Shown here: piece by piece, positions 1 through 64,000 of the stretch
How the letters are laid out: each line of letters opens with the position of its first letter
Position numbering within the stretch: the first letter of the stretch is position 1
NCBI GenBank assembly: GCA_037951105.1
Contig: JBAMJV010008309.1
Coordinates: forward strand, 1-64,000
Direction: 5' to 3'
DNA length: 64,000 bases
DNA from: Echinarachnius parma
Lineage: Eukaryota; Echinodermata; Echinoidea; Clypeasteroida; Echinarachniidae
Translations under genes and position numbers: made by a program
The notes under the pieces: generated by a model
What the model was told of the DNA's origin: nothing
Seen by the model: only the letters and a program-made list of their open reading frames with translations
Database searches by the model: none

Positions 1-787
1 CTGAATATAAACAATAGTGTCAGCATGGGTGCATGTGCAGTGACTTGTGCAAGTGCTAAAATAATACAAAGAATGGTGAGTGAATAAACGGAACAAGGAA
101 TTGCAGTCATTGATGGCGGTTCTGGTTTAGTACTGACCACCGCCAGGTCAGGAAAAAAAGAGGAATAACAAAGCATGAGAGAACGGACAGTACTATCAAG
201 AGGTAAGAGGAATTCAGATTCAGAATGGATCATTTAAATGCGCTAGAGTCGAGGCACCAAGGAAATTGGTCACTCATTGAGAGGATCTCCCATGTATTTA
301 CTACATACTACAATAGGTAGTACAAACAGCAAGTAATTTATAGTACAATGAATCGTATCAACACAATTAAAAGTGTGTTTTCATTCGACTTAACATTGTT
401 AAGTCGAATGAAAACAGAATGGTAAACCAGCGAATTACCACGCGGTTTACCTCAGTGCATGTGGACAGTTATTAAACAAATAATAACAAAGACACGATAG
501 AGAAAGATAAACAGATCGCAATCTAGAGACTAATCTATAAAAGGGAATTGTTAACAATCAAAATAAAAGTGTACAAAATCAATCATTCCAATATAAATGT
601 GTTTACATTATATAACAGACGAAGGGAATAGAATAACACGAACATTCTATAGGGTGTTAGAATTTAGAAAGCGTGTTCTCTATTGTGAGTCAAAGTAGTC
701 AATGTATGGCAATCTCGACAAAGACGCGCACACGACCCGGCAAGCATGACAAAAGGAACCGATACGCTATACAAATCGCATAGCATG
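1..787. other. No recognisable feature
   Basis: AT-rich sequence without a convincing reading frame, RNA gene or terminal repeat. A short perfect inverted repeat lies at about 368-415, where a segment ending in TTCATTCGACTTAACA is mirrored by TGTTAAGTCGAATGAAAAC. This is a small hairpin of unknown meaning. Confidence 0.5.
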
Positions 788-1062
788 ACATGTTTGTCCT
801 GTTAGCTGGAGTTCCACCTCGGTGGAAATCAACTGGTCACATTCTTTTCTGATGTTGACACGTTTAGCTCTTCTGACAACAATCCCATGCTGTTTTAACT
901 GCCCCCTCCCCCCAGGCCTAGTGCTATCATAGAGATAATCTTCTCTGGGCTGCAGTAAACTGGATGGCCACTAGTCTATGTTTGCAGACCTCTTCATTCT
1001 TATTGTATTAATACATGACCTATAAACATTCAGACAGCATGTCTATTTAAGTTGTCTGTAGC
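788..1062 (-). repeat. Dispersed repeat family A, copy 1
   Basis: This stretch is the reverse complement of 49424-49672 with high identity, sharing the block reading GACAACTTAAATAGACATGC and the palindromic GAGTTCCACCGAGGTGGAAC. A more diverged third copy lies near 57780-57960. The repeat is non-coding, ends close to the palindrome, and looks like a dispersed mobile repeat. I could not define terminal repeats or target duplications, so its class is unknown. The frame at 1030-1398 on the minus strand runs off this repeat and resembles no protein family I know. Confidence 0.7.
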
Positions 1063-1460
1063 AGTTATCCTGCCTGTAGTGGCCACTGAACTAAACATGA
1101 TTTCCCTGCAGAGAAAAAATGGAATGATCATGTCAGCAGTTGCCATGTTTCTAATTCTAAAAGTAAAACACCAGTCTCTATTGAGGCCAATAGCTGCATA
1201 AGAGGTAGCAACATTCATATCAATGTCAATAACCAGGTGCAAAATACATGCGTAGCAACATGGCTGGTACAAATCCATGAAATAAAACAAAATAAATGTG
1301 CCACTGTTTAGTACTAGCTGCTGTACAACATTTTTAATTTTCACTAGTACTTCGAGTTTACATAGTGGTGACATATTACAACAAATCCATCCTTCCAAAA
1401 TATTGCGGAAGTGTCAACAAACAATTATAAATACAGAGAAGAAAATATAACATATATATA

Positions 1461-2414
1461 CCGTCAAAACTGTCTATAGCGACCACTCAAGGGACCGGCG
1501 AAAAGCGGTCGCTATGGGCAGGTGGTCGCATTAGACAGGTTGTCGGTCATTTTGAATGTCTTGTCGCATAATATATTGTGCCTGTATGCATGCACATGAC
1601 TTATTTGACATTTGTACACGCATGTCCATATTTCATTAATTTAGTTGCATGCATAACCACAGCAAAAGTTGAAATGATATATATTGGCATTATTAAATAT
1701 TTAAAATGTGTATTATCTGTTTATGTGAAATAAAGATGTATTTACTTTATTTACTCATCATGAGACTTGAAATAATCAGCTGCACTTTTAATATGCGCGT
1801 GTGGAGTTTTCTATATAGAATTCTCAGGTCAAGATGTATACTGTTTGGTCGTAACAAGCGCACAGATTATCAATGAAAATAGTAAAAACACGGGGGCAAC
1901 ACCCCGCCTCGGCAATAACAATATTTTTTAGATGAAATTCAATTGTGATGTTGTAAAGTGCCTTGTTCGACGCATTTCTGTATCAGCATCAAGTATTGAA
2001 TGGCAATAATCTTTGTTTATGAGTCTGAAAAGTTGGTATCAGTATAATTGACTACGGGAACCGGGTAGGTTGTGTACAAAGTCAGAGGTGATTTCAGAAA
2101 CTCGTAGGGAACGGGTCTGTCTGAAGGTCATTGTGATTTCAACATTATGTTATACGCATTGGCATGATCACACATGGAGCCTTGAACGACCAGAGGCGGC
2201 CGAGTCGATGCCTTGGTTGCTCATTAGTGCCAATTTTTGGTCGCTATACACAGGTTTAATACCTGCGTCGGGACCCAAATAGGGTGGTCGCGTTAGACAG
2301 GTGGTCGCATTACGCAGATCGTTTAACATATGATTTTTCAGGGGAGGACCGGAGAGCAGTCGTTATGAGCAGGTGGTCGCTATATACAGGTGGTCGCATA
2401 AGCAGGTTTGATTG
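1461..2414. mobile_element. Non-autonomous pogo/Tigger-like element, TA target duplication
   Basis: The left end begins CCGTCAAAACTGTCTATAGC after a TA dinucleotide (1459-1460). The right end, read in reverse, begins CAATCAAACCTGCTTATGCG after another TA (2415-2416). Both ends are followed by repeated copies of a GGTCGC-rich subterminal motif (GGTGGTCGCATTAGACAGG type). Inverted ends, TA duplication and this terminal sequence are typical of pogo/Tigger-type members of the Tc1/mariner superfamily. The 954-bp interior has no long reading frame, so the copy is non-autonomous. A fragment of a related terminus is seen near 43388. Confidence 0.75.
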
Positions 2415-2614
2415 TATATGAACAAAATACAAATTTGTATTGACATTTTTGCGTCAAGAAAACAAAATATACATGTACTTAAATATACGCGTGAGTAAAT
2501 AATGAATTGTAAATGAATTCACGGTGTAAACGTTTGATTTTAAAACGTATAGTTCATATGCAAGAGCGAGAGTGAAATTAGGCAAAACAATATAGGCAAT
2601 ACAAATTAGACTTA

Positions 2615-2862
2615 AACATGCCAAATCAAGTACTTTTGGCAGTAATAGTAGATAAAAGGTTATTGTGGAAAGATCATAATACTGATTCTGTTTGTAATAA
2701 GATTTCTAAGAATATAGGTATTATGTATAAAGTAAACTACTAACCCAAATTTGCATTGAAAATGATTTTTTATACTATTGTCGCACCTTTGACGCATGAT
2801 GGTAGTCTTGCCTTGGGTAGTACATCAAATATGTATTTAGATAAGAATCGTAGATCATTCAC
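2615..2862 (+). pseudogene. LINE RT C-terminal remnant
   Basis: Translated in one plus frame, the stretch reads VDKRLLWKDH, then NKISKNIGIMYKV, then PKFALKMIFYTIVAPLTH and LALGSTS. This is the segment just after the RT catalytic block in CR1/Jockey-like LINEs, where families usually read LSWKDH, SKNIGILYK, LKTLYYTLI and WGS. A stop codon (TAA after YKVNY) breaks it. The remaining C-terminal portion of a similar element reappears at 5349, so the two pieces may be one LINE split by the insertions between them. Confidence 0.65.
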
Positions 2863-3540
2863 CTGTGTATTATCATACTAATGCCCCCCCCCCCCCCCCT
2901 TCCGCGATTTTTGTTATTGCTCCAAAACGGTGTAAGATGACGTGCCGCTGCTTGGTGGCTTTTTTTTTTCGGGTCTTGCGCACATTTTAAAACAAAAATC
3001 TCGAAAATCGGACCTACCGTTACAAAGTCACGTGACCTTTTGTCTATGCATGTCAGCCCGAAAATCGCTCAATTTCGTGATTTGTGTACAAAACATATGG
3101 AAATATCACTTTTCGTAAAATGAGGTGTATCATTAGTTATTTGGTGTTGCTTACATTTTATATGTTTGTTTTGGGGTTCAAAATAGTTAAATTATAGTTA
3201 GAAATAAAATAAACAACAAAAACAATAAAATACATAAGTTTTAAAAAAACAAAGAAATACATAAGAAATTAACAAAACAAAGAAATACATAAGAAATTAA
3301 CAAAACAATAGAAAACATAAGGAAGAACCGGGCTCTTCCAAATTTGTTTGTCGTATTATCATTCCAAATGCTCTAAAGAATATATGTAGTGAAAATCAGA
3401 GTTTAATTATGAAGAATATATGATTTATGGTTAAAAATATGAATTTCATGACTTATTTGCATAAATTACCATAAATATGCAAATTAATGAATTTTTCAAA
3501 AATTTGAAAAAATTACCATTGTATTCTATACAATTCACTT
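2863..3540. other. Poly-C tract and unclassified repeat segment
   Basis: A run of about 17 C residues lies at 2883-2899. The block 3008-3075, containing GGACCTACCGTTAC and CTATGCATGTCAGCCC, recurs at 6068-6122, so both belong to one dispersed repeat. No coding signal is seen. Confidence 0.5.
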
Positions 3541-3616
3541 ATCGCTGCAATAATGACGTCACTCAAAACTCATCGGCTATGCGATGAGTTTTGAGTGACG
3601 TCATTATTGCAGCGAT
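3541..3616. repeat. Perfect 35-bp hairpin with CRE-like palindrome
   Basis: Left arm 3541-3575 and right arm 3582-3616 are perfect reverse complements around a 6-nt loop. Each arm contains AATGACGTCACTC, which includes the TGACGTCA palindrome bound by CREB/ATF factors. It may be a tiny fold-back MITE or the terminus of the adjoining repeat. No target duplication is clear. Confidence 0.8.
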
Positions 3617-3626
3617 CGAAAAAAAA

Positions 3627-5261
3627 GCCGGATTCTAACAAGGACTAGCGACATAAATCATCAATTTGAGGTAAGTTATCATTCTTTTTAAAGAAATAAA
3701 ATATGATGTACGGTAGGTTGGGGGTTTCATTGAGTACTAGAACTACAAACAGTTAATAAATAATAAGTATATAGGAGCTAAAACACCTCATCGCACATCT
3801 ACAAAAATGTACCTGCAAGATTTCGAGCGACGTCGCGTCCCAGCGCTGTGCTACGCACAGCGCTGATCAAAGTTAACACGAAGTTGAAGTTCAGATATTG
3901 TTGAATGGATAAGAAATATAAAAAGAATACAAAAATAAAAATAATTATTATGATAACCATGGTAACCGATTTCTTACAGACTACTTGATTAGAGATAATT
4001 CATAATGATAATCTTTAAAAAGAGACATTTTTTCTAACTTGTTTTACAGATTGAGTGACATGAAGCCTGCACCCCCCCCCCCCACCCCTCCCCCCCCCCA
4101 CCCCTCCCCCCCCCTAAAAATCAAGTACGGGTCTTGTTACTATGACAACCAAGTATTTACAGACCATACATTACAGAAGCTATGACGTTATACAAATCTA
4201 TTTTTAGAATTTATTATGTTTAACTTTTTTTCCGAAAGAGCATAACAAATACTGTCCAAATGTCGGAAATTATTTGAATATGTATTCGCATGGGATATGC
4301 CCATTCGAATGGTTTGTTGTTGCAATAGACAAACAATTTTATAGTGCTCTGGTTCATAACTCTATGAACCAGAGCATTATAACACTGATTGCCTATTGAA
4401 TTAAAATTCATTCGTATCGGCATATCTCACCCATTTGGACATTATTGTGTATGTTTGCCGGATTCTAACAAGAACTAGCGACATAAATCATCAATTTGAG
4501 GTAAGTTATCATTCTTTTTAAAGAAATAAAATATGATGTACGGTAGGTTGGGGGTTTCATTGAGTACTAGAACTACAAACAGTTAATAAATAATAAGTAT
4601 ATAGGAGCTAAAACACCTCATCGCACATCTACAAAAATGTACCTGCAAGATTTTGAGCGACGTCGCGTCCCAGCGCTGAGCTACGCACAGCGCTGATCAA
4701 AGTTAACACGAAGTTGAAGTTCAGATATTGTTGAATGGATAAGAAATATAAAAAGAATACAAAAAATAAAAATAATTATTATGATAACCATGGTAACCGA
4801 GTTCTTACAGACTACTTGATTAGAGATAATTCATATAATTTTTAAAAAGAGACATTTTTTCTAACTTGTTTTACAGATTGAGTGACATGAACCCTGCCCC
4901 CCCACCCCCCCCCCCCCCTTAAAAATCAAGTACGGTTTTTGTTACCATGACAACCAAGTATTTACAGACCATACATTACAGAAGCTATGACGTTATACAA
5001 ATCTATTTTTAGAATTTCTTATGTTTAACTTTTTTTCCGAAAGAGCATAACAAATACTGTCCAAATGTCGGAAATTATTTGAATATGTATTCGCATGGGA
5101 TATGCCCATTCGAATGGTTTGTTGTTGCAATAGGCAAACAGTTTTATAGTGCTCTGGTTCATAACTCTATGAACCAGAGCATTATAACACTGATTGCCCG
5201 TTGAATTAAAATTCATTCGTAACGGCATATCTCACCCGTTTGGACATTATTTTGTATGTTC
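3627..5261. repeat. Two-copy tandem duplication, unit about 830 bp, with internal fold-back
   Basis: Unit 1 (3627-4456) and unit 2 (4457-about 5261) share almost the whole sequence from GCCGGATTCTAACAAG to the CATATCTCACCC end. Most of the 25-bp length difference comes from C-rich runs (about 4071-4114 and 4900-4918). Each unit carries the hairpin CAGCGCTGTG/CACAGCGCTG near its middle. Each also has a long imperfect palindrome near its right end (about 4255-4440 and 5060-5245), centred on TGCTCTGGTTCATA and its complement. The 67-residue minus-strand frames at 4220-4423 and 5025-5228 simply read through this palindrome and are not genes. High identity points to a fairly recent duplication or an assembly duplication. 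Confidence 0.8.
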
Positions 5262-5348
5262 CTTCGGAAAATGAAGTTCAAATTGAGAAATTCTAATCAT
5301 AGAATTTGATGACGTCACACTTCAGTACTCTATTGGATAGCAAATAGT

Positions 5349-6047
5349 TTGTGTTTTTCTCTTGTTTATCCTCTACACACATGTTTGTTGTGTTTCATTT
5401 ATCCTCATCCTTCAACTGTAAACTGTTCAAACGTTTTGTACAAAAGGTACTGTCCCTTTAAATGTATACTACCTGATTTACTTCTCTTATGTTTTTCATT
5501 GAAGTGTAATACTCATAGTTATGGCACTAGAAATTCCGCAAATTCTAATTTACCTCCAATACGAACTACTTTGTCTCATAAATCCATTTTCTTTAATGGT
5601 CCAATATTTGGAATTCCTTTCGTGAATATATACAAAAGTCGTGTTCATTGAATTCTTTTAAACGGATCTTAAAACAATATCCTACAAAGTCTTTTCCTGT
5701 ATGATGATATTTTAAACTTTTAAAATTCTATAATATGCATGTTCGCTTAGGTTGTTTTAGTGTTTTTTGTATTGTTTTGTTTTTGTGTTGTTGTAGCTAT
5801 ACAAAATTAATCTTTTAAATTTGTAGTATTTACAAATAAAATTCCAGGGTCAGCAATTTATAAGGATTTTTTTTTTTTTTTTTCTGGCCGCTACCTACTC
5901 AAATATGTACCTTTTTTCGTTTGTGCTTATACTACGTATTATGTAAATTATTTTAGTATGTGTTTGGTCGTTATACGTGTTTCATTTGTCACTTTGTATA
6001 CTTTATGAATGTAATACACTGGATATGAAATGAAATGAAATCTTTTA
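5349..6047 (+). pseudogene. LINE 3' end: RT tail and AATGA-rich terminus
   Basis: The plus frame ends in HSYGTRNSANSNLPPIRTTL, then SHKSIFFNGPIFG. This is the conserved C-terminus of many CR1/Jockey-type LINE polyproteins (pattern HSYNTRNS, then R-T-x-x-G-x-x-S-I-x-x-x-G-P). Upstream residues are frameshifted. Downstream lies a T-rich 3' UTR, and the piece finishes in repeated GAAAT units (about 6027-6045), as LINE 3' ends often do. It is probably the distal part of the element whose RT segment lies at 2615-2862. Confidence 0.65.
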
Positions 6048-6247
6048 AAAAATTTTTTTTTTGAAAAACGGACCTACCGTTACGTGACCTGTGTCTATGC
6101 ATGTCGGCCCAAAAATCGCTCATCCCCGCAAGCCTCCCGCACCACGCGACTTACCCGTTTCCGAATTCCGATATAAGTGGCCTCCGCACGTTGCGGGCGA
6201 CCTTTCTTTGTTGGTAGTGTATACAGCCACACGCGTGTGTCTTTACC

Positions 6248-6274
6248 ATACGGCCACACCGCGTGTGGCCGTAT
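6248..6274. repeat. Short hairpin ATACGGCCACAC
   Basis: Perfect 12-bp arms around CGC. It lies in a GC-richer stretch (6120-6330) that starts with the repeat shared with 3008-3075. Confidence 0.7.
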
Positions 6275-6338
6275 CTATACAGCCTGATATGGATACAACC
6301 ACACTCGCGCATGCGCATAGCCAAAAAGAAGCGAACAG

Positions 6339-6412
6339 CAAGACCGGGATTCGAACTAGGTGTCTTTTGGTTATCAGACTACGAGCATACTATTGCGCCA
6401 CAGCGAGTGGCT
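6339..6412 (-). ncRNA. tRNA-like sequence, probable tRNA pseudogene or SINE head
   Basis: On the minus strand TGGCGCAATAG fits the RNA polymerase III A-box consensus. About 40 bases later GTTCGAATC fits the B box exactly, followed by CCGG. A D-stem GCGC/GCTC can be drawn with one mismatch, and a loop reading CTGATAA could hold a GAT (Ile) anticodon. The acceptor and T stems do not pair well, so I do not call a functional tRNA. The best reading is a decayed tRNA or the promoter end of a tRNA-derived SINE. The frames across it on the plus strand (6091-6462, 6263-6445) are not supported as genes. Confidence 0.45.
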
Positions 6413-6461
6413 TGGTTTGCAGTCGGGTTTGTCGGACTGTCTTAATTTTCGAGGATATATA

Positions 6462-6720
6462 ACCCTAACCTAAACACTAACCCTAACCCCTAATTTGGTG
6501 GCTATAGGTCAGATCAACGGCTATAGGTCAGATTTAGTGGCTATAGGTCAGATTTAGTGGCTATAGGTCAGATTTGGTGGCTATAGGTCAGATTTGGTGT
6601 CTGTAGGTCAGATCAAGTCTATACAGATCAGATTTAGTGGCTAGTATAGGTCAGATTAATGGCTATAAGTCGGTATGCACATGCGTTAAGGCTATAAGTC
6701 GGTATGCACATGCGCTACCG
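6462..6720. repeat. Telomere-like CCCTAA stretch and 20-bp minisatellite
   Basis: At 6462-6494 there are degenerate CCCTAA units (AACCCTAACCTAAACACTAACCC). From 6495 to about 6670 the unit GGCTATAGGTCAGATTTAGT repeats about eight times with small changes. It is followed by two copies of a 30-bp unit containing GGCTATAAGTCGGTATGCAC. The telomere-like part is short and internal, so it may be an interstitial telomeric tract or coincidence. Confidence 0.7.
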
Positions 6721-7729
6721 TAAGATTATACGCAAGAGGCTGTATACACTGCCTTCTTTGTTTACGATGGAAAATCGAACAGCAAGAGAAACAAATGAAA
6801 CTTATATTGACGATTTATGTAAGTATGACTTATCATTTTGAAAATTACATTTTGTACAATCAATCATAAAATCAGCTTCAATCTAGGTATGCATTTGTTG
6901 AATTTAGATAGGCTGTTCCTTTCTCTCTATTTGTAGTTCAAATTGTGTGTTTTAGATTGTACCACTTTCATCATGCACCAAATCGCACAATTTCAAGTAA
7001 AGAAATACAAAATCTCCCTATGCTGGGAGGGGGTGTACCCCTACACCCCCCCCCCCCCCCCCCCCCCCAGCTAAGTTGCTTCGCTCAGCCTCTGGCTTGG
7101 TCGCTTCTCTCCCTCGCAAAGTCTCAATCTCACCTCTGGCTCAAAGTTGGCAACCCTGTACTCTACAGCGCTGGGAACCATCCACAAAGTATTTAAATAA
7201 TTCCTGGAATTCATTAGAAAAAATGCATTGTCTCAGATCTAAAATGGACTGTACCGCATTCCATGTTGCGAGCTGATGTACATTAGCTTGTTATGTTGTG
7301 AACAGGGCATATTTAGCGTCTATCATAGAGTTGTGTATAACATGCAAGTATTATTGTGAACGTGTGGGCACGTGTGGCACAGCTATAGCACTGTTTGGCC
7401 GCTCGCGGTCAAATTTAGTATCGTGGCGCTTTGAACAAAAATATAGATTTTGAACATGGAAAAGTTCTAATGCAGATCGACACACGGAGTGATCACAGAT
7501 TTATTAGAGCAAAATTAAGGATTAAATAGAAGATCGAACGTATAAGAAGAACGAAGACATGAAAAGATATTGACAAGGGAGATATTGACAGCTTGCCAAA
7601 AAGCAACACCACAAAAAAGAAACGACAGAAACCATTGAGCAGTTCTATAGAGAACTGTAAAATACAAATAGACCAGATAGGAGGACAGATACAAACTGGA
7701 ATACAAAACATGCAAAAGGGGATAGTATA
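6721..7729. other. No recognisable gene; poly-C run
   Basis: A run of more than 20 C residues lies at about 7047-7069. The overlapping frames at 6945-7276 cross this run and are compositional. Nothing else is identifiable. Confidence 0.45.
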
Positions 7730-7950
7730 CCACCTATTGAGAAAGATAAAGTGCACAAAGCTCTAGATCAAATGAAGAAAGAAAGGCTCGTGGAGAGGAC
7801 CATTTAACTGTATATTGAAGTTGGGAGGATAGAGTACTGCCAACATCTTGGGAAATTTGTTTAACAGGATCCTTCAACTGGAACACGTCCCTTCCCAGTG
7901 GAATAAACGTAAAGTTACTATACTGTTTATACAAGGACACACAAGCCATT
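7730..7950 (+). pseudogene. LINE RT remnant (RTE-like), frameshifted
   Basis: Across shifting plus frames the translation gives segments resembling the RT entry region: L-D-Q-M-K-K-E-R, then R-G-E-D-H-L-T, then ILGNLFNRILQLEHVPSQWN followed by K-R-K-V-T-I-L-F. The last part matches the well-known pattern L-x-x-L-F-N-x-x-L-x-x-x-x-x-P-x-x-W-x-x-x-x-I-x-x-L-F-K of RTE-like and related LINEs. At least two frameshifts separate the pieces. It is a dead fragment, and its orientation is clear. Confidence 0.55.
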
Positions 7951-8591
7951 ATATAGATATATACATTAAGTTAGTTGTGGCCAAACATTCACTTAACTTT
8001 GTAATTTGTGTACAAACTTATTGGAATATTTTTCCCTAGAATACAAAAATCTGCATTATTGTTCATTCGAAGCGATGTAATTATTTAATTTGGGGCAAAA
8101 CATTGTACAAAATGTATTCCATCGACAAAAAACAATAAAAATGCATGAGTCTAAAAAACATAGAAACACATACGATATACCCAAAAGCAAAAAATTACAT
8201 AGGGAAAAGGTTCGTTGTCGCAATTTGTAATATTGTGACCTGTTATCAAGGTCATATATAATCATATGTATGAAAAGAGCATATTTTGAGCAGCAATTTC
8301 TGATTTATACACAAAAAGAAGATCACTGCATTAATTCGCATTTAATTAAGTCATTGATATCCACTATAAAGCTGCCACTCTCCACGGGCTAACACATAAA
8401 AACATAATCTAGGCATGTATTGTTTTCCCCAAAACAATGACAATTTGTCCCTCCAGATGGTACCAAAACGTGAAATTTGCGGTCAATGGACTAAAAAAAG
8501 ACAAGCAAACCTGTTGAAAAAAGATTCAAGATAAGTAGATAAAACATACACAAATGTGACGCAGATCGGATATTCATGAAATCAATCCGTC
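7951..8591. other. No recognisable feature
   Basis: AT-rich sequence without protein similarity or repeat structure that I can identify. Confidence 0.4.
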
Positions 8592-9130
8592 TTGGTCACA
8601 TCAGATGGCTACTCTTGCAATAGTCTTCTTGCTGGTATACCTGACATTGAGATTTCAAGACTACAACGTCTACAACATGCGTTTGCTAGAATCATTACTC
8701 GTTCTAAACGCCACGACCATATATCCCCTGTATTATATTATCTTCAGTGGCTGCCTGTTCATATACGCATACATTTTTCAATATCGTTGATAATGTTTAA
8801 ATGTTCTACAGGCAATGCCCCTAGCTGTCCCGTATGTACCGACGAGAAGTCTCATAAATTGTTTGTTATACCAAAAGTGTTTTCAAGATCTTATGATGAA
8901 CGAACATTCTCCTTTATTGGACCATATTTATGGAACGCTCTGCCTAACTGGTCAACAACTCTTCCTTAATTGACTCATTAAAAGATAATCTAAACAATTA
9001 TCTTTTCAAACAACATTATCAGTCATAGCTCAACCACTCTCTATTTCTTTACTTCGTATATTCTAATTTCCTTTTGTAATGCGCTTAGAGGCTTGTTTGC
9101 ATTAAGCGCTATATAAATTCGTCATATTAG
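8592..9130 (+). pseudogene. LINE 3' terminal fragment (CR1/Jockey-like)
   Basis: The 125-residue frame reads CNSLLAGIPDIEISRLQRLQ, then HAFARIITRSKRHDHISPVL, then LQWLPVHIRI and FKCSTGNAPS. It ends with R-T-F-S-F-I-G-P-Y-L-W-N-A-L-P. This is the typical carboxy-terminal region of CR1/Jockey-clade LINEs. About 20 residues usually present after the A-P-S position are missing. A short frameshifted extension reading NLNNYLFKQHYQ precedes the stop, and the 3' end carries the GCGCTATATAAATT motif common in such tails (9103-9116). Only this 3' part is present, consistent with 5' truncation on insertion. Confidence 0.8.
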
Positions 9131-9640
9131 TATGTTCTTTCTTTAGTTGTATTTATGGATTAATGTTTGCCTTCAAACTGTAACATACCCATCTACGTGA
9201 AGTTTGGAGACAAAAATACGTACACGAAGGCGACAAAGTCCAAGACGTGTGCCTCATCGGCACAATACAATGGTTATAACTTGGGGCAGGGGTAACTGTT
9301 TTTGCTAGTTTTCGTGCGATTTCATTCATGAAAATGCATATTTCAGAAGATAGATTTGCATAAAGCACATTATTGTTTAGCATGCTCATTGAACTATCCT
9401 GATTGTACTAATGAATGCCTAGTTCAACAGTATTTTATTGTTTCACTTTAAACGTGTAGTCGTTGACAACAGTGTTCGTAGGTCTGCAGCTGAGACTAAC
9501 TTTACAAACAGTGGTCTGGATATAAAACATGGTTTATTAAACCTGCTTTTTTGGAATAAAAGAGCGGGTTGAGTTCAAACCGTGGTTCAAGCGAACCGTG
9601 GTATATTTACAAACCTCCTTTGTAAAGTCGTGCCCATGTG
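9131..9640. other. No recognisable feature
   Basis: No repeat or coding similarity is identified. This would be intron or downstream sequence if the ankyrin exon at 9654 belongs to a minus-strand gene. Confidence 0.35.
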
Positions 9641-9653
9641 TTTCAGTACTAAC

Positions 9654-9855
9654 CTGCGCCATGGTCCAGTAACAATTTCACCATCTCCAAGTTGCCGCTT
9701 TGTGCCACGTAGTGCAGTGCGCCATAGTTTCTCCCGTTGTGTACATTGATGTCGTCCGGAGACATTTTTGGCACGAGAGTCCTCAGCTCATCAAATTTGC
9801 CCAAACTAGCAGCCTGCAAATAGATATCGATAGAGTAATTAAACGAACTCGCCAT
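9654..9855 (-). CDS. Ankyrin-repeat protein, probable first coding exon
   Basis: On the minus strand, a Met in a strong initiation context (GGCCATGGCG, Met codon 9855-9853) opens a frame of about 67 residues. It begins MASSFNYSIDIYLQAASLGK and ends with GALHYVAQSGNLEMVKLLLD, then H-G-A. The latter is a clear ankyrin repeat: the A-L-H-x-A/V-A-x-x-G-x-x-x-x-V-x-x-L-L-x-x-G-A pattern. The upstream A-A-x-x-G-K-x-x-E-L-R-x-L-V part is a second, degenerate repeat. Coding ends at a good splice donor (GCAG followed by GTTAGT, intron starting at 9653), with the last codon split. An in-frame Met two residues further upstream (9861) is possible. Later exons are not visible to the left, so they may be beyond the window or too short to recognise. 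Ankyrin repeats bind proteins; the partner cannot be inferred. This is the most credible host-gene exon in the window. Confidence 0.65.
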
Positions 9856-9861
9856 GGCCAT

Positions 9862-11796
9862 ACTTTGATAAATTGATCGCAACAATAAGTAATACTAGAA
9901 GCAGTAATACTAAATATTTGGACTTAAATTGTGTGATACATACTGAAAATTGTAATATGATAATATGACTTTTCAACATGCAATATGACATGTAGGGTGA
10001 TGTGAGAAAATGTAATTTTAAACAAGTATGCATTAATTCGTACCTACAACTGTTGTTTTTTACCTGAATATTGTTAGGAATTTAGATACATGTAATTTGA
10101 TAGTCTTGCAACCCAGTTACTGACCTCTATATTTCCCCATGTATATTCAGTTGCTTCTGTGTTCTTGTACTGATTACACTCCGTCACTTCTCATTATTAA
10201 CCAATGTGAATTAATTCCCTCTAAACCTTCACCTATACAATGCCATTCATATACCATCGCCTGACTGCTTTTCCAAAGTTTACCTTTCCATTGCCTCCCA
10301 TCATGACTTTGTCTTCTTATGCGCATATTTCATGGTAAACATTAACCTCTCTCAAAAGCGGTGATGTTCTGTAATGTCTTTAACGTTACCCTGCCCCTCG
10401 CTCATGAACTTCACGCATATTTGGTATAATACCGTTCATTGTGTTGACCCTTCCCTTAGATGTTCGCTTGGCTTAGTTTAAGCCTTGCAAAGTGTATAGA
10501 CTAGTATATTTCTAGGAAGTATGTACATTGAAATATTAAAGCGCTAGAGGTTGTTCTTTAGTGCACTGAGTTCCCTCTTAGTCAGTACCCAGGGGGCAAA
10601 ACCTATTGCCTGTTGTAAAAATGTGGTCACCAGAAATGGCTTCTATGACCATGTCGGATCGTAACAACCTCGCGAACTAGCTACTGGGAGTTCACAGTTT
10701 AAGTTTCAAGAAAACCCCATCTAATACACTAAATCGTGTGTTTTAGCACTGCTGATTCCAGCTGGTTATTTCATTGAGGTTTGTTCCTAGACTTTCATCG
10801 TTTTATACCAAATTTTAATATATTGCATCTTTGTTTACTGTGTGAGACGTCGTTACGACGCAATACGTCACATACCGACGTGAAATTCCTATAAAGGGCT
10901 CAACTCAAATATGTATAAAAGGCAACACAATTATTATATTAATGAAAGATATGTTATGTTTTGACCTTTAAAAACGTAACTCGCATGTTAGATAACTACT
11001 AAGAGCATGATATAATGAGCATAAGTATGTACATCAATACACAATAACAAACATAAGCAATAAGAAACCATGACATACAAAAGAATATGAGTGATTAATG
11101 TGTTAATTTGTTTAGATGTTGTTAAATAAATACGGTATATCAAATGAACGAGAATGTGTCCTCAAATCACACATTAAGCTTATCCCTTGAATAAGATAGA
11201 CGGGAGGAAAGAAGAAGTGTTCATAAGACCGGCCTTTCATCAATGGACTCCAAAACAAAATTATAATCGAGGTCTACCCACCCAGTTTGGACGAAATGCG
11301 TATGTAGACTTACATGGCACGTATGAAGGCGAGTCTGATTCTAGGTCAAAATGAGTTACTGTACATCGTAAAGCTTGCAAAAGAGGTGTAACAGACATGA
11401 ACATAGTTGGCTCATATGACCTTCTAGAAACACAACCTAGCTGGACTAGCTGCTGAAAGCCGCATGAATGAGAACTTGAAAAGCATCTACGAAAACCCCA
11501 CTGAATGCAGCAAACTGTACACACAGAGTTGAAGTGTATGCTTTCTCCATATTATGGTGCATCTCAATTTATCCAGCCCATACTATACATCTGGTCAAAA
11601 TCGTGTCATCAGGGATAACGAGGTTGTGGTCAATGTAAATGAACATCGACCTGTACAAGAACAGTGTTTGTTGATGCAATGTGCGCCATTATGTCACTAG
11701 CCATCGCATAAAGGTGAAGCGTTTGCAGTAGTCACTGAATGGCACGCACATCTGCATCTCATGTCATTCACTTGTGTAGTTACATATATATATATA
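9862..11796. other. No recognisable gene
   Basis: Probably 5' flank of the ankyrin-repeat exon. The minus-strand frames at 9839-10033 and 11261-11524 show no family resemblance. A TA run precedes the element that starts near 11797. Confidence 0.4.
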
Positions 11797-12171
11797 TATG
11801 GTCGATTCCAACGAAAAGTGTACACGGAATGTTCAGACCTATTTGATTTTTTTGAAAGGTCCTACAATCTCGATTTTTCTTTGAGCAGATGCATCTTGGC
11901 AAGACCTTTCGCGCCATACAAAATTTGTGACCATTGCATTTATATTTTTTTCTACAGGAACAAAAAACATGCTATTTTTGACCACTTTTGAAAAAAATCT
12001 CTTAACGTTTTTTTTGAGCGGTTAAAATCTTAGAATGAAGACTTGATACGAATTGGTTTATTTTTACATGGGAAGTTGTTGCATATGTCAGGACTCATTA
12101 TATGAGTTTTTGTAACTAACTGGCAATCATGTGATTTTTAGTGATTTTTTACCTAGTGGTAAATTTTAAGC

Positions 12172-12968
12172 GTTGCCTACGAATACATTTTTTAGCACTC
12201 ATAACCTTATTGAAAAATTCATCACACTATTGAAAATGTGTGCTCAAATTAAACCCTCATGTGTCTGCTATTGAAATGCATTATCAAAAATCCTAGTGTT
12301 TTTATTGTATAGCCGTCAGAAATGTCAAAAGCTGAAAAGGCCCGTTTGGTAAAAAAAATGGCATTACCTACGTATACACTTCATCATGTCGTAGTTTCAA
12401 TACGTATGTAGATTAGTGAGAGATAACTTAGTAACAGATGGAATATAGCATAACGCTAATATGTGCAAGGATTTATCGTTTTCAAATAATGATATTAGGA
12501 GATATTCAACAAAATGTGTTGCATTCGTAAGTAACTTTTAACAAATTAAACGTTACTTACGAATACAAACATGACATAGAGAGTTTGATTCCTGCGCTGA
12601 CATTATTTCAAACTGCAAAATAACGTAGATATTTTGGCTATTTGAAGAAAATGAGCGTGTTATCGTATGAAACAAATTTCCTTTTCATGCGTTATAATGT
12701 TCATATTTTGGGGCATTTAGATTACGAGCACACCAGGTTAAAAAAGTTACTTTTTTTGCCTCATTTAACATTAAACGATCTTCTCCTCCTTGTTAAACAA
12801 GCGTAATCATCATATTAATAAATGAATGTATGTGTATGATTCGAAGGCATCCTTTGGCAATATATTAAAATCAAAATAACGATAGTCAATGCTTTAATAA
12901 GAACATTAATGTGGCATTTTATCATGGGGACACTCTGTATTCGTAGGTAAAATGTACTCGTAGGTAAC
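12172..12968. repeat. Left cluster of GTTRCCTACGAATAC motifs
   Basis: Six copies in 800 bp: 12172-12186 (+), 12363-12377 (+), 12523-12535 (-), 12552-12566 (+), 12936-12950 (-) and 12954-12968 (-). The pair 12523/12552 forms an inverted repeat around 16 bp. The motif core CCTACGAATA is strongly kept while the surroundings are not related between copies, which suggests selection on the site or spread of the motif itself. Confidence 0.75.
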
Positions 12969-14619
12969 AAGACAAAAGTAAACTTTCGGATATTAAAGCC
13001 CATTTGTATGTCACAATCAACCTGATAAGTGTGCGCTTTCTAAATCCGACCAGATGCTATCATCATCTAGAGTTTCGACTGAAAATATGATTTATTTTGT
13101 TTACAAAGTTTCGAATACACAAAAATAATGATGTCATCATTGATTTTTTTAATCGGTTAATACAAAAAAGTGTTTAAAAACCACATGCATCTGATGGCCC
13201 ACTATCTGCATCAAGATGATCAACCCATTCGACCCAAAAAAGCAATTGCGGTTGTTCGAATTGCATTTTGGTATTTTTGTCTATGAAATTTTCCTTGTAA
13301 AAACATATATCATGGAGTCTGTGTAGCCTACATGGTATCTACGTTGACGTATGCACTATGATTTTGGGCGAACAGTTGTATATAAGCCACATGATAAGTC
13401 GACGTAATCGATTACTTCGTATTCCAATCACACGAGAGATTGAATCAGATATGGCTCTTTATAAAGTGGCTAAAATACCGAAGAACACACCATTTGATGT
13501 CTTAATATACTATATAAAGATGGTAAGAATGATATGTATAAAATGGCGCTTCATGTAATACATTGGCTCAATTTTGTTAAATTATTTATCTCACAGTCAC
13601 AATACACCCTTACCCCCTCCGAAAATTTGAATTGAAAAACAATCAATATGTTTCGCCTAACTTCCAGCTATACATGTACCTTATCCCAACCGTTCTCCCA
13701 TTACCTCAGATATATACTTTTTGTATCTTGGGTAGATAGAAAATTCGATTATTTTTTGTAATATCGCAATTGTGTTTTAGTTAGTATATCTATAAGATGA
13801 TACAAGTTATTAGCATTTTCTTTATTTAATATTTATATCACATATAACAAGAGCATGTACACTGAAATATTGATACTGTTAAACAGGTTATGATTGCTAT
13901 AAAGATTTATTTAACGGCCATTTTTGTTGCTAAAAAGTAAAATAACGTAATTGAAAACAATGATGATGCCGTGCTGTGATGTTTTCATAATGCTGCCGTT
14001 TGATTGCATTAATATTATTGCAGCATTACATAATGTACACATACATCTCCAAGAATAACTTCGTTTATAATATTCTTGATAAATGTAGCACATAATAAGA
14101 TTAACCTTATATTTTAGCACAATACAATAATATACTGTAAGACACAAAACTGGAAACAATACGAGTTAATCTTAGAAACATTCCAATTAAATTGGAGGGT
14201 TCGAATCAAACTAAGTAAGCTGTTGGGATATGCAGGATTGGCCAATGTGTTTCATAAATATTCAACCCTTTAAGAACATGATAAGAGCGCTGTATGAACT
14301 GTTTTTTAGAAATCTCAAATGATCTTTTATTGCATTTATCAAACAGATAATATATTACCACTCATCGTTTGAGCAATCGTTTCAAATGTATGTTTGTCAT
14401 TTTATGTGCACGCTGATGTACACATTATACAGTGATTCACCCAAATATCAAAACAAATATAGCCTATGCCCTCTCTTTCTCAAATTCGTGTTTTTATAGC
14501 TATGTCAGGAACAGTATATATTTACAGACCATAGGTATACAAGTTGTTTTTCGTATAGTCAAAATACAGTAATTAACTTTGCCTACTACAGGTATCTTTG
14601 GATATATGAACAAAATAAT

Positions 14620-15367
14620 GTTACCTACGAACAAACTATAATATTCGTTTCTGTATTACCCAAATGTATCGTATCCCTAGAAATTCCAGATTAAACATTT
14701 TCTTACATAATGTTTGCAATATCCATGATGTGGATACTACCGATCAACATTAGGAATTCAAATCTATAGTCAGGTTTAAATGTCCAAATGTTCACATTGA
14801 ATATATATTTTGTTTTGAGGACACCACTTATGGTGTCAGTGTAAATTTGTAAGAAGTATTTTTACACCCAATTGATTGTAAGGACATTTGAATGATCGTA
14901 TATCACTTAGAACTGACAAGGGACCCCCATATTTCGTGACAGTCACTGTGAATAAAAGGTTTTTGTTACCTACGTATAAAGTAAATTACATGTTGCCTAC
15001 GAATACTTATTTTTCACGTACATTGTATATGTGTCATATTTTTGCGCACAAACCTAAATTTGATATTTTTGGAAAGGGTATTTCCCACTCTTTAAGATAG
15101 TGGAAAATAATTTTGATTCACATATTATTAAAGAGATTATGAAAAGTGATACAACCTCATGTTTTTAAGACAGGAAAATCTCAACACACTAATAAAACAT
15201 TCGAACTTGAAAATTTATAACAGAGTGATGTTTAAAACACAATATGTGAATGTATTCCATGATTAGCATCTTATAGATGAAATAAAAGCATATGTTTGCA
15301 TGAAGCAGATTGATTTGGAGTTCCATAATCACATTTTTAAAGTAATTCATCTGCATTCGTAGGCAAC
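14620..15367. repeat. Right cluster of GTTRCCTACGAATAC motifs
   Basis: Four copies: 14620-14632 (+, ends GAACAAA), 14965-14978 (+, CGTATA variant), 14992-15006 (+, exact) and 15353-15367 (-). They mirror the left cluster across the element. Confidence 0.7.
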
Positions 15368-15659
15368 GTTAGGAAATGTACCATTAACTTCTCAATGCCA
15401 TTACCTGGCCGTTCGGAGAGATTAGTGATGGCACTTTTTTTCTAGTTATGGTTCACATGTCTACTTAACATGTGCAAAAGGATTAACAAATCAAAGCAGT
15501 TTGAAATTCGAACCTAAAAATCTGGCCGTGTACACTTTTCGTTGGAATCGACCATATAGATATTTTATATTTTTTAAATATTTATTTCATCGACGAGGAC
15601 TTTTTAAGTTAAATTTATTTATATATATATATATATATATATCTATATACAGTCAGGTC

Positions 15660-16640
15660 AGCCTGAAGTCTGCTAAACAGGAAGAAGGGTGTGTTCTTTC
15701 CTAATAAACCAAAGTCTATGAAATCAGTGGGAAATGCTCAGCTCCTGATCCACAGGAGTTTTTCACGATATCAAGCTACCAAAACAAACATTTTTAGCTT
15801 AACCTGCGAAAGGTAGTGTGATTATGGACAGCTTGAACCTTAGCTTGGTCAAAGCCTTGTGCATTGGTGGTGGATTCGAAGAAGAAACAAATAGTGTTGT
15901 TCTCACAGTGGGATCTGATATGGAGGTTCCTGCCCTTAGATCTGCACAACAGGCTTGAAGATGGTGTTATAAGGGTCTTACTTTACACATTCTACAACAG
16001 AGTAGTTAACAGAGTCGACAGAGGAGTAATTCGTGCAAATGACATTGACGTCACAAGCTCGTTTCACTGATCTCTCAGAGCTGTAGGTGAGGACAACCAA
16101 TATTTGGAACATATCGACACCACTGGTAAACAAAAAACCTGCCAATGCTTTGAACATATGACATAATCACTCGGACACGATAACTCACAATGGATGTGTA
16201 AAACACCCAAGCAGATCAGTTAAAGTATTCCCATCTGGGAAAACTGAGAGTTTAAAAGTTCTTGAACAATGAGTCAACTCGTTTGAAGCTACTAGCTCCT
16301 AAAGAGGACGCATTTCTCCTTTGTCTGAAACGAGCTTCTCATGCCATCATTGATAAAAATGCGCACATTCCTAAGCCAAACATTTCATCATATCATGTAC
16401 AGAGTTTGAACAGTCGATCAATGATATAAAACTAGTTCGAATGTCAACTACACAGCAAGCCTGGGAAAGACAATATTAAACTGATGTGTTAAATGGTGCC
16501 AGAATAATTGTTCCTATACATGAAGAAAGCGGTTCTATGCTTTGGATTTGCTTTAACTGGTTTACCTTTGTGAAAGGACTACTACTAATCATTCTGTTAT
16601 CATAATGCAAATCAGAACAAATTGGTTTGACACTTTGGTT
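15660..16640 (+). pseudogene. Decayed coding-like segment, family not recognised
   Basis: The sequence is less AT-rich than its surroundings and has several short protein-like stretches in shifting plus frames. Examples are LWRFLPLDLH-type residues near 15920 and NESTRLKLLAPKEDAFLLCL followed by KRASHAII near 16270-16360. Stops and frameshifts are frequent. The P-x-x-x-A-F-L-x-x-x-K-R-A arrangement is reminiscent of a segment in uncharacterised transposon-associated proteins of marine invertebrates, but I cannot assign it with confidence. Low confidence overall. Confidence 0.25.
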
Positions 16641-16866
16641 CCCCCTTGCAGAATGTTACTATATAGGCTAGTTTTCCGACCACTTCACATACTGCCGGTT
16701 GTCTTGAACAGAGTAGTAGGAATATAGGACTGAACTTAAGATTTCCCTACGAAATCTTATATATCAAGCTGGCTACCCCTTCCAAAAGGCCGTGTCATGC
16801 GCAGAACTTCATTGCTATGGCTTGGTGCAGCTGTTTTTTCTCTTTTCTTCTTGAGACTCCTGTTAA

Positions 16867-17112
16867 AGGGACTTAGTAACATTGTCCAAATCCTAAAAAA
16901 CCGATTGGAATTCTAGCGGTTCCCTCATACCTTGTTGTATTCGTATTGACAATACAATCTTGGGACAGGTCTCGGTTTTTCAAATTTCCATTTCGTTAAC
17001 AAATATGTACGATTGAAGTGTTCAGATAATAACAACTATTTTCATGTTTGCTCATTACTCGGCCATGCAACGTCAATTTGAGTTGATATTTTTACACAAT
17101 ACCCTGTGGACA
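16867..17112 (-). mobile_element. TTAA-flanked MITE family 1, truncated copy
   Basis: After TTAA (16863-16866) the end reads AGGGACTTAGTAACATTGT. The body is the reverse complement of the right two thirds of the copies at 33760 and 56580, sharing ACACTTCAATCGTACATAT-like and CCACAGGGTATTGTG segments. The other end is lost at the ATA-rich boundary near 17112. Confidence 0.75.
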
Positions 17113-17170
17113 TATAATAATAATAATAATAATATGAACATTTATATAGCGCAGCTACTATAAATATATA
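17113..17170 (-). repeat. (TAA)n and GCGC-TATAAATGTTCATATT tail
   Basis: On the minus strand the piece reads from a hairpin-like GCGCAGTAGAG region through GCGCTATATAAATGTTCATA into ATT repeats. This is a common 3' terminus of invertebrate LINEs/SINEs. It probably belongs to the minus-strand LINE that follows. Confidence 0.5.
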
Positions 17171-17479
17171 CTCTACTGCGCTTAAATAACTATCTAAATT
17201 AGATATCTAACATATCAGATAACATTAATTTCCATTGCATCAATCATTCATCATTGTTTGCACATGTCAACAAAGTTACTAGATCTCTTTAAGCTGTAAA
17301 AGTTGTTGAACGTCATAAGTCTTGCTTTTCTCTCCTTACTGAAAAGACCATGTTAGTGCTCTCAAACACCGTCTTTTCACGTTGGCGAGGTTTTATGTGA
17401 CCTGAACACTGCACATTTGATATGGTCATAAAGGAATGTGCTGTTGTTGTGTACGGTTAGGTTTCAACAGCTATTCATC

Positions 17480-18340
17480 CCCTATGACACGAAATAGATA
17501 ATGATGTGTGTTGGATAAACTGATGAATAAAGGTGCAGCATATATTTCAACTCAGCAGATATGAGTCGTGTGGTGTATTGAGTGTTTTGTCGATGAAGAC
17601 CGTGTTTTTGTTTAATATACGTTTGATAAAAAGTCGTTTTGTATAACAAGAGCTCGCCCTTCCCCAAACAAGATTATAATAATCCAAATAAGGTAACACA
17701 AGGGCGTTGTAGAGGGTAAACAATATATTCACAGGAAGAAAGGGACGAAGTGTTTTCATAATATCTACTGACATACTAACTTTACTACAAACATAATCAA
17801 TATGATATTTCCATGATAGCTTATCATCAATCAAAACCCCTAACCGATTTACTTTGTGCACTTTTTCCAAATACATATCATCCAATTTCACTTGAATATC
17901 AAAATCAGGGGGACGGCCATTTTTCAAAGAAAATATCATAAATTTACTCTTATCAAGATTAACTGACAACTTATTCGCTTTAAACCAGTTTGAAACCTCG
18001 TGTAATTCACGAGTAACAATATTACCAAGTGTCATTATATCATTATGAGAAACAAATGTTTTTGTATCGTCGGCATACAATATCAAATGCAAACATTGTG
18101 AGGTATTATAGCAATATCATTTATATCAAGAAGAAACAGTAGGGGCCGAGTATTCTCCCTTGAGGGACACCACAATTGACAGATAAAGATTCGGAATATA
18201 AATTATTAAGATAAGTACGTTGTTTTCTTCTGGAAAGATAATTTTAAACCATTCATACTGGACATTATTATCATCAACAAATATATCAGTTCTTTCTTTA
18301 AAACGAATTTGATCATTTATATACCATCATAATCGTCTTC
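17480..18340 (-). pseudogene. LINE RT, palm and thumb part (minus strand)
   Basis: The minus-strand frame 18092-17547 contains ILYADDTKTFVS, the RT catalytic Y-A-D-D motif. It is followed by NWFKANKLSVNLDKSKFMIF and then GVLIDDKLSWKYHIDYVCSK. Upstream, after a frameshift, come VNCGVPQGRILGPY and D-I-N-D-I. Downstream LRPFLPVNILFTLYNALVLP, then Y-L-D-Y-Y-N-L-V-W, is the usual thumb region. This is the distal half of the LINE whose proximal half is at 19640-20790; repeats and a MITE separate the halves. Frameshifts make it inactive. Confidence 0.85.
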
Positions 18341-18344
18341 AGCA

Positions 18345-18960
18345 TATCAGGTCACATATAAACCGCCATCAAGATAATAAATAGGCAAACTCAGTCAACT
18401 TTTATAAACAAAATATAGCCTTGGCAGTCATCTTGGACGGGGCAGCCATCTTGGATTTTCGTAATTATATTGGTCCGTTTGTATTGCAGTCGTTTTAGAT
18501 ATATCAATTAACATTTAAATCGACGCCAAGATTATTACAATCAGCCAACTCAATTTTTATATAAAAAAGAGCTTTTTGCGACAATCATGTATACATGGCT
18601 GCCATATTGGAATTATGTCATCGGACGGGTTTGTTTATATCACCATTATTTTTAGCATAATCAAGAAACATAGACACCAAGATTATCAAAACCGACCAAC
18701 TCAGTAAATTTTTATATACAAAAGTAGCTTTTTGGCATCATCGGGAAAAATTGCAGCCATCTTGGAGTTTGGCCACGAGTCTGTATGTATCACCATTGTG
18801 TAGAGCATATCAATAAACATATAAAACGACACCAAAATTATTCAAATCGGCCAACTCAGTAAGTAGCTTGTTGGTGGCCATTTTGGAAAATGGCCGCCAT
18901 CTTGGATTGTCGGTTGGCTAAGTGTTTTTTTTTCTTGAAAAGAGTCCCTAAGGTAGCCTA
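18345..18960. repeat. Tandem array, about 150-bp units with GCCATCTTGGATTTT
   Basis: Four degenerate units can be seen through the recurring block GGC(A/C)GCCATCTTGGATTTT at about 18444, 18596, 18753 and 18892. Each is followed by a GTATCACCATTAT and CGGCCAACTCAGTAA segment. The last unit holds GCCGCCATCTT, a perfect core for the YY1 factor. The array lies inside the broken LINE. Confidence 0.7.
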
Positions 18961-19044
18961 CATACCAAGTTACTGGCTTGTATTAAATTGTGAATCATTA
19001 TTCAAATTCAACTTCAAATTAATATTTTATTAACACTCTTTATA

Positions 19045-19637
19045 AACCGAACACAAAAAGTAACTTCAACCCTAAGCAATTGCCCATAATTGAATAACCG
19101 ATTATTGTTTCAAGGTGTCATGTTACCACAATATTGACACAGTTGTTATCATCAATATTTGCAAAAATCAGATATATTCATTACTTTATGGCTGAATGAG
19201 CACAGATTAAAGACAAAATGGCTAAATTCAAAAGTCACAAGGTATTGCGCGTGCCTGTACATTGTTGTGAACCCGCACATGTGGCGAAATGCATTGATCA
19301 TGGTTTATGAAACAATCTGTTTGATATTCCATTCATTTTTATTTTTGTTTGGGCAGATGTGGTGAAATTAATTAATTGCAATTGTAAAACAGTGCATTTT
19401 TTTAATTTTCCAACTCTCAATAATTTGTAATGATGATAATACTTTTGCGAATTTTGAAATATGACTATTTTCTCTGTAATGTGTGCTCACTCAACCATGG
19501 ATTAATGATTACCTCTTAATTGTTCACATTGTTTTTCTCAATACCATATGGATATATTGGCAAGACGAAATCTTGAAACGATTCTTGGTTATGAAATTAT
19601 GGGGGTGAAGGGGTAAAGTTACTTTTTGTGTTCGGTT
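19045..19637. mobile_element. 593-bp MITE with TA target duplication, inside LINE
   Basis: The terminal inverted repeats AACCGAACACAAAAAGTAAC are followed by TT on both sides. They are bounded by TA at 19043-19044 and 19638-19639. The interior is AT-rich and non-coding. The TA duplication points to the Tc1/mariner superfamily. It interrupts the RT of the minus-strand LINE (19640-20790), so it inserted later than that LINE. Confidence 0.8.
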
Positions 19638-19639
19638 TA

Positions 19640-20790
19640 GAAACATTACAATGTACAATATACATGCCAAGGTGACATTACACAGTAAAATATTGTTGTT
19701 TGGAAATGATATTGCAATTAGTAAAAATATGAAAAGGTGGTTATAAACGGCTCTCTCTATATTTTTTTTGAAAATATGGGAAGCAAAGATATCGGCCGAT
19801 AGTGTGTTAAATTTCTTTTGACCGTTTGTTTTTAACTGGAATAACTTTGGCATTTTTTAATTTGTCTGGTATAATACCCTTACCCAAAGAATTGTTAAGT
19901 ATTACACTTAATGGATGGGATGTAATATAAATAACATTTTTCAATAAATCAACATTTACATCATCATAACCACAACTTTTATTATTCCTTAACTTACTTA
20001 CAATATCAACTATTTCAGTGGGTGTTATTGGGTTAAAAAAGGCTGTGCGTAGATTAAAATCAATATTACTCAAAGTTTCCTTATCAACAATTTCATTATC
20101 AAAATCATCAGTCAAGCTTGGTCCAATGTTAACAAAATAATAATCAAAAAGATAGCACAGAACAACCTTATGATATACAGGCTGTTCATTACACATTACA
20201 AATTCAGGCAAATTATTCTTCTTAGTATTCTTACCAAGGCTTTTCTTTATCAATTTACATGTTTTTATAATATTCCCAGAGGCATTTTTTAATTTTATTT
20301 TTAAATATTCACCTTTAATATTCTTAATTCTATCATTCACCATATTTCGATAATTGTTATATTTCTCTTTCCTATAATCCGTTTGTTTTCTCAAGTATTT
20401 CTTATAAAACTTACACTTCTTTTTACACAATTTACGCAGCTCTTTAGTATACCATATGTTATAATACTTTTTACATTGAACATATTCTTTCAAAGTAAAA
20501 TTATTACAATTAAAAAACAGTTGTCCTCTTTAATCCATATTATAATTAGCCTAATTGATGATAATTGCAGATTGCTGGTATCTCATAGTGAACTTATTGC
20601 AGTATAATTTGTACTCAAACTCCGACAATTTGTATGGAGATAACTTAAAATATAATTCATATTAGATGGTAAATTAAAAGATTTCAAACAAGAACTAAAT
20701 TCCTCTGGCGTATAACAATACGTTTCAGGCTCATAATCGTCATCGTCTCCTGTAGGTGGACTAATAATGTATGTATACCATTTGGTTCAA
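19640..20790 (-). pseudogene. LINE N-terminal part: endonuclease start, linker, RT entry
   Basis: The 228-residue minus frame (20493-19807) holds the linker between endonuclease and RT (SWYTKELRKL-like W-Y-T-K-E-L, many K residues), then TPTEIVDIVSKLRNNKSCGY, then D-D-V. It continues with LSVILNNSLGKGIIPDKLKN and AKVIPV, the RT entry motifs. After a frameshift the next frame reads FNTLSADIFASHIFKK and then IERAVYNHL, the distorted NYRPISLLP and ERAVYNRL block. Upstream near 20680, residues NYILSYLHTNCRSLSTNYTA are the typical start of an endonuclease domain (L-H-x-N-C-R-S-L), but most of that domain is deleted. The whole is a dead CR1/Jockey-like LINE. Confidence 0.8.
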
Positions 20791-21089
20791 TTATCATTTT
20801 TATTTTAAATTATTAAAATCTGCTTCGCAGCCATTTTGAAAACGGTGATGTACATAAATAAAAATGACGAGTATAAGCAACACTTTAGATAAATACAAGT
20901 AAAACAAAAAGCGAGTAAAACATACTAGCAAAGTTAGAGAAGTTAAACATATTAATACTAAAACAAAGTATTAAAAGTGTAAGATGCACAAGATGTATAC
21001 AACAATAACAAGAAATTGGATGTCAAGAGAATAAATTGCTTTTTTAAAGTATCAACTAGATTTTGAATTCGTCACTCTTGACGACTTAA
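20791..21089. other. No recognisable feature
   Basis: AT-rich sequence without identifiable coding or repeat structure. Confidence 0.4.
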
Positions 21090-22272
21090 GGTTATACGTA
21101 CTGAAATTAAGATATGATGATATTGACTTTTCAACGCGTAATATGATGATATTATTACATTTACTTGGCATAAATGAGGTATGAATTAGAATCTACAACT
21201 CTTCGTACAATTGTTACGAATATTGAAAGAAAATTGGGGGTTTATTGACTTTAAACAAAGTTATGGGTGATTAAAAAAAGTTTGTTTTTACCATATTTTT
21301 CCAATTTGCGTGGGAGCGTAATTTTGACTTTGACGCGCGCGTACTCCATAATTATAAGTCCACAATTACTAAAAATGATTGGGTATGTTAAGGAAGGTAT
21401 ATGGATTGCAAAACATGTAAAAAAAAGCCGAATGTGTACTCATCTACGTTACGCGCGCAAATACGCGCGGAAGACAAATCACACTTCTATAGAGACACAC
21501 TATATAGTTCATATTCATATTGTGGACAGTTTTTTACCTCATTTCTTTTTTAACCATAACCTCAGCTACAACATATCAAAATTTTGGAGAAAATCGATGA
21601 AGAATAAGCGAGATATGGGCAGAAGTTTAATGTAAGCGATTTTAAATTCGATTAAAATCGGTTAAAATTCGTATTTCAACTCAATATGATGGATGACCTT
21701 ATAACATTTACTCGGCATCAATGAGATATGAATTCGTATCTACAACTCATAATTTATCTGAATATTAAAGAAAGATTTGTTGTTTGTGGAGGTTTAAAAA
21801 AGTTATGGCCGAATGAAAAAAAGATGTTTTTACCAGGTTTTGCCATTTTGCGTGCGCACGTAATTTTGACTTTGACGCGCGCGTACTCTGTTATTCTGAG
21901 TCAAGAATGGCTCAAATCGATAGAGTGCATCAAGGAATCTATAAGGAGTGCAGCACAAGTGAAAAAACGACATTTGTCCTGTTCAATTGCGTTACGCGCG
22001 CAAATATGCGCGCGCCGACGCGCACGCTCGGACATATTTGAAACGCTTAAAATTGTCTGAAACATTATAGTTTATTTTGACATTTTTTTCATTTGACGGA
22101 CGCGTACACGCGCGTCTCCGAGTGTTAGCCCACGCGCATGAACTTAAAAGATGACGATTGACCTAATTGATATTGATGCGAAGTTTGAAGTGCAATTGAT
22201 GATGCATGACTGAGTTATGATGATTATTGAAATTTGACAAAATGGCGTCCTGATGACGTCACAGTGATGTGA
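21090..22272. repeat. CpG-rich dispersed repeat, two degenerate tandem units
   Basis: Two related units (about 21100-21660 and 21660-22160) share GTAATTTTGACTTTGACGCG followed by CGCGTACTC. About 130 bp later both have CGTTACGCGCGCAAATACGC. In an otherwise AT-rich, CpG-poor window the CGCGCG clusters stand out. The frames at 21267-21635 and 21728-22060 are read-through of this repeat. The repeat resumes at 32461, showing that the large element between was inserted into it. Confidence 0.65.
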
Positions 22273-22484
22273 CCACTGACCTCTACTAATGGACGGGCGG
22301 CTGCACGTTGATTGGCCATTCAAAAATGAGGCCGCCGCGCGCGCACGGCGGCCATATTGGGACCATCATCATGGACCGTGATAACCCGCTGTTGATAGTG
22401 TGTAACATTCGTAAACATTTTTCAGATTAATTTTACCAATTGTTCTCGTTAGATAATAAAATGTTGATTGTATTCTGATTAGGG

Positions 22485-22570
22485 ATGGCACATTACATGG
22501 AATTTGGCTGTACAAATCGAAATGATAATGACATACAAAAGGCTGAAATCACGTTTCATAGGCGAGTTGT
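22485..22570 (+). pseudogene. THAP-domain-like remnant, one per tandem unit
   Basis: The frame from ATG reads MAHYMEFGCTNRNDNDIQKA and then E-I-T-F-H-R. THAP zinc-binding domains, found in P-element and Kolobok transposases, start with C-x(2-4)-C and have G-C-x-N-R and I-x-F-H-R in these places. Here the first cysteine position is not C and the frame soon ends. The same sequence occurs at 25167, 27861 and 30574. This is a short match and could be fortuitous. Confidence 0.4.
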
Positions 22571-24338
22571 TTGCAGTCATTGGGCCGCCTACAGTCCCAT
22601 GTGTTATGTTTTGTGTCAGAAAAGATTATAGTTTACCTCTTATATTCCACATATTATATTAGGTTGCTACAGTTATTATAAATAGGGTACTGTATACTGA
22701 TAGATTTGTTTAAATATTGAAATAAAACAAGTGAAATCGATAAGAGATTTAGGTACGGGCAGGCAAATAGATGACAAAAATGTGATTGTAAACTTGAAAA
22801 TGTATTTTTTGATATTATTGAATAAGTGATTGGGTTTTGAAAATGTATGTTTGAATTCATAAAGCCTATACTAAGGCTAGGGTTTTCTGTCGAGACAGTG
22901 ACTCATTAAGTTAATTACAGCCCATAAAAAGTGAAATAACGAAAGAAGATACATTTGTATATGAAATATTGGTATTATCAGGGATAGGGGAGTTTGACCT
23001 CATTATGCACTCATTTGAATTTACAAGGAATCGTGGTGAATTTTGAGGGGATACTAGTCATTGTGGAATTAATGCAATGAAATGGTTGACAGAGAACCAA
23101 AACATGGCTTGGGGGAGGGGGGGGGGGGAAAGGAGATTTGTAATAAAGTGAAATAAATAGTATGATTAAACAAAAGTATTATGTTAAATGGCAACAAAGA
23201 TGGGAGGACTTTGAATCTTCCTTGGAAAATATTCAAAATAATGTAACTCAGTCGTATATAGGCCTACCATTGTAATTTGAATAATATTACAATTTTAATC
23301 TATATTGCATCGTTTACGGATGGGAAATATTGGTATGTGTATATCATGGGCATTTAGAAAGATACATAATGTATTTTGTTTAAAGGAGCAATTAATTTGA
23401 GTTGAAACAAAAAAGAGAAAAGAAGGAAGAAAACAAAAAACAGATTGGCTCAAAATGAATGAAGAACGGCAATAAACACAAAACAACAGCAACAACAACA
23501 TGTCTCTCCAATTAATGTTAAGTATTGACTTTTATAACATCTAATAAATAGAGGTTGCATATGGTCGAACTATTTCTTCAGAAGTGTTTTATAACCTCCA
23601 TGATCGATCCCTGATCGATGTTCATAATGAATGTGCAATATTTACTTACAGACACATTATTTTTAGATCATTATATTAACGTGATTAATCACTGTCGGAT
23701 TAATCACTGTCAATATTGCATAGAGTAACAATGTGGAAATGAAACTTTCAGTATTTGCAGGGGAAACCGGGGGGAAACCCCTATGCACGGCCCTATCAGT
23801 CGATTCATTACTTCATGATGACTAAATTAATGCATAAGTATTTATCTAGACTAATCTGTAAAGTAAACACTGCGGGATCATTCAATCGTAGCCGTTCTTC
23901 CCTAATTGATAAAAACAAAAAACAAATGAAGAGCTTATTTCCAAAAGGCACTAAATCCACTTTTTCAACTTTGGAAAAAAGCAGGTTTCTTTGTCCAATT
24001 TTGTACACATGCATATGAGAATATGAATATTGATCGTTCCATATTTTGATTTTGATTGTGTAATTTGTCCTAAAATATGGCTTTCTAGATAGCTACGTAG
24101 CTTATTTATGTACTAATATCGTTATCTTAGTTTTTTTATGAAAAGTGGATTTATCGCCTTTAGGAATTAAGCTCTTCAAATAGTGATTACGTTCATCACG
24201 TTATTTCTTCTAAACGGGGATATTGTTTCCTCATTTCTGGGTGAACCGGTTTCGTCTTTTCCTTAATTTGGAGACCCCATTATCACAATCATAATGATAA
24301 GATTAGACCCCAAAAGGAAGAGGTTTAGAGCCCGTTAA

Positions 24339-24753
24339 AGGGTACCACCACCCAAAAATAATATTCTTATTAAAGAAAGGTAACATCTTTAGTATTCCAT
24401 TCCATCAACAAGTTAACAACAAAATGTTTCCAGAAAAAAAAATATAATTGGAAAATGCCTCACCATTCTAAAGCATGCGTTCATGCGGTCTGAATTGCGA
24501 AGACTAATGTGTGCAGAGCAAACGAATCGCCCGGGATTCTATTGTCTACAAACGTGCGCGTGAATCACATTGACGCACTCGGTAATGTTTGGCCCGTACG
24601 AACCAGGAAATAGTAGTGGTTCCGTAAGTGGTGGAAATTAATTGCTTTGTTTATGAATTACACACCCCTTTGCAAAATGTTGGGTATCTATTTGATATCA
24701 CAAAACGGTACCAAAACATATAATAATGTGTTGTTCACATGTGATGGTCCCCT
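24339..24753. mobile_element. TTAA-flanked MITE family 2, nested in unit 1
   Basis: The ends AGGGTACCACCA and (reversed) AGGGGACCACCA are each bounded by TTAA (24335-24338, 24754-24757). The interior contains ACATCTTTAGTATTCCATTCC and TTGGGTATCTATTTGATATC. Identical copies sit in units 2 (27033-27447) and 3 (29746-30160), so it inserted before the tandem amplification. An independent, more diverged copy is at 34549-34979. TTAA duplication and a terminus starting AGG suggest a piggyBac- or Kolobok-type parent. Confidence 0.8.
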
Positions 24754-24953
24754 TTAATATAGGCCAAAGATTTTAAAGGCCCGGTCGGTCACATACCACC
24801 GGATAGCGTAAACGGATACCCGACGAATAGAAACTTTGTGAAATAAAATGATCCGGTCGTGAAATTCGTATCCATTACTTCATGCACAAATAATTCCGCC
24901 GGATAGTGCAACGTACAAGGCCTAACAAGGAAGGGACAACAAACGCATACAAA

Positions 24954-27647
24954 CCACTGACCTCTACTAATGGACGGGCGGCTGCACGTTGATTGGCCAT
25001 TCAAAAATGAAGCCGCCGCGCGCGCACGGCGGCCATATTGGGACCATTATCATGGACCGTCGATAACCCGCTGTTGATAGTGTGTAACATTCGTAAACAT
25101 TTTTCAGATTAATTTTACCAATTGTTCTCGTTAGATAAAAAAATGTTGATTGTATTCTGATTAGGGATGGCACATTACATGGAATTTGGCTGTACAAATC
25201 GAAATGATAATGACATACAAAAGGCTGAAATCACGTTTCATAGGCGAGTTGTTTGCAGTCATTGGGCCGCCTACAGTCCCATGTGTTATGTTTTGTGTCA
25301 GAAAAGATTATAGTTTACCTCTTATATTCCACATATTATATTAGGTTGCTACAGTTATTATAAATAGGGTACTGTATACTGATAGATTTGTTTAAATATT
25401 GAAATAAAACAAGTGAAATCGATAAGAGATTTAGGTACGGGCAGGCAAATAGATGACAAAAATGTGATTGTAAACTTGAAAATGTATTTTTTGATATAAT
25501 TGAATAAGTGATTGGGTTTTGAAAATGTATGTTTGAATTCATAAAGCCTATACTAAGGCTAGGGTTTTCTGTCGAGACAGTGACTCATTAAGTTAATTAC
25601 AGCCCATAAAAAGTGAAATAATGAAAGAAGATACATTTGTATATGAAATATTGGTATTATCAGGGATAGGGGAGTTTGACCTCATAATTCCATGGTATTA
25701 TGCACTCATTTGAATTTACAAGGAATCGTGGTGAATTTTAAGGGGATACTAGTCATTGTGGAATTAATGCAATGAAATGGTTGACAGAGAACCCAAACAT
25801 GGCTTGGGGGAGGGGGGGGGGGAAGGAGATTTGTAATAAAGTGAAATAAATAGTATGATTAAACAAAAGTATTATGTTAAATGGCAACAAAGATGGGAGG
25901 ACTTTGAATCTTCCTTGGAAAATATTCAAAATAATGTAACTCAGTCGTATATAGGCCTACCATTGTAATTTGAATAATATTACAATTTTAATCTATATTG
26001 CATCGTTTACGGATGGGAAATATTGGTATGTGTATATCATGGGCATTTAGAAAGATACATAATGTATTTTGTTTAAAGGAGCAATTAATTTGAGTTGAAA
26101 CAAAAAAGAGAAAAGAAGGAAGAAAACAAAAAACAGATTGGCTCAAAATGAATGAAGAACGGCAATAAACACAAAACAACAGCAACAACAACATGTCTCT
26201 CCAATTAATGTTAAGTATTGACTTTTATAACATCTAATAAATAGAGGTTGCATATGGTCGAACTATTTCTTCAGAAGTGTTTTATAACCTCCATGATCGA
26301 TCCCTGATCGATGTTCATAATGAATGTGCAATATTTACTTACAGACACATTATTTTTAGATCGTTATATTAACGTGATTAATCACTGTCGGATTAATCAC
26401 TGTCAATATTGCATAGAGTAACAATGTGGAAATGAAACTTTCAGTATTTGCAGGGGAAACCGGGGGGAAACCCCTATGCACGGCCCTATCAGTCGATTCA
26501 TTACTTCATGATGACTAAATTAATGCATAAGTATTTATCTAGACTAATCTGTAAAGTAAACACTGCGGGATCATTCAATCGTAGCCGTTCTTCCCTAATT
26601 GATAAAAACAAAAAACAAATGAAGAGCTTATTTCCAAAAGGCACTAAATCCACTTTTTCAACTTTGGAAAAAAGCAGGTTTCTTTGTCCAATTTTGTACA
26701 CATGCATATGAGAATATGAATATTGATCGTTCCATATTTTGATTTTGATTGTGTAATTTGTCCTAAAATATGGCTTTCTAGATAGCTACGTAGCTTATTT
26801 ATGTACTAATATCGTTATCTTAGTTTTTTTATAAAAAAGTGGATTTATCGCCTTTAGGAATTAAGCTCTTCAAATAGTGATTACGTTCATCACGTTATTT
26901 CTTCTAAACGGGGATATTGTTTCCTCATTTCTGGGTGAACCGGTTTCGTCTTTTCCTTAATTTGGAGACCCCATTATCACAATCATAATGATAAGATTAG
27001 ACCCCAAAAGGAAGAGGTTTAGAGCCCGTTAAAGGGTACCACCACCCAAAAATAATATTCTTATTAAAGAAAGGTAACATCTTTAGTATTCCATTCCATC
27101 AACAAGTTAACAACAAAATGTTTCCAGAAAAAAAAATATAATTGGAAAATGCCTCACCATTCTAAAGCATGCGTTCATGCGGTCTGAATTGCGAAGACTA
27201 ATGTGTGCAGAGCAAACGAATCGCCCGGGATTCTATTGTCTACAAACGTGCGCGTGAATCACATTGACGCACTCGGTAATGTTTGGCCCGTACGAACCAG
27301 GAAATAGTAGTGGTTCCGTAAGTGGTGGAAATTAATTGCTTTGTTTATGAATTACACACCCCTTTGCAAAATGTTGGGTATCTATTTGATATCACAAAAC
27401 GGTACCAAAACATATAATAATGTGTTGTTCACATGTGATGGTCCCCTTTAATATAGGCCAAAGAGTTTAAAGGCCCGGTCGGTCACATACCACCGGATAG
27501 CGTAAACGGATACCCGACGAATAGAAACTTTGTGAAATAAAATGATCCGGTCGTGAAATTCGTATCCATTACTTCATGCACAAATAATTCCGCCGGATAG
27601 TGCAACGTACAAGGCCTAACAAGGAAGGGACAACAAACGCATACAAA
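24954..27647. repeat. Tandem unit 2 of the 10.2-kb block
   Basis: Same order as unit 1, with the nested MITE at 27033-27447. Differences are scattered single bases and homopolymer length changes, so duplication was recent relative to other repeats here. Confidence 0.85.
27033..27447. mobile_element. MITE family 2, nested in unit 2
   Basis: Same element as at 24339, co-duplicated with the unit and bounded by TTAA on both sides. Confidence 0.8.
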
Positions 27648-30360
27648 CCACTGACCTCTACTAATGGACGGGCGGCTGCACGTTGATTGGCCATTCAAAA
27701 ATGAAGCCGCCGCGCGCGCACGGCGGCCATATTGGGACCATTATCATGGACCGTCGATAACCCGCTGTTGATAGTGTGTAACATTCGTAAACATTTTTCA
27801 GATTAATTTTACCAATTGTTCTCGTTAGATAAAAAAATGTTGATTGTATTCTGATTAGGGATGGCACATTACATGGAATTTGGCTGTACAAATCGAAATG
27901 ATAATGACATACAAAAGGCTGAAATCACGTTTCATAGGCGAGTTGTTTGCAGTCATTGGGCCGCCTACAGTCCCATGTGTTATGTTTTGTGTCAGAAAAG
28001 ATTATAGTTTACCTCTTATATTCCACATATTATATTAGGTTGCTACAGTTATTATAAATAGGGTACTGTATACTGATAGATTTGTTTAAATATTGAAATA
28101 AAACAAGTGAAATCGATAAGAGATTTAGGTACGGGCAGGCAAATAGATGACAAAAATGTGATTGTAAACTTGAAAATGTATTTTTTGATATAATTGAATA
28201 AGTGATTGGGTTTTGAAAATGTATGTTTGAATTCATAAAGCCTATACTAAGGCTAGGGTTTTCTGTCGAGACAGTGACTCATTAAGTTAATTACAGCCCA
28301 TAAAAAGTGAAATAATGAAAGAAGATACATTTGTATATGAAATATTGGTATTATCAGGGATAGGGGAGTTTGACCTCATAATTCCATGGTATTATGCATT
28401 CATTTGAATTTACAAGGAATCGTGGTGAATTTTGAGGGGATACTAGTCATTGTAGAATTAATGCAATGAAATGGTTGACAGAGAACCCAAACATGGCTTG
28501 GGGGAGGGGGGGGGGGGGGGGGGGAAGGAGATTTGTAATAAAGTGAAATAAATAGTATGATTAAACAAAAGTATTATGTTAAATGGCAACAAAGATGGGA
28601 GGACTTTGAATCTTCCTTGGAAAATATTCAAAATAATGTAACTCAGTCGTATATAGGCCTACCATTGTAATTTGAATAATATTACAATTTTAATCTATAT
28701 TGCATCGTTTACGGATGGGAAATATTGGTATGTGTATATCATGGGCATTTAGAAAGATACATAATGTATTTTGTTTAAAGGAGCAATTAATTTGAGTTGA
28801 AACAAAAAAGAGAAAAGAAGGAAGAAAACAAAAAACAGATTGGCTCAAAATGAATGAAGAACAGCAATAAACACAAAACAACAGCAACAACAACATGTCT
28901 CTCCAATTAATGTTAAGTATTGACTTTTATAACATCTAATAAATAGAGGTTGCATATGGTCGAACTATTTCTTCAGAAGTGTTTTATAACCTCCATGATC
29001 GATCCCTGATCGATGTTCATAATGAATGTGCAATATTTACTTACAGACACATTATTTTTAGATCATTATATTAACGTGATTAATCACTGTCGGATTAATC
29101 ACTGTCAATATTGCATAGAGTAACAATGTGGAAATGAAACTTTCAGTATTTGCAGGGGAAACCGGGGGGAAACCGGGGGGAAACCCCTATGCACGGCCCT
29201 ATCAGTCGATTCATTACTTCATGATGACTAAATTAATGCATAAGTATTTATCTAGACTAATCTGTAAAGTAAACACTGCGGGATCATTCAATCGTAGCCG
29301 TTCTTCCCTAATTGATAAAAACAAAAAACAAATGAAGAGCTTATTTCCAAAAGGCACTAAATCCACTTTTTCAACTTTGGAAAAAAGCAGGTTTCTTTGT
29401 CCAATTTTGTACACATGCATATGAGAATATGAATATTGATCGTTCCATATTTTGATTTTGATTGTGTAATTTGTCCTAAAATATGGCTTTCTAGATAGCT
29501 ACGTAGCTTATTTATGTACTAATATCGTTATCTTAGTTTTTTTATAAAAAAGTGGATTTATCGCCTTTAGGAATTAAGCTCTTCAAATAGTGATTACGTT
29601 CATCACGTTATTTCTTCTAAACGGGGATATTGTTTCCTCATTTCTGGGTGAACCGGTTTCGTCTTTTCCTTAATTTGGAGACCCCATTATCACAATCATA
29701 ATGATAAGATTAGACCCCAAAAGGAAGAGGTTTAGAGCCCGTTAAAGGGTACCACCACCCAAAAATAATATTCTTATTAAAGAAAGGTAACATCTTTAGT
29801 ATTCCATTCCATCAACAAGTTAACAACAAAATGTTTCCAGAAAAAAAAATATAATTGGAAAATGCCTCACCATTCTAAAGCATGCGTTCATGCGGTCTGA
29901 ATTGCGAAGACTAATGTGTGCAGAGCAAACGAATCGCCCGGGATTCTATTGTCTACAAACGTGCGCGTGAATCACATTGACGCACTCGGTAATGTTTGGC
30001 CCGTACGAACCAGGAAATAGTAGTGGTTCCGTAAGTGGTGGAAATTAATTGCTTTGTTTATGAATTACACACCCCTTTGCAAAATGTTGGGTATCTATTT
30101 GATATCACAAAACGGTACCAAAACATATAATAATGTGTTGTTCACATGTGATGGTCCCCTTTAATATAGGCCAAAGAGTTTAAAGGCCCGGTCGGTCACA
30201 TACCACCGGATAGCGTAAACGGATACCCGACGAATAGAAACTTTGTGAAATAAAATGATCCGGTCGTGAAATTCGTCTCCATTACTTCAGGCACAAATAA
30301 TTCCGCCGGATAGTGCAACGTACAAGGCCTAACAAGGAAGGGACAACAAACGCATACAAA
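27648..30360. repeat. Tandem unit 3 of the 10.2-kb block
   Basis: Same order, with the nested MITE at 29746-30160. It has a longer poly-G tract (about 28505-28524) and an extra 11-bp GGGGGGAAACC copy near 29164, which together explain most of its greater length. Confidence 0.85.
29746..30160. mobile_element. MITE family 2, nested in unit 3
   Basis: Same element as at 24339, co-duplicated with the unit and bounded by TTAA on both sides. Confidence 0.8.
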
Positions 30361-32460
30361 CCACTGACCTCTACTAATGGACGGGCGGCTGCACGTTGAT
30401 TGGCCATTCAAAAATGAGGCCGCCGCGCGCGCACGGCGGCCATATTGGGACCATCATCATGGACCGTCGATAACCCGCTGTTGATAGTGTGTAACATTCG
30501 TAAACATTTTTCAGATTAATTTTACCAATTGTTCTCGTTAGATAAAAAAATGTTGATTGTATTCTGATTAGGGATGGCACATTACATGGAATTTGGCTGT
30601 ACAAATCGAAATGATAATGACATACAAAAGGCTGAAATCACGTTTCATAGGCGAGTTGTTTGCAGTCATTGGGCCGCCTACAGTCCCATGTGTTATGTTT
30701 TGTGTCAGAAAAGATTATAGTTTACCTCTTATATTCCACATATTATATTAGGCTGCTACAGTTATTATAAATAGGGTACTGTATACTGATAGATTTGTTT
30801 AAATATTGAAATAAAACAAGTGAAATCGATAAGAGATTTAGGTACGGGCAGGCAAATAGATGACAAAAATGTGATTGTAAACTTGAAAATGTATTTTTTG
30901 ATATAATTGAATAAGTGATTGGGTTTTGAAAATGTATGTTTGAATTCATAAAGCCTATACTAAGGCTAGGGTTTTCTGTCGAGACAGTGACTCATTAAGT
31001 TAATTACAGCCCATAAAAAGTGAAATAATGAAAGAAGATACATTTGTATATGAAATATTGGTATTATCAGGGATAGGGGAGTTTGACCTCATAATTCCAT
31101 GGTATTATGCACTCATTTGAATTTACAAGGAATCGTGGTGAATTTTGAGGGGATACTAGTCATTGTGGAATTAATGCAATGAAATGGTTGACAGAGAACC
31201 AAAACATGGCTTGGGGGAGGAGGGGGGGGGGGGGGGGGGGAAAGGAGATTTGTAATAAAGTGAAATAAATAGTATGATTAAACAAAAGTATTATGTTAAA
31301 TGGCAACAAAGATGGGAGGACTTTGAATCTTCCTTGGAAAATATTCAAAATAATGTAACTCAGTCGTATATAGGCCTACCATTGTAATTTGAATAATATT
31401 ACAATTTTAATCTATATTGCATCGTTTACGGATGGGAAATATTGGTATGTGTATATCATGGGCATTTAGAAAGATACATAATGTATTTTGTTTAAAGGAG
31501 CAATTCATTTGAGTTGAAACAAAAAAGAGAAAAGAAGGAAGAAAACAAAAAACAGATTGGCTCAAAATGAATGAAGAACGGCAATAAACACAAAACAACA
31601 GCAACAACAACATGTCTCTCCAATTAATGTTAAGTATTGACTTTTATAACATCTAATAAATAGAGGTTGCATATGGTCGAACTATTTCTTCAGAAGTGTT
31701 TTATAACCTCCATGATCGATCCCTGATCGATGTTCATAATGATTTAAAACAAACCATAAAGGTAACATTATGAACCATAACTCACAAAGCATGCCCTTTG
31801 AAATAGTAATCTCAGGAAGAACGCGGAAAACATGTTACCAAATAAATTGAAAACGGAAAGAAAACAAAGATTGACTTTCTTTTCATGATATTTTGATATA
31901 CGAGGATGACGTGCCATATGGTATAGTAAAGTGATGCATGAACGCATGGTACAATTAAATAAATTAATGAAAACAGCAGAAAAGTTCTTTCTTTACATGG
32001 GGAACAAAATCTTGTTAAAAACAAGGGGAAAATAAGAGATAAACTAGGGGCGAGTAATAGTTATAAGATCGGGTCAATAGCGGGAATCCGAGTGAATCTC
32101 TCCGGGCAACGCCGGCGCGCATATACCTTACGTTACCGTGTAAGCATCATAACAAATGGCGAATTATCATTGCTTGAGCTGTGATTCAATACGCTGGATA
32201 ATTGTAATTAATCATGCTAGTATTCAATCACTAATACTATTTACTTCACATATATGATCATATTTCATTCCTGGGGGGATAAAGGGATATAAAAATGCCA
32301 TGGTTAGCAACAACTCCGTAGCAAGTATAATGCATTACCACGTTAGTGCATATATCAGCTGCTGCTGTTACGGGTTGATGGTCCCAACATGGCGCGCGCC
32401 CGCAGCCCGCGGCCTCAATTACTGAGCCATGACCGCCCGTCCATTAGTAGAGGTCAGTGG
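30361..32460. repeat. Partial unit 4 and right terminus of the 10.2-kb block
   Basis: Homology to the units ends at about 31742. The remaining 718 bp is unique in the window and ends in the inverted copy of the left terminus (32390-32460). The poly-G tract (about 31219-31240) is the longest of the four. Confidence 0.8.
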
Positions 32461-32749
32461 ATGTGACGACATTAAAATGAGTTTCTTGCACTAATTCACA
32501 CGATGATCTATCATGATGTGAAGTTTCATGACGATTGATTGATATGATTTTGAGATATGCGACGAACAAAATCGGAAGAATAATTTAAAAAAAAATTAAT
32601 AATAATAATACAAATTTGAACAAAATCAATATGTTATACGTATGATATACGTATAACCTATTAATTGCGAGATATTTCATAGAAGGCAAGAGGGAAATAA
32701 TCCTTTAATTTGAATGTTTGTGTTCATATGTTTTCCAATTATCTGCTCT
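32461..32749. repeat. Continuation of CpG repeat flank
   Basis: After the ATGTGA duplication the sequence continues the repeat of 21090-22272 (segments such as GAAGTTTCATGACGATTGAT). It then passes into AT-rich unique sequence. Confidence 0.5.
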
Positions 32750-33110
32750 ACTATGAAAGCATATTATTATTTAGCCAACTTGCAAGTTTAGGTATATCAA
32801 TATTGATATCATTAACCAAAACATCACAATTATTTAGCGAATAGTACATTATTTTGTATCGTCCGCAAACGGAATATAGGATGCAACATAAGATGCATAA
32901 CATGAGAAAGTATTAATAATACACGAGGAAGAAGAGGGGCCCAATGTTTGATCCTTGTGGCACACCACATGTTTAATGTAGTACATGGAATTTAACAGAC
33001 TCAAATTAAACACATTTTTGAAAATAACCATTTTTGTGGTCTGAGGTGTCGAATGCTTTTGACAAATCCAAACCAATTCCAACGACATAATCATTCTTTA
33101 TTAGGGAGTG
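32750..33110 (-). pseudogene. LINE RT palm remnant (minus strand)
   Basis: The minus frame includes VVCHKDQTLGPSSSS, a worn form of G-V-P-Q-G-S-x-L-G-P. About 25 residues later comes IPFADDTK, the catalytic F-A-D-D motif. Downstream in a shifted frame lie residues like VNDINIDIPKLASWLN, which usually follow it. Nothing outside this palm piece is recognisable. Confidence 0.65.
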
Positions 33111-33160
33111 ACTGGGTTATTCAAATTGAAAAACCATTATTTTCCTCTGTAATTTGGGTA

Positions 33161-33326
33161 ATATTATACAACTAACGAATGGGCTTCTTGTGATAGGCAA
33201 TCTATTACCTCGGTGGGCTCAAAATGACTATTACCCTCAGCTACGCTTCGGGTAATAATCATTTTGAGCCCACCTCGGTAATAGATTTGACTATCACAAG
33301 AAGCCCATTCGTTAGTTGTATAATAT
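33161..33326. mobile_element. 166-bp fold-back element
   Basis: The arms of about 77 bp begin ATATTATACAACTAACG on the left and end with its exact complement on the right. They are nearly perfect complements around an 11-bp centre. The minus frame at 33164-33376 reads through it and is not a gene. Flanks are AT-rich and the target duplication is not resolved. Confidence 0.8.
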
Positions 33327-33755
33327 GATATGGTTTGTAAATAAATAATATTTACATGTAGTGATAATATAAGCATGGCAGGGGCTGGGGGCAGCAGCCC
33401 CCTGGAGTTTTGAAAACATATTCAGCCAAATCTTTGTCTGTGTCGCTGGCGAGGCTCTAGCTTGAATCAGTATGACGGAGAACGAGCGGGGCTCCTAACA
33501 AATTGTTCTATACTTGTATACAGCCCATGGACAAGCTTGGATGATTGGTCGATGAATAACAGTAAACTGCGCATGCGCTATAATTGTGTGTTGATATATC
33601 ACGAAAAGCCAACAGTAAACGTTAACGGTTTAACCGCTCGCTCGGTTTGTGCGGATTTTTTCCTGAATAGAAACAAAACTTTAAAAGCAATATCCTCCGT
33701 TTTTTGACAAAATACGGGGCTCTGGTCCGCGTTATTAAATTACATATTTATTTCC
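33327..33755. other. No recognisable gene
   Basis: The frame at 33462-33707 has no family resemblance and no splice context that I trust. Confidence 0.35.
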
Positions 33756-33759
33756 TTAA

Positions 33760-34132
33760 AGGGATCTCGCAACTTGTTGACATGTGCAAAAAGTGATGAA
33801 TGGTTGATGCAATGTATATTGTTGTTTTCTGATATTTCCACAGGGTATTGTGCAGAAATGTCAAGTCAAATGGACGTTGCATGGCCGAGTAATGAACAAA
33901 AAAGCAATGTGATATTCACTAACTTGCTGCACTCACTTTGTACACGGTTTCAAAAATCCAACGGATAATTTATTTTCTGAACACTTCAATTGTACATATC
34001 TTTCTAAAGGACATTTTAAAAACAGAAACCTGTCGCATTATGTTATTGTTAATACAAATACAACACGTTATGAGAGATGCGCTATAATTCAAATATGATT
34101 TTGAGGATTTGGACAATGCTACTAAATCCCGT
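33760..34132 (+). mobile_element. MITE family 1, full copy A
   Basis: TTAA at 33756-33759 is followed by AGGGATCTCGCAACTTGTTG. The right end, GACAATGCTACTAAATCCC, is a worn form of the family's inverted end. About 80% of the sequence aligns by eye with 56580-56959. The right TTAA is lost by mutation. Confidence 0.75.
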
Positions 34133-34548
34133 CAATGGAAATTAAAAGTAGCAAGATATCACTTTAAAGATAAAATGATAGGGATTTCAAATCACTAAAC
34201 ATGTAAATTTTGATATTTCCGATGAATTACCCAAAGTGAAAGAGATGGTCACATATATCGGATCTGGTAGACAGATTACTATGACAATTGAGGTGACAAA
34301 GTACTTTAATGTTAATTTGGGCTTGATTGTAATTACGCAATGGCGGAGACTTCATTTTAGAATGCGCGCAGTCGAAGATCCATCTAGTTGATTTATGTGA
34401 TAGGAGGTAGAAATAGACGAATACGTTTAATTGCAATGAGTACATTCAATTAAACATGAGAATGTTGGTGTTTATGGAAGAGAAGATGTGCTTAATGACA
34501 GGTTTATCGAACCATAACTGGGTAAAGAGTAGTTAGTGATTATGTTAA

Positions 34549-34979
34549 AGTGTACCACCACCCAAAAATAATACTCTTTTTATAGAAAGTTAACATCTTT
34601 AGTATTCCATTCCTTCAATAAGTTCACAAAAATATGTTTTCAGAAAAAATATATAATTGGAAAACGCTTCACCATTCTCAGCCATGCGGTCATGCGGTCT
34701 GAATGCGCAGACTATTATGCGAGCAGATCCAGCGGCGCTCGATGCAGAGTGAACGAATCATCCGGGATTCTATTGACATACGCGTGAATTGTATTGGCGC
34801 ACTCGCAAATGCCTGGCCCGTGTGGAACCACGAGATAGCCGTGGTTCCGTAAGTGGTGGAAATTAATTTCTTTGTTAATGAATTACACAACCCTTTGCAA
34901 AATGTTGGGTATCTATTTGATATCACAAATCGGTACCAAAACATATAATAATGTTATGTCCTTTGCCTGGTGGTCCCCT
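34549..34979. mobile_element. MITE family 2, independent copy
   Basis: TTAA at 34545-34548 and 34980-34983 bound ends AGTGTACCACCA and (reversed) AGGGGACCACCA. The body aligns with 24339-24753 but carries an insert of about 20 bp near 34720 and many substitutions, so it inserted separately. Confidence 0.8.
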
Positions 34980-35065
34980 TTAATACTGATGTTTCCTTTT
35001 CACCAGGAAACGCTAACATTTTTGCTCGGTACAAAATATGTTTTCATCGGACGCCCTAAACGTAC

Positions 35066-35217
35066 CTGAACAACAGCCCTGTTCTGCTTTGTCCTTGGAT
35101 TGTCTTGTCCCGCATTGCTTCGTCGAATTGCTGTTTCGCCGTCAGCAGCAGAGTCGTTAGTATTAAGCTGGGTATAAGTCTCATACCAATTATCATTGGC
35201 CTGTTCATTGCCGACAT
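35066..35217 (-). CDS. Possible first coding exon of a secreted protein
   Basis: On the minus strand a frame with Met at 35217, 35208, 35196 or 35184 reads IGMRLIPSLILTTLLLTAKQ and then Q-F-D-E-A-M. This looks like a signal peptide: basic residue, hydrophobic core of about 11 residues, small residue before the likely cut. The frame meets a textbook splice donor, TTCAG followed by GTACGT (intron from 35065). No acceptor-flanked second exon is recognised to the left. An overlapping plus-strand reading also ends in a good donor (CTG followed by GTAAGT at about 35320). The strand choice is therefore uncertain and the call is weak. No family is recognised. Confidence 0.25.
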
Positions 35218-35339
35218 TCCAGATTTGGTAAAAGCCCAACATGCTGTACGATCGTATCGTCGCAGACACGGTAATATCACCTCCACCTATGACGAATTCA
35301 TTTTACAGAATGAACTGGTAAGTTACGTGTTGTGTTAAT

Positions 35340-36240
35340 GCTATGTATCTGATTGGACGCAATCTACGGACACAGATAGCGAATCAACAACAATTTAGAT
35401 AAGGGTGTGTATTGTTTTTAAATGTATCTTTATGTGTTGTTAGATGGTGCTGTCACGCGGGTAGTATGGCTGATTGTGTGAATAAATACACGGATTGCAA
35501 CGTTTCAGGGGATTCCCGCGATAGCTATCTGATGGCGAAAGAAGGCTGCCTGGAAGCATGCGCTCTCTGCAGTGCGTAACAGTTTGAATTAACGTTTAAA
35601 CCTGAATGTGCCAGTTGAATAACCGCGCAGAGCCAAGGTCGTGATTTCCCAGCGCCAACCTGTTCCGATGATTTTCATAAAATGTTACCAGAAAAACACC
35701 CAAACTTCATTTGTTTACTAAAAGAAAATTAAAAAAATAAAACAAATGAAAAACATGCTTTTCAATTGGTGGTTACCATGGAACACAAAATTTCCGATCT
35801 AGTCATTTGGAATAGCGCAGTCACATCTGACCGGATTTCGAAAACGTATGGCAAATTAACAGCAAAAATATCAATCCGTTCTTTTCCGTTTCTGAATGCA
35901 CAATACTTTCAACCGGATAAAACAGACTGCGCCGTACACGGAACGTATTCGCCAAAAACGAAAGTACAAGAAACGTAAACGAACGGCGACAAACGGATTA
36001 ACAATTTAGCTGTTCGTGTTCCATACTTTTTTGCAATCCGGTCAGATGTGACGGGGCTATTAGTAGTCCAACGCTAAACAAACACCTTGCCCGGCCGCGA
36101 ATTTTTTTTCCCAAACAGGTTTACCTATTATAGTAAAATCCTGCCTCCCGATTGGTTCGAAGGTATACGCATCATGAATATCCATGATGCTGAGCTACAA
36201 AAACCTAGTACATGTATCACGCATGCGCGTGGATATTGTT
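35340..36240. other. No recognisable feature
   Basis: Mixed sequence, somewhat GC-richer at 35440-35660. An inverted pair ACATCTGACCGGATT (35823) and AATCCGGTCAGATGT (36035) bounds about 225 bp and may be the terminal repeats of a small MITE. Its centre is again partly inverted. Confidence 0.35.
35823..36049. mobile_element. Possible 227-bp MITE with inverted ends
   Basis: The outer arms ACATCTGACCGGATTTCG and its worn complement are followed inward by GTATGGCAAATTAACAGC and its worn complement (TGTTCGTGTTCCATAC side). Each is flanked by a GTC/GTG-type border without a clear duplication. Confidence 0.45.
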
Positions 36241-36280
36241 TAGGGTGTATACAATGTGTGTGAGCTGTGCTGTGGGTTTT

Positions 36281-36281
<1 letters not shown>

Positions 36282-36336
<55 letters not shown>

Positions 36337-36361
36337 GTGTGTGTGTGTGTATGTGTGTGTG
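36282..36361. repeat. (GT)n microsatellite
   Basis: Nearly pure GT repeats of about 80 bp with two interruptions, followed by purine-rich sequence and a poly-G run (36408-36418). The valine/cysteine-rich frames across it are artefacts. Confidence 0.95.
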
Positions 36362-36467
36362 TTTGGAGAAAAAGAAAAAGAGCTACGGAGAGAGGGAGCG
36401 AGGGGGAGGGGGGGGGGGGTGTGAAGCCTATCTGTGAAATAAGTGTGTACTGTAATTAAACTCTTTG

Positions 36468-36551
36468 TCTAGCAAATTCTTGATTTGGTTTCTATATTTT
36501 TCCACATAGTATGTGAAAAAATATAGAAACCAAATCAAGAATTTGCTAGAT
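36468..36551. repeat. Near-perfect hairpin, 41-bp arms
   Basis: The arms TCTAGCAAATTCTTGATTTG (and 21 further bp) are matched by their complement with one mismatch, around a centre of 2-3 bp. This near-continuous palindrome could extrude as a cruciform. Confidence 0.85.
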
Positions 36552-36654
36552 ACGGTATATTCGTGTATATGTTGCGCATGTGAACACATGCACACACCTA
36601 CACAGAGAACATAAACATCATTTTACATTTTGTTTTGTTTTTATCAAACACAAA

Positions 36655-36965
36655 TTCCACACACACACAAGCTTTTTGGTATTGGGGGCAGCGAGGGCAA
36701 ACTGAACTACACAAATCACACACAATACAAACTGAACTCACAGGGCAACACACACACACATACACACGCAAACACACCAACTTGCATAGACCAATTCACA
36801 CAACACAAACACAACTTACATGCACAAACATGCACCAGAACAACCACAAATGTACACAAACACACCCCGAAACACACAGAACCACACCCAAGCACACACG
36901 TGTGTACAAACGCATAATCAACAAATGCACATACTACCCGTCAAGAGTACACAATAGACACACAC
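36655..36965. repeat. Degenerate CA/ACAC-rich tract
   Basis: Repeated ACACAC, ACACAAAC and CACACC words over 300 bp. The H/T/N-rich frames here are compositional. Confidence 0.8.
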
Positions 36966-37059
36966 AATGTTTATGAATTATCTTTATCAGGATGATTCTT
37001 GAGGACAGGAGATGGTTGGATGTGGTGCATGACATCCTGACATATCAGAGGTTCTTAAA

Positions 37060-37950
37060 GGGACAGTTCAGATCTGTTTAAAGTTTCAATTCATTTATTT
37101 ATTTATACAACCAATTAAATCGGACATAAAGTATTTACAATGTAAGACAAACAAAAAAGTGACACACATACAGCAATTGTACAATACAAATAAAATTTGC
37201 TACTTCAAAATAAACACATACATAATACAAATAGTAAAACAAAAAAAAAGAAGAAGAAATGGAGTAGGGGTGAAATGGGGGAGAAGAGAGATTATACTAA
37301 TATCAACATTACAATAGTGGATCTGGTGTGCTAAAAAGTGTGTCTTTATATTTGTTTAAACACATTTAAAGTGATTCAGGTAAAGTGTTAGATATTGCAC
37401 AAAATGACATTTGAAACTTCAATCCTATATCAATATCATTGTAAAATACAATTGAAAGATTTGTGAAAGTTTGAAAGAAAACGAACACTGTTAACCTAGA
37501 GAAAAAAACGAATATTGAGTTCATATTTTATCACCGAATACTGATGGCCTGTCATGGATTTGTAGCAGTGATACTTGTAATCAGCCGTTGACGATATCCG
37601 CACTCGTGTATGTTTACAGACTGTACAGAATTCGTGGAATTTGCGCGCTTTGAATCAAAGTTCAGTAGCGTCTTTTATGTTTCCCACGCGTGCCATAGCT
37701 GGCCCGGACCAAAGACTGTTCTGGGACGTGTTTAGCTAAAACAATTCTACTTTTTTGTTAAGCGTTGATCAACGCTCTATAAATAATGATTTTCAATGAT
37801 AACTATCTTCATACTAAAGGGAAATTTGAAAAAATCTAACCATATGTTATTCTTCTCTTACCATAAGCTAAACAACAAGGCAGAAGAGAAACGAGGAAGC
37901 TCCAAGTATTTTTCGTGGAGTTAGACAATTTACCTGGATCACTTTAAAGA
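37060..37950. other. Possible LINE 3' tail; otherwise no feature
   Basis: The TTTATTTATTTAT run at about 37094 and the following 200 bp, read on the minus strand, resemble a LINE 3' UTR ending in AATAAATAAAT. No protein segment is present. The rest to 37950 holds nothing I recognise. Confidence 0.3.
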
Positions 37951-37952
37951 TG

Positions 37953-38365
37953 CCCTTGTAAAAAAGTACTGCAGTACAATGGCAGTAAATTTACCGCAGT
38001 AGTACCACAGTACTTGTACTGCGGTACTCGCAGTACATTTACTCCGGTAAATTGGACGGTTTTTACTGCGAAAGTACTGCAGTACAAGTACTGCGGTACT
38101 ACTGCGGTAATACTGCAGTGATACTGCTGTACTTCGGTACTACCACTGTACTACCGCAGTACTACTACAGTACGATTACCACGAATTGTGCAAAAGTACT
38201 GCCAGTACTGCATTTGTACTGCGTTAGTACTGCAGTACTACCGCAGTAGTACCGCGGTAGTCTGCAATAATACCACATGTACTACGACTGATGCAGTAGT
38301 ACTGCAGTACTACTGTAGTACTACTGCGGTTTTTCTGCAGTACTCGCAGTACTTTTTTACAAGGG
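37953..38365. mobile_element. GTACTGCAGTAC-built MITE, copy 1
   Basis: The ends CCCTTGTAAAAAAGTACTGC and the exact inverted form bound 413 bp. The interior is made largely of overlapping short palindromic words such as GTACTGCAGTAC, AGTACTGCGGTACT and TACCGCAGTA, in both orientations. A nearly identical copy is at 44823-45257. The duplication at the ends is not resolved. The Y/V/L-rich frames across it are artefacts. Confidence 0.85.
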
Positions 38366-38703
38366 TGACTACATGTAATTATATATTCTTTCTTTTTGAG
38401 ATCTTTTTCCGTGACATACGTTAACAAATGTTGGCTTCACAATACCTTTACGAGAATTAGTACTATAGGTATGACTGTATATACAACAGAACTTTAAACG
38501 ACATGTAAAATAATAATGAACACTCTTCACATGTTTAGTTCAATCTCAATTGCATGTTGTTGAATTTCAGAAGGAGCACAGACTTCTACTATGACTTCAC
38601 ATGTTCACTATGTTCACATGAACATGTGCTTCCATGGCATTTGCTATGCCAAAAATTGCTCTGCTATTAATATTTCAGAAACAAAGATTAAAAGGGACCA
38701 CCA

Positions 38704-38736
38704 TAGCTCTCTCTCTCTCACTCACTCACTCACTCA

Positions 38737-38786
<50 letters not shown>

Positions 38787-38905
38787 TATGATGAGGATGA
38801 TGGGGATGACGAGGATGATAAGGATGCTGATGATGATGATGACGAGAATTAGGAGGATGAAGATGATGAGGATGAGGATGAGGAGGAGGAGGAGGGGGAT
38901 GATGA
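38704..38905. repeat. Compound microsatellite (CT/CACT, CA, GATGAGGAT)
   Basis: CTCT and CACT units pass into (CA)n of about 45 bp, then into GATGATGAGGAT-type units to about 38905. The acidic and H/T-rich frames over it are artefacts. Confidence 0.95.
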
Positions 38906-39346
38906 ATGATAATGAAGATATGGCTTCCATTTTACAAATTTTACAAACCATACATTAGACAATAAGACATGAACAAAACCATTGAAACACATTGATACTA
39001 ACATATTGATAATAACAACTCAATGTGGACAACAAGAGTTAACTGGAAATTTCAACCCAATGTGGGTTTTCTTTTATTATGACAAAACAATTGAAATATA
39101 AGATAAGGGCGAAATTATTTCAAAAATTAATACACCTTGTCAACATCCTCAAAACTTACTGGACTCTGTTCCAGAATAACAGTATTGGGAAAGTTACTGA
39201 AAGTAGACATTATCGGCCAAACTAATTGGAGGGGTTTGTGTGGAAAAATCAGAACCACATTATAAGTTGAAACATTTATTATAAAATTCATCGCCAGCTC
39301 GGCCTGTATGCGCCAGCCATATACTTGTTTTTTGCATGAGCTTTGC
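38906..39346. other. No recognisable feature
   Basis: The minus frame at 39127-39387 has no recognisable family and overlaps the boundary of the next MITE. Confidence 0.35.
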
Positions 39347-39350
39347 TTAA

Positions 39351-39794
39351 AGGCATATATGCGTGGGTTATAAAGGGTAGTCAGCAAAATTCCAACTCGA
39401 CTCCACCGTAATCTCTCGAGGTAAACTCAAGATATATGTTGGATCGATCGAAGAGAGGTGTTTCGAAATATCTGAACAAAGGCCTTCTTATGAAATTGCA
39501 TGCAGCAAACACATTTCTCACGCTGTCACCTAGCCATCAAACGGCGGCACTTTGAAGTCGGTTGTGGTTAAGCGTGTTACGTGATATTTTCGCTCGTAAA
39601 CATCTCTGATGGATCTCCATTCGACTAGTATAAACATTCCGAACGCGACTATTTTTAATGCATTTTTGACTCGGGTATTCGACCGTGGGACAGTTTGCGA
39701 TCGCTACTTATAACTGAGCCAATGGGGATTACGTACCATGCGTAAAAGTGTGCAAGATGGATCCACGCGTCCAATAACCCACGCATATATGCCT
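39351..39794. mobile_element. 444-bp MITE with TTAA duplication (family 3)
   Basis: TTAA at 39347-39350 and 39795-39798 flank the inverted ends AGGCATATATGCGTGGGTTA. The interior is non-coding. As in families 1 and 2, the terminus after TTAA begins AGG, pointing to one or more related piggyBac/Kolobok-type transposase sources. Confidence 0.85.
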
Positions 39795-40003
39795 TTAAGG
39801 TTTTTTAAATGAGAAAAAAACAATTTGTATTTTTGTCTGGGGTATTTCCCAATACTGTTATTTTGCTTTTAACACTGAATCAAGATGGTTGTGAGGGCAG
39901 ACGGGGGGGGGGGGGGGGGGGGGGCGGGGGAGAGCCTGTTACTGTAGCGTTACTGTCAGTGAAAGGGGGTAACTCTAAGAACGCCAGCGCTTTGCTTTTC
40001 TAG

Positions 40004-41960
40004 ACTAATACTGCCCCCAAATTATAAATTTTGTGTGCACGATAATTGTGCTTAAAATGATACATATGATACGGTACTTACCACCGATTAGCAGATAAAT
40101 ATGTGATACAACTATGGGGTGGATCAAAATCATTATTTTTCGCTCCATTCTGCATCGAGAATGAGTGATTTATGCACCTCCTTCACTTCTCTCTGTGTTG
40201 TATCGCGACTTCTGAACGATCGATGACCGTACGACCACTAAACGCGCGAGTCAGATCTGCCATCTATTCGGCGGGGCGCGGTACTTTAATGGAGACCGAA
40301 GAGCGATCATCGATCGTTCAGAAGTCGCGATACAACACAGAGAGAAGTCGAGGAGGTGGTGCATAAATCACTCATTTTGATGCGGAATGGAGCGAAAAAT
40401 CATGATTTTGATCCACCCCATAGTTGTATCACATAAACCCCTCAAAAAAAGTTCGGAAACTCAAGTTTGATCGATCATATCTCTCGTTTTTTTAAATAAG
40501 AATACTCGAAATCGGTGTCACAATAAAGCCTCATTATATACCTTTCAAACGATGCATTATGTGTAGTGATTATGCAATTGGGGCGATTGCAGTAGCCCAG
40601 AGAATAGGGGGAGTCAGGAAGTGAAATCTCGCAAAATGGCCCCAATGCATTCAATTTACGAGTGCAAGACTGTGTTGACCAGTTTTTCTAAAGGTTAACA
40701 TTCTATTGAATGCTGCCACCCTTTCCATTCATCAAAATTGTTGAATTTGATACCATTTTAATGGAAATTATCTCTTCCTTACGATGGCATATTAATCGTA
40801 AGGATTATGCAAATGGGATGTGTGCAGCGAACCGGAATATGGAGATGGGTCGAGTGTGAAATCAGACAAAAAGATATGGAGTTGACAAAAAATCAGAGCG
40901 TTGCATTTTTTTCGAGCTTTTGGGAGGATTTTTTAGCATTTCAAATAAAATATTCATGATTTAAATTGATATTAACGGAAAGCCCAACAACTCTTCTGTA
41001 TGAAAATGTGACATTTATAATGATTTTTGTAAAGGGCGGCTGCAGGGAGATGAATGTGGGGGAGCCTCGAAAGTGACCCATTTCAAAACGCTCTGATTTG
41101 GTGTCGGTATCTGTATACCATTGTGTAGAGGATGTAATGCGACTTGAATGAGTTGGCCATGAATGAGAGGAATTCAATTGAAAACGCAAGAATAGTGCCT
41201 TGAAATCAGAGCGTTTCAAAATGGGTCACTTTTGAGGCTCCCCCCCATTCATCTCCCTGCAGCCGCCCTTTACAAAAATCATTATAAATTTCACATTTTC
41301 ATACAGAAGAGTTGTTGGGCTTTCCGTTGATATCATATTTGATCATGAATATTTTATTTGAAATGCTAAAAAATCCTCCCAAAAGCTCGAAAAAAATGCA
41401 ACGCTCTGATTTTTTGTCAACTCCATATCTTTTTGTCTGATTTCACACTCGACCCATCTCCATATTCCGGTTCACTGCACACACTCCATTTGCATAATCC
41501 TTACGATTAATATGCCATCGTTATGAAGAGATAATTTCCATTAAAATGGTATCCAATTCAACAATTTTGATGAATGGAATGGGTGGCAGTATTCAATAGA
41601 ATGTTAACCTTTAGAAAACTGATCAACACAGTCATGCACTCGTAAATTGAATGCATTGGGGCCATTTTGCGAGATTTCACTTCCTGCCTCCCCCTAATCT
41701 CTGGGCTACTGCAATCGCCCCAATTGCATAATCACTACACATAATGCACCGTTTGAAAGGTATATAATGAGGCTTTATTGTGACACCAATTTCGAGTATT
41801 CTTATTAAAAAATACGAAAGATATGATCGATCAAACTTGAGTTTCCGAACTTTTTTGAGGGGTTTATTTATCTGCTAATCGGTGGTAAGTACCGTATCAA
41901 TGTATCATTTTAAGCACAATTATCGTGCACAAACAATAATAAATTTGAGGGCACTATTAG
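40004..41960. mobile_element. Giant fold-back element, arms about 760 bp
   Basis: The left arm is 40004-40101 plus 40434-41101. The right arm 41204-41960 is its reverse complement with scattered mismatches. Matching marks include CTAATACTGCCC/GGGCACTATTAG at the tips, GCACGATAATTGTGC, CCACCGATTAGCAGATAAAT, the TTCGGAAACTCAAGTTTGAT region, and the GTGACCCATTT and AACGCTCTGATTT blocks near the 102-bp centre (41102-41203). A separate fold-back interrupts the left arm. There is no transposase. A transcript across it would fold into an extended double-stranded RNA. The minus frame at 40941-41219 is a shadow. Confidence 0.85.
40102..40433. mobile_element. 332-bp fold-back nested in the giant fold-back, TA duplication
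   Basis: The arms of about 125 bp begin TGTGATACAACTATGGGGTG and end with its complement. The inner segment includes CGCGACTTCTGAACGATCGA and its complement. TA at 40100-40101 and 40434-40435 flank it. Removing it restores the left arm's match to the right arm, which proves it inserted secondarily. Confidence 0.9.
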
Positions 41961-43387
41961 CCCGACTTAGAACGCTACTCGCTAGCACTCCGCGCTAGCG
42001 TTCACTAGAGTTAGGGTTAGGATAATGTTAACTTAGCCCGGTGCAGACAGAACCAACTCGCCCAGATCTGACTGGATTTCAGTCAGGGCTCAGGCTAGAC
42101 TAGAGCCAGTTTCGCTCAGTCAGAGCTGATTCAACATGTTCAGCATCGAATGACCTCTGACTGGCAGCTGAGAGCTGACTGACAAAACCGAAGTCCTGAG
42201 CTTGAGGCAACGTACTCAGTTAATCAGTCTGAAAACCAGTCGGATCGGGTCGAGTCGGCTAGTATTATACTTTGAATTTATAGCAAATTACTACTACTAC
42301 TGGGTGCCACTTTTTTTTTTCAATTGACACTTGTGTATATTGTTAATGCAATGCAGAGCATTCCTGTGCTGTGGTCTTAGTTGTGTGTCTGCTCCGGGCT
42401 TTTATTTCTAACTGTTGATTTGTACCTGTGAGTTTTAAGGGCCTTGGTAAATTCAGCTAGGCTTCAGGCACGCAGCTATTGCTCAGGCGCTGGTCGTACG
42501 TCGGTCCAGCGGTCACGGCGGGGGCGGCGTTGGTCGTACCGTCGGCTCGATCCCTATGGAAAAACCAGGGGAGAAAAAGGATTAATATATTGTAGAAATG
42601 TGTATGCACTGCATTTATGCCTGGTACCGTTATTTGTTATAAAAAGCAAGCATTCTTCTCACCCTTAAATCTTGTATGATGTAGTCCTACAAATTAAGGC
42701 ACAAATTCAAAGACAGCTAATCAAAACATGTGCATAAATATATCGCATGCACGTACACCAGCAATACAATTAGTTGTTGTTAAAGACCCATTAAGTTTAT
42801 ATTTACCATTTAGACTTTGAAAAACACTAAAGATCTATTGCTAAATTAGAATTCTCACACTTGGATTTGTTCTAATTTGTGAATGGGTCTCTCTGTCATG
42901 GCATATATCCACATAAAGATTGAAAATAAAATCGGTGCAGAAAACATTAATAAAATGTGCTTTAAACAGAGACTAGCAATGCAGGCTGAAGAATTAAAAA
43001 GAGATACAATCGAGTGTATGTTACAATTAATTGTAAGTCAGATCATGTGTTCTATATGTTTCTATATGTGCAAATATTATTATTTTGAAGACGCAAATGG
43101 TCTGACTTACAGTTAATTGTAACTTACAATCGATTGTAAGAGCCACAAACCCCTCCTCCCTCCCCCCCCCCCCCCCCCCCCCGTGCCCCCACAAAAAAAA
43201 CAATATATAGGCCTATAGTGGAAAACATTTCTATCATAAGGTAATATAATGCAGCAATTGGGGGGGGGGGGGGGGGGGAGACTGGAGCCTATTTAGCTAA
43301 ATAGCCTATGTCATACCGGCAAAATAAGACGGACTTGTGCTATTTTATAGTTACAAGGATCGATCAAATCAAAGAGTATAATATGTA
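41961..43387. other. No recognisable gene; poly-C and poly-G runs
   Basis: Poly-C at about 43160-43182 and poly-G at about 43261-43279. CAGTCAGA/CTGACTGA words cluster at 42080-42240 without clear order. The inverted pair ACAATTAATTGTAAGTCAGA (43023) and TCTGACTTACAGTTAATTGT (43104) bounds a roughly 100-bp fold-back. Confidence 0.45.
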
Positions 43388-43545
43388 CAGTCAAACCTGC
43401 GTATAGTGACCACCAAGGGGAAGTACAAAAAGTGAAAATTGTATCCATTGTTTTTTCTCTGCAGGGGATCAATTACGGTTTGTATATGGCCACTAAGGCA
43501 AGTTGGCTGCTTTATAAACAGGTGGCCACTAAGACAGACTAGTTC
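43388..43545. mobile_element. Fragment of pogo-like element terminus
   Basis: ACAGTCAAACCTGCGTATAG then TGACCACC matches the terminus of the element at 1461. GGTGGCCACTAAGACAGACT near 43519 resembles its subterminal motif. No intact second end is seen. Confidence 0.55.
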
Positions 43546-43699
43546 GATAAACTGCACGGATATTTAGATGGACAAAGCAAACAAGAAGATACGGGAAGTA
43601 GCGAAATACCATTCTGGTATCACTATAGCCAAGTTAGACAAATTCTTGTTGATCATTATATCATCACTTAAAGAAATTACGTTTGTAGTTTGTATAATT

Positions 43700-43783
43700 A
43701 TCCATCCATCCATCCATCCATCCATCCATCCATCCATCCATCCATCCATCCATCCATCCATCCATCCATCCATCCATCCATCC

Positions 43784-43850
<67 letters not shown>

Positions 43851-43880
43851 ATATATATATCTATCTATCTCTATCTATCC
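43700..43880. repeat. (ATCC)n then (ATCT)n microsatellite
   Basis: About 85 bp of pure CCAT units pass into CTAT units of about 95 bp with few interruptions. The H-P-S-I and L-S-I-Y frames on this strand and the M-D-G-W frame on the other are artefacts. Confidence 0.97.
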
Positions 43881-44822
43881 TATACATCACTGAACGACCA
43901 TGTTGTGTCGCAATTATTGAGTTTCTCTGTTATCAGCTGAAATAGTCCAATTTAGACAAAAGTATGAGATTCAGGATGTTTGTATTTCCAAGTTGAAGGT
44001 ATCTTAATCTTCTATGAAAATTTGACTGTCAGAAACCATGTTAAAGTATGTTTTGTATCAAATACAAATTATCAGATTACAGCGCTTGACACCTATCTTT
44101 GTGGCCCGTTTCTCCCTTGTTTAAAAACTGCTTCAGCCATTTCCTGATCTTTGGCTCTCATTTCTAGCCTTCTCTGAATATGACAAATTATATACCATTT
44201 GTTTAAGGTAGTGAATTCTATGTCATGCTGTGAAAATCAGCATAATCATTTTCCAAGACTTGTTGCATTATATAATTACTTTAAGTATTATAATCATCAG
44301 TAATCATTGTATACAGTAGTTGGTTCGCCACTGTCTAACGTGAAACATCACCATCTACGATAGAACAATCTAATTTGATCACACCCAAAAAAAATAAAAT
44401 CGCTATGTAATATAACTATTCATCCGCTCGACACAAACGGCCTAAATTATCCAGCAAGATTCATTCACTGTTAACATTATTCATCTCCTCTTCTGAGGAC
44501 AAATGCAAGAATCATTTTCATCACCAAATTTCGATATTCAAACATCAAATTAAAGAGATATTGTGTCAGGATACTAAACTCGGTGTAGGGTTATAAGGCT
44601 CATTGGTGATTGTATATTCACGCTAAATTTCCCTTCAATATCTGTCAAGTACTGTATGGTGTATTGGATAGCGACCTCGTCTTAGAGACTGAGGGTCATG
44701 AGTTCAACCCTCTCTCAATCTCTTTTTGTTTCTTTTTTCTTTTGTTATCATTACAAATTGGATTATTTAAAATAGAAATATCATTTTAAAAAATTATTTT
44801 TTCTGTTTTTTTTTTGTTGATA
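43881..44822. other. No recognisable feature
   Basis: AT-rich, without identifiable repeats or coding similarity. Confidence 0.4.
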
Positions 44823-45257
44823 CCCTTGTAAAAAAGTACTGCAGTACAATGGCAGTAAATTTACCGCAGTAGTACCGCAGTAGTACCACAGTACTTGTAC
44901 TGCGGTACTCGCAGTACATTTACTCCGGTAAATTGGACGGTTTTTACTGCGAAAGTACTGCAGTACAAGTACTGCGGTACTACTGCGGTACTACTGCGGT
45001 AATACTGCAGTGATACTGCTGTACTTCGGTACTACCACTGTACTACCGCAGTACTACTACAGTACGATTACCACGAATTGTGCAAAAGTACTGCCAGTAC
45101 TGCATTTGTACTGCGTTAGTACTGCAGTACTACCGCAGTAGTACCGCGGTAGTCTGCAATAATACCACATGTACTACGACTGATGCAGTAGTACTGCAGT
45201 ACTACTGTAGTACTACTGCGGTTTTTCTGCAGTACTCGCAGTACTTTTTTACAAGGG
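44823..45257. mobile_element. GTACTGCAGTAC-built MITE, copy 2
   Basis: Almost identical to 37953-38365, with the same CCCTTGTAAAAAAGTACTGC termini, plus two extra short GTACTGCGGT-type units. The high identity of two copies 6.9 kb apart suggests recent activity. Confidence 0.85.
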
Positions 45258-45419
45258 TGAAGCGCTCTTTAGATGGCCCTTTAGATGGGGTGGGAGGGCA
45301 TTCCAAAGTTGTGGAACTGCAAAAGAGACTGCTCTCTATGAGATTACAGATAATTGAGAAAACGGAATATGTTAATCATTACTACTTCGAGTATTGTATG
45401 AATGGGTAATCATATTAAG

Positions 45420-45955
45420 AATAAAATCAGTCCTTTGTGACTGAGTACATTCAAGATGCTAACTGATGAGAGTATAATTGAGATACATTCAAAAGTTTGA
45501 GAATGGAACCTTGAGGTAAACCACAATTAATTGTTTCACATTTGATTGAATGTTATTTTGACAAGTAAATTATTATTAAGAAGAAAGGTAACTATCTTAC
45601 CAGTATAATAATGTTCCTTTAATAATTCCTTTGATAAATTTAAATTTAAAGTTATTAAAAACAATTTTGCATCCAAGGCACATGTATGTTATATGGTCAA
45701 CAAAGTATATAAGTGCTGTAGAGGTCGAGTGTAGAGGTCTAAAGCCAAACTGATTAGAAAATAACAAATCATGTTTTTGAATAAATTCAAATAAACGGTT
45801 GTACAATCACCTTTCCAGGATCTTTAAAAATGTGGGATAATAAGGAACTTGGTCGATATTGTCTTTGTAAATAAGTATAATGTAAATATTATTATGATGT
45901 TCCATTACATTCCCATGTTTCCATGATCATACCCAATTCGCCTCATTTCCAGTGT
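45420..45955 (-). pseudogene. LINE RT remnant (minus strand)
   Basis: The minus frame reads YNRLFEFIQKHDLLFSNQFG, then FRPLHSTSTALIYFVDHI, the standard RT segment N-x-Q-x-G-F-R-x-x-H-S-T. A preceding frame gives YYPTFLKILERV, the worn I-S-x-L-P-x-x-S-K-I-x-E. Further along (about 45535-45490) the minus strand gives CGLPQGSIL, the next RT motif. Intervening sequence is deleted and frames shift, so it is dead. Confidence 0.75.
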
Positions 45956-46118
45956 TGTATGACTCGAGGCCGGTCTTGGTCTCGAGTCCGGACTCGAGGC
46001 CGGCATTGCCGGCCTCGGCCTCGGCCTCGGACTCGGGGACCCTGGACTCGGCCTCGGACTCGGACTCGAAGGTCGTTGACTCGATGACTCGGGCCGAGTC
46101 CAGCTCGAGACCGGCCAA
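45951..46118. repeat. GGACTC/GGCCTC hexamer minisatellite A
   Basis: After CAGTGTTGTATGACTCGAGG the region is built from CTCGGA, CTCGGC and related hexamers to about 46115, and contains GGCCGGCATTGCCGGCC. It shares the CAGTGTTGTAT border and the hexamer with 47152-47306 (inverted), so both are copies of one dispersed element. The E/S-rich frames are artefacts. Confidence 0.75.
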
Positions 46119-46600
46119 TTTCCGTATAGTTTGTATACTTGTATATTGGCTATTCTGTGCTATAATTCTGCAAGAAACAAGCCAAATATTCTATCCAATC
46201 CACCAAGCGATTGTTGCTTGAAAAAGAGATCGCGAATGAACTGACAGCCGACAAGAAAGTGAGCAAAAAATCACATTTGTGAGAAACGAATGGACACGGA
46301 AGTTACATATCCATAACAAATAGCCCAAGCTTATATTTGATAGGTATGCTTTCATTTTATACTGTCTTTTTTATGAATTGACACCGCGATTCTGAAAATG
46401 TTCGGCTATCAAACACCCGGGGGGGGGGGGGGGGTACTCACGTATATTGGGTATACGGGGATGTGCCGCTGGGAAGGGTGACTTTTTCAAGAAAGATCCT
46501 TAGACATGGGTCCCCTTTTCATTAAAAAAATCCTTAGACATGCGGGTCCCTTTTTTCATTTATTCCTTTCCCCTCTTTTCTCCCTCATTTTCTCCGGGAT
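46119..46600. other. Poly-G run and short direct repeat
   Basis: A run of about 14 G lies at 46420-46434. CCTTAGACATG(C)GGGTCCC(TTTTT) occurs twice at 46498-46555. No gene is seen. Confidence 0.45.
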
Positions 46601-46601
46601 T

Positions 46602-46985
46602 TTGGGATTTTCCGCTGTGAAACGCCATATCATAAGTAATAAAACGAATATACCCATACAATAATTGAAACAAATGGCAATTTTCCGCTGTGAAATAGGT
46701 AAAATGTTCAAGCTCGCTCCGCTCGCTCGCATACATAATATTTCACAACGTCGGGTGATTATATTACCCTTCATAACGCCATAAAAAGTAATACAACGAA
46801 TATACCCATACAATAATTGAAACAAATGGCAATTTTCCGCTGTGAAATAGGTAAAATGTTCAAGCTCGCTCCGCTCGCTCGCATACAAAATATTTCACAA
46901 CCGGGTGATTGTATTTCCCTTTATAACGCCATATCATAAGTAATAAAACGAATATACCCATACAATAATTGAAACAAATCTACTG
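46602..46985. repeat. Tandem repeat, about 150-160-bp unit, 2.5 copies
   Basis: The units start at GCCATATCATAAGTAATAAA (46623), a variant at about 46787, and again at about 46928. Each contains ACCCATACAATAATTGAAAC. The first two also contain TTCAAGCTCGCTCCGCTCGC. The minus frame at 46556-46888 repeats itself accordingly and is not a gene. Confidence 0.8.
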
Positions 46986-47151
46986 GCCCAAAAGGGCCTG
47001 TTAAAAAAAACCCGTGAGTGTGGAGCCCTGAATGAGTGCATATTATGTGACACATATCTAGGGTTAATCACTTGATCGAGTGATAGATCAATTGCCTTTG
47101 GAAAAGAAAATGAATCAATGTAAAATAAAAATAATTAATAAAAAAAAAAGA

Positions 47152-47306
47152 GTTGGACTCGGACTCGGTCTCGGACTCGGATGGTCTGGACTCGGACTCG
47201 GACTCGGACTCGGATGGTCTGGACTCGGTCTCGGTCTCGGACTCGGACAGTCTGGACTCGGACTCGGTCTCGGACTCGGATTGGGTGGACTCGGATACAA
47301 CACTGC
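47152..47306. repeat. GGACTC hexamer minisatellite B
   Basis: About 23 hexamers of GGACTC/GGTCTC in groups separated by GGTCTGGACTC. The reverse strand starts CAGTGTTGTATCCGAGTCC, matching the border of minisatellite A. All five overlapping frames here are artefacts of the repeat. Confidence 0.8.
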
Positions 47307-47626
47307 TCATTTCATACATTCCATGCCCGACCCCAACTGAACCCACACATGGTCATCTCATTATATCCCCACCACCACACTGCCCAGCTTCATCCCTCAC
47401 CCACCTAAGGCATGGTTATGTAAGGCATCGAGTTGTACAGTGCATATGTGTTAAAGCTAGTGTGAGATATGAAGAATAAAGGTCAGTTGCCATTCAGACT
47501 CCGAAAGAACAAGATTAGTCATAGAATTATGAGGTACAACTCACAGATCCCTGTTTTAGTGTTTCTCTCTCCTTCTCTCTCGATACACAAAACTAAATAG
47601 TCGGGGCTGTTAGGGACATATAGGGG

Positions 47627-48480
47627 GTGTTTGGTGCAGATTCTTCTAAAAGCACCAAATTTGGCCCAGAGGTGGTCCATACCATACTGTTACGATTTCT
47701 GCCGGGCGCCAAGAAGGGCGCCTTCTTGGGCCGCCATTTTGGGCAAATCCAAAATGGCCGCCATATGGGTTCAAAATCACTCGTAGCTTCAAAACGAAGA
47801 GAGCTAGCATAATAAAAGTTTATATAAATATGGGGTTTTCAGGGTCAGGGAACGGGATTATGATGTTCTTACATCGATTTGAGGTCTCCTTGGGCATTTG
47901 GGGCTGTCATATCGGTCAAATCCAAAATGGCCGCAATCTTAGTTAAAATTCAAGTTTATATTCAACGGATAAGGGCTACCATTGAATAGTTTATATGAAT
48001 ATGGGGTTTTCAGGGTCAAGGAATTTGATAATAATGCTCTTGTATAGATCTAAGGTCTCCTTGGGGCTGTCATGCTAGCCATAATGGTAAAATCTAAAAA
48101 TGGCCGCCGTCTGAGTTAAAGGTCAAGTGTAGTTTCAAACGGAAAAGGCATAGCATAAACGAGTATGCATAAATATGGGGATTAGGGGGTCAGAGAATCT
48201 GATTATGATGGTCTTTCATCGATTTAAGGTCTACCTGGGACTGTCATGCTAGTCATATTGGTCAAATTCAAAATGGCCGCCATCAAAGTGAAAGGTTGAG
48301 AGTAGTGCCCAGGGGTATACAGGGCTAGCATAATACATGTAAAAGTGTATATAAATATGAGATTTTCGATTTGAGGGATTCTGATATTATGGTGGTTTTT
48401 CATTAATTTGACGTCTCCTGCTGTCGTCATGCTTGCCATTTTGCTAAAATCCGAAATGGCCGCCGTATACGCTACATGTC
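47627..48480. repeat. Tandem array, about 175-bp units with CCAAAATGGCCGCC
   Basis: Five units are marked by AAATCCAAAATGGCCGCCAT and variants at about 47746, 47917, 48090, 48265 and 48447. Intervening text (ATAAATATGGGGTTTTCAGG, AAGGTCTCCTTGGG) also repeats. Its reverse complement resembles the array at 18345-18960. Frames over it are not genes. Confidence 0.8.
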
Positions 48481-49423
48481 AAATGTAGCGGTAAATGGGT
48501 CATTAAACTTGACCCTTCAGACTCGCGCACTCCCAAGCTACCATACACAAAGGTATTATGATCCAGCCGATCACTGAAGAGCACCTGTGCTCCGAAATCT
48601 CCAAATGTTATCCCTTTTTTTTCCATTGAGTATCACCCTATATTCTGTGTTAAGCTATTTATTTGGACTAACACTATAGTAACTTCTCAAGTATATGATA
48701 GTAAAACACGATTTGTTGTTAATTTTGAATAAAATGTGTGTTTAGTTAAATCTCTTTGACTGACACTATTGTTATTTAAATTTAAACATAGAGGAAAGTG
48801 ACTAGAAATATTTGTAATCATCGAAAATGAGCAAAGAAAAATAGGCGTTTGCATGGAATCGGAACCCGATCACGAACCCGACCACGAAAACCTTTAAATG
48901 AGGGGCGTTCCCATGAAACCCTTTTCATTGCTCGATTAGTCAGAAGACATTAGGTTACACAGTAGTTAGGGGACTACCTCTCCTCAGCGCTGGCGAGCGG
49001 TCTGGGTTTTCCACTGTCAAGCTAGTTCAGATTGGACCTTGGGGAATTTATTTGATCCCTGTTCGCTCTTATCACTAGCCTCTAGGCGCCGATGTGTCAA
49101 TTTACTGGCAGCAAGAGGAGGAAGTGAGGAGAAAGAGAGGAGGTATGTCAAGGTCGTTGGCCAGTGGACCCGAGCTAGACCAGAAGTGTTATAGTGTTAG
49201 TCTTAGTAATTAAACTCAGTAAAAGTATACTGTAGGTTATAACATTGGTTGTGTGAGTATTATATAAGGTTTGCGAGATGTGTGTATAAAAGAGACTGGG
49301 AGAGAGAATTCTCATTCTGGGGAAAACATTGCTAAAATCTTTCACTGCACATTTACCAGAATGATTGTTTAATAAATGCTACTCCCTTGGTTTAGTTTTT
49401 GGCCTCAAAAGAGACAGACAACT
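48481..49423. other. No recognisable feature
   Basis: No coding similarity. The stretch 48830-49200 is somewhat GC-richer but holds no identifiable signal. Confidence 0.4.
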
Positions 49424-49680
49424 TAAATAGACATGCTGTCTGAATGTTTATAGGTCATAATAAGAATGAAGAGGTCTGCAAACATAGACTAGTGGTCATA
49501 CAGTGAACTGCAGCCCAGAGAATATTATCGCTATGATAGCACTAGGCCTGGGGGGAGGATCGCAGTTAAAACAGCATGGGATTGTTGCCTGAAGAGATAA
49601 AAGTGTCAACATCAGAAAAAATGTGACCAGTTGAGTTCCACCGAGGTGGAACTCACGCTAACAGGGCAAACACGTCATGA
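49424..49680 (+). repeat. Dispersed repeat family A, copy 2
   Basis: Reverse complement of 788-1062, including the perfect palindrome GAGTTCCACCGAGGTGGAAC (plus TC) at 49637-49658. Confidence 0.75.
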
Positions 49681-50319
49681 TGATAAACCGGACGTGTCGT
49701 GTTCGATTCCAGGCTATTTTTCCTTGCTCATTTGTAATTACTATAGTAAATTATTAAATATATGGTAATACAACATAACATAGACAATTCAATGTTGGGG
49801 ATAACGGTCGTGTGGAGTAACAGCATAATTCAATGAAAGATCGTGTTACGAAATCGTAACTTGTATTCAATAATGTATAAGTAGAATCCTGATACACCGT
49901 AATGGAGTAGGCAAAAACTCCTTGAAAGGTGAGCTGTTTTTCGGAACTGAATCGTCATTTCAATACTTGGCATTGCTACAGCTGTGTTTCATGTGTTTAC
50001 AACGATAACACATTTTGTATTATTGAACCGTCATGAAATGCACCGTTTATCAGAATATGGCGCTAGGGTCAAGGGTGATAAATTGGACCATACACTGTTT
50101 TGTGTGTGTAATTTTAGGAGTTTTTGGTCATCTGTTTGTGTGTAATTTGAAGAAACATTTTGGACTTGACTTTTGCCTACAGAACTACAAGCCTATGTAC
50201 AGCCATGTTAGCGGTACCATAGCTAAGTACACACTCCATTGAATGTATTGATTTGTTTGGACAGTCTTTTGTATTTGAAGCACTCAAGCCAACACACCAA
50301 TTGAACTGGGACAAAAGAT

Positions 50320-50869
50320 TTGTTTGCTGTAAATAGTGCATCTAAACAGCTATTCATCATGAACTGGCCGTGTACTGCCATCTTGTTTGCACTGATTGTG
50401 TGTTGCAATGAACAAGTATGTACAATTAACATTACGAGTAAATCTAGCTATTACTATCCGAGATTAACTGGAAAGTTGCTTCACCATCACAAGTATTTAA
50501 AGGCACCGACTTTATATTACTCAAACTCTTCAGCATGTTTTCACATTGATATTTTGGTATGTTGTGACATACACCCAAATCCTGGTCCCGTCTTTGTGAA
50601 ACGTAACCAGCATTATTTGATTTCTGAACTTTATAAACTGCGATCACACAATGAATGTAATCATTTACCACCTACAACATGGAAAACCGTCGTCGAACTT
50701 GGTATTTCAAAGTGCCCTACCCGTACTCATCGGGGAATGCGCGCTGGGACGTGCAAACTCACACCTATTCAACGAGAGTACTTCGTTACTGAATCAGCAG
50801 ATCTCAGTAATCGTTTTGAAAAGAGAATAAGCTGTTCAAGCAATCTTATTCATATTAAACCATCTGTCT
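50320..50869 (+). pseudogene. LINE ORF N-terminus: signal-like leader plus 2A-like motif
   Basis: Met at 50320 or 50359 (MNWPCTAILFALIVCCNEQV) gives a hydrophobic leader like a signal sequence. Residues 82-90 from the first Met are C-D-I-H-P-N-P-G-P (50563-50589). This is the ribosome-skipping 2A pattern, D-I/V-x-x-N-P-G-P, in the H-P-N-P-G-P form known from non-LTR retrotransposons. Skipping occurs between the final G and P, so the leader part would be released and the downstream polyprotein would start with P. The following 90 residues (W-K-T-V-V-E-L-G-I and so on) match the region between 2A and endonuclease in such LINEs. The frame originally ran on into the endonuclease; a small MITE now interrupts it. 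Confidence 0.75.
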
Positions 50870-50983
50870 CATGGGCGTCGATACTTACGTAATACCCATT
50901 CATCAGGGGGGGGGGGGGGATGGATGAATGGATCATCCCCCCCCCCCTGATCAATGGATATCAATGACAGATCGACGCCCGTG
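50870..50983. mobile_element. 114-bp hAT-like MITE with 8-bp duplication
   Basis: The ends CATGGGCGTCGAT and (reversed) CACGGGCGTCGAT are flanked by the exact 8-bp duplication ATCTGTCT (50862-50869 and 50984-50991). The middle consists of a poly-G arm (about 50907-50920) and poly-C arm (about 50937-50947) that can pair. Taking it out joins the LINE frame K-P-S-V to L-L-N-V-K without a shift. An 8-bp duplication fits the hAT superfamily. Confidence 0.8.
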
Positions 50984-50991
50984 ATCTGTCT

Positions 50992-51458
50992 TATTGAATG
51001 TGAAGAGAACTTATGATCTACCAACTCTTTATTTGATGAACGCGAGATCAATGAAAAACAAATTTGATGAAATCGTCGTTGCAGTTAACAATTATAATGC
51101 TGATGTTTTGGCGAACACGGAAACCTGGCTGGATCCAGATACACCGATTGATTACTTCTCGATGGCCGGATACATGTCTTTATCCAAGCCACGAATTAGG
51201 AAGAAAGGCGGTGGAGTAGCAGCCTACATCAAGCATCGCTTCAAACCACGCGCCCTCCCGATCAACATACCTGATGAGCTGGAAGTCATCTGGATTCACC
51301 TGCGACCACCGCGGTTACCTAGGAGAATCTCAAGCATCATAGTTTATGTCGTATACTACCCTCCTAAGCACCCGAATGCCGATATATACATTGATCATTT
51401 AGTTTCCACTATCGATCATTTATTAATACAATATCCAGAGGCAGGATTTGCTATAGTA
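50992..51458 (+). pseudogene. LINE endonuclease domain, N-terminal half
   Basis: The frame has TLYLMNARSMKNKFDEI, the usual L-N-A-R-S-L-x-N-K start, then ADVLANTETWLDPD with the catalytic E-T-W-L. RKKGGGVAAYIK follows (G-G-G-V-x-x-Y). It stops where a fold-back element begins, just before the expected G-D-F-N motif. Confidence 0.85.
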
Positions 51459-51626
51459 AGCAAATAATAACCGTTGGTGAAGGTGATGAGACAAACTATC
51501 ACTTCCAAGGCGATCTGGATGTAGCTATCTTTCCGAAGCGAAGCTGAGGAAAGATAGCGTATACAGTCAGATCGCCGAGGAAGTGATGGTTTGCCATCGC
51601 CTGAAACCAAAAGGTGATTATTTGCT
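51459..51626. mobile_element. 168-bp fold-back inserted in the LINE endonuclease
   Basis: The arms AGCAAATAATAACC and AGCAAATAATCACC (reversed) are followed by GGTGATGAGACAAAC and complement, then GGCGATCTGGATGTAGCTAT and complement. The centre GAAGCGAAGCTGAGG is a short loop. Confidence 0.75.
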
Positions 51627-52335
51627 TTATATTCCACATTGGAAACATTTCACTGGTAGGGTCTACGAGAAAGACAATCTAACTGTTTTTAATGTTAGGT
51701 CTAGTTCTAACAGTTACCGGACAAGACTTTAATCTACTTACCAACAACGCTATTCCAATTAACTCCATGGGACCATGACAATTCCATAGGCTAGCACTTG
51801 GGTCTATTCAAAAATGAAAGTGAGCACTTGGGTCTATTCAAAAATGAAAGTGAACTCCAACTCCAAGTCAGACTCCAGGAAAATTGTAATTAATGATGAT
51901 GAAACACTAAACAGTTCAAAAGTCAACGTTCTAAAGACTAAACGTCAAATAGAGTCATGGCAAACGATGTACGATACATACAGTGCATGTACGTATACGC
52001 ATTACATTTGTAATTCGCGCCACACATAGATATCCGCGGTTTCACATTGAATTGACGGTGCAGTGTGTGGCTATTCAAATCCCGTACTAAATGCAGCAGA
52101 CCTACCGTACCCGGTACCGTACGGTAGGTCTACTGCATGTAGTACGGAATTTGAATACACACTCTCCACAGTCAATTCAATGCAACCGCGGGATGTAGAT
52201 AGTACGTTACCAATTATCTAGTGAGTGCAACGCACTTTCACCCAAGATATCTACACAGTGTAACGAAGATTTCTTCTCCCATCAATGATGGGCGAAACTA
52301 TGTTTCATCACGTGATTAACTTTTGACCAATCGTA
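51627..52335. other. Further insertions: 30-bp direct repeat and fold-back
   Basis: AGCACTTGGGTCTATTCAAA (plus AATGAAAGTG) occurs twice in tandem at 51793-51852. A fold-back lies at 52028-52200 with CCGCGGTTTCACATTGAATT and worn complement, centred on ACCTACCGTACCCGGTACCG. The remainder is unassigned. Confidence 0.6.
52028..52200. mobile_element. 173-bp fold-back element
   Basis: Arms of about 80 bp pair with several mismatches, and the centre is GTACCCGGTACCGTAC. It is probably a fold-back MITE; the target duplication is not resolved. Confidence 0.7.
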
Positions 52336-52339
52336 GAGC

Positions 52340-53740
52340 AAGATTCTTAGTATGTGGAATATAATAGGAGATATAAATGATCTTTATGTGAACCAAATTT
52401 TAGCAAATGATGCCTTTTGTCAAGTTGTTAATAAACCAACAAGAGGTCAAAATAAATGGATAACATTATTACAAATTGTAATTACGCTTATGAACCGGTT
52501 GAGATCCGTGCACCGCTAGGGATGAGTGACCACAATGGCATCCTGTGGCGCCATTCAGCCCTCTTCTGTCAACCTGGCAAACTGACCAACGAGACGCGGA
52601 CAAAGATAGTGCGCCCTCTGACAGATAGTGGACTCCGAGAGTTTGGCACTTGGATAACCCATCACACGTGGGAAGATTTATATCAAATCACTGATCCTAC
52701 GGATATGTGTAATTTATTTTATAGTGTTGTGCGAGAACATATTGATCAGTCCTTACCTACTATGACTGTCAAATTTCATGAAACTGATAAGCCTTGGATA
52801 TCTTGTGAGATTAAATCATTAATTAAAAGAAGACAGCAAGCTTGGCACTCTGATGATAAAGAGCTATGGAAATATTTTCGAGATAAAGTTATAGATGCAA
52901 TAATATTGGCTAAGGACTCATTTTATAATATAAGAATTCATACACTTAAAATAAATAATCCTGCTGATTGGTATCGACATATAAAACTCATTACCCAAGG
53001 ACCTCATAATCAACCATCGATCAACATACCAGGTCTTGCCGCTGATCAACCTGAACATTTTAAGGAAGCAGCTGATTGTATCAATATTAAGTTTTTTATC
53101 TGTGGCAGCAGATCTCCCGAAACTTGATAAAACAAAGTTACCAGCATATTTACCTTCATCTGTGGATTGGCCAATAATAGAACCGAAAGACGTGTATGAT
53201 TTGTTACGTAAACTCAATTTGCAGAAATCAACTATTTTAGGCGACTTGCCTGTTCGAATTTTACGTGAATTTGCTTATGAGTTATCTTATCCATTATGTT
53301 GTATTCTTAATTTTGTATTTAAACAAGGGGTTTTCCGCAAGTTTGGAAGTATGCAGAGATAATACCAGTACCCAAATCATATTCACCAACTCTTCTTGAA
53401 TTACGACCCATAGCCCTAACTTCTTATTTTGCTAAAATAGCAGAAACTTGTATTGTTAAGTGGTTGTGGGAGGATATTGGTGATGTGATTGATAAAAATC
53501 AGTATGGGAATCGTCGAGGCCTTTCATCTTGCCATTATTTAATTGGGATGTTACATAATCTATATAAAAATGCAGATAAACAAAAACCAATTTCAACTAT
53601 AGTTTTAACTGATTTTTCTAAAGCGTTTGACCGGATCGATCATAATGTTTTAATTTGTAAACTTGTTAAATTGGGTGTACGACCATGTGTCATTTCATTA
53701 ATAGTAAATTTTTCAAAATGCCGCCAAGATTTTTCTTGAT
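52340..53740 (+). pseudogene. LINE endonuclease end, linker and RT
   Basis: Near 52358 comes G-D-I-N (the G-D-F-N site), then VVNKPTRGQN, DNIITN and MSDHNGI. The last is the S-D-H motif of apurinic-type endonucleases. The 223-residue frame continues through a linker (PWISCEIKSLIKRRQQAW). After a frameshift the RT entry follows: IIEPKDVYDLLRKLNLQKST, then LPVRILREFA, LRPIALTSYFAKIAE, LTDFSKAFDRIDHN. The catalytic A-D-D-type box further on is damaged (Y-V-D-M-I then stop, about 53846-53865), after VPQGTKSGPISC. Confidence 0.85.
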
Positions 53741-54124
53741 GTAAAAATTAGTAATGTAGGAGTTCCTCAAGGTACAAAGTCGGGGCCTATTTCATGTTTG
53801 ATAATGGTTAATGATGCATGTCATGATTGTTTACTCCCTTTGTATAAGTATGTTGATATGATTTAACTATTGTTGAAAGTCGGACTTGTACACAAATATC
53901 GAAATTGCAATCAGAAGTATTGTCATTAGAGAATTGGTCTTTACTCAATAACATGAAATTGAACCCAACTAAATGATTTGTCATGACGGTCTCTTTTATG
54001 AAAACTCAAACTCGCCAATTGTTGTATATTAACATGATTAATGGAACACTTTTAAATGAAGAAAATGTACTTAAAGTTTTTGGAACTTATATTCAATGTG
54101 ATTTAAAATGGGATACTCAAGTAA

Positions 54125-54861
54125 GCCCTGGTCACAACCCACCGTGCGTGTTTTTAGTCCGTACGTTTTTTGGGGAGGCCACGGCCGCTACGTTTTTTCT
54201 GAAAACGTGGGGAGGGAGTGGCAAGAGCAGGGAGGGAGTACCGTCAACGCACGGTGTAAGTGCGTGGCCCGCACGCCACGCCTGGCCGTGAGCGGTTGCG
54301 TGCATCGTACGTTGCGCACGTGGTAAGTGCGTTGTACGTGCTTACAACGTACTTACAACGTACGGTCTCCGTGCGGTTGCCACGTTATCGTACGGAGGCC
54401 GTACTTACACGTGCTGCTCACGTACGGTGTCCTTACTCAGTAAGTGCGTGCAAGTGCGAACAACCTTTTCTGCTCATATTATACTGCAGAAATCAGTGCG
54501 CACAACGTGCGTTGTAAGTGCGGAGCACGTGCTTACTCGGTACGGTCCACGTGAGTTCTGCGTGCTCATTGGACAGTTGAACTGGGGAAGTGCCGAGTAA
54601 GCACGGACCACGCACTTATCACGTGCGCAGCACGCGCGTGCGCTCATTGGCTGTAGAACGCAGCGAAAACGCAGCGAACGCAGCGAAAGTTCCTCGTGCA
54701 CTAAAAGTGCTACGTCGTGTCTGCGTGCTCCCAAATCCGTACTGAGTCGGTACTGAGTCGGTACTCACCACGTACGGATACCCAAATTTTGCCCACGTTT
54801 TTGCAAGTAGACAGCACGCACGGGGCACGCACTTGCAAGTACGGCGGGTTGTGACCACCGC
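54125..54861. mobile_element. 737-bp GC-rich element inserted in the LINE RT tail
   Basis: The ends GCCCTGGTCACAACCC and (reversed) GCGGTGGTCACAACCC are 14/16 identical. The interior is strongly GC-rich and CpG-rich compared with the LINE. It is crowded with GTAAGTGCG, CGTACGG, CACGTGC and GTACGTTG words in both orientations. LINE protein similarity stops at D-L-K-W-D-T-Q-V and resumes at M-I-K-K-C-N-R-M-L-Y-M-L, as expected for an insertion. The duplication at the ends is unclear (GTAAG and TTTAAGG flank it). The frames inside (54108-54858) are compositional. Confidence 0.8.
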
Positions 54862-55576
54862 TTTAAGGAAATGATAAAGAAGTGCAATAGAATGTTATAT
54901 ATGTTACGTACTTTGAAACGTTTTAATTTACCCAATAGTGATCTTGTTATTGTTTATATTGGATACATAAGACCAATATTAGAGTACTGTGCACTACGTT
55001 TTCATTCCAATTTAACAATCAAACAAACAGATGATATTGAATGAATACAAAAACGGGCATGTATAATTATTTTGGGACTTAATTATGAATCATATAATCA
55101 TGCTTTGGAATTGTGCAATTTATTGACATTGGGAGAAACGGAGGAATAACATTTGTTTTGATTTTGCCATTAACTTAGAAACACATGAATTTTGTTCCTC
55201 GTGGCTGCCAAGTCAAAGAATTGTCAATTTTAATTTACGAAATGTTCAGAAATATACTCAATTTAATTGTAAAACCAACCGATTTAAGAATAGCTCTATT
55301 CCCTATTTTGCTCACATCTTAAATGATTATTATTCACAACAGTAACTCGCATGCATGTCGTATATTTGTTTTGATGTTTAATTATGTTGCTTTTTAAATA
55401 TACGTATGAATGTATCTAGTATATTTCTATTTATTCTTTGATATGTAATCTATTTTATGTTTACCTGTATATTGCTGTATTCTAACCATGATGATTTTTA
55501 CCTTGTAAATGACCATGTAATTCAGCTTCGGCTGCAAGAACGTCATATTTAATAAACCCTTATTAAATTGAATTGA
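54862..55576 (+). pseudogene. LINE C-terminus and 3' end
   Basis: The sequence resumes KCNRMLYMLRTLKRFNLP, then Y-I-R-P-I-L-E-Y-C and QKRACIIILGLNYESYNHAL, the thumb region of CR1/Jockey LINEs. A stop (TGA, in D-I-E-stop) precedes the Q-K-R-A segment. A 3' UTR of about 400 bp ends in TAAATTGAATTGAA. Confidence 0.75.
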
Positions 55577-56575
55577 ACAAATTGAATTTTCCGAAATCAA
55601 AATTCAAAGCAGTACACACAAAACGAAACAAAACATCCATAAATTCTGTGTAAATACATGTCATGAATAAGGAGTGAAGGCCCAAGTAGCGCCGTGTAAA
55701 CATGGCTAGCTAGTCTTCCATGTAATAACAATAATAATAATATAAGGCATTTAGCTACGCTATTCATAGTAAACTATATCACAGGGCTTACAATATTATT
55801 ACCCCGGTCAACGGATACACACTGCAATCAATCCTGCACATTAAGTGCACATTTTCCATGTGTTAGGATGAGGTGACTGCATTCTTAGTGAGGTTTTGAC
55901 AGTTTTCTATCTGGCATGTTGAAGGCAGCCTGAGTATTTTGCAGCTTATTACCTGCTATGTAGAACTCTCGCTGATATATGAAGATATTATGTACATGTT
56001 TAGAGTCAGTGAATGATGTATGTTATGCTTAAACAAGTGAAAAGGAATTCATGTTATTGTTAGGGAATCATGCGATTCATTTTCTTACTGAATTGAACTG
56101 ATAATTTATGTTCTCAAAGATGATATGAAGCATATTTCTGTTCACCGTTATATTGATTAGTGATTTAATGTGGAGAAATACCAAGTTTTAGCGCTCCACG
56201 GAGATATAATATAATTAATATTTGTCATTGCATTGAATGGGTTTCTAGTTGTGCATGTATAATTGTCGTAGAGGGCGACCGAATGTAAACGAACCTTTAA
56301 AGATGGCGGCGCCCATGTGCATTGATTATCAGTAAACATTGTCATTGTTAGAGACTTCTTTTGATATCCTAGATGTTATAATAAGATACAAATTAGTTGA
56401 TTTAGATCAAATAAATGATATATTGCTACAGTTGTAGTATAAGTGTCATAAATAAGTATTTAAGCGGTGCTAAGCATTTCATTTCATTGAGTTTAAACAG
56501 AATTATATTGATTTGTCATATGACATGTCATTGGAAGATTACAAATCATATAGATTATGCAGTCAGTATAGCCAT
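55577..56575. other. No recognisable gene; YY1-like site
   Basis: AAAGATGGCGGCGCCCATG near 56300 contains the YY1 consensus AAGATGGCGGC, a sequence often found just inside transcription starts. Nothing else supports a promoter here. Confidence 0.35.
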
Positions 56576-56579
56576 TTAA

Positions 56580-56959
56580 AGGGATCTAGTAACTTTGTTG
56601 ACATGTGCAAAAAGCGATGAGTGGTTGATTCAATGTATATTGCTGTTATCTGATATATCCACTAGGTGTTGTGTGAAAATTTCAAGTATAATGGACTTTA
56701 TATTGCCAAGTAATGAGGAAAAATGCAAAGTGACATTCAATAACTCATTTCACTCACTTTGTACACGGTTCTGACGATCCGTTGGATAATTTGACATCTG
56801 TACACTTCAATCGTAAATATCTTTTTAACGAAAGGGAAATTTGAATAACCGAAACCTGTCCCATGCTTTTTTTTTGTTAATAAGAATACAACGCGGTATG
56901 AGGGAACCGCTAGAATTTCAATTGGATTTTGAGGATTTTTACAATGTTACTAAGTCCCT
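56580..56959 (+). mobile_element. MITE family 1, full copy B
   Basis: TTAA (56576-56579, 56960-56963) flanks the inverted ends AGGGATCTAGTAACTTTGT and (reversed) AGGGACTTAGTAACATTGT. At 380 bp it is the best-preserved of the three copies (others at 33760 and, truncated and inverted, 16867). Confidence 0.85.
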
Positions 56960-57779
56960 TTAATGAATGCATTGTTGTTTTAATTGATTATAGCTTGTAT
57001 CTGCTGGCTGTTGAGGCATCCTTTCCAATGGCTGTGTGTGGTGACTTGGCTGCGAGCTGTCTGTTCTGGGCTGCACATCGTGATCGTTGATCATCGTGTT
57101 GATGGTTCACCCTGTTTCTGGTCACTGACCTAGGGTAGGCATCTAGTATATTGCTAGCTCTTTATAGTATTTAATTATCTAGTTGTAAAGAACTGTTCTC
57201 TCTGATTGTATGCATGTATTCTTACTTTGATACATCAATACCTTATCGAGATGTTACATTTCAGAGATTGCTTGCATAAACTGGATATTTCTAGACCCAA
57301 TCTTGTCTGATAAAATAATATGACGTTTAATAATGTATATCATGTTTAATACTGTGGTACAAATGTATACCGTGTTTTGTAATTTACTTGAGTACAAAAC
57401 TACTCCAAGCTTGGTGTAATTTATTTGCGTCCAAGAAATTACTCAGGCCTTAAGTCGTGCACCTTGCTTTCAAAATTGGTTTCTTTTGTATACATGCTTA
57501 GGTGATGAGAAATAATTCAGCATTTCAAAGTGCTCTTATGAGATAACTTCAGCTCATTTTTCAGAATTTTAGTACGACAAATTGTATTTGATTGTGATCA
57601 AATGCTATTTAGATAATTGATTCTGGTTAGGATTGTTATTCAGGCTAATTCCCATTCGGCGCTTAGGGAGTTTATATTACCAGAGGGTAATGAGTGAATT
57701 AGTTAGTTAGAATGACGTAATTTTATCGCTTGCTGAAAACCGCTTCTGAGGGCAGGACAAGCGGTGCTCTCAAGCCTGC

Positions 57780-57960
57780 ATCCAGGAGATTTGTATCAGT
57801 GTTGACACTTTCTTATCACTTGCTGTTCTCTCTGTGATACACAGCTGGGATTGTTGAGAGTAGTGACAAAACTGTCAGAAACTGATAAGAATGTGACCGA
57901 GTTGATTACCACGATGGCGGAAATCAAACTAACGACAGAATCGGCCAAACAAGGAGTGTT
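57780..57960 (+). repeat. Dispersed repeat family A, diverged copy 3
   Basis: The segment ACTGATAAGAATGTGACCGA then GTTGATTACCACGATGGCGG aligns with the ATGTGACCAGTTGAGTTCCA region of copy 2, but with many changes. Confidence 0.5.
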
Positions 57961-58798
57961 TGTATGTTACGTAGAGATTGACCGTGTTCCCATGAGGCCT
58001 TACAGTTGGAGTATTTGATGGAATATGCGATGATGTACTCAGTATGCATATAAAGTATTTTCAACTTGTCAACAATTCTAACAGATGTGTGGACATTATA
58101 CTGAATGAATTTACCTTTATGAATAATTTTTCCTTATATCATGGTGTTATATCTAGTTATTGTGATATTATGACACGAGTTCACGTTGTATTGTTATATG
58201 CAATTCTACTGCCTTTGCAGGTTTTTTGTCCCCTGTATGTTTACGATTGGTGAATGAAACTGCACTACACCGCAGCCGCACTACTCCTTGTATGATTCCT
58301 TTATTGGGTCAGACTATCTGCGACCTGCGACATATTGTTTTACTTATATTTTATTTTCTCTTTGTTGAGTTTTCCTTCCAAGGGGCATGTATACAAGTAG
58401 GGGCAATCCCCCTGCCCCAATAAGCTACGCCATTGATCAAAGTCTACTTATGTTATTGCACACTCCCTCCTTGTACCAAGTACATCATTCAGTAACGTCA
58501 ATGCAACCCTCATATGTAAAATGTGAATGTTAGAGGTGTACTTCAGTTTTGGTATAGAGGGCGCTGCACGAAATAATTGATTCTGAGATAATGAAAAGAT
58601 GAGTGTAAAATTTGAAAGAGCATACAATTTTAATGACAAAATAAACTTTTTTGGATCAAAATTGGTTCACAAACGGCTGAAATATTAATAAATATATCCG
58701 ATCGGAATCAATATGGGTCCCAGATTTATGCGATGATTTAAAAAAAAAGAGTAAAGATGCTTACACTTTTTCACAAATTTGAAAAAAGAGGTTTTTAA
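57961..58798. other. No recognisable feature
   Basis: The frames at 58044-58423 show no family resemblance. Confidence 0.4.
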
Positions 58799-59598
58799 AT
58801 ACACTGTTGGTCATAAAGTTGGAATATTTTTTTTTTTTTTTAATCCAACTTCATTCCTTTTCCCTACTTTTGCGCCTAATGAACCATTTTGTGCTAAAAA
58901 ATAATGATTTTATAATGTTTCCAAACTAACAATGTACACTAAATGGTTGCATGAATTTGCATTAATCAATGTAGCCTTTTGTGTTAAGCTTTGAAAGGCA
59001 GGACCTGTGATGATTGGCCCCTTTCCCTCTCCAAAGCGTATGTCCAACATGTCATCGTTATGGGTCATTTCTCAGAGTTGGCTGTAAAATTTTCAACCAA
59101 AATTGGCACAGAGGCTCTCTAGGCCAAACTCCATCCAACGCCATTTGCTACACGCCAAACGATGCGTGTGCTCCACCAGGAAGGGGTGTCATCAAGCAAT
59201 GTCCACTTGTTCGTTGGAACATCGCAGGTTACGGTCTGTAAAATACTCAGACGTCATCGAGAGGAGGGTAAATTAAAACTACGGGAATCTCTAGGACGTC
59301 CACAATTGACCACCAGGATAGATTATCGCAAATTGGGTAACCTTTGCCGTAGAAACCGGAAACGACAAAAAGGAGTCTTCGCCGTGTATGAAGAAAATAC
59401 TATGGAATCAACGCCTTCCGCCAAACTGTAGATCAGAGATCGCTCTAACATGGTCACCGAGCAAGACAAACTACCAAATGTCACCCCATACCATGCAACC
59501 AAGATTTAACGGGCGTTCCTGGACTAGGGAGTACAGAAAATCGCCGCCTGGACACTCGTGATATGTCATCTTAATGGATACGAGCCATACCACCGTTG
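58799..59598 (+). pseudogene. Decayed Tc1/mariner element
   Basis: The segment beginning ACTGTTGGTCATAAAGTTGG followed by AATATTTTTTT is a typical Tc1-type terminal repeat. The frame from 59162 reads SQVTVCKILRRHREEGKLKL, then GRPQLTTRIDYRKLGNLCRR and N-R. This is the paired-type helix-turn-helix and G-R-P-x-x-T-T hinge of a Tc1-like transposase. Earlier codons around 59020-59160 fit poorly and stops follow, so the catalytic domain is not recoverable. Its right side is cut where the RAG1-like transposon begins. Confidence 0.7.
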
Positions 59599-59635
59599 CA
59601 CAGTGGGCCAGGTGTGAGCAAAAGTGCGCCAAAAT
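59599..59635 (+). repeat. Left terminal inverted repeat of the RAG1-like transposon
   Basis: CACAGTGGGCCAG, nine variable bases, then AAAGTGCGCCAAAAT. It reads inward and is matched in reverse at 63880-63916. Confidence 0.85.
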
Positions 59636-60197
59636 AGTGACTTGGTCATGGAAATGAAATTGCTTTTTTCATGTTTTAAGCAAAGATTACAACCTGTAGA
59701 ACATCTCCGAGCAATATTTCTTCTCGATATTTATTTTAAGTGTGTCATTTTTCTTCACAAAGTCCGGAAATGTTGATTTTAGGGAACACATTGTATTAAA
59801 TGCAACATTGCGGTTTTGTCATGATATTTGCCAAACGGCTTGCTTAATCGACTTAAAATTTGGACTGCTCGTTTTATAATAGTTATTCTAAGTAATCATA
59901 CATTTTAAAGCCAAACTATTAGTTATGTCGGAATTTATGTTTAGTAGAAACAAACAAATAGTAGGATAAAATCGATGTTTTTTTTCATGCGCAAAAATGG
60001 TCAACATTGCTGTCGATTGCTGCGCTAAAAATATCATGATTGCCTTCCTCAGAATGTATGCTTTACTTGGATACCAAGTTTGTCTGCCACCATCTGCCAC
60101 CTTATGAGTAAGAAGCGGTTTTGCAACCACATGTTCGCCCTTTTTTTTGCCGAAATCGCACTTTTTTGCGAAAGAGCGCGCCGTGCGCTCATACCAA

Positions 60198-60270
60198 CGA
60201 ACGTTGAGGGCGTAAATACGTTCGTTGGGATCATACCATTGAAGTACATATCACGTTAGTACTTCAATGG
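60198..60270. repeat. Two adjacent short hairpins
   Basis: CCAACGAACGT pairs with ACGTTCGTTGG (60198-60228) and CCATTGAAGTAC pairs with GTACTTCAATGG (about 60237-60271). Both lie inside the 5' non-coding part of the RAG1-like transposon. They may be a small palindromic insertion. Confidence 0.65.
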
Positions 60271-60479
60271 CTCATACATAGGCAAACTACATGAGATACA
60301 GTTGTACGCTTTTTTCTTTGTTGACACAAGTAGCATCTATAAGAAGTCCTCTGACATTTTGTTTAAGATGATGGGACAATCATATGGATTGTATGAAAGT
60401 AGTCAATGGTAGAAGAGAGCTTAAAAAGGGAAGGAAAATCACAGAAAGCCAAATTCAAGATAGCGGGGGAGAGATATAG

Positions 60480-60570
60480 CGAAAGATAGAAAGAGGTGGA
60501 GAAAGAGTGAGGGGAGAGAGAGCGAGAGAGTGGGGAGAGGGGGAGTGAAAGGGAGGGGGGGGGGGGGGGT
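60480..60570. repeat. Purine-rich tract with poly-G
   Basis: GAGAGAG/GGGAG units end in a run of about 14 G. The S/P/L-rich minus frame here is compositional. Confidence 0.8.
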
Positions 60571-61417
60571 GTATACGTCACGCTCGTCGCAATCAAGGGT
60601 TTTAGTACGGTTTACGTCAAGAGGGTAAAATGACCATGAGTGTCTGGCCGGGCTTACCTTGTGAGGCGTGTGAGGTCAGTGACTCGCACTGGCGATAAAC
60701 AAAAGGATATACTATAAGCATGGATAGTACTATAAGTATACATAAATGTATTCTTCTATCAACCTCAATACAAACTTGTATTTTGTCCACTACTGCCTAG
60801 ACGTTTTATATCTCGAGGAAACTGTTTTAACTGTTATATTCTTCGTTAAAGGTAAGGATTATCCCTTAAGTATTATTAACCTGTATGTCTCGATGCAGTT
60901 CATGCTTGTGCGATTGCTATTGTACAAAATTATGCTTCTGTTATGATGCAGGGTGAGGAGGATAATATGTTTCCCAATGTCCGTAAATACCATTTTTGGT
61001 AAAATAAACTATTGCTTGCTTTTAACCCATACTTTTTTTCTTCTCCATTATGATTTAGACCCAGTTTTGTCAGTCAAGTTGGATCAATTCTACATTTTCC
61101 TTTTACATTTGAAATTTCTCTTCTTCGAAAGTACATGTTATGGGATGTACAGGTATTTCTTAGGCAATATTATTAAGCATGCGTTATGAGTGTTTGAGGT
61201 ATTGTATGTATCTATCTGCCCTATATCCCTATATCTAACTATATTATAATATGGATATCTAAATCTGTCTACTCACCTATCTTTTATTGAGAGGGGCGAT
61301 TATAATAACTGGAATAAAGTTAACACTTCATACCAGTTGTTTATAGAAAATGCTCTTTGTATTACAAATTTGTCCAACACTAAAATCAAGCCATCAAAAT
61401 GTTCTTGTTTTTCTTAC

Positions 61418-61419
61418 AG
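61418..61419 (+). other. Splice acceptor before the RAG1-like coding exon
   Basis: TTCTTGTTTTTCTTACAG has a long pyrimidine tract ending in AG, 25 bases before the strong-context start codon CAAAATGG at 61445. It suggests a spliced 5' leader. The open frame extends upstream to 61337 but that part reads through the pyrimidine tract. Confidence 0.5.
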
Positions 61420-61444
61420 ACCCAACATTCCGGGTTATTTCAAA

Positions 61445-63529
61445 ATGGCTTCTGTAAATATTCCAAGGCAAAGACTTTTCGATGTACTTCATTCTTCTGA
61501 CAGTTTAAACAATACGGCAAGTGGACTGAAAAAATGCATGGACTTCATCAGTGAATATTATAACTTTGATAACTCTGTAGTACCCGAAGAACTACTTCAT
61601 AAGATATCTGAGTCCGTTAAGGAGTTTCTTTACAAGTGCCGAGATAAGTGGAGGAAAAACAACCGCACATGTGTTAGGTTTCTCGAGAGTAACAGCGAGT
61701 GGCTAGAAAGCAATGTATTTCCTGATGAAATTGCAGATTCGCTATTAGGCTTAGAGAAAAACATGCCGTCAACATCCCGAATGTTGACTGCGGGCCGACC
61801 GGATAAAGAATGGGAAGAGTTGTCAAAAAGATCTAGACAACGGAAGGCACGAGAATTGTTGAGTGAGAGAGAACCACCAGAACTAATTTTCGCTGCATCA
61901 CAGGGAACTTACAGGAAAAACCCAGATCTGAAATATGTTCTAAACTTCGCTATGTTTTCCCCGACACGACCCACCAAGATCAGGAAACTCATCACAAAAC
62001 CAGTGAAGACACCTGAAAGGTACACTCCGGATGAAGCGCTTACCCTCCTTGTAGAAACGGGGATGACGAAACAATCGTACCAGACTGTTAGGTCGTCAGC
62101 AAAAAGAAAAGATGCCGATATCTACCCGCCATACAATGAAGTGAGGAACGCAAAGCAGAAGTGCTATCCAGAAAACATCACAGTAAAGGAAGATTCTGCC
62201 GAGGTTCCTCTGCAGAATCTCGTTGATCATACTGCCTTGAGAATTATCGAAAATCAGAAAGAGGTAATAACAAAAGTGGTGGAGGGTCTGGAGGATGATG
62301 AGCAGATGGTGTGCAAGTTGATTTGCAAGTATGGATTCGATGGCTCATCGGGACAGAGCGAATACAAACAGCGGTTTTCTTCCACAGAAAGGACGGACGA
62401 GAGTTTGTTTTGCACAACTGTGGTTCCTCTACAGCTTACATGGGGTGATCGAATCTTGTGGGAGAATCCAGTGCCATCCTCAACAAGATTCTGTCGACCA
62501 CTCCGACTCAATTCTGCCAAAGAAACAACAGAGTTAAGCCAGGGTGTGGACACATCAATCAAACAGGAGATAGATAGTCTTCAACCAATGGATGTTGCCC
62601 TAGACATCACATACGAAGTAGAGGCAGACCTGAACAGAATCTCGGATGTGAAAGTCAACTATGAACTACATCTCACAATGGTCGACCAGAAGGTCATCAA
62701 TGCCCTCACCGAAACAAAATCTTCCATGAGATGTTACGTTTGTGGTGCGACCCCAACACAGTTCAACAACCTGGACGAAATGCCTTGCTCAGATCCGAAG
62801 ACCTACCCAGCTAGCCACCTGACGTCGGGCCGATGTCGGAAGTTGGTTGCCGGATGTCGGCATATCGCCGTTGGCTCGAGGTTAAAATGTCCGCCAGCCC
62901 AACATCGTCACGACGTCATTTTTGTGATATATTGGCATAACGTCATTTTCCGACAATGGCCCAACATCATGTCATGTCATGTAAGCGTCCATGTCGTGCT
63001 GGTTCATGGTGCCAGAATTTTGTCATCTTCAGTACTGCCCATCAGGATGATGAGTGAAGAGGCACAGGAAGCGAGAAACAAAGATAACAAGATCTATCGA
63101 CGAGAATATGCTAGGAAAACATCTCGTACGGACAACATCAGCGATGTTTTCCACAGACTGATGGTAACGGGTGACATCGTGATCAGTAGCAAGTCTCTGA
63201 AAGTACAGAGATCACAGCCACTTCCTCTTGATGTGAATAACATGCTGAAAGATCAAATCACCCAAGACAGTCTTGATGACACAGCAGAGAGTGACTCTGA
63301 TATTAGTATTGTTTTCAGTTATGTGTTATCTTATTCTTCCAAGAAGGAATGTCATACATTTCAAATGTTATGTGAGCTGGAATATTGGTTCCACTTATTG
63401 ATGCATAAAAAGAGTCAGTGTAATTTGAATGTGTCTATGAGTTACAATGAATATATCCCTTGTCCAATCAGAAAACAGTATTTTGATGACGTCAGAGAAA
63501 TGTGTAAATGCTCCAATTGTGTTTCTTAG
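61445..63529 (+). CDS. RAG1-like transposase (damaged copy)
   Basis: The 694-residue frame (Met 61445) has the RAG1-core layout. Residues 117-119 are G-R-P, followed by a basic helix (KRSRQRKARELL), as in the nonamer-binding domain. SYQTVRSSAKRK, then YPPYNEVRNAKQKCYP follows as in the dimerisation/DNA-binding region. D299 in GFDGSSGQSE fits the position of catalytic D600 of vertebrate RAG1. SSTRFCRPL follows. D414 in MVDQKVI fits D708. C430 and C433 in CYVCGAT fit zinc ligands C727/C730, and H516 and H521 (HVVLVH) fit H937/H942. E542 in SEEAQEARNK fits E962. The C433-H516 gap is only 83 residues, against about 207 in RAG1, and some 50 of these come from a MITE-like insert. Most of the insertion domain is thus lost. 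Residues beyond about 620 run into a tandem repeat and are not native. It would act in the nucleus as a DDE-type cut-and-paste enzyme. This copy is probably inactive. Confidence 0.85.
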   Translation: MASVNIPRQRLFDVLHSSDSLNNTASGLKKCMDFISEYYNFDNSVVPEELLHKISESVKEFLYKCRDKWRKNNRTCVRFLESNSEWLESNVFPDEIADSLLGLEKNMPSTSRMLTAGRPDKEWEELSKRSRQRKARELLSEREPPELIFAASQGTYRKNPDLKYVLNFAMFSPTRPTKIRKLITKPVKTPERYTPDEALTLLVETGMTKQSYQTVRSSAKRKDADIYPPYNEVRNAKQKCYPENITVKEDSAEVPLQNLVDHTALRIIENQKEVITKVVEGLEDDEQMVCKLICKYGFDGSSGQSEYKQRFSSTERTDESLFCTTVVPLQLTWGDRILWENPVPSSTRFCRPLRLNSAKETTELSQGVDTSIKQEIDSLQPMDVALDITYEVEADLNRISDVKVNYELHLTMVDQKVINALTETKSSMRCYVCGATPTQFNNLDEMPCSDPKTYPASHLTSGRCRKLVAGCRHIAVGSRLKCPPAQHRHDVIFVIYWHNVIFRQWPNIMSCHVSVHVVLVHGARILSSSVLPIRMMSEEAQEARNKDNKIYRREYARKTSRTDNISDVFHRLMVTGDIVISSKSLKVQRSQPLPLDVNNMLKDQITQDSLDDTAESDSDISIVFSYVLSYSSKKECHTFQMLCELEYWFHLLMHKKSQCNLNVSMSYNEYIPCPIRKQYFDDVREMCKCSNCVS
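62819..62975. mobile_element. Small MITE-like insert within the RAG1-like gene
   Basis: GACGTCGGGCCGATGTCGG at the left and (reversed) GACATGATGTTGGGCCATTG then TCGG at the right form imperfect inverted ends around about 157 bp. Protein similarity stops just before it and resumes right after it (SVHVVLVHGA). The frame stays open through it. Confidence 0.6.
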
Positions 63530-63835
63530 GTCCAGAAACCCCTTATAAGTTCCACTAATCAGTGTAATATGAATCTGTCTATGTGTTACAATGAATATTT
63601 GCCTTGTCCAATCAGAAAACAGTATTTTGATGACGTCAGAGAAATTTGAAAATGCTCCAACTGTGTTTCGTAGGTCCAGAAACCCCTTATAAGTTGCACT
63701 AATCAGTGTAATCTGAATCTGTCTATGTGTTAAAATGAATATTTGCCTTGTCCAATCAGAAAACAGTATTTTGATGACGTCACACGGATTTGAAAATACT
63801 TCCATGGAATTCTATGGGTCTGAAAACCCCTTAGT
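63416..63835. repeat. 144-bp tandem repeat, nearly three units, with TGACGTCA-like site
   Basis: The units start at 63416, 63560 and 63704 (CAGTGTAAT). Each contains TTGTCCAATCAGAAAACAGT and ATTTTGATGACGTCA. The transposase frame ends inside unit 1, and the minus-strand frame 63805-63395 is a periodic artefact. CCAAT-box-like (CCAATCAG) and CRE-like (TGACGTCA) words are conserved in all units. Confidence 0.85.
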
Positions 63836-63879
63836 TCCTTTAAACTGGAACTTCATTAACCTTCTTCAATGAGTAATTA

Positions 63880-63916
63880 ATTTTGGCACACTTTGAAACG
63901 GTTCTGGCCCACTGTG
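63880..63916 (-). repeat. Right terminal inverted repeat of the RAG1-like transposon
   Basis: ATTTTGGCACACTTT, nine variable bases, then CTGGCCCACTGTG. It is the inverted partner of 59599-59635. Confidence 0.85.
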
Positions 63917-64000
63917 CAGAAATCTTGGAGCTTCTCGGCACGTAATTGATGAACCCTTTGTCTCCCTCTGTTCGGTCAAGGATGTTATGGCTCATACCCA

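Follow-up and report, generated by a model that had tools for sequence, protein, structure and literature searches.

In a 64,000-nucleotide stretch of Echinarachnius parma DNA, which we call the window, a single gene with RAG1-like active-site residues lies between inverted ends that begin CACAGTG at 59599 and 63916. Does this locus hold a RAG1-only relative of Transib and ProtoRAG that bears on how V(D)J recombination arose, as the original prediction held, or a transposon of a familiar sort? We conclude, with a probability of about 0.94, that the element is a degenerate copy of an autonomous cut-and-paste DNA transposon of the Transib superfamily; within its subfamily, the named relatives that score best come from echinoderms. 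It is an ordinary, damaged Transib member of a kind already known, and not a new link to V(D)J recombination. The features of the element are as follows.

59599 to 59635, + strand: left terminal inverted repeat (TIR), 37 bp, 28/37 matches to the right end; made up of CACAGTGGGCCAG, then a 9-bp section that largely differs between the two ends, then AAAGTGCGCCAAAAT
59636 to 61444, + strand: 5' non-coding region, from sequence
59888 to 60250, - strand: other stop-to-stop frame, 120 aa
60852, + strand: possible splice donor AAAG/GTAAGG, from sequence
ending at 61419, + strand: possible acceptor TTTTTCTTACAG, 25 bp before the start codon, from sequence
61445 to 63529, + strand: ORF of the Transib transposase, 694 aa; part of its interior is replaced and its C terminus runs on
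inside the transposase gene, - strand: other stop-to-stop frame, 108 aa
62339 to 62341, + strand: D299 codon, first catalytic aspartate, invariant in the relatives' alignment
62684 to 62686, + strand: D414 codon, second catalytic aspartate
62732 to 62743, + strand: CYVC zinc pair, residues 430-433
62810 to 62980, + strand: foreign stretch of ~57 codons in place of ~136 core codons (P0001 residues ~456-591), edges approximate
62817 to 62972, no strand: MITE-like piece, 156 bp, imperfect inverted ends 62817-62841 / 62948-62972 with 20/25 matches
62990 to 63007, + strand: HVVLVH zinc pair, residues 516-521
63068 to 63070, + strand: E542 codon, catalytic glutamate
63415 to 63797, no strand: tandem array of a 144-bp unit (2.7 copies by TRF) close to the right end, holding the ORF's last 38 residues
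over the tandem repeats, - strand: other stop-to-stop frame, 138 aa, the longest of these
63880 to 63916, - strand: right TIR, 37 bp, 28/37 matches to the left end

The transposase is homologous to the Transib core and collinear with that of the HzTransib transposase of Helicoverpa zea (PDB 6pqn/6pqx). When HzTransib is set against the intact relative P0001, the alignment spans P0001 residues 191-679, and the 497-aa HzTransib chain matches from its residue 7 and so has no counterpart of the ~190 N-terminal residues seen in the P0001 group. The single 694-residue frame and the positions proposed for D299, D414, E542, CxxC (C430/C433) and HxxxxH (H516/H521) are borne out; all of these residues line up with their counterparts in HzTransib and, via the family profile, in RAG1L and RAG1. 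Outside the replaced stretch, 28 of 29 positions invariant among 38 relatives are kept, the exception being one changed glycine. Uncharacterised proteins of Diadema antillarum (P0009, 61% identity), Amphiura filiformis (P0010, 54%) and Strongylocentrotus purpuratus (P0012, 61%) belong to the same subfamily; their database models are short (383-448 aa), and the internal replacement is the window copy's. As a side observation, precomputed annotation assigns 24/78 relatives to Pfam family PF26100.1; the Pfam version used in our scan gave no hit to it for P0013 or P0059.

The core is not complete, however, and the claim that every landmark of the RAG1 core is present fails. The near-vertebrate spacings cited in its favour were short local ones only, and the one long spacing that deviates was overlooked: from the first C of CxxC to the first H of HxxxxH there are 86 residues in the window copy against 166-171 in relatives (34/38, the other four not fitting the pattern and being left uncounted). 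Much of the core is thus gone. Of 47 positions at which the 38 relatives do not vary, 18 fall within the missing stretch, and 1/18 is matched. The window copy, unlike HzTransib, is without about 136 core residues, and the complete catalytic core of an active element is absent. With the stretch between the two zinc pairs gone, the copy almost certainly could not make an active transposase; the most it could do is lend its ends to the enzyme of another copy. The foreign piece resembles a MITE, its identity as one and its limits both being uncertain because a rival pairing with equal score exists inside the stretch (62820-62839 with 62899-62918). BLAST found no second copy of it in the window. 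At the other end of the protein, the frame extends ~73 residues beyond the C-terminal end of P0001, with the last 38 within tandem repeat. The region 63415-63846, just inside the element's right end, comprises three 144-bp tandem copies, the later two 93% and 75% identical to the first.

The inverted CACAGTG ends that had been described also stand. The two 37-bp repeats match at 13 positions, then at 1/9, then at 14/15, and with 2 flanking bases included they give a perfect 15-bp inverted repeat (59597-59611 / 63904-63918). When the region 59400-64000 was dinucleotide-shuffled 200 times, one shuffle contained a perfect inverted repeat reaching 15 bp with its arms 500 bp or more apart; the inverted ends are by themselves only moderately improbable, and become convincing once the Transib gene between them is counted. 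Counting both strands, the window holds CACAGTG six times in all, and two of these are the ends. The TIRs start with CAC and resemble the heptamer of the recombination signal (RSS), and at each end an A-rich GCCAAAAT begins 22 bp past the heptamer, giving a symmetric pair. A figure legend in PMC8355894 likewise describes symmetric spacers of 20-22 bp in Transib ends.

The 5 bp flanking the element are unlike (CGTTG and CAGAA), and no 5-bp target-site duplication is visible in these flanks. Such a duplication is the mark of an insertion event, and for an old copy it is corroborating and not defining. We therefore call gene and ends Transib-derived and do not class the locus as an intact insertion. 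According to PMC4411706, autonomous Transibs tend to be few in number and are frequently damaged, a remark that the state of the window copy fits.

Could the element instead be a RAG1L element of the ProtoRAG/TransibSU type that has lost its RAG2L, and hence a descendant of the RAG clade with RAG1 alone? Its fold and catalytic residues are common to RAG1 and RAG1L, its heptamer CACAGTG is identical to the RSS consensus as given in PMC8289069, and RAG1L genes are known from echinoderms (PMC4411706). Sequence comparison nevertheless did not place the core nearer to RAG1L/RAG1 than to Transib, and similarity between the window family and amphioxus ProtoRAG RAG1L (PDB 6b40), which has RAG2L, is weak at 59.5 bits. 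The absence of a RAG2-like frame, also part of the original prediction, holds for uninterrupted frames: a search of the element by stop-to-stop frame length (at least 100 aa) gave, besides the single transposase gene, none longer than 138 aa, and it is by frame length only that the linked RAG2L gene of RAGL, ProtoRAG and TransibSU elements is missing. Vertebrate RAG1 shares fold and active site with the window transposase, whereas the vertebrate 12/23 RSS are asymmetric and the ends here are symmetric, without a 12/23 difference and with no RAG2 frame seen. What survives of the predicted RAG1-only relative is a Transib transposase that is a distant cousin of RAG1, the protein by which antibody genes are cut; the closer kinship to RAG1L and RAG1 does not, and descent from within the RAG clade is highly improbable.

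Two further explanations turn on the replaced stretch. The gene might be a domesticated host gene, its 694 open codons and shortened core serving some non-transposase role in the host, and both the openness of the frame despite the replacement and the 28/29 invariant positions kept elsewhere would suit this. A young damaged copy accounts for the open frame equally well, though, and a frame that sits between transposon ends, runs at its C terminus into tandem repeats and carries a replacement resembling another mobile element makes domestication extremely unlikely. The replacement is also abrupt and preserves the frame, as might be expected had an assembly or haplotype artefact fused a foreign piece into the gene of an otherwise intact element. 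This too is very unlikely, given that the ends of the foreign piece are inverted repeats, as in a small mobile element.

On the Transib reading, the intact element would encode one DDE transposase of ~700 aa, composed of an N-terminal helical region, a GRP segment and a RAG1/Transib-type core (RNase H and zinc-binding). Two subunits would bind the paired CACAGTG ends and nick 5' of the heptamer, a hairpin would then form on the flanking DNA, and the excised element would insert elsewhere with a 5-bp target duplication. The homology, the active-site and zinc residues, the paired ends and the missing core segment are our own observations; the reaction steps (nick, hairpin, insertion) are transferred to this element from HzTransib and RAG, where they are established knowledge.

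The ~190 residues ahead of the HzTransib-like part are common to relatives, and in the window protein this region was modelled as a helical bundle (1-106), then the GRP segment, then four helices. The bundle, modelled for 61445-61760 and for P0001 residues 1-100 with pLDDT mostly > 90, is common to Transib transposases of ~700 aa. No PDB fold match was found for the N-terminal region, and the RAG1 nonamer-binding domain (NBD) was not among the matches listed. Against the family GRP profile, the RAG1 NBD ranked 76 of 2001 (1 real sequence and 2000 shuffles), and the stretch collinear with the mouse RAG1 NBD scores 2.5 bits. hhalign set GRP on GRP weakly, over 26 columns (probability 4.3%, E 0.0095). 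From these comparisons we do not claim the GRP segment as a homologous NBD. An equivalent NBD with a conserved GRP has been reported in Transibs of both subgroups (PMC9435367), so this point is already in print.

Another way to view the ends is through the word AGTGNGCCA, which recurs exactly 21 bp apart in the conserved blocks of both ends, these accounting for 4 of its 7 occurrences in the window; the recurrence counts as one observation, as the ends copy each other, and the word was picked after being seen. Conceivably, the heptamer-side block was duplicated and so gave rise to the distal, nonamer-like half of the signal in this Transib, a speculative and very unlikely reading. If true, both AGTGNGCCA blocks would be bound by the same protein surface on one face of the DNA, 21 bp being two helical turns, and the duplication would suggest a possible starting route for the bipartite RSS.

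Alone, one more damaged Transib-family copy is of little weight. Better subjects are the intact relatives of ~700 residues, P0001-P0007, with their N-terminal helical region and GRP segment, which suit two questions: what precedes the Transib core, and whether that region binds the distal half of the ends. Within the element, the candidate donor and acceptor suggest a possible 5' leader intron.

The GC content is 37%. A Pfam scan of ten other window ORFs gave matches for three.

17547 to 18116, - strand: reverse transcriptase match, below the curated cutoff
50985 to 51467, + strand: endonuclease match, just below the cutoff
53323 to 53739, + strand: reverse transcriptase match, above the curated cutoff

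Just left of the element, a 102-aa frame (59123-59431, + strand) reads like a paired-type/Tc1-like helix-turn-helix, with weak Pax-domain matches only (E 0.77 and 1.2). The region 50305-53739 (+ strand) holds non-LTR retrotransposon fragments with the endonuclease and second reverse transcriptase matches, and a frame upstream of these has DIHPNPGP, which we take to resemble a 2A peptide.
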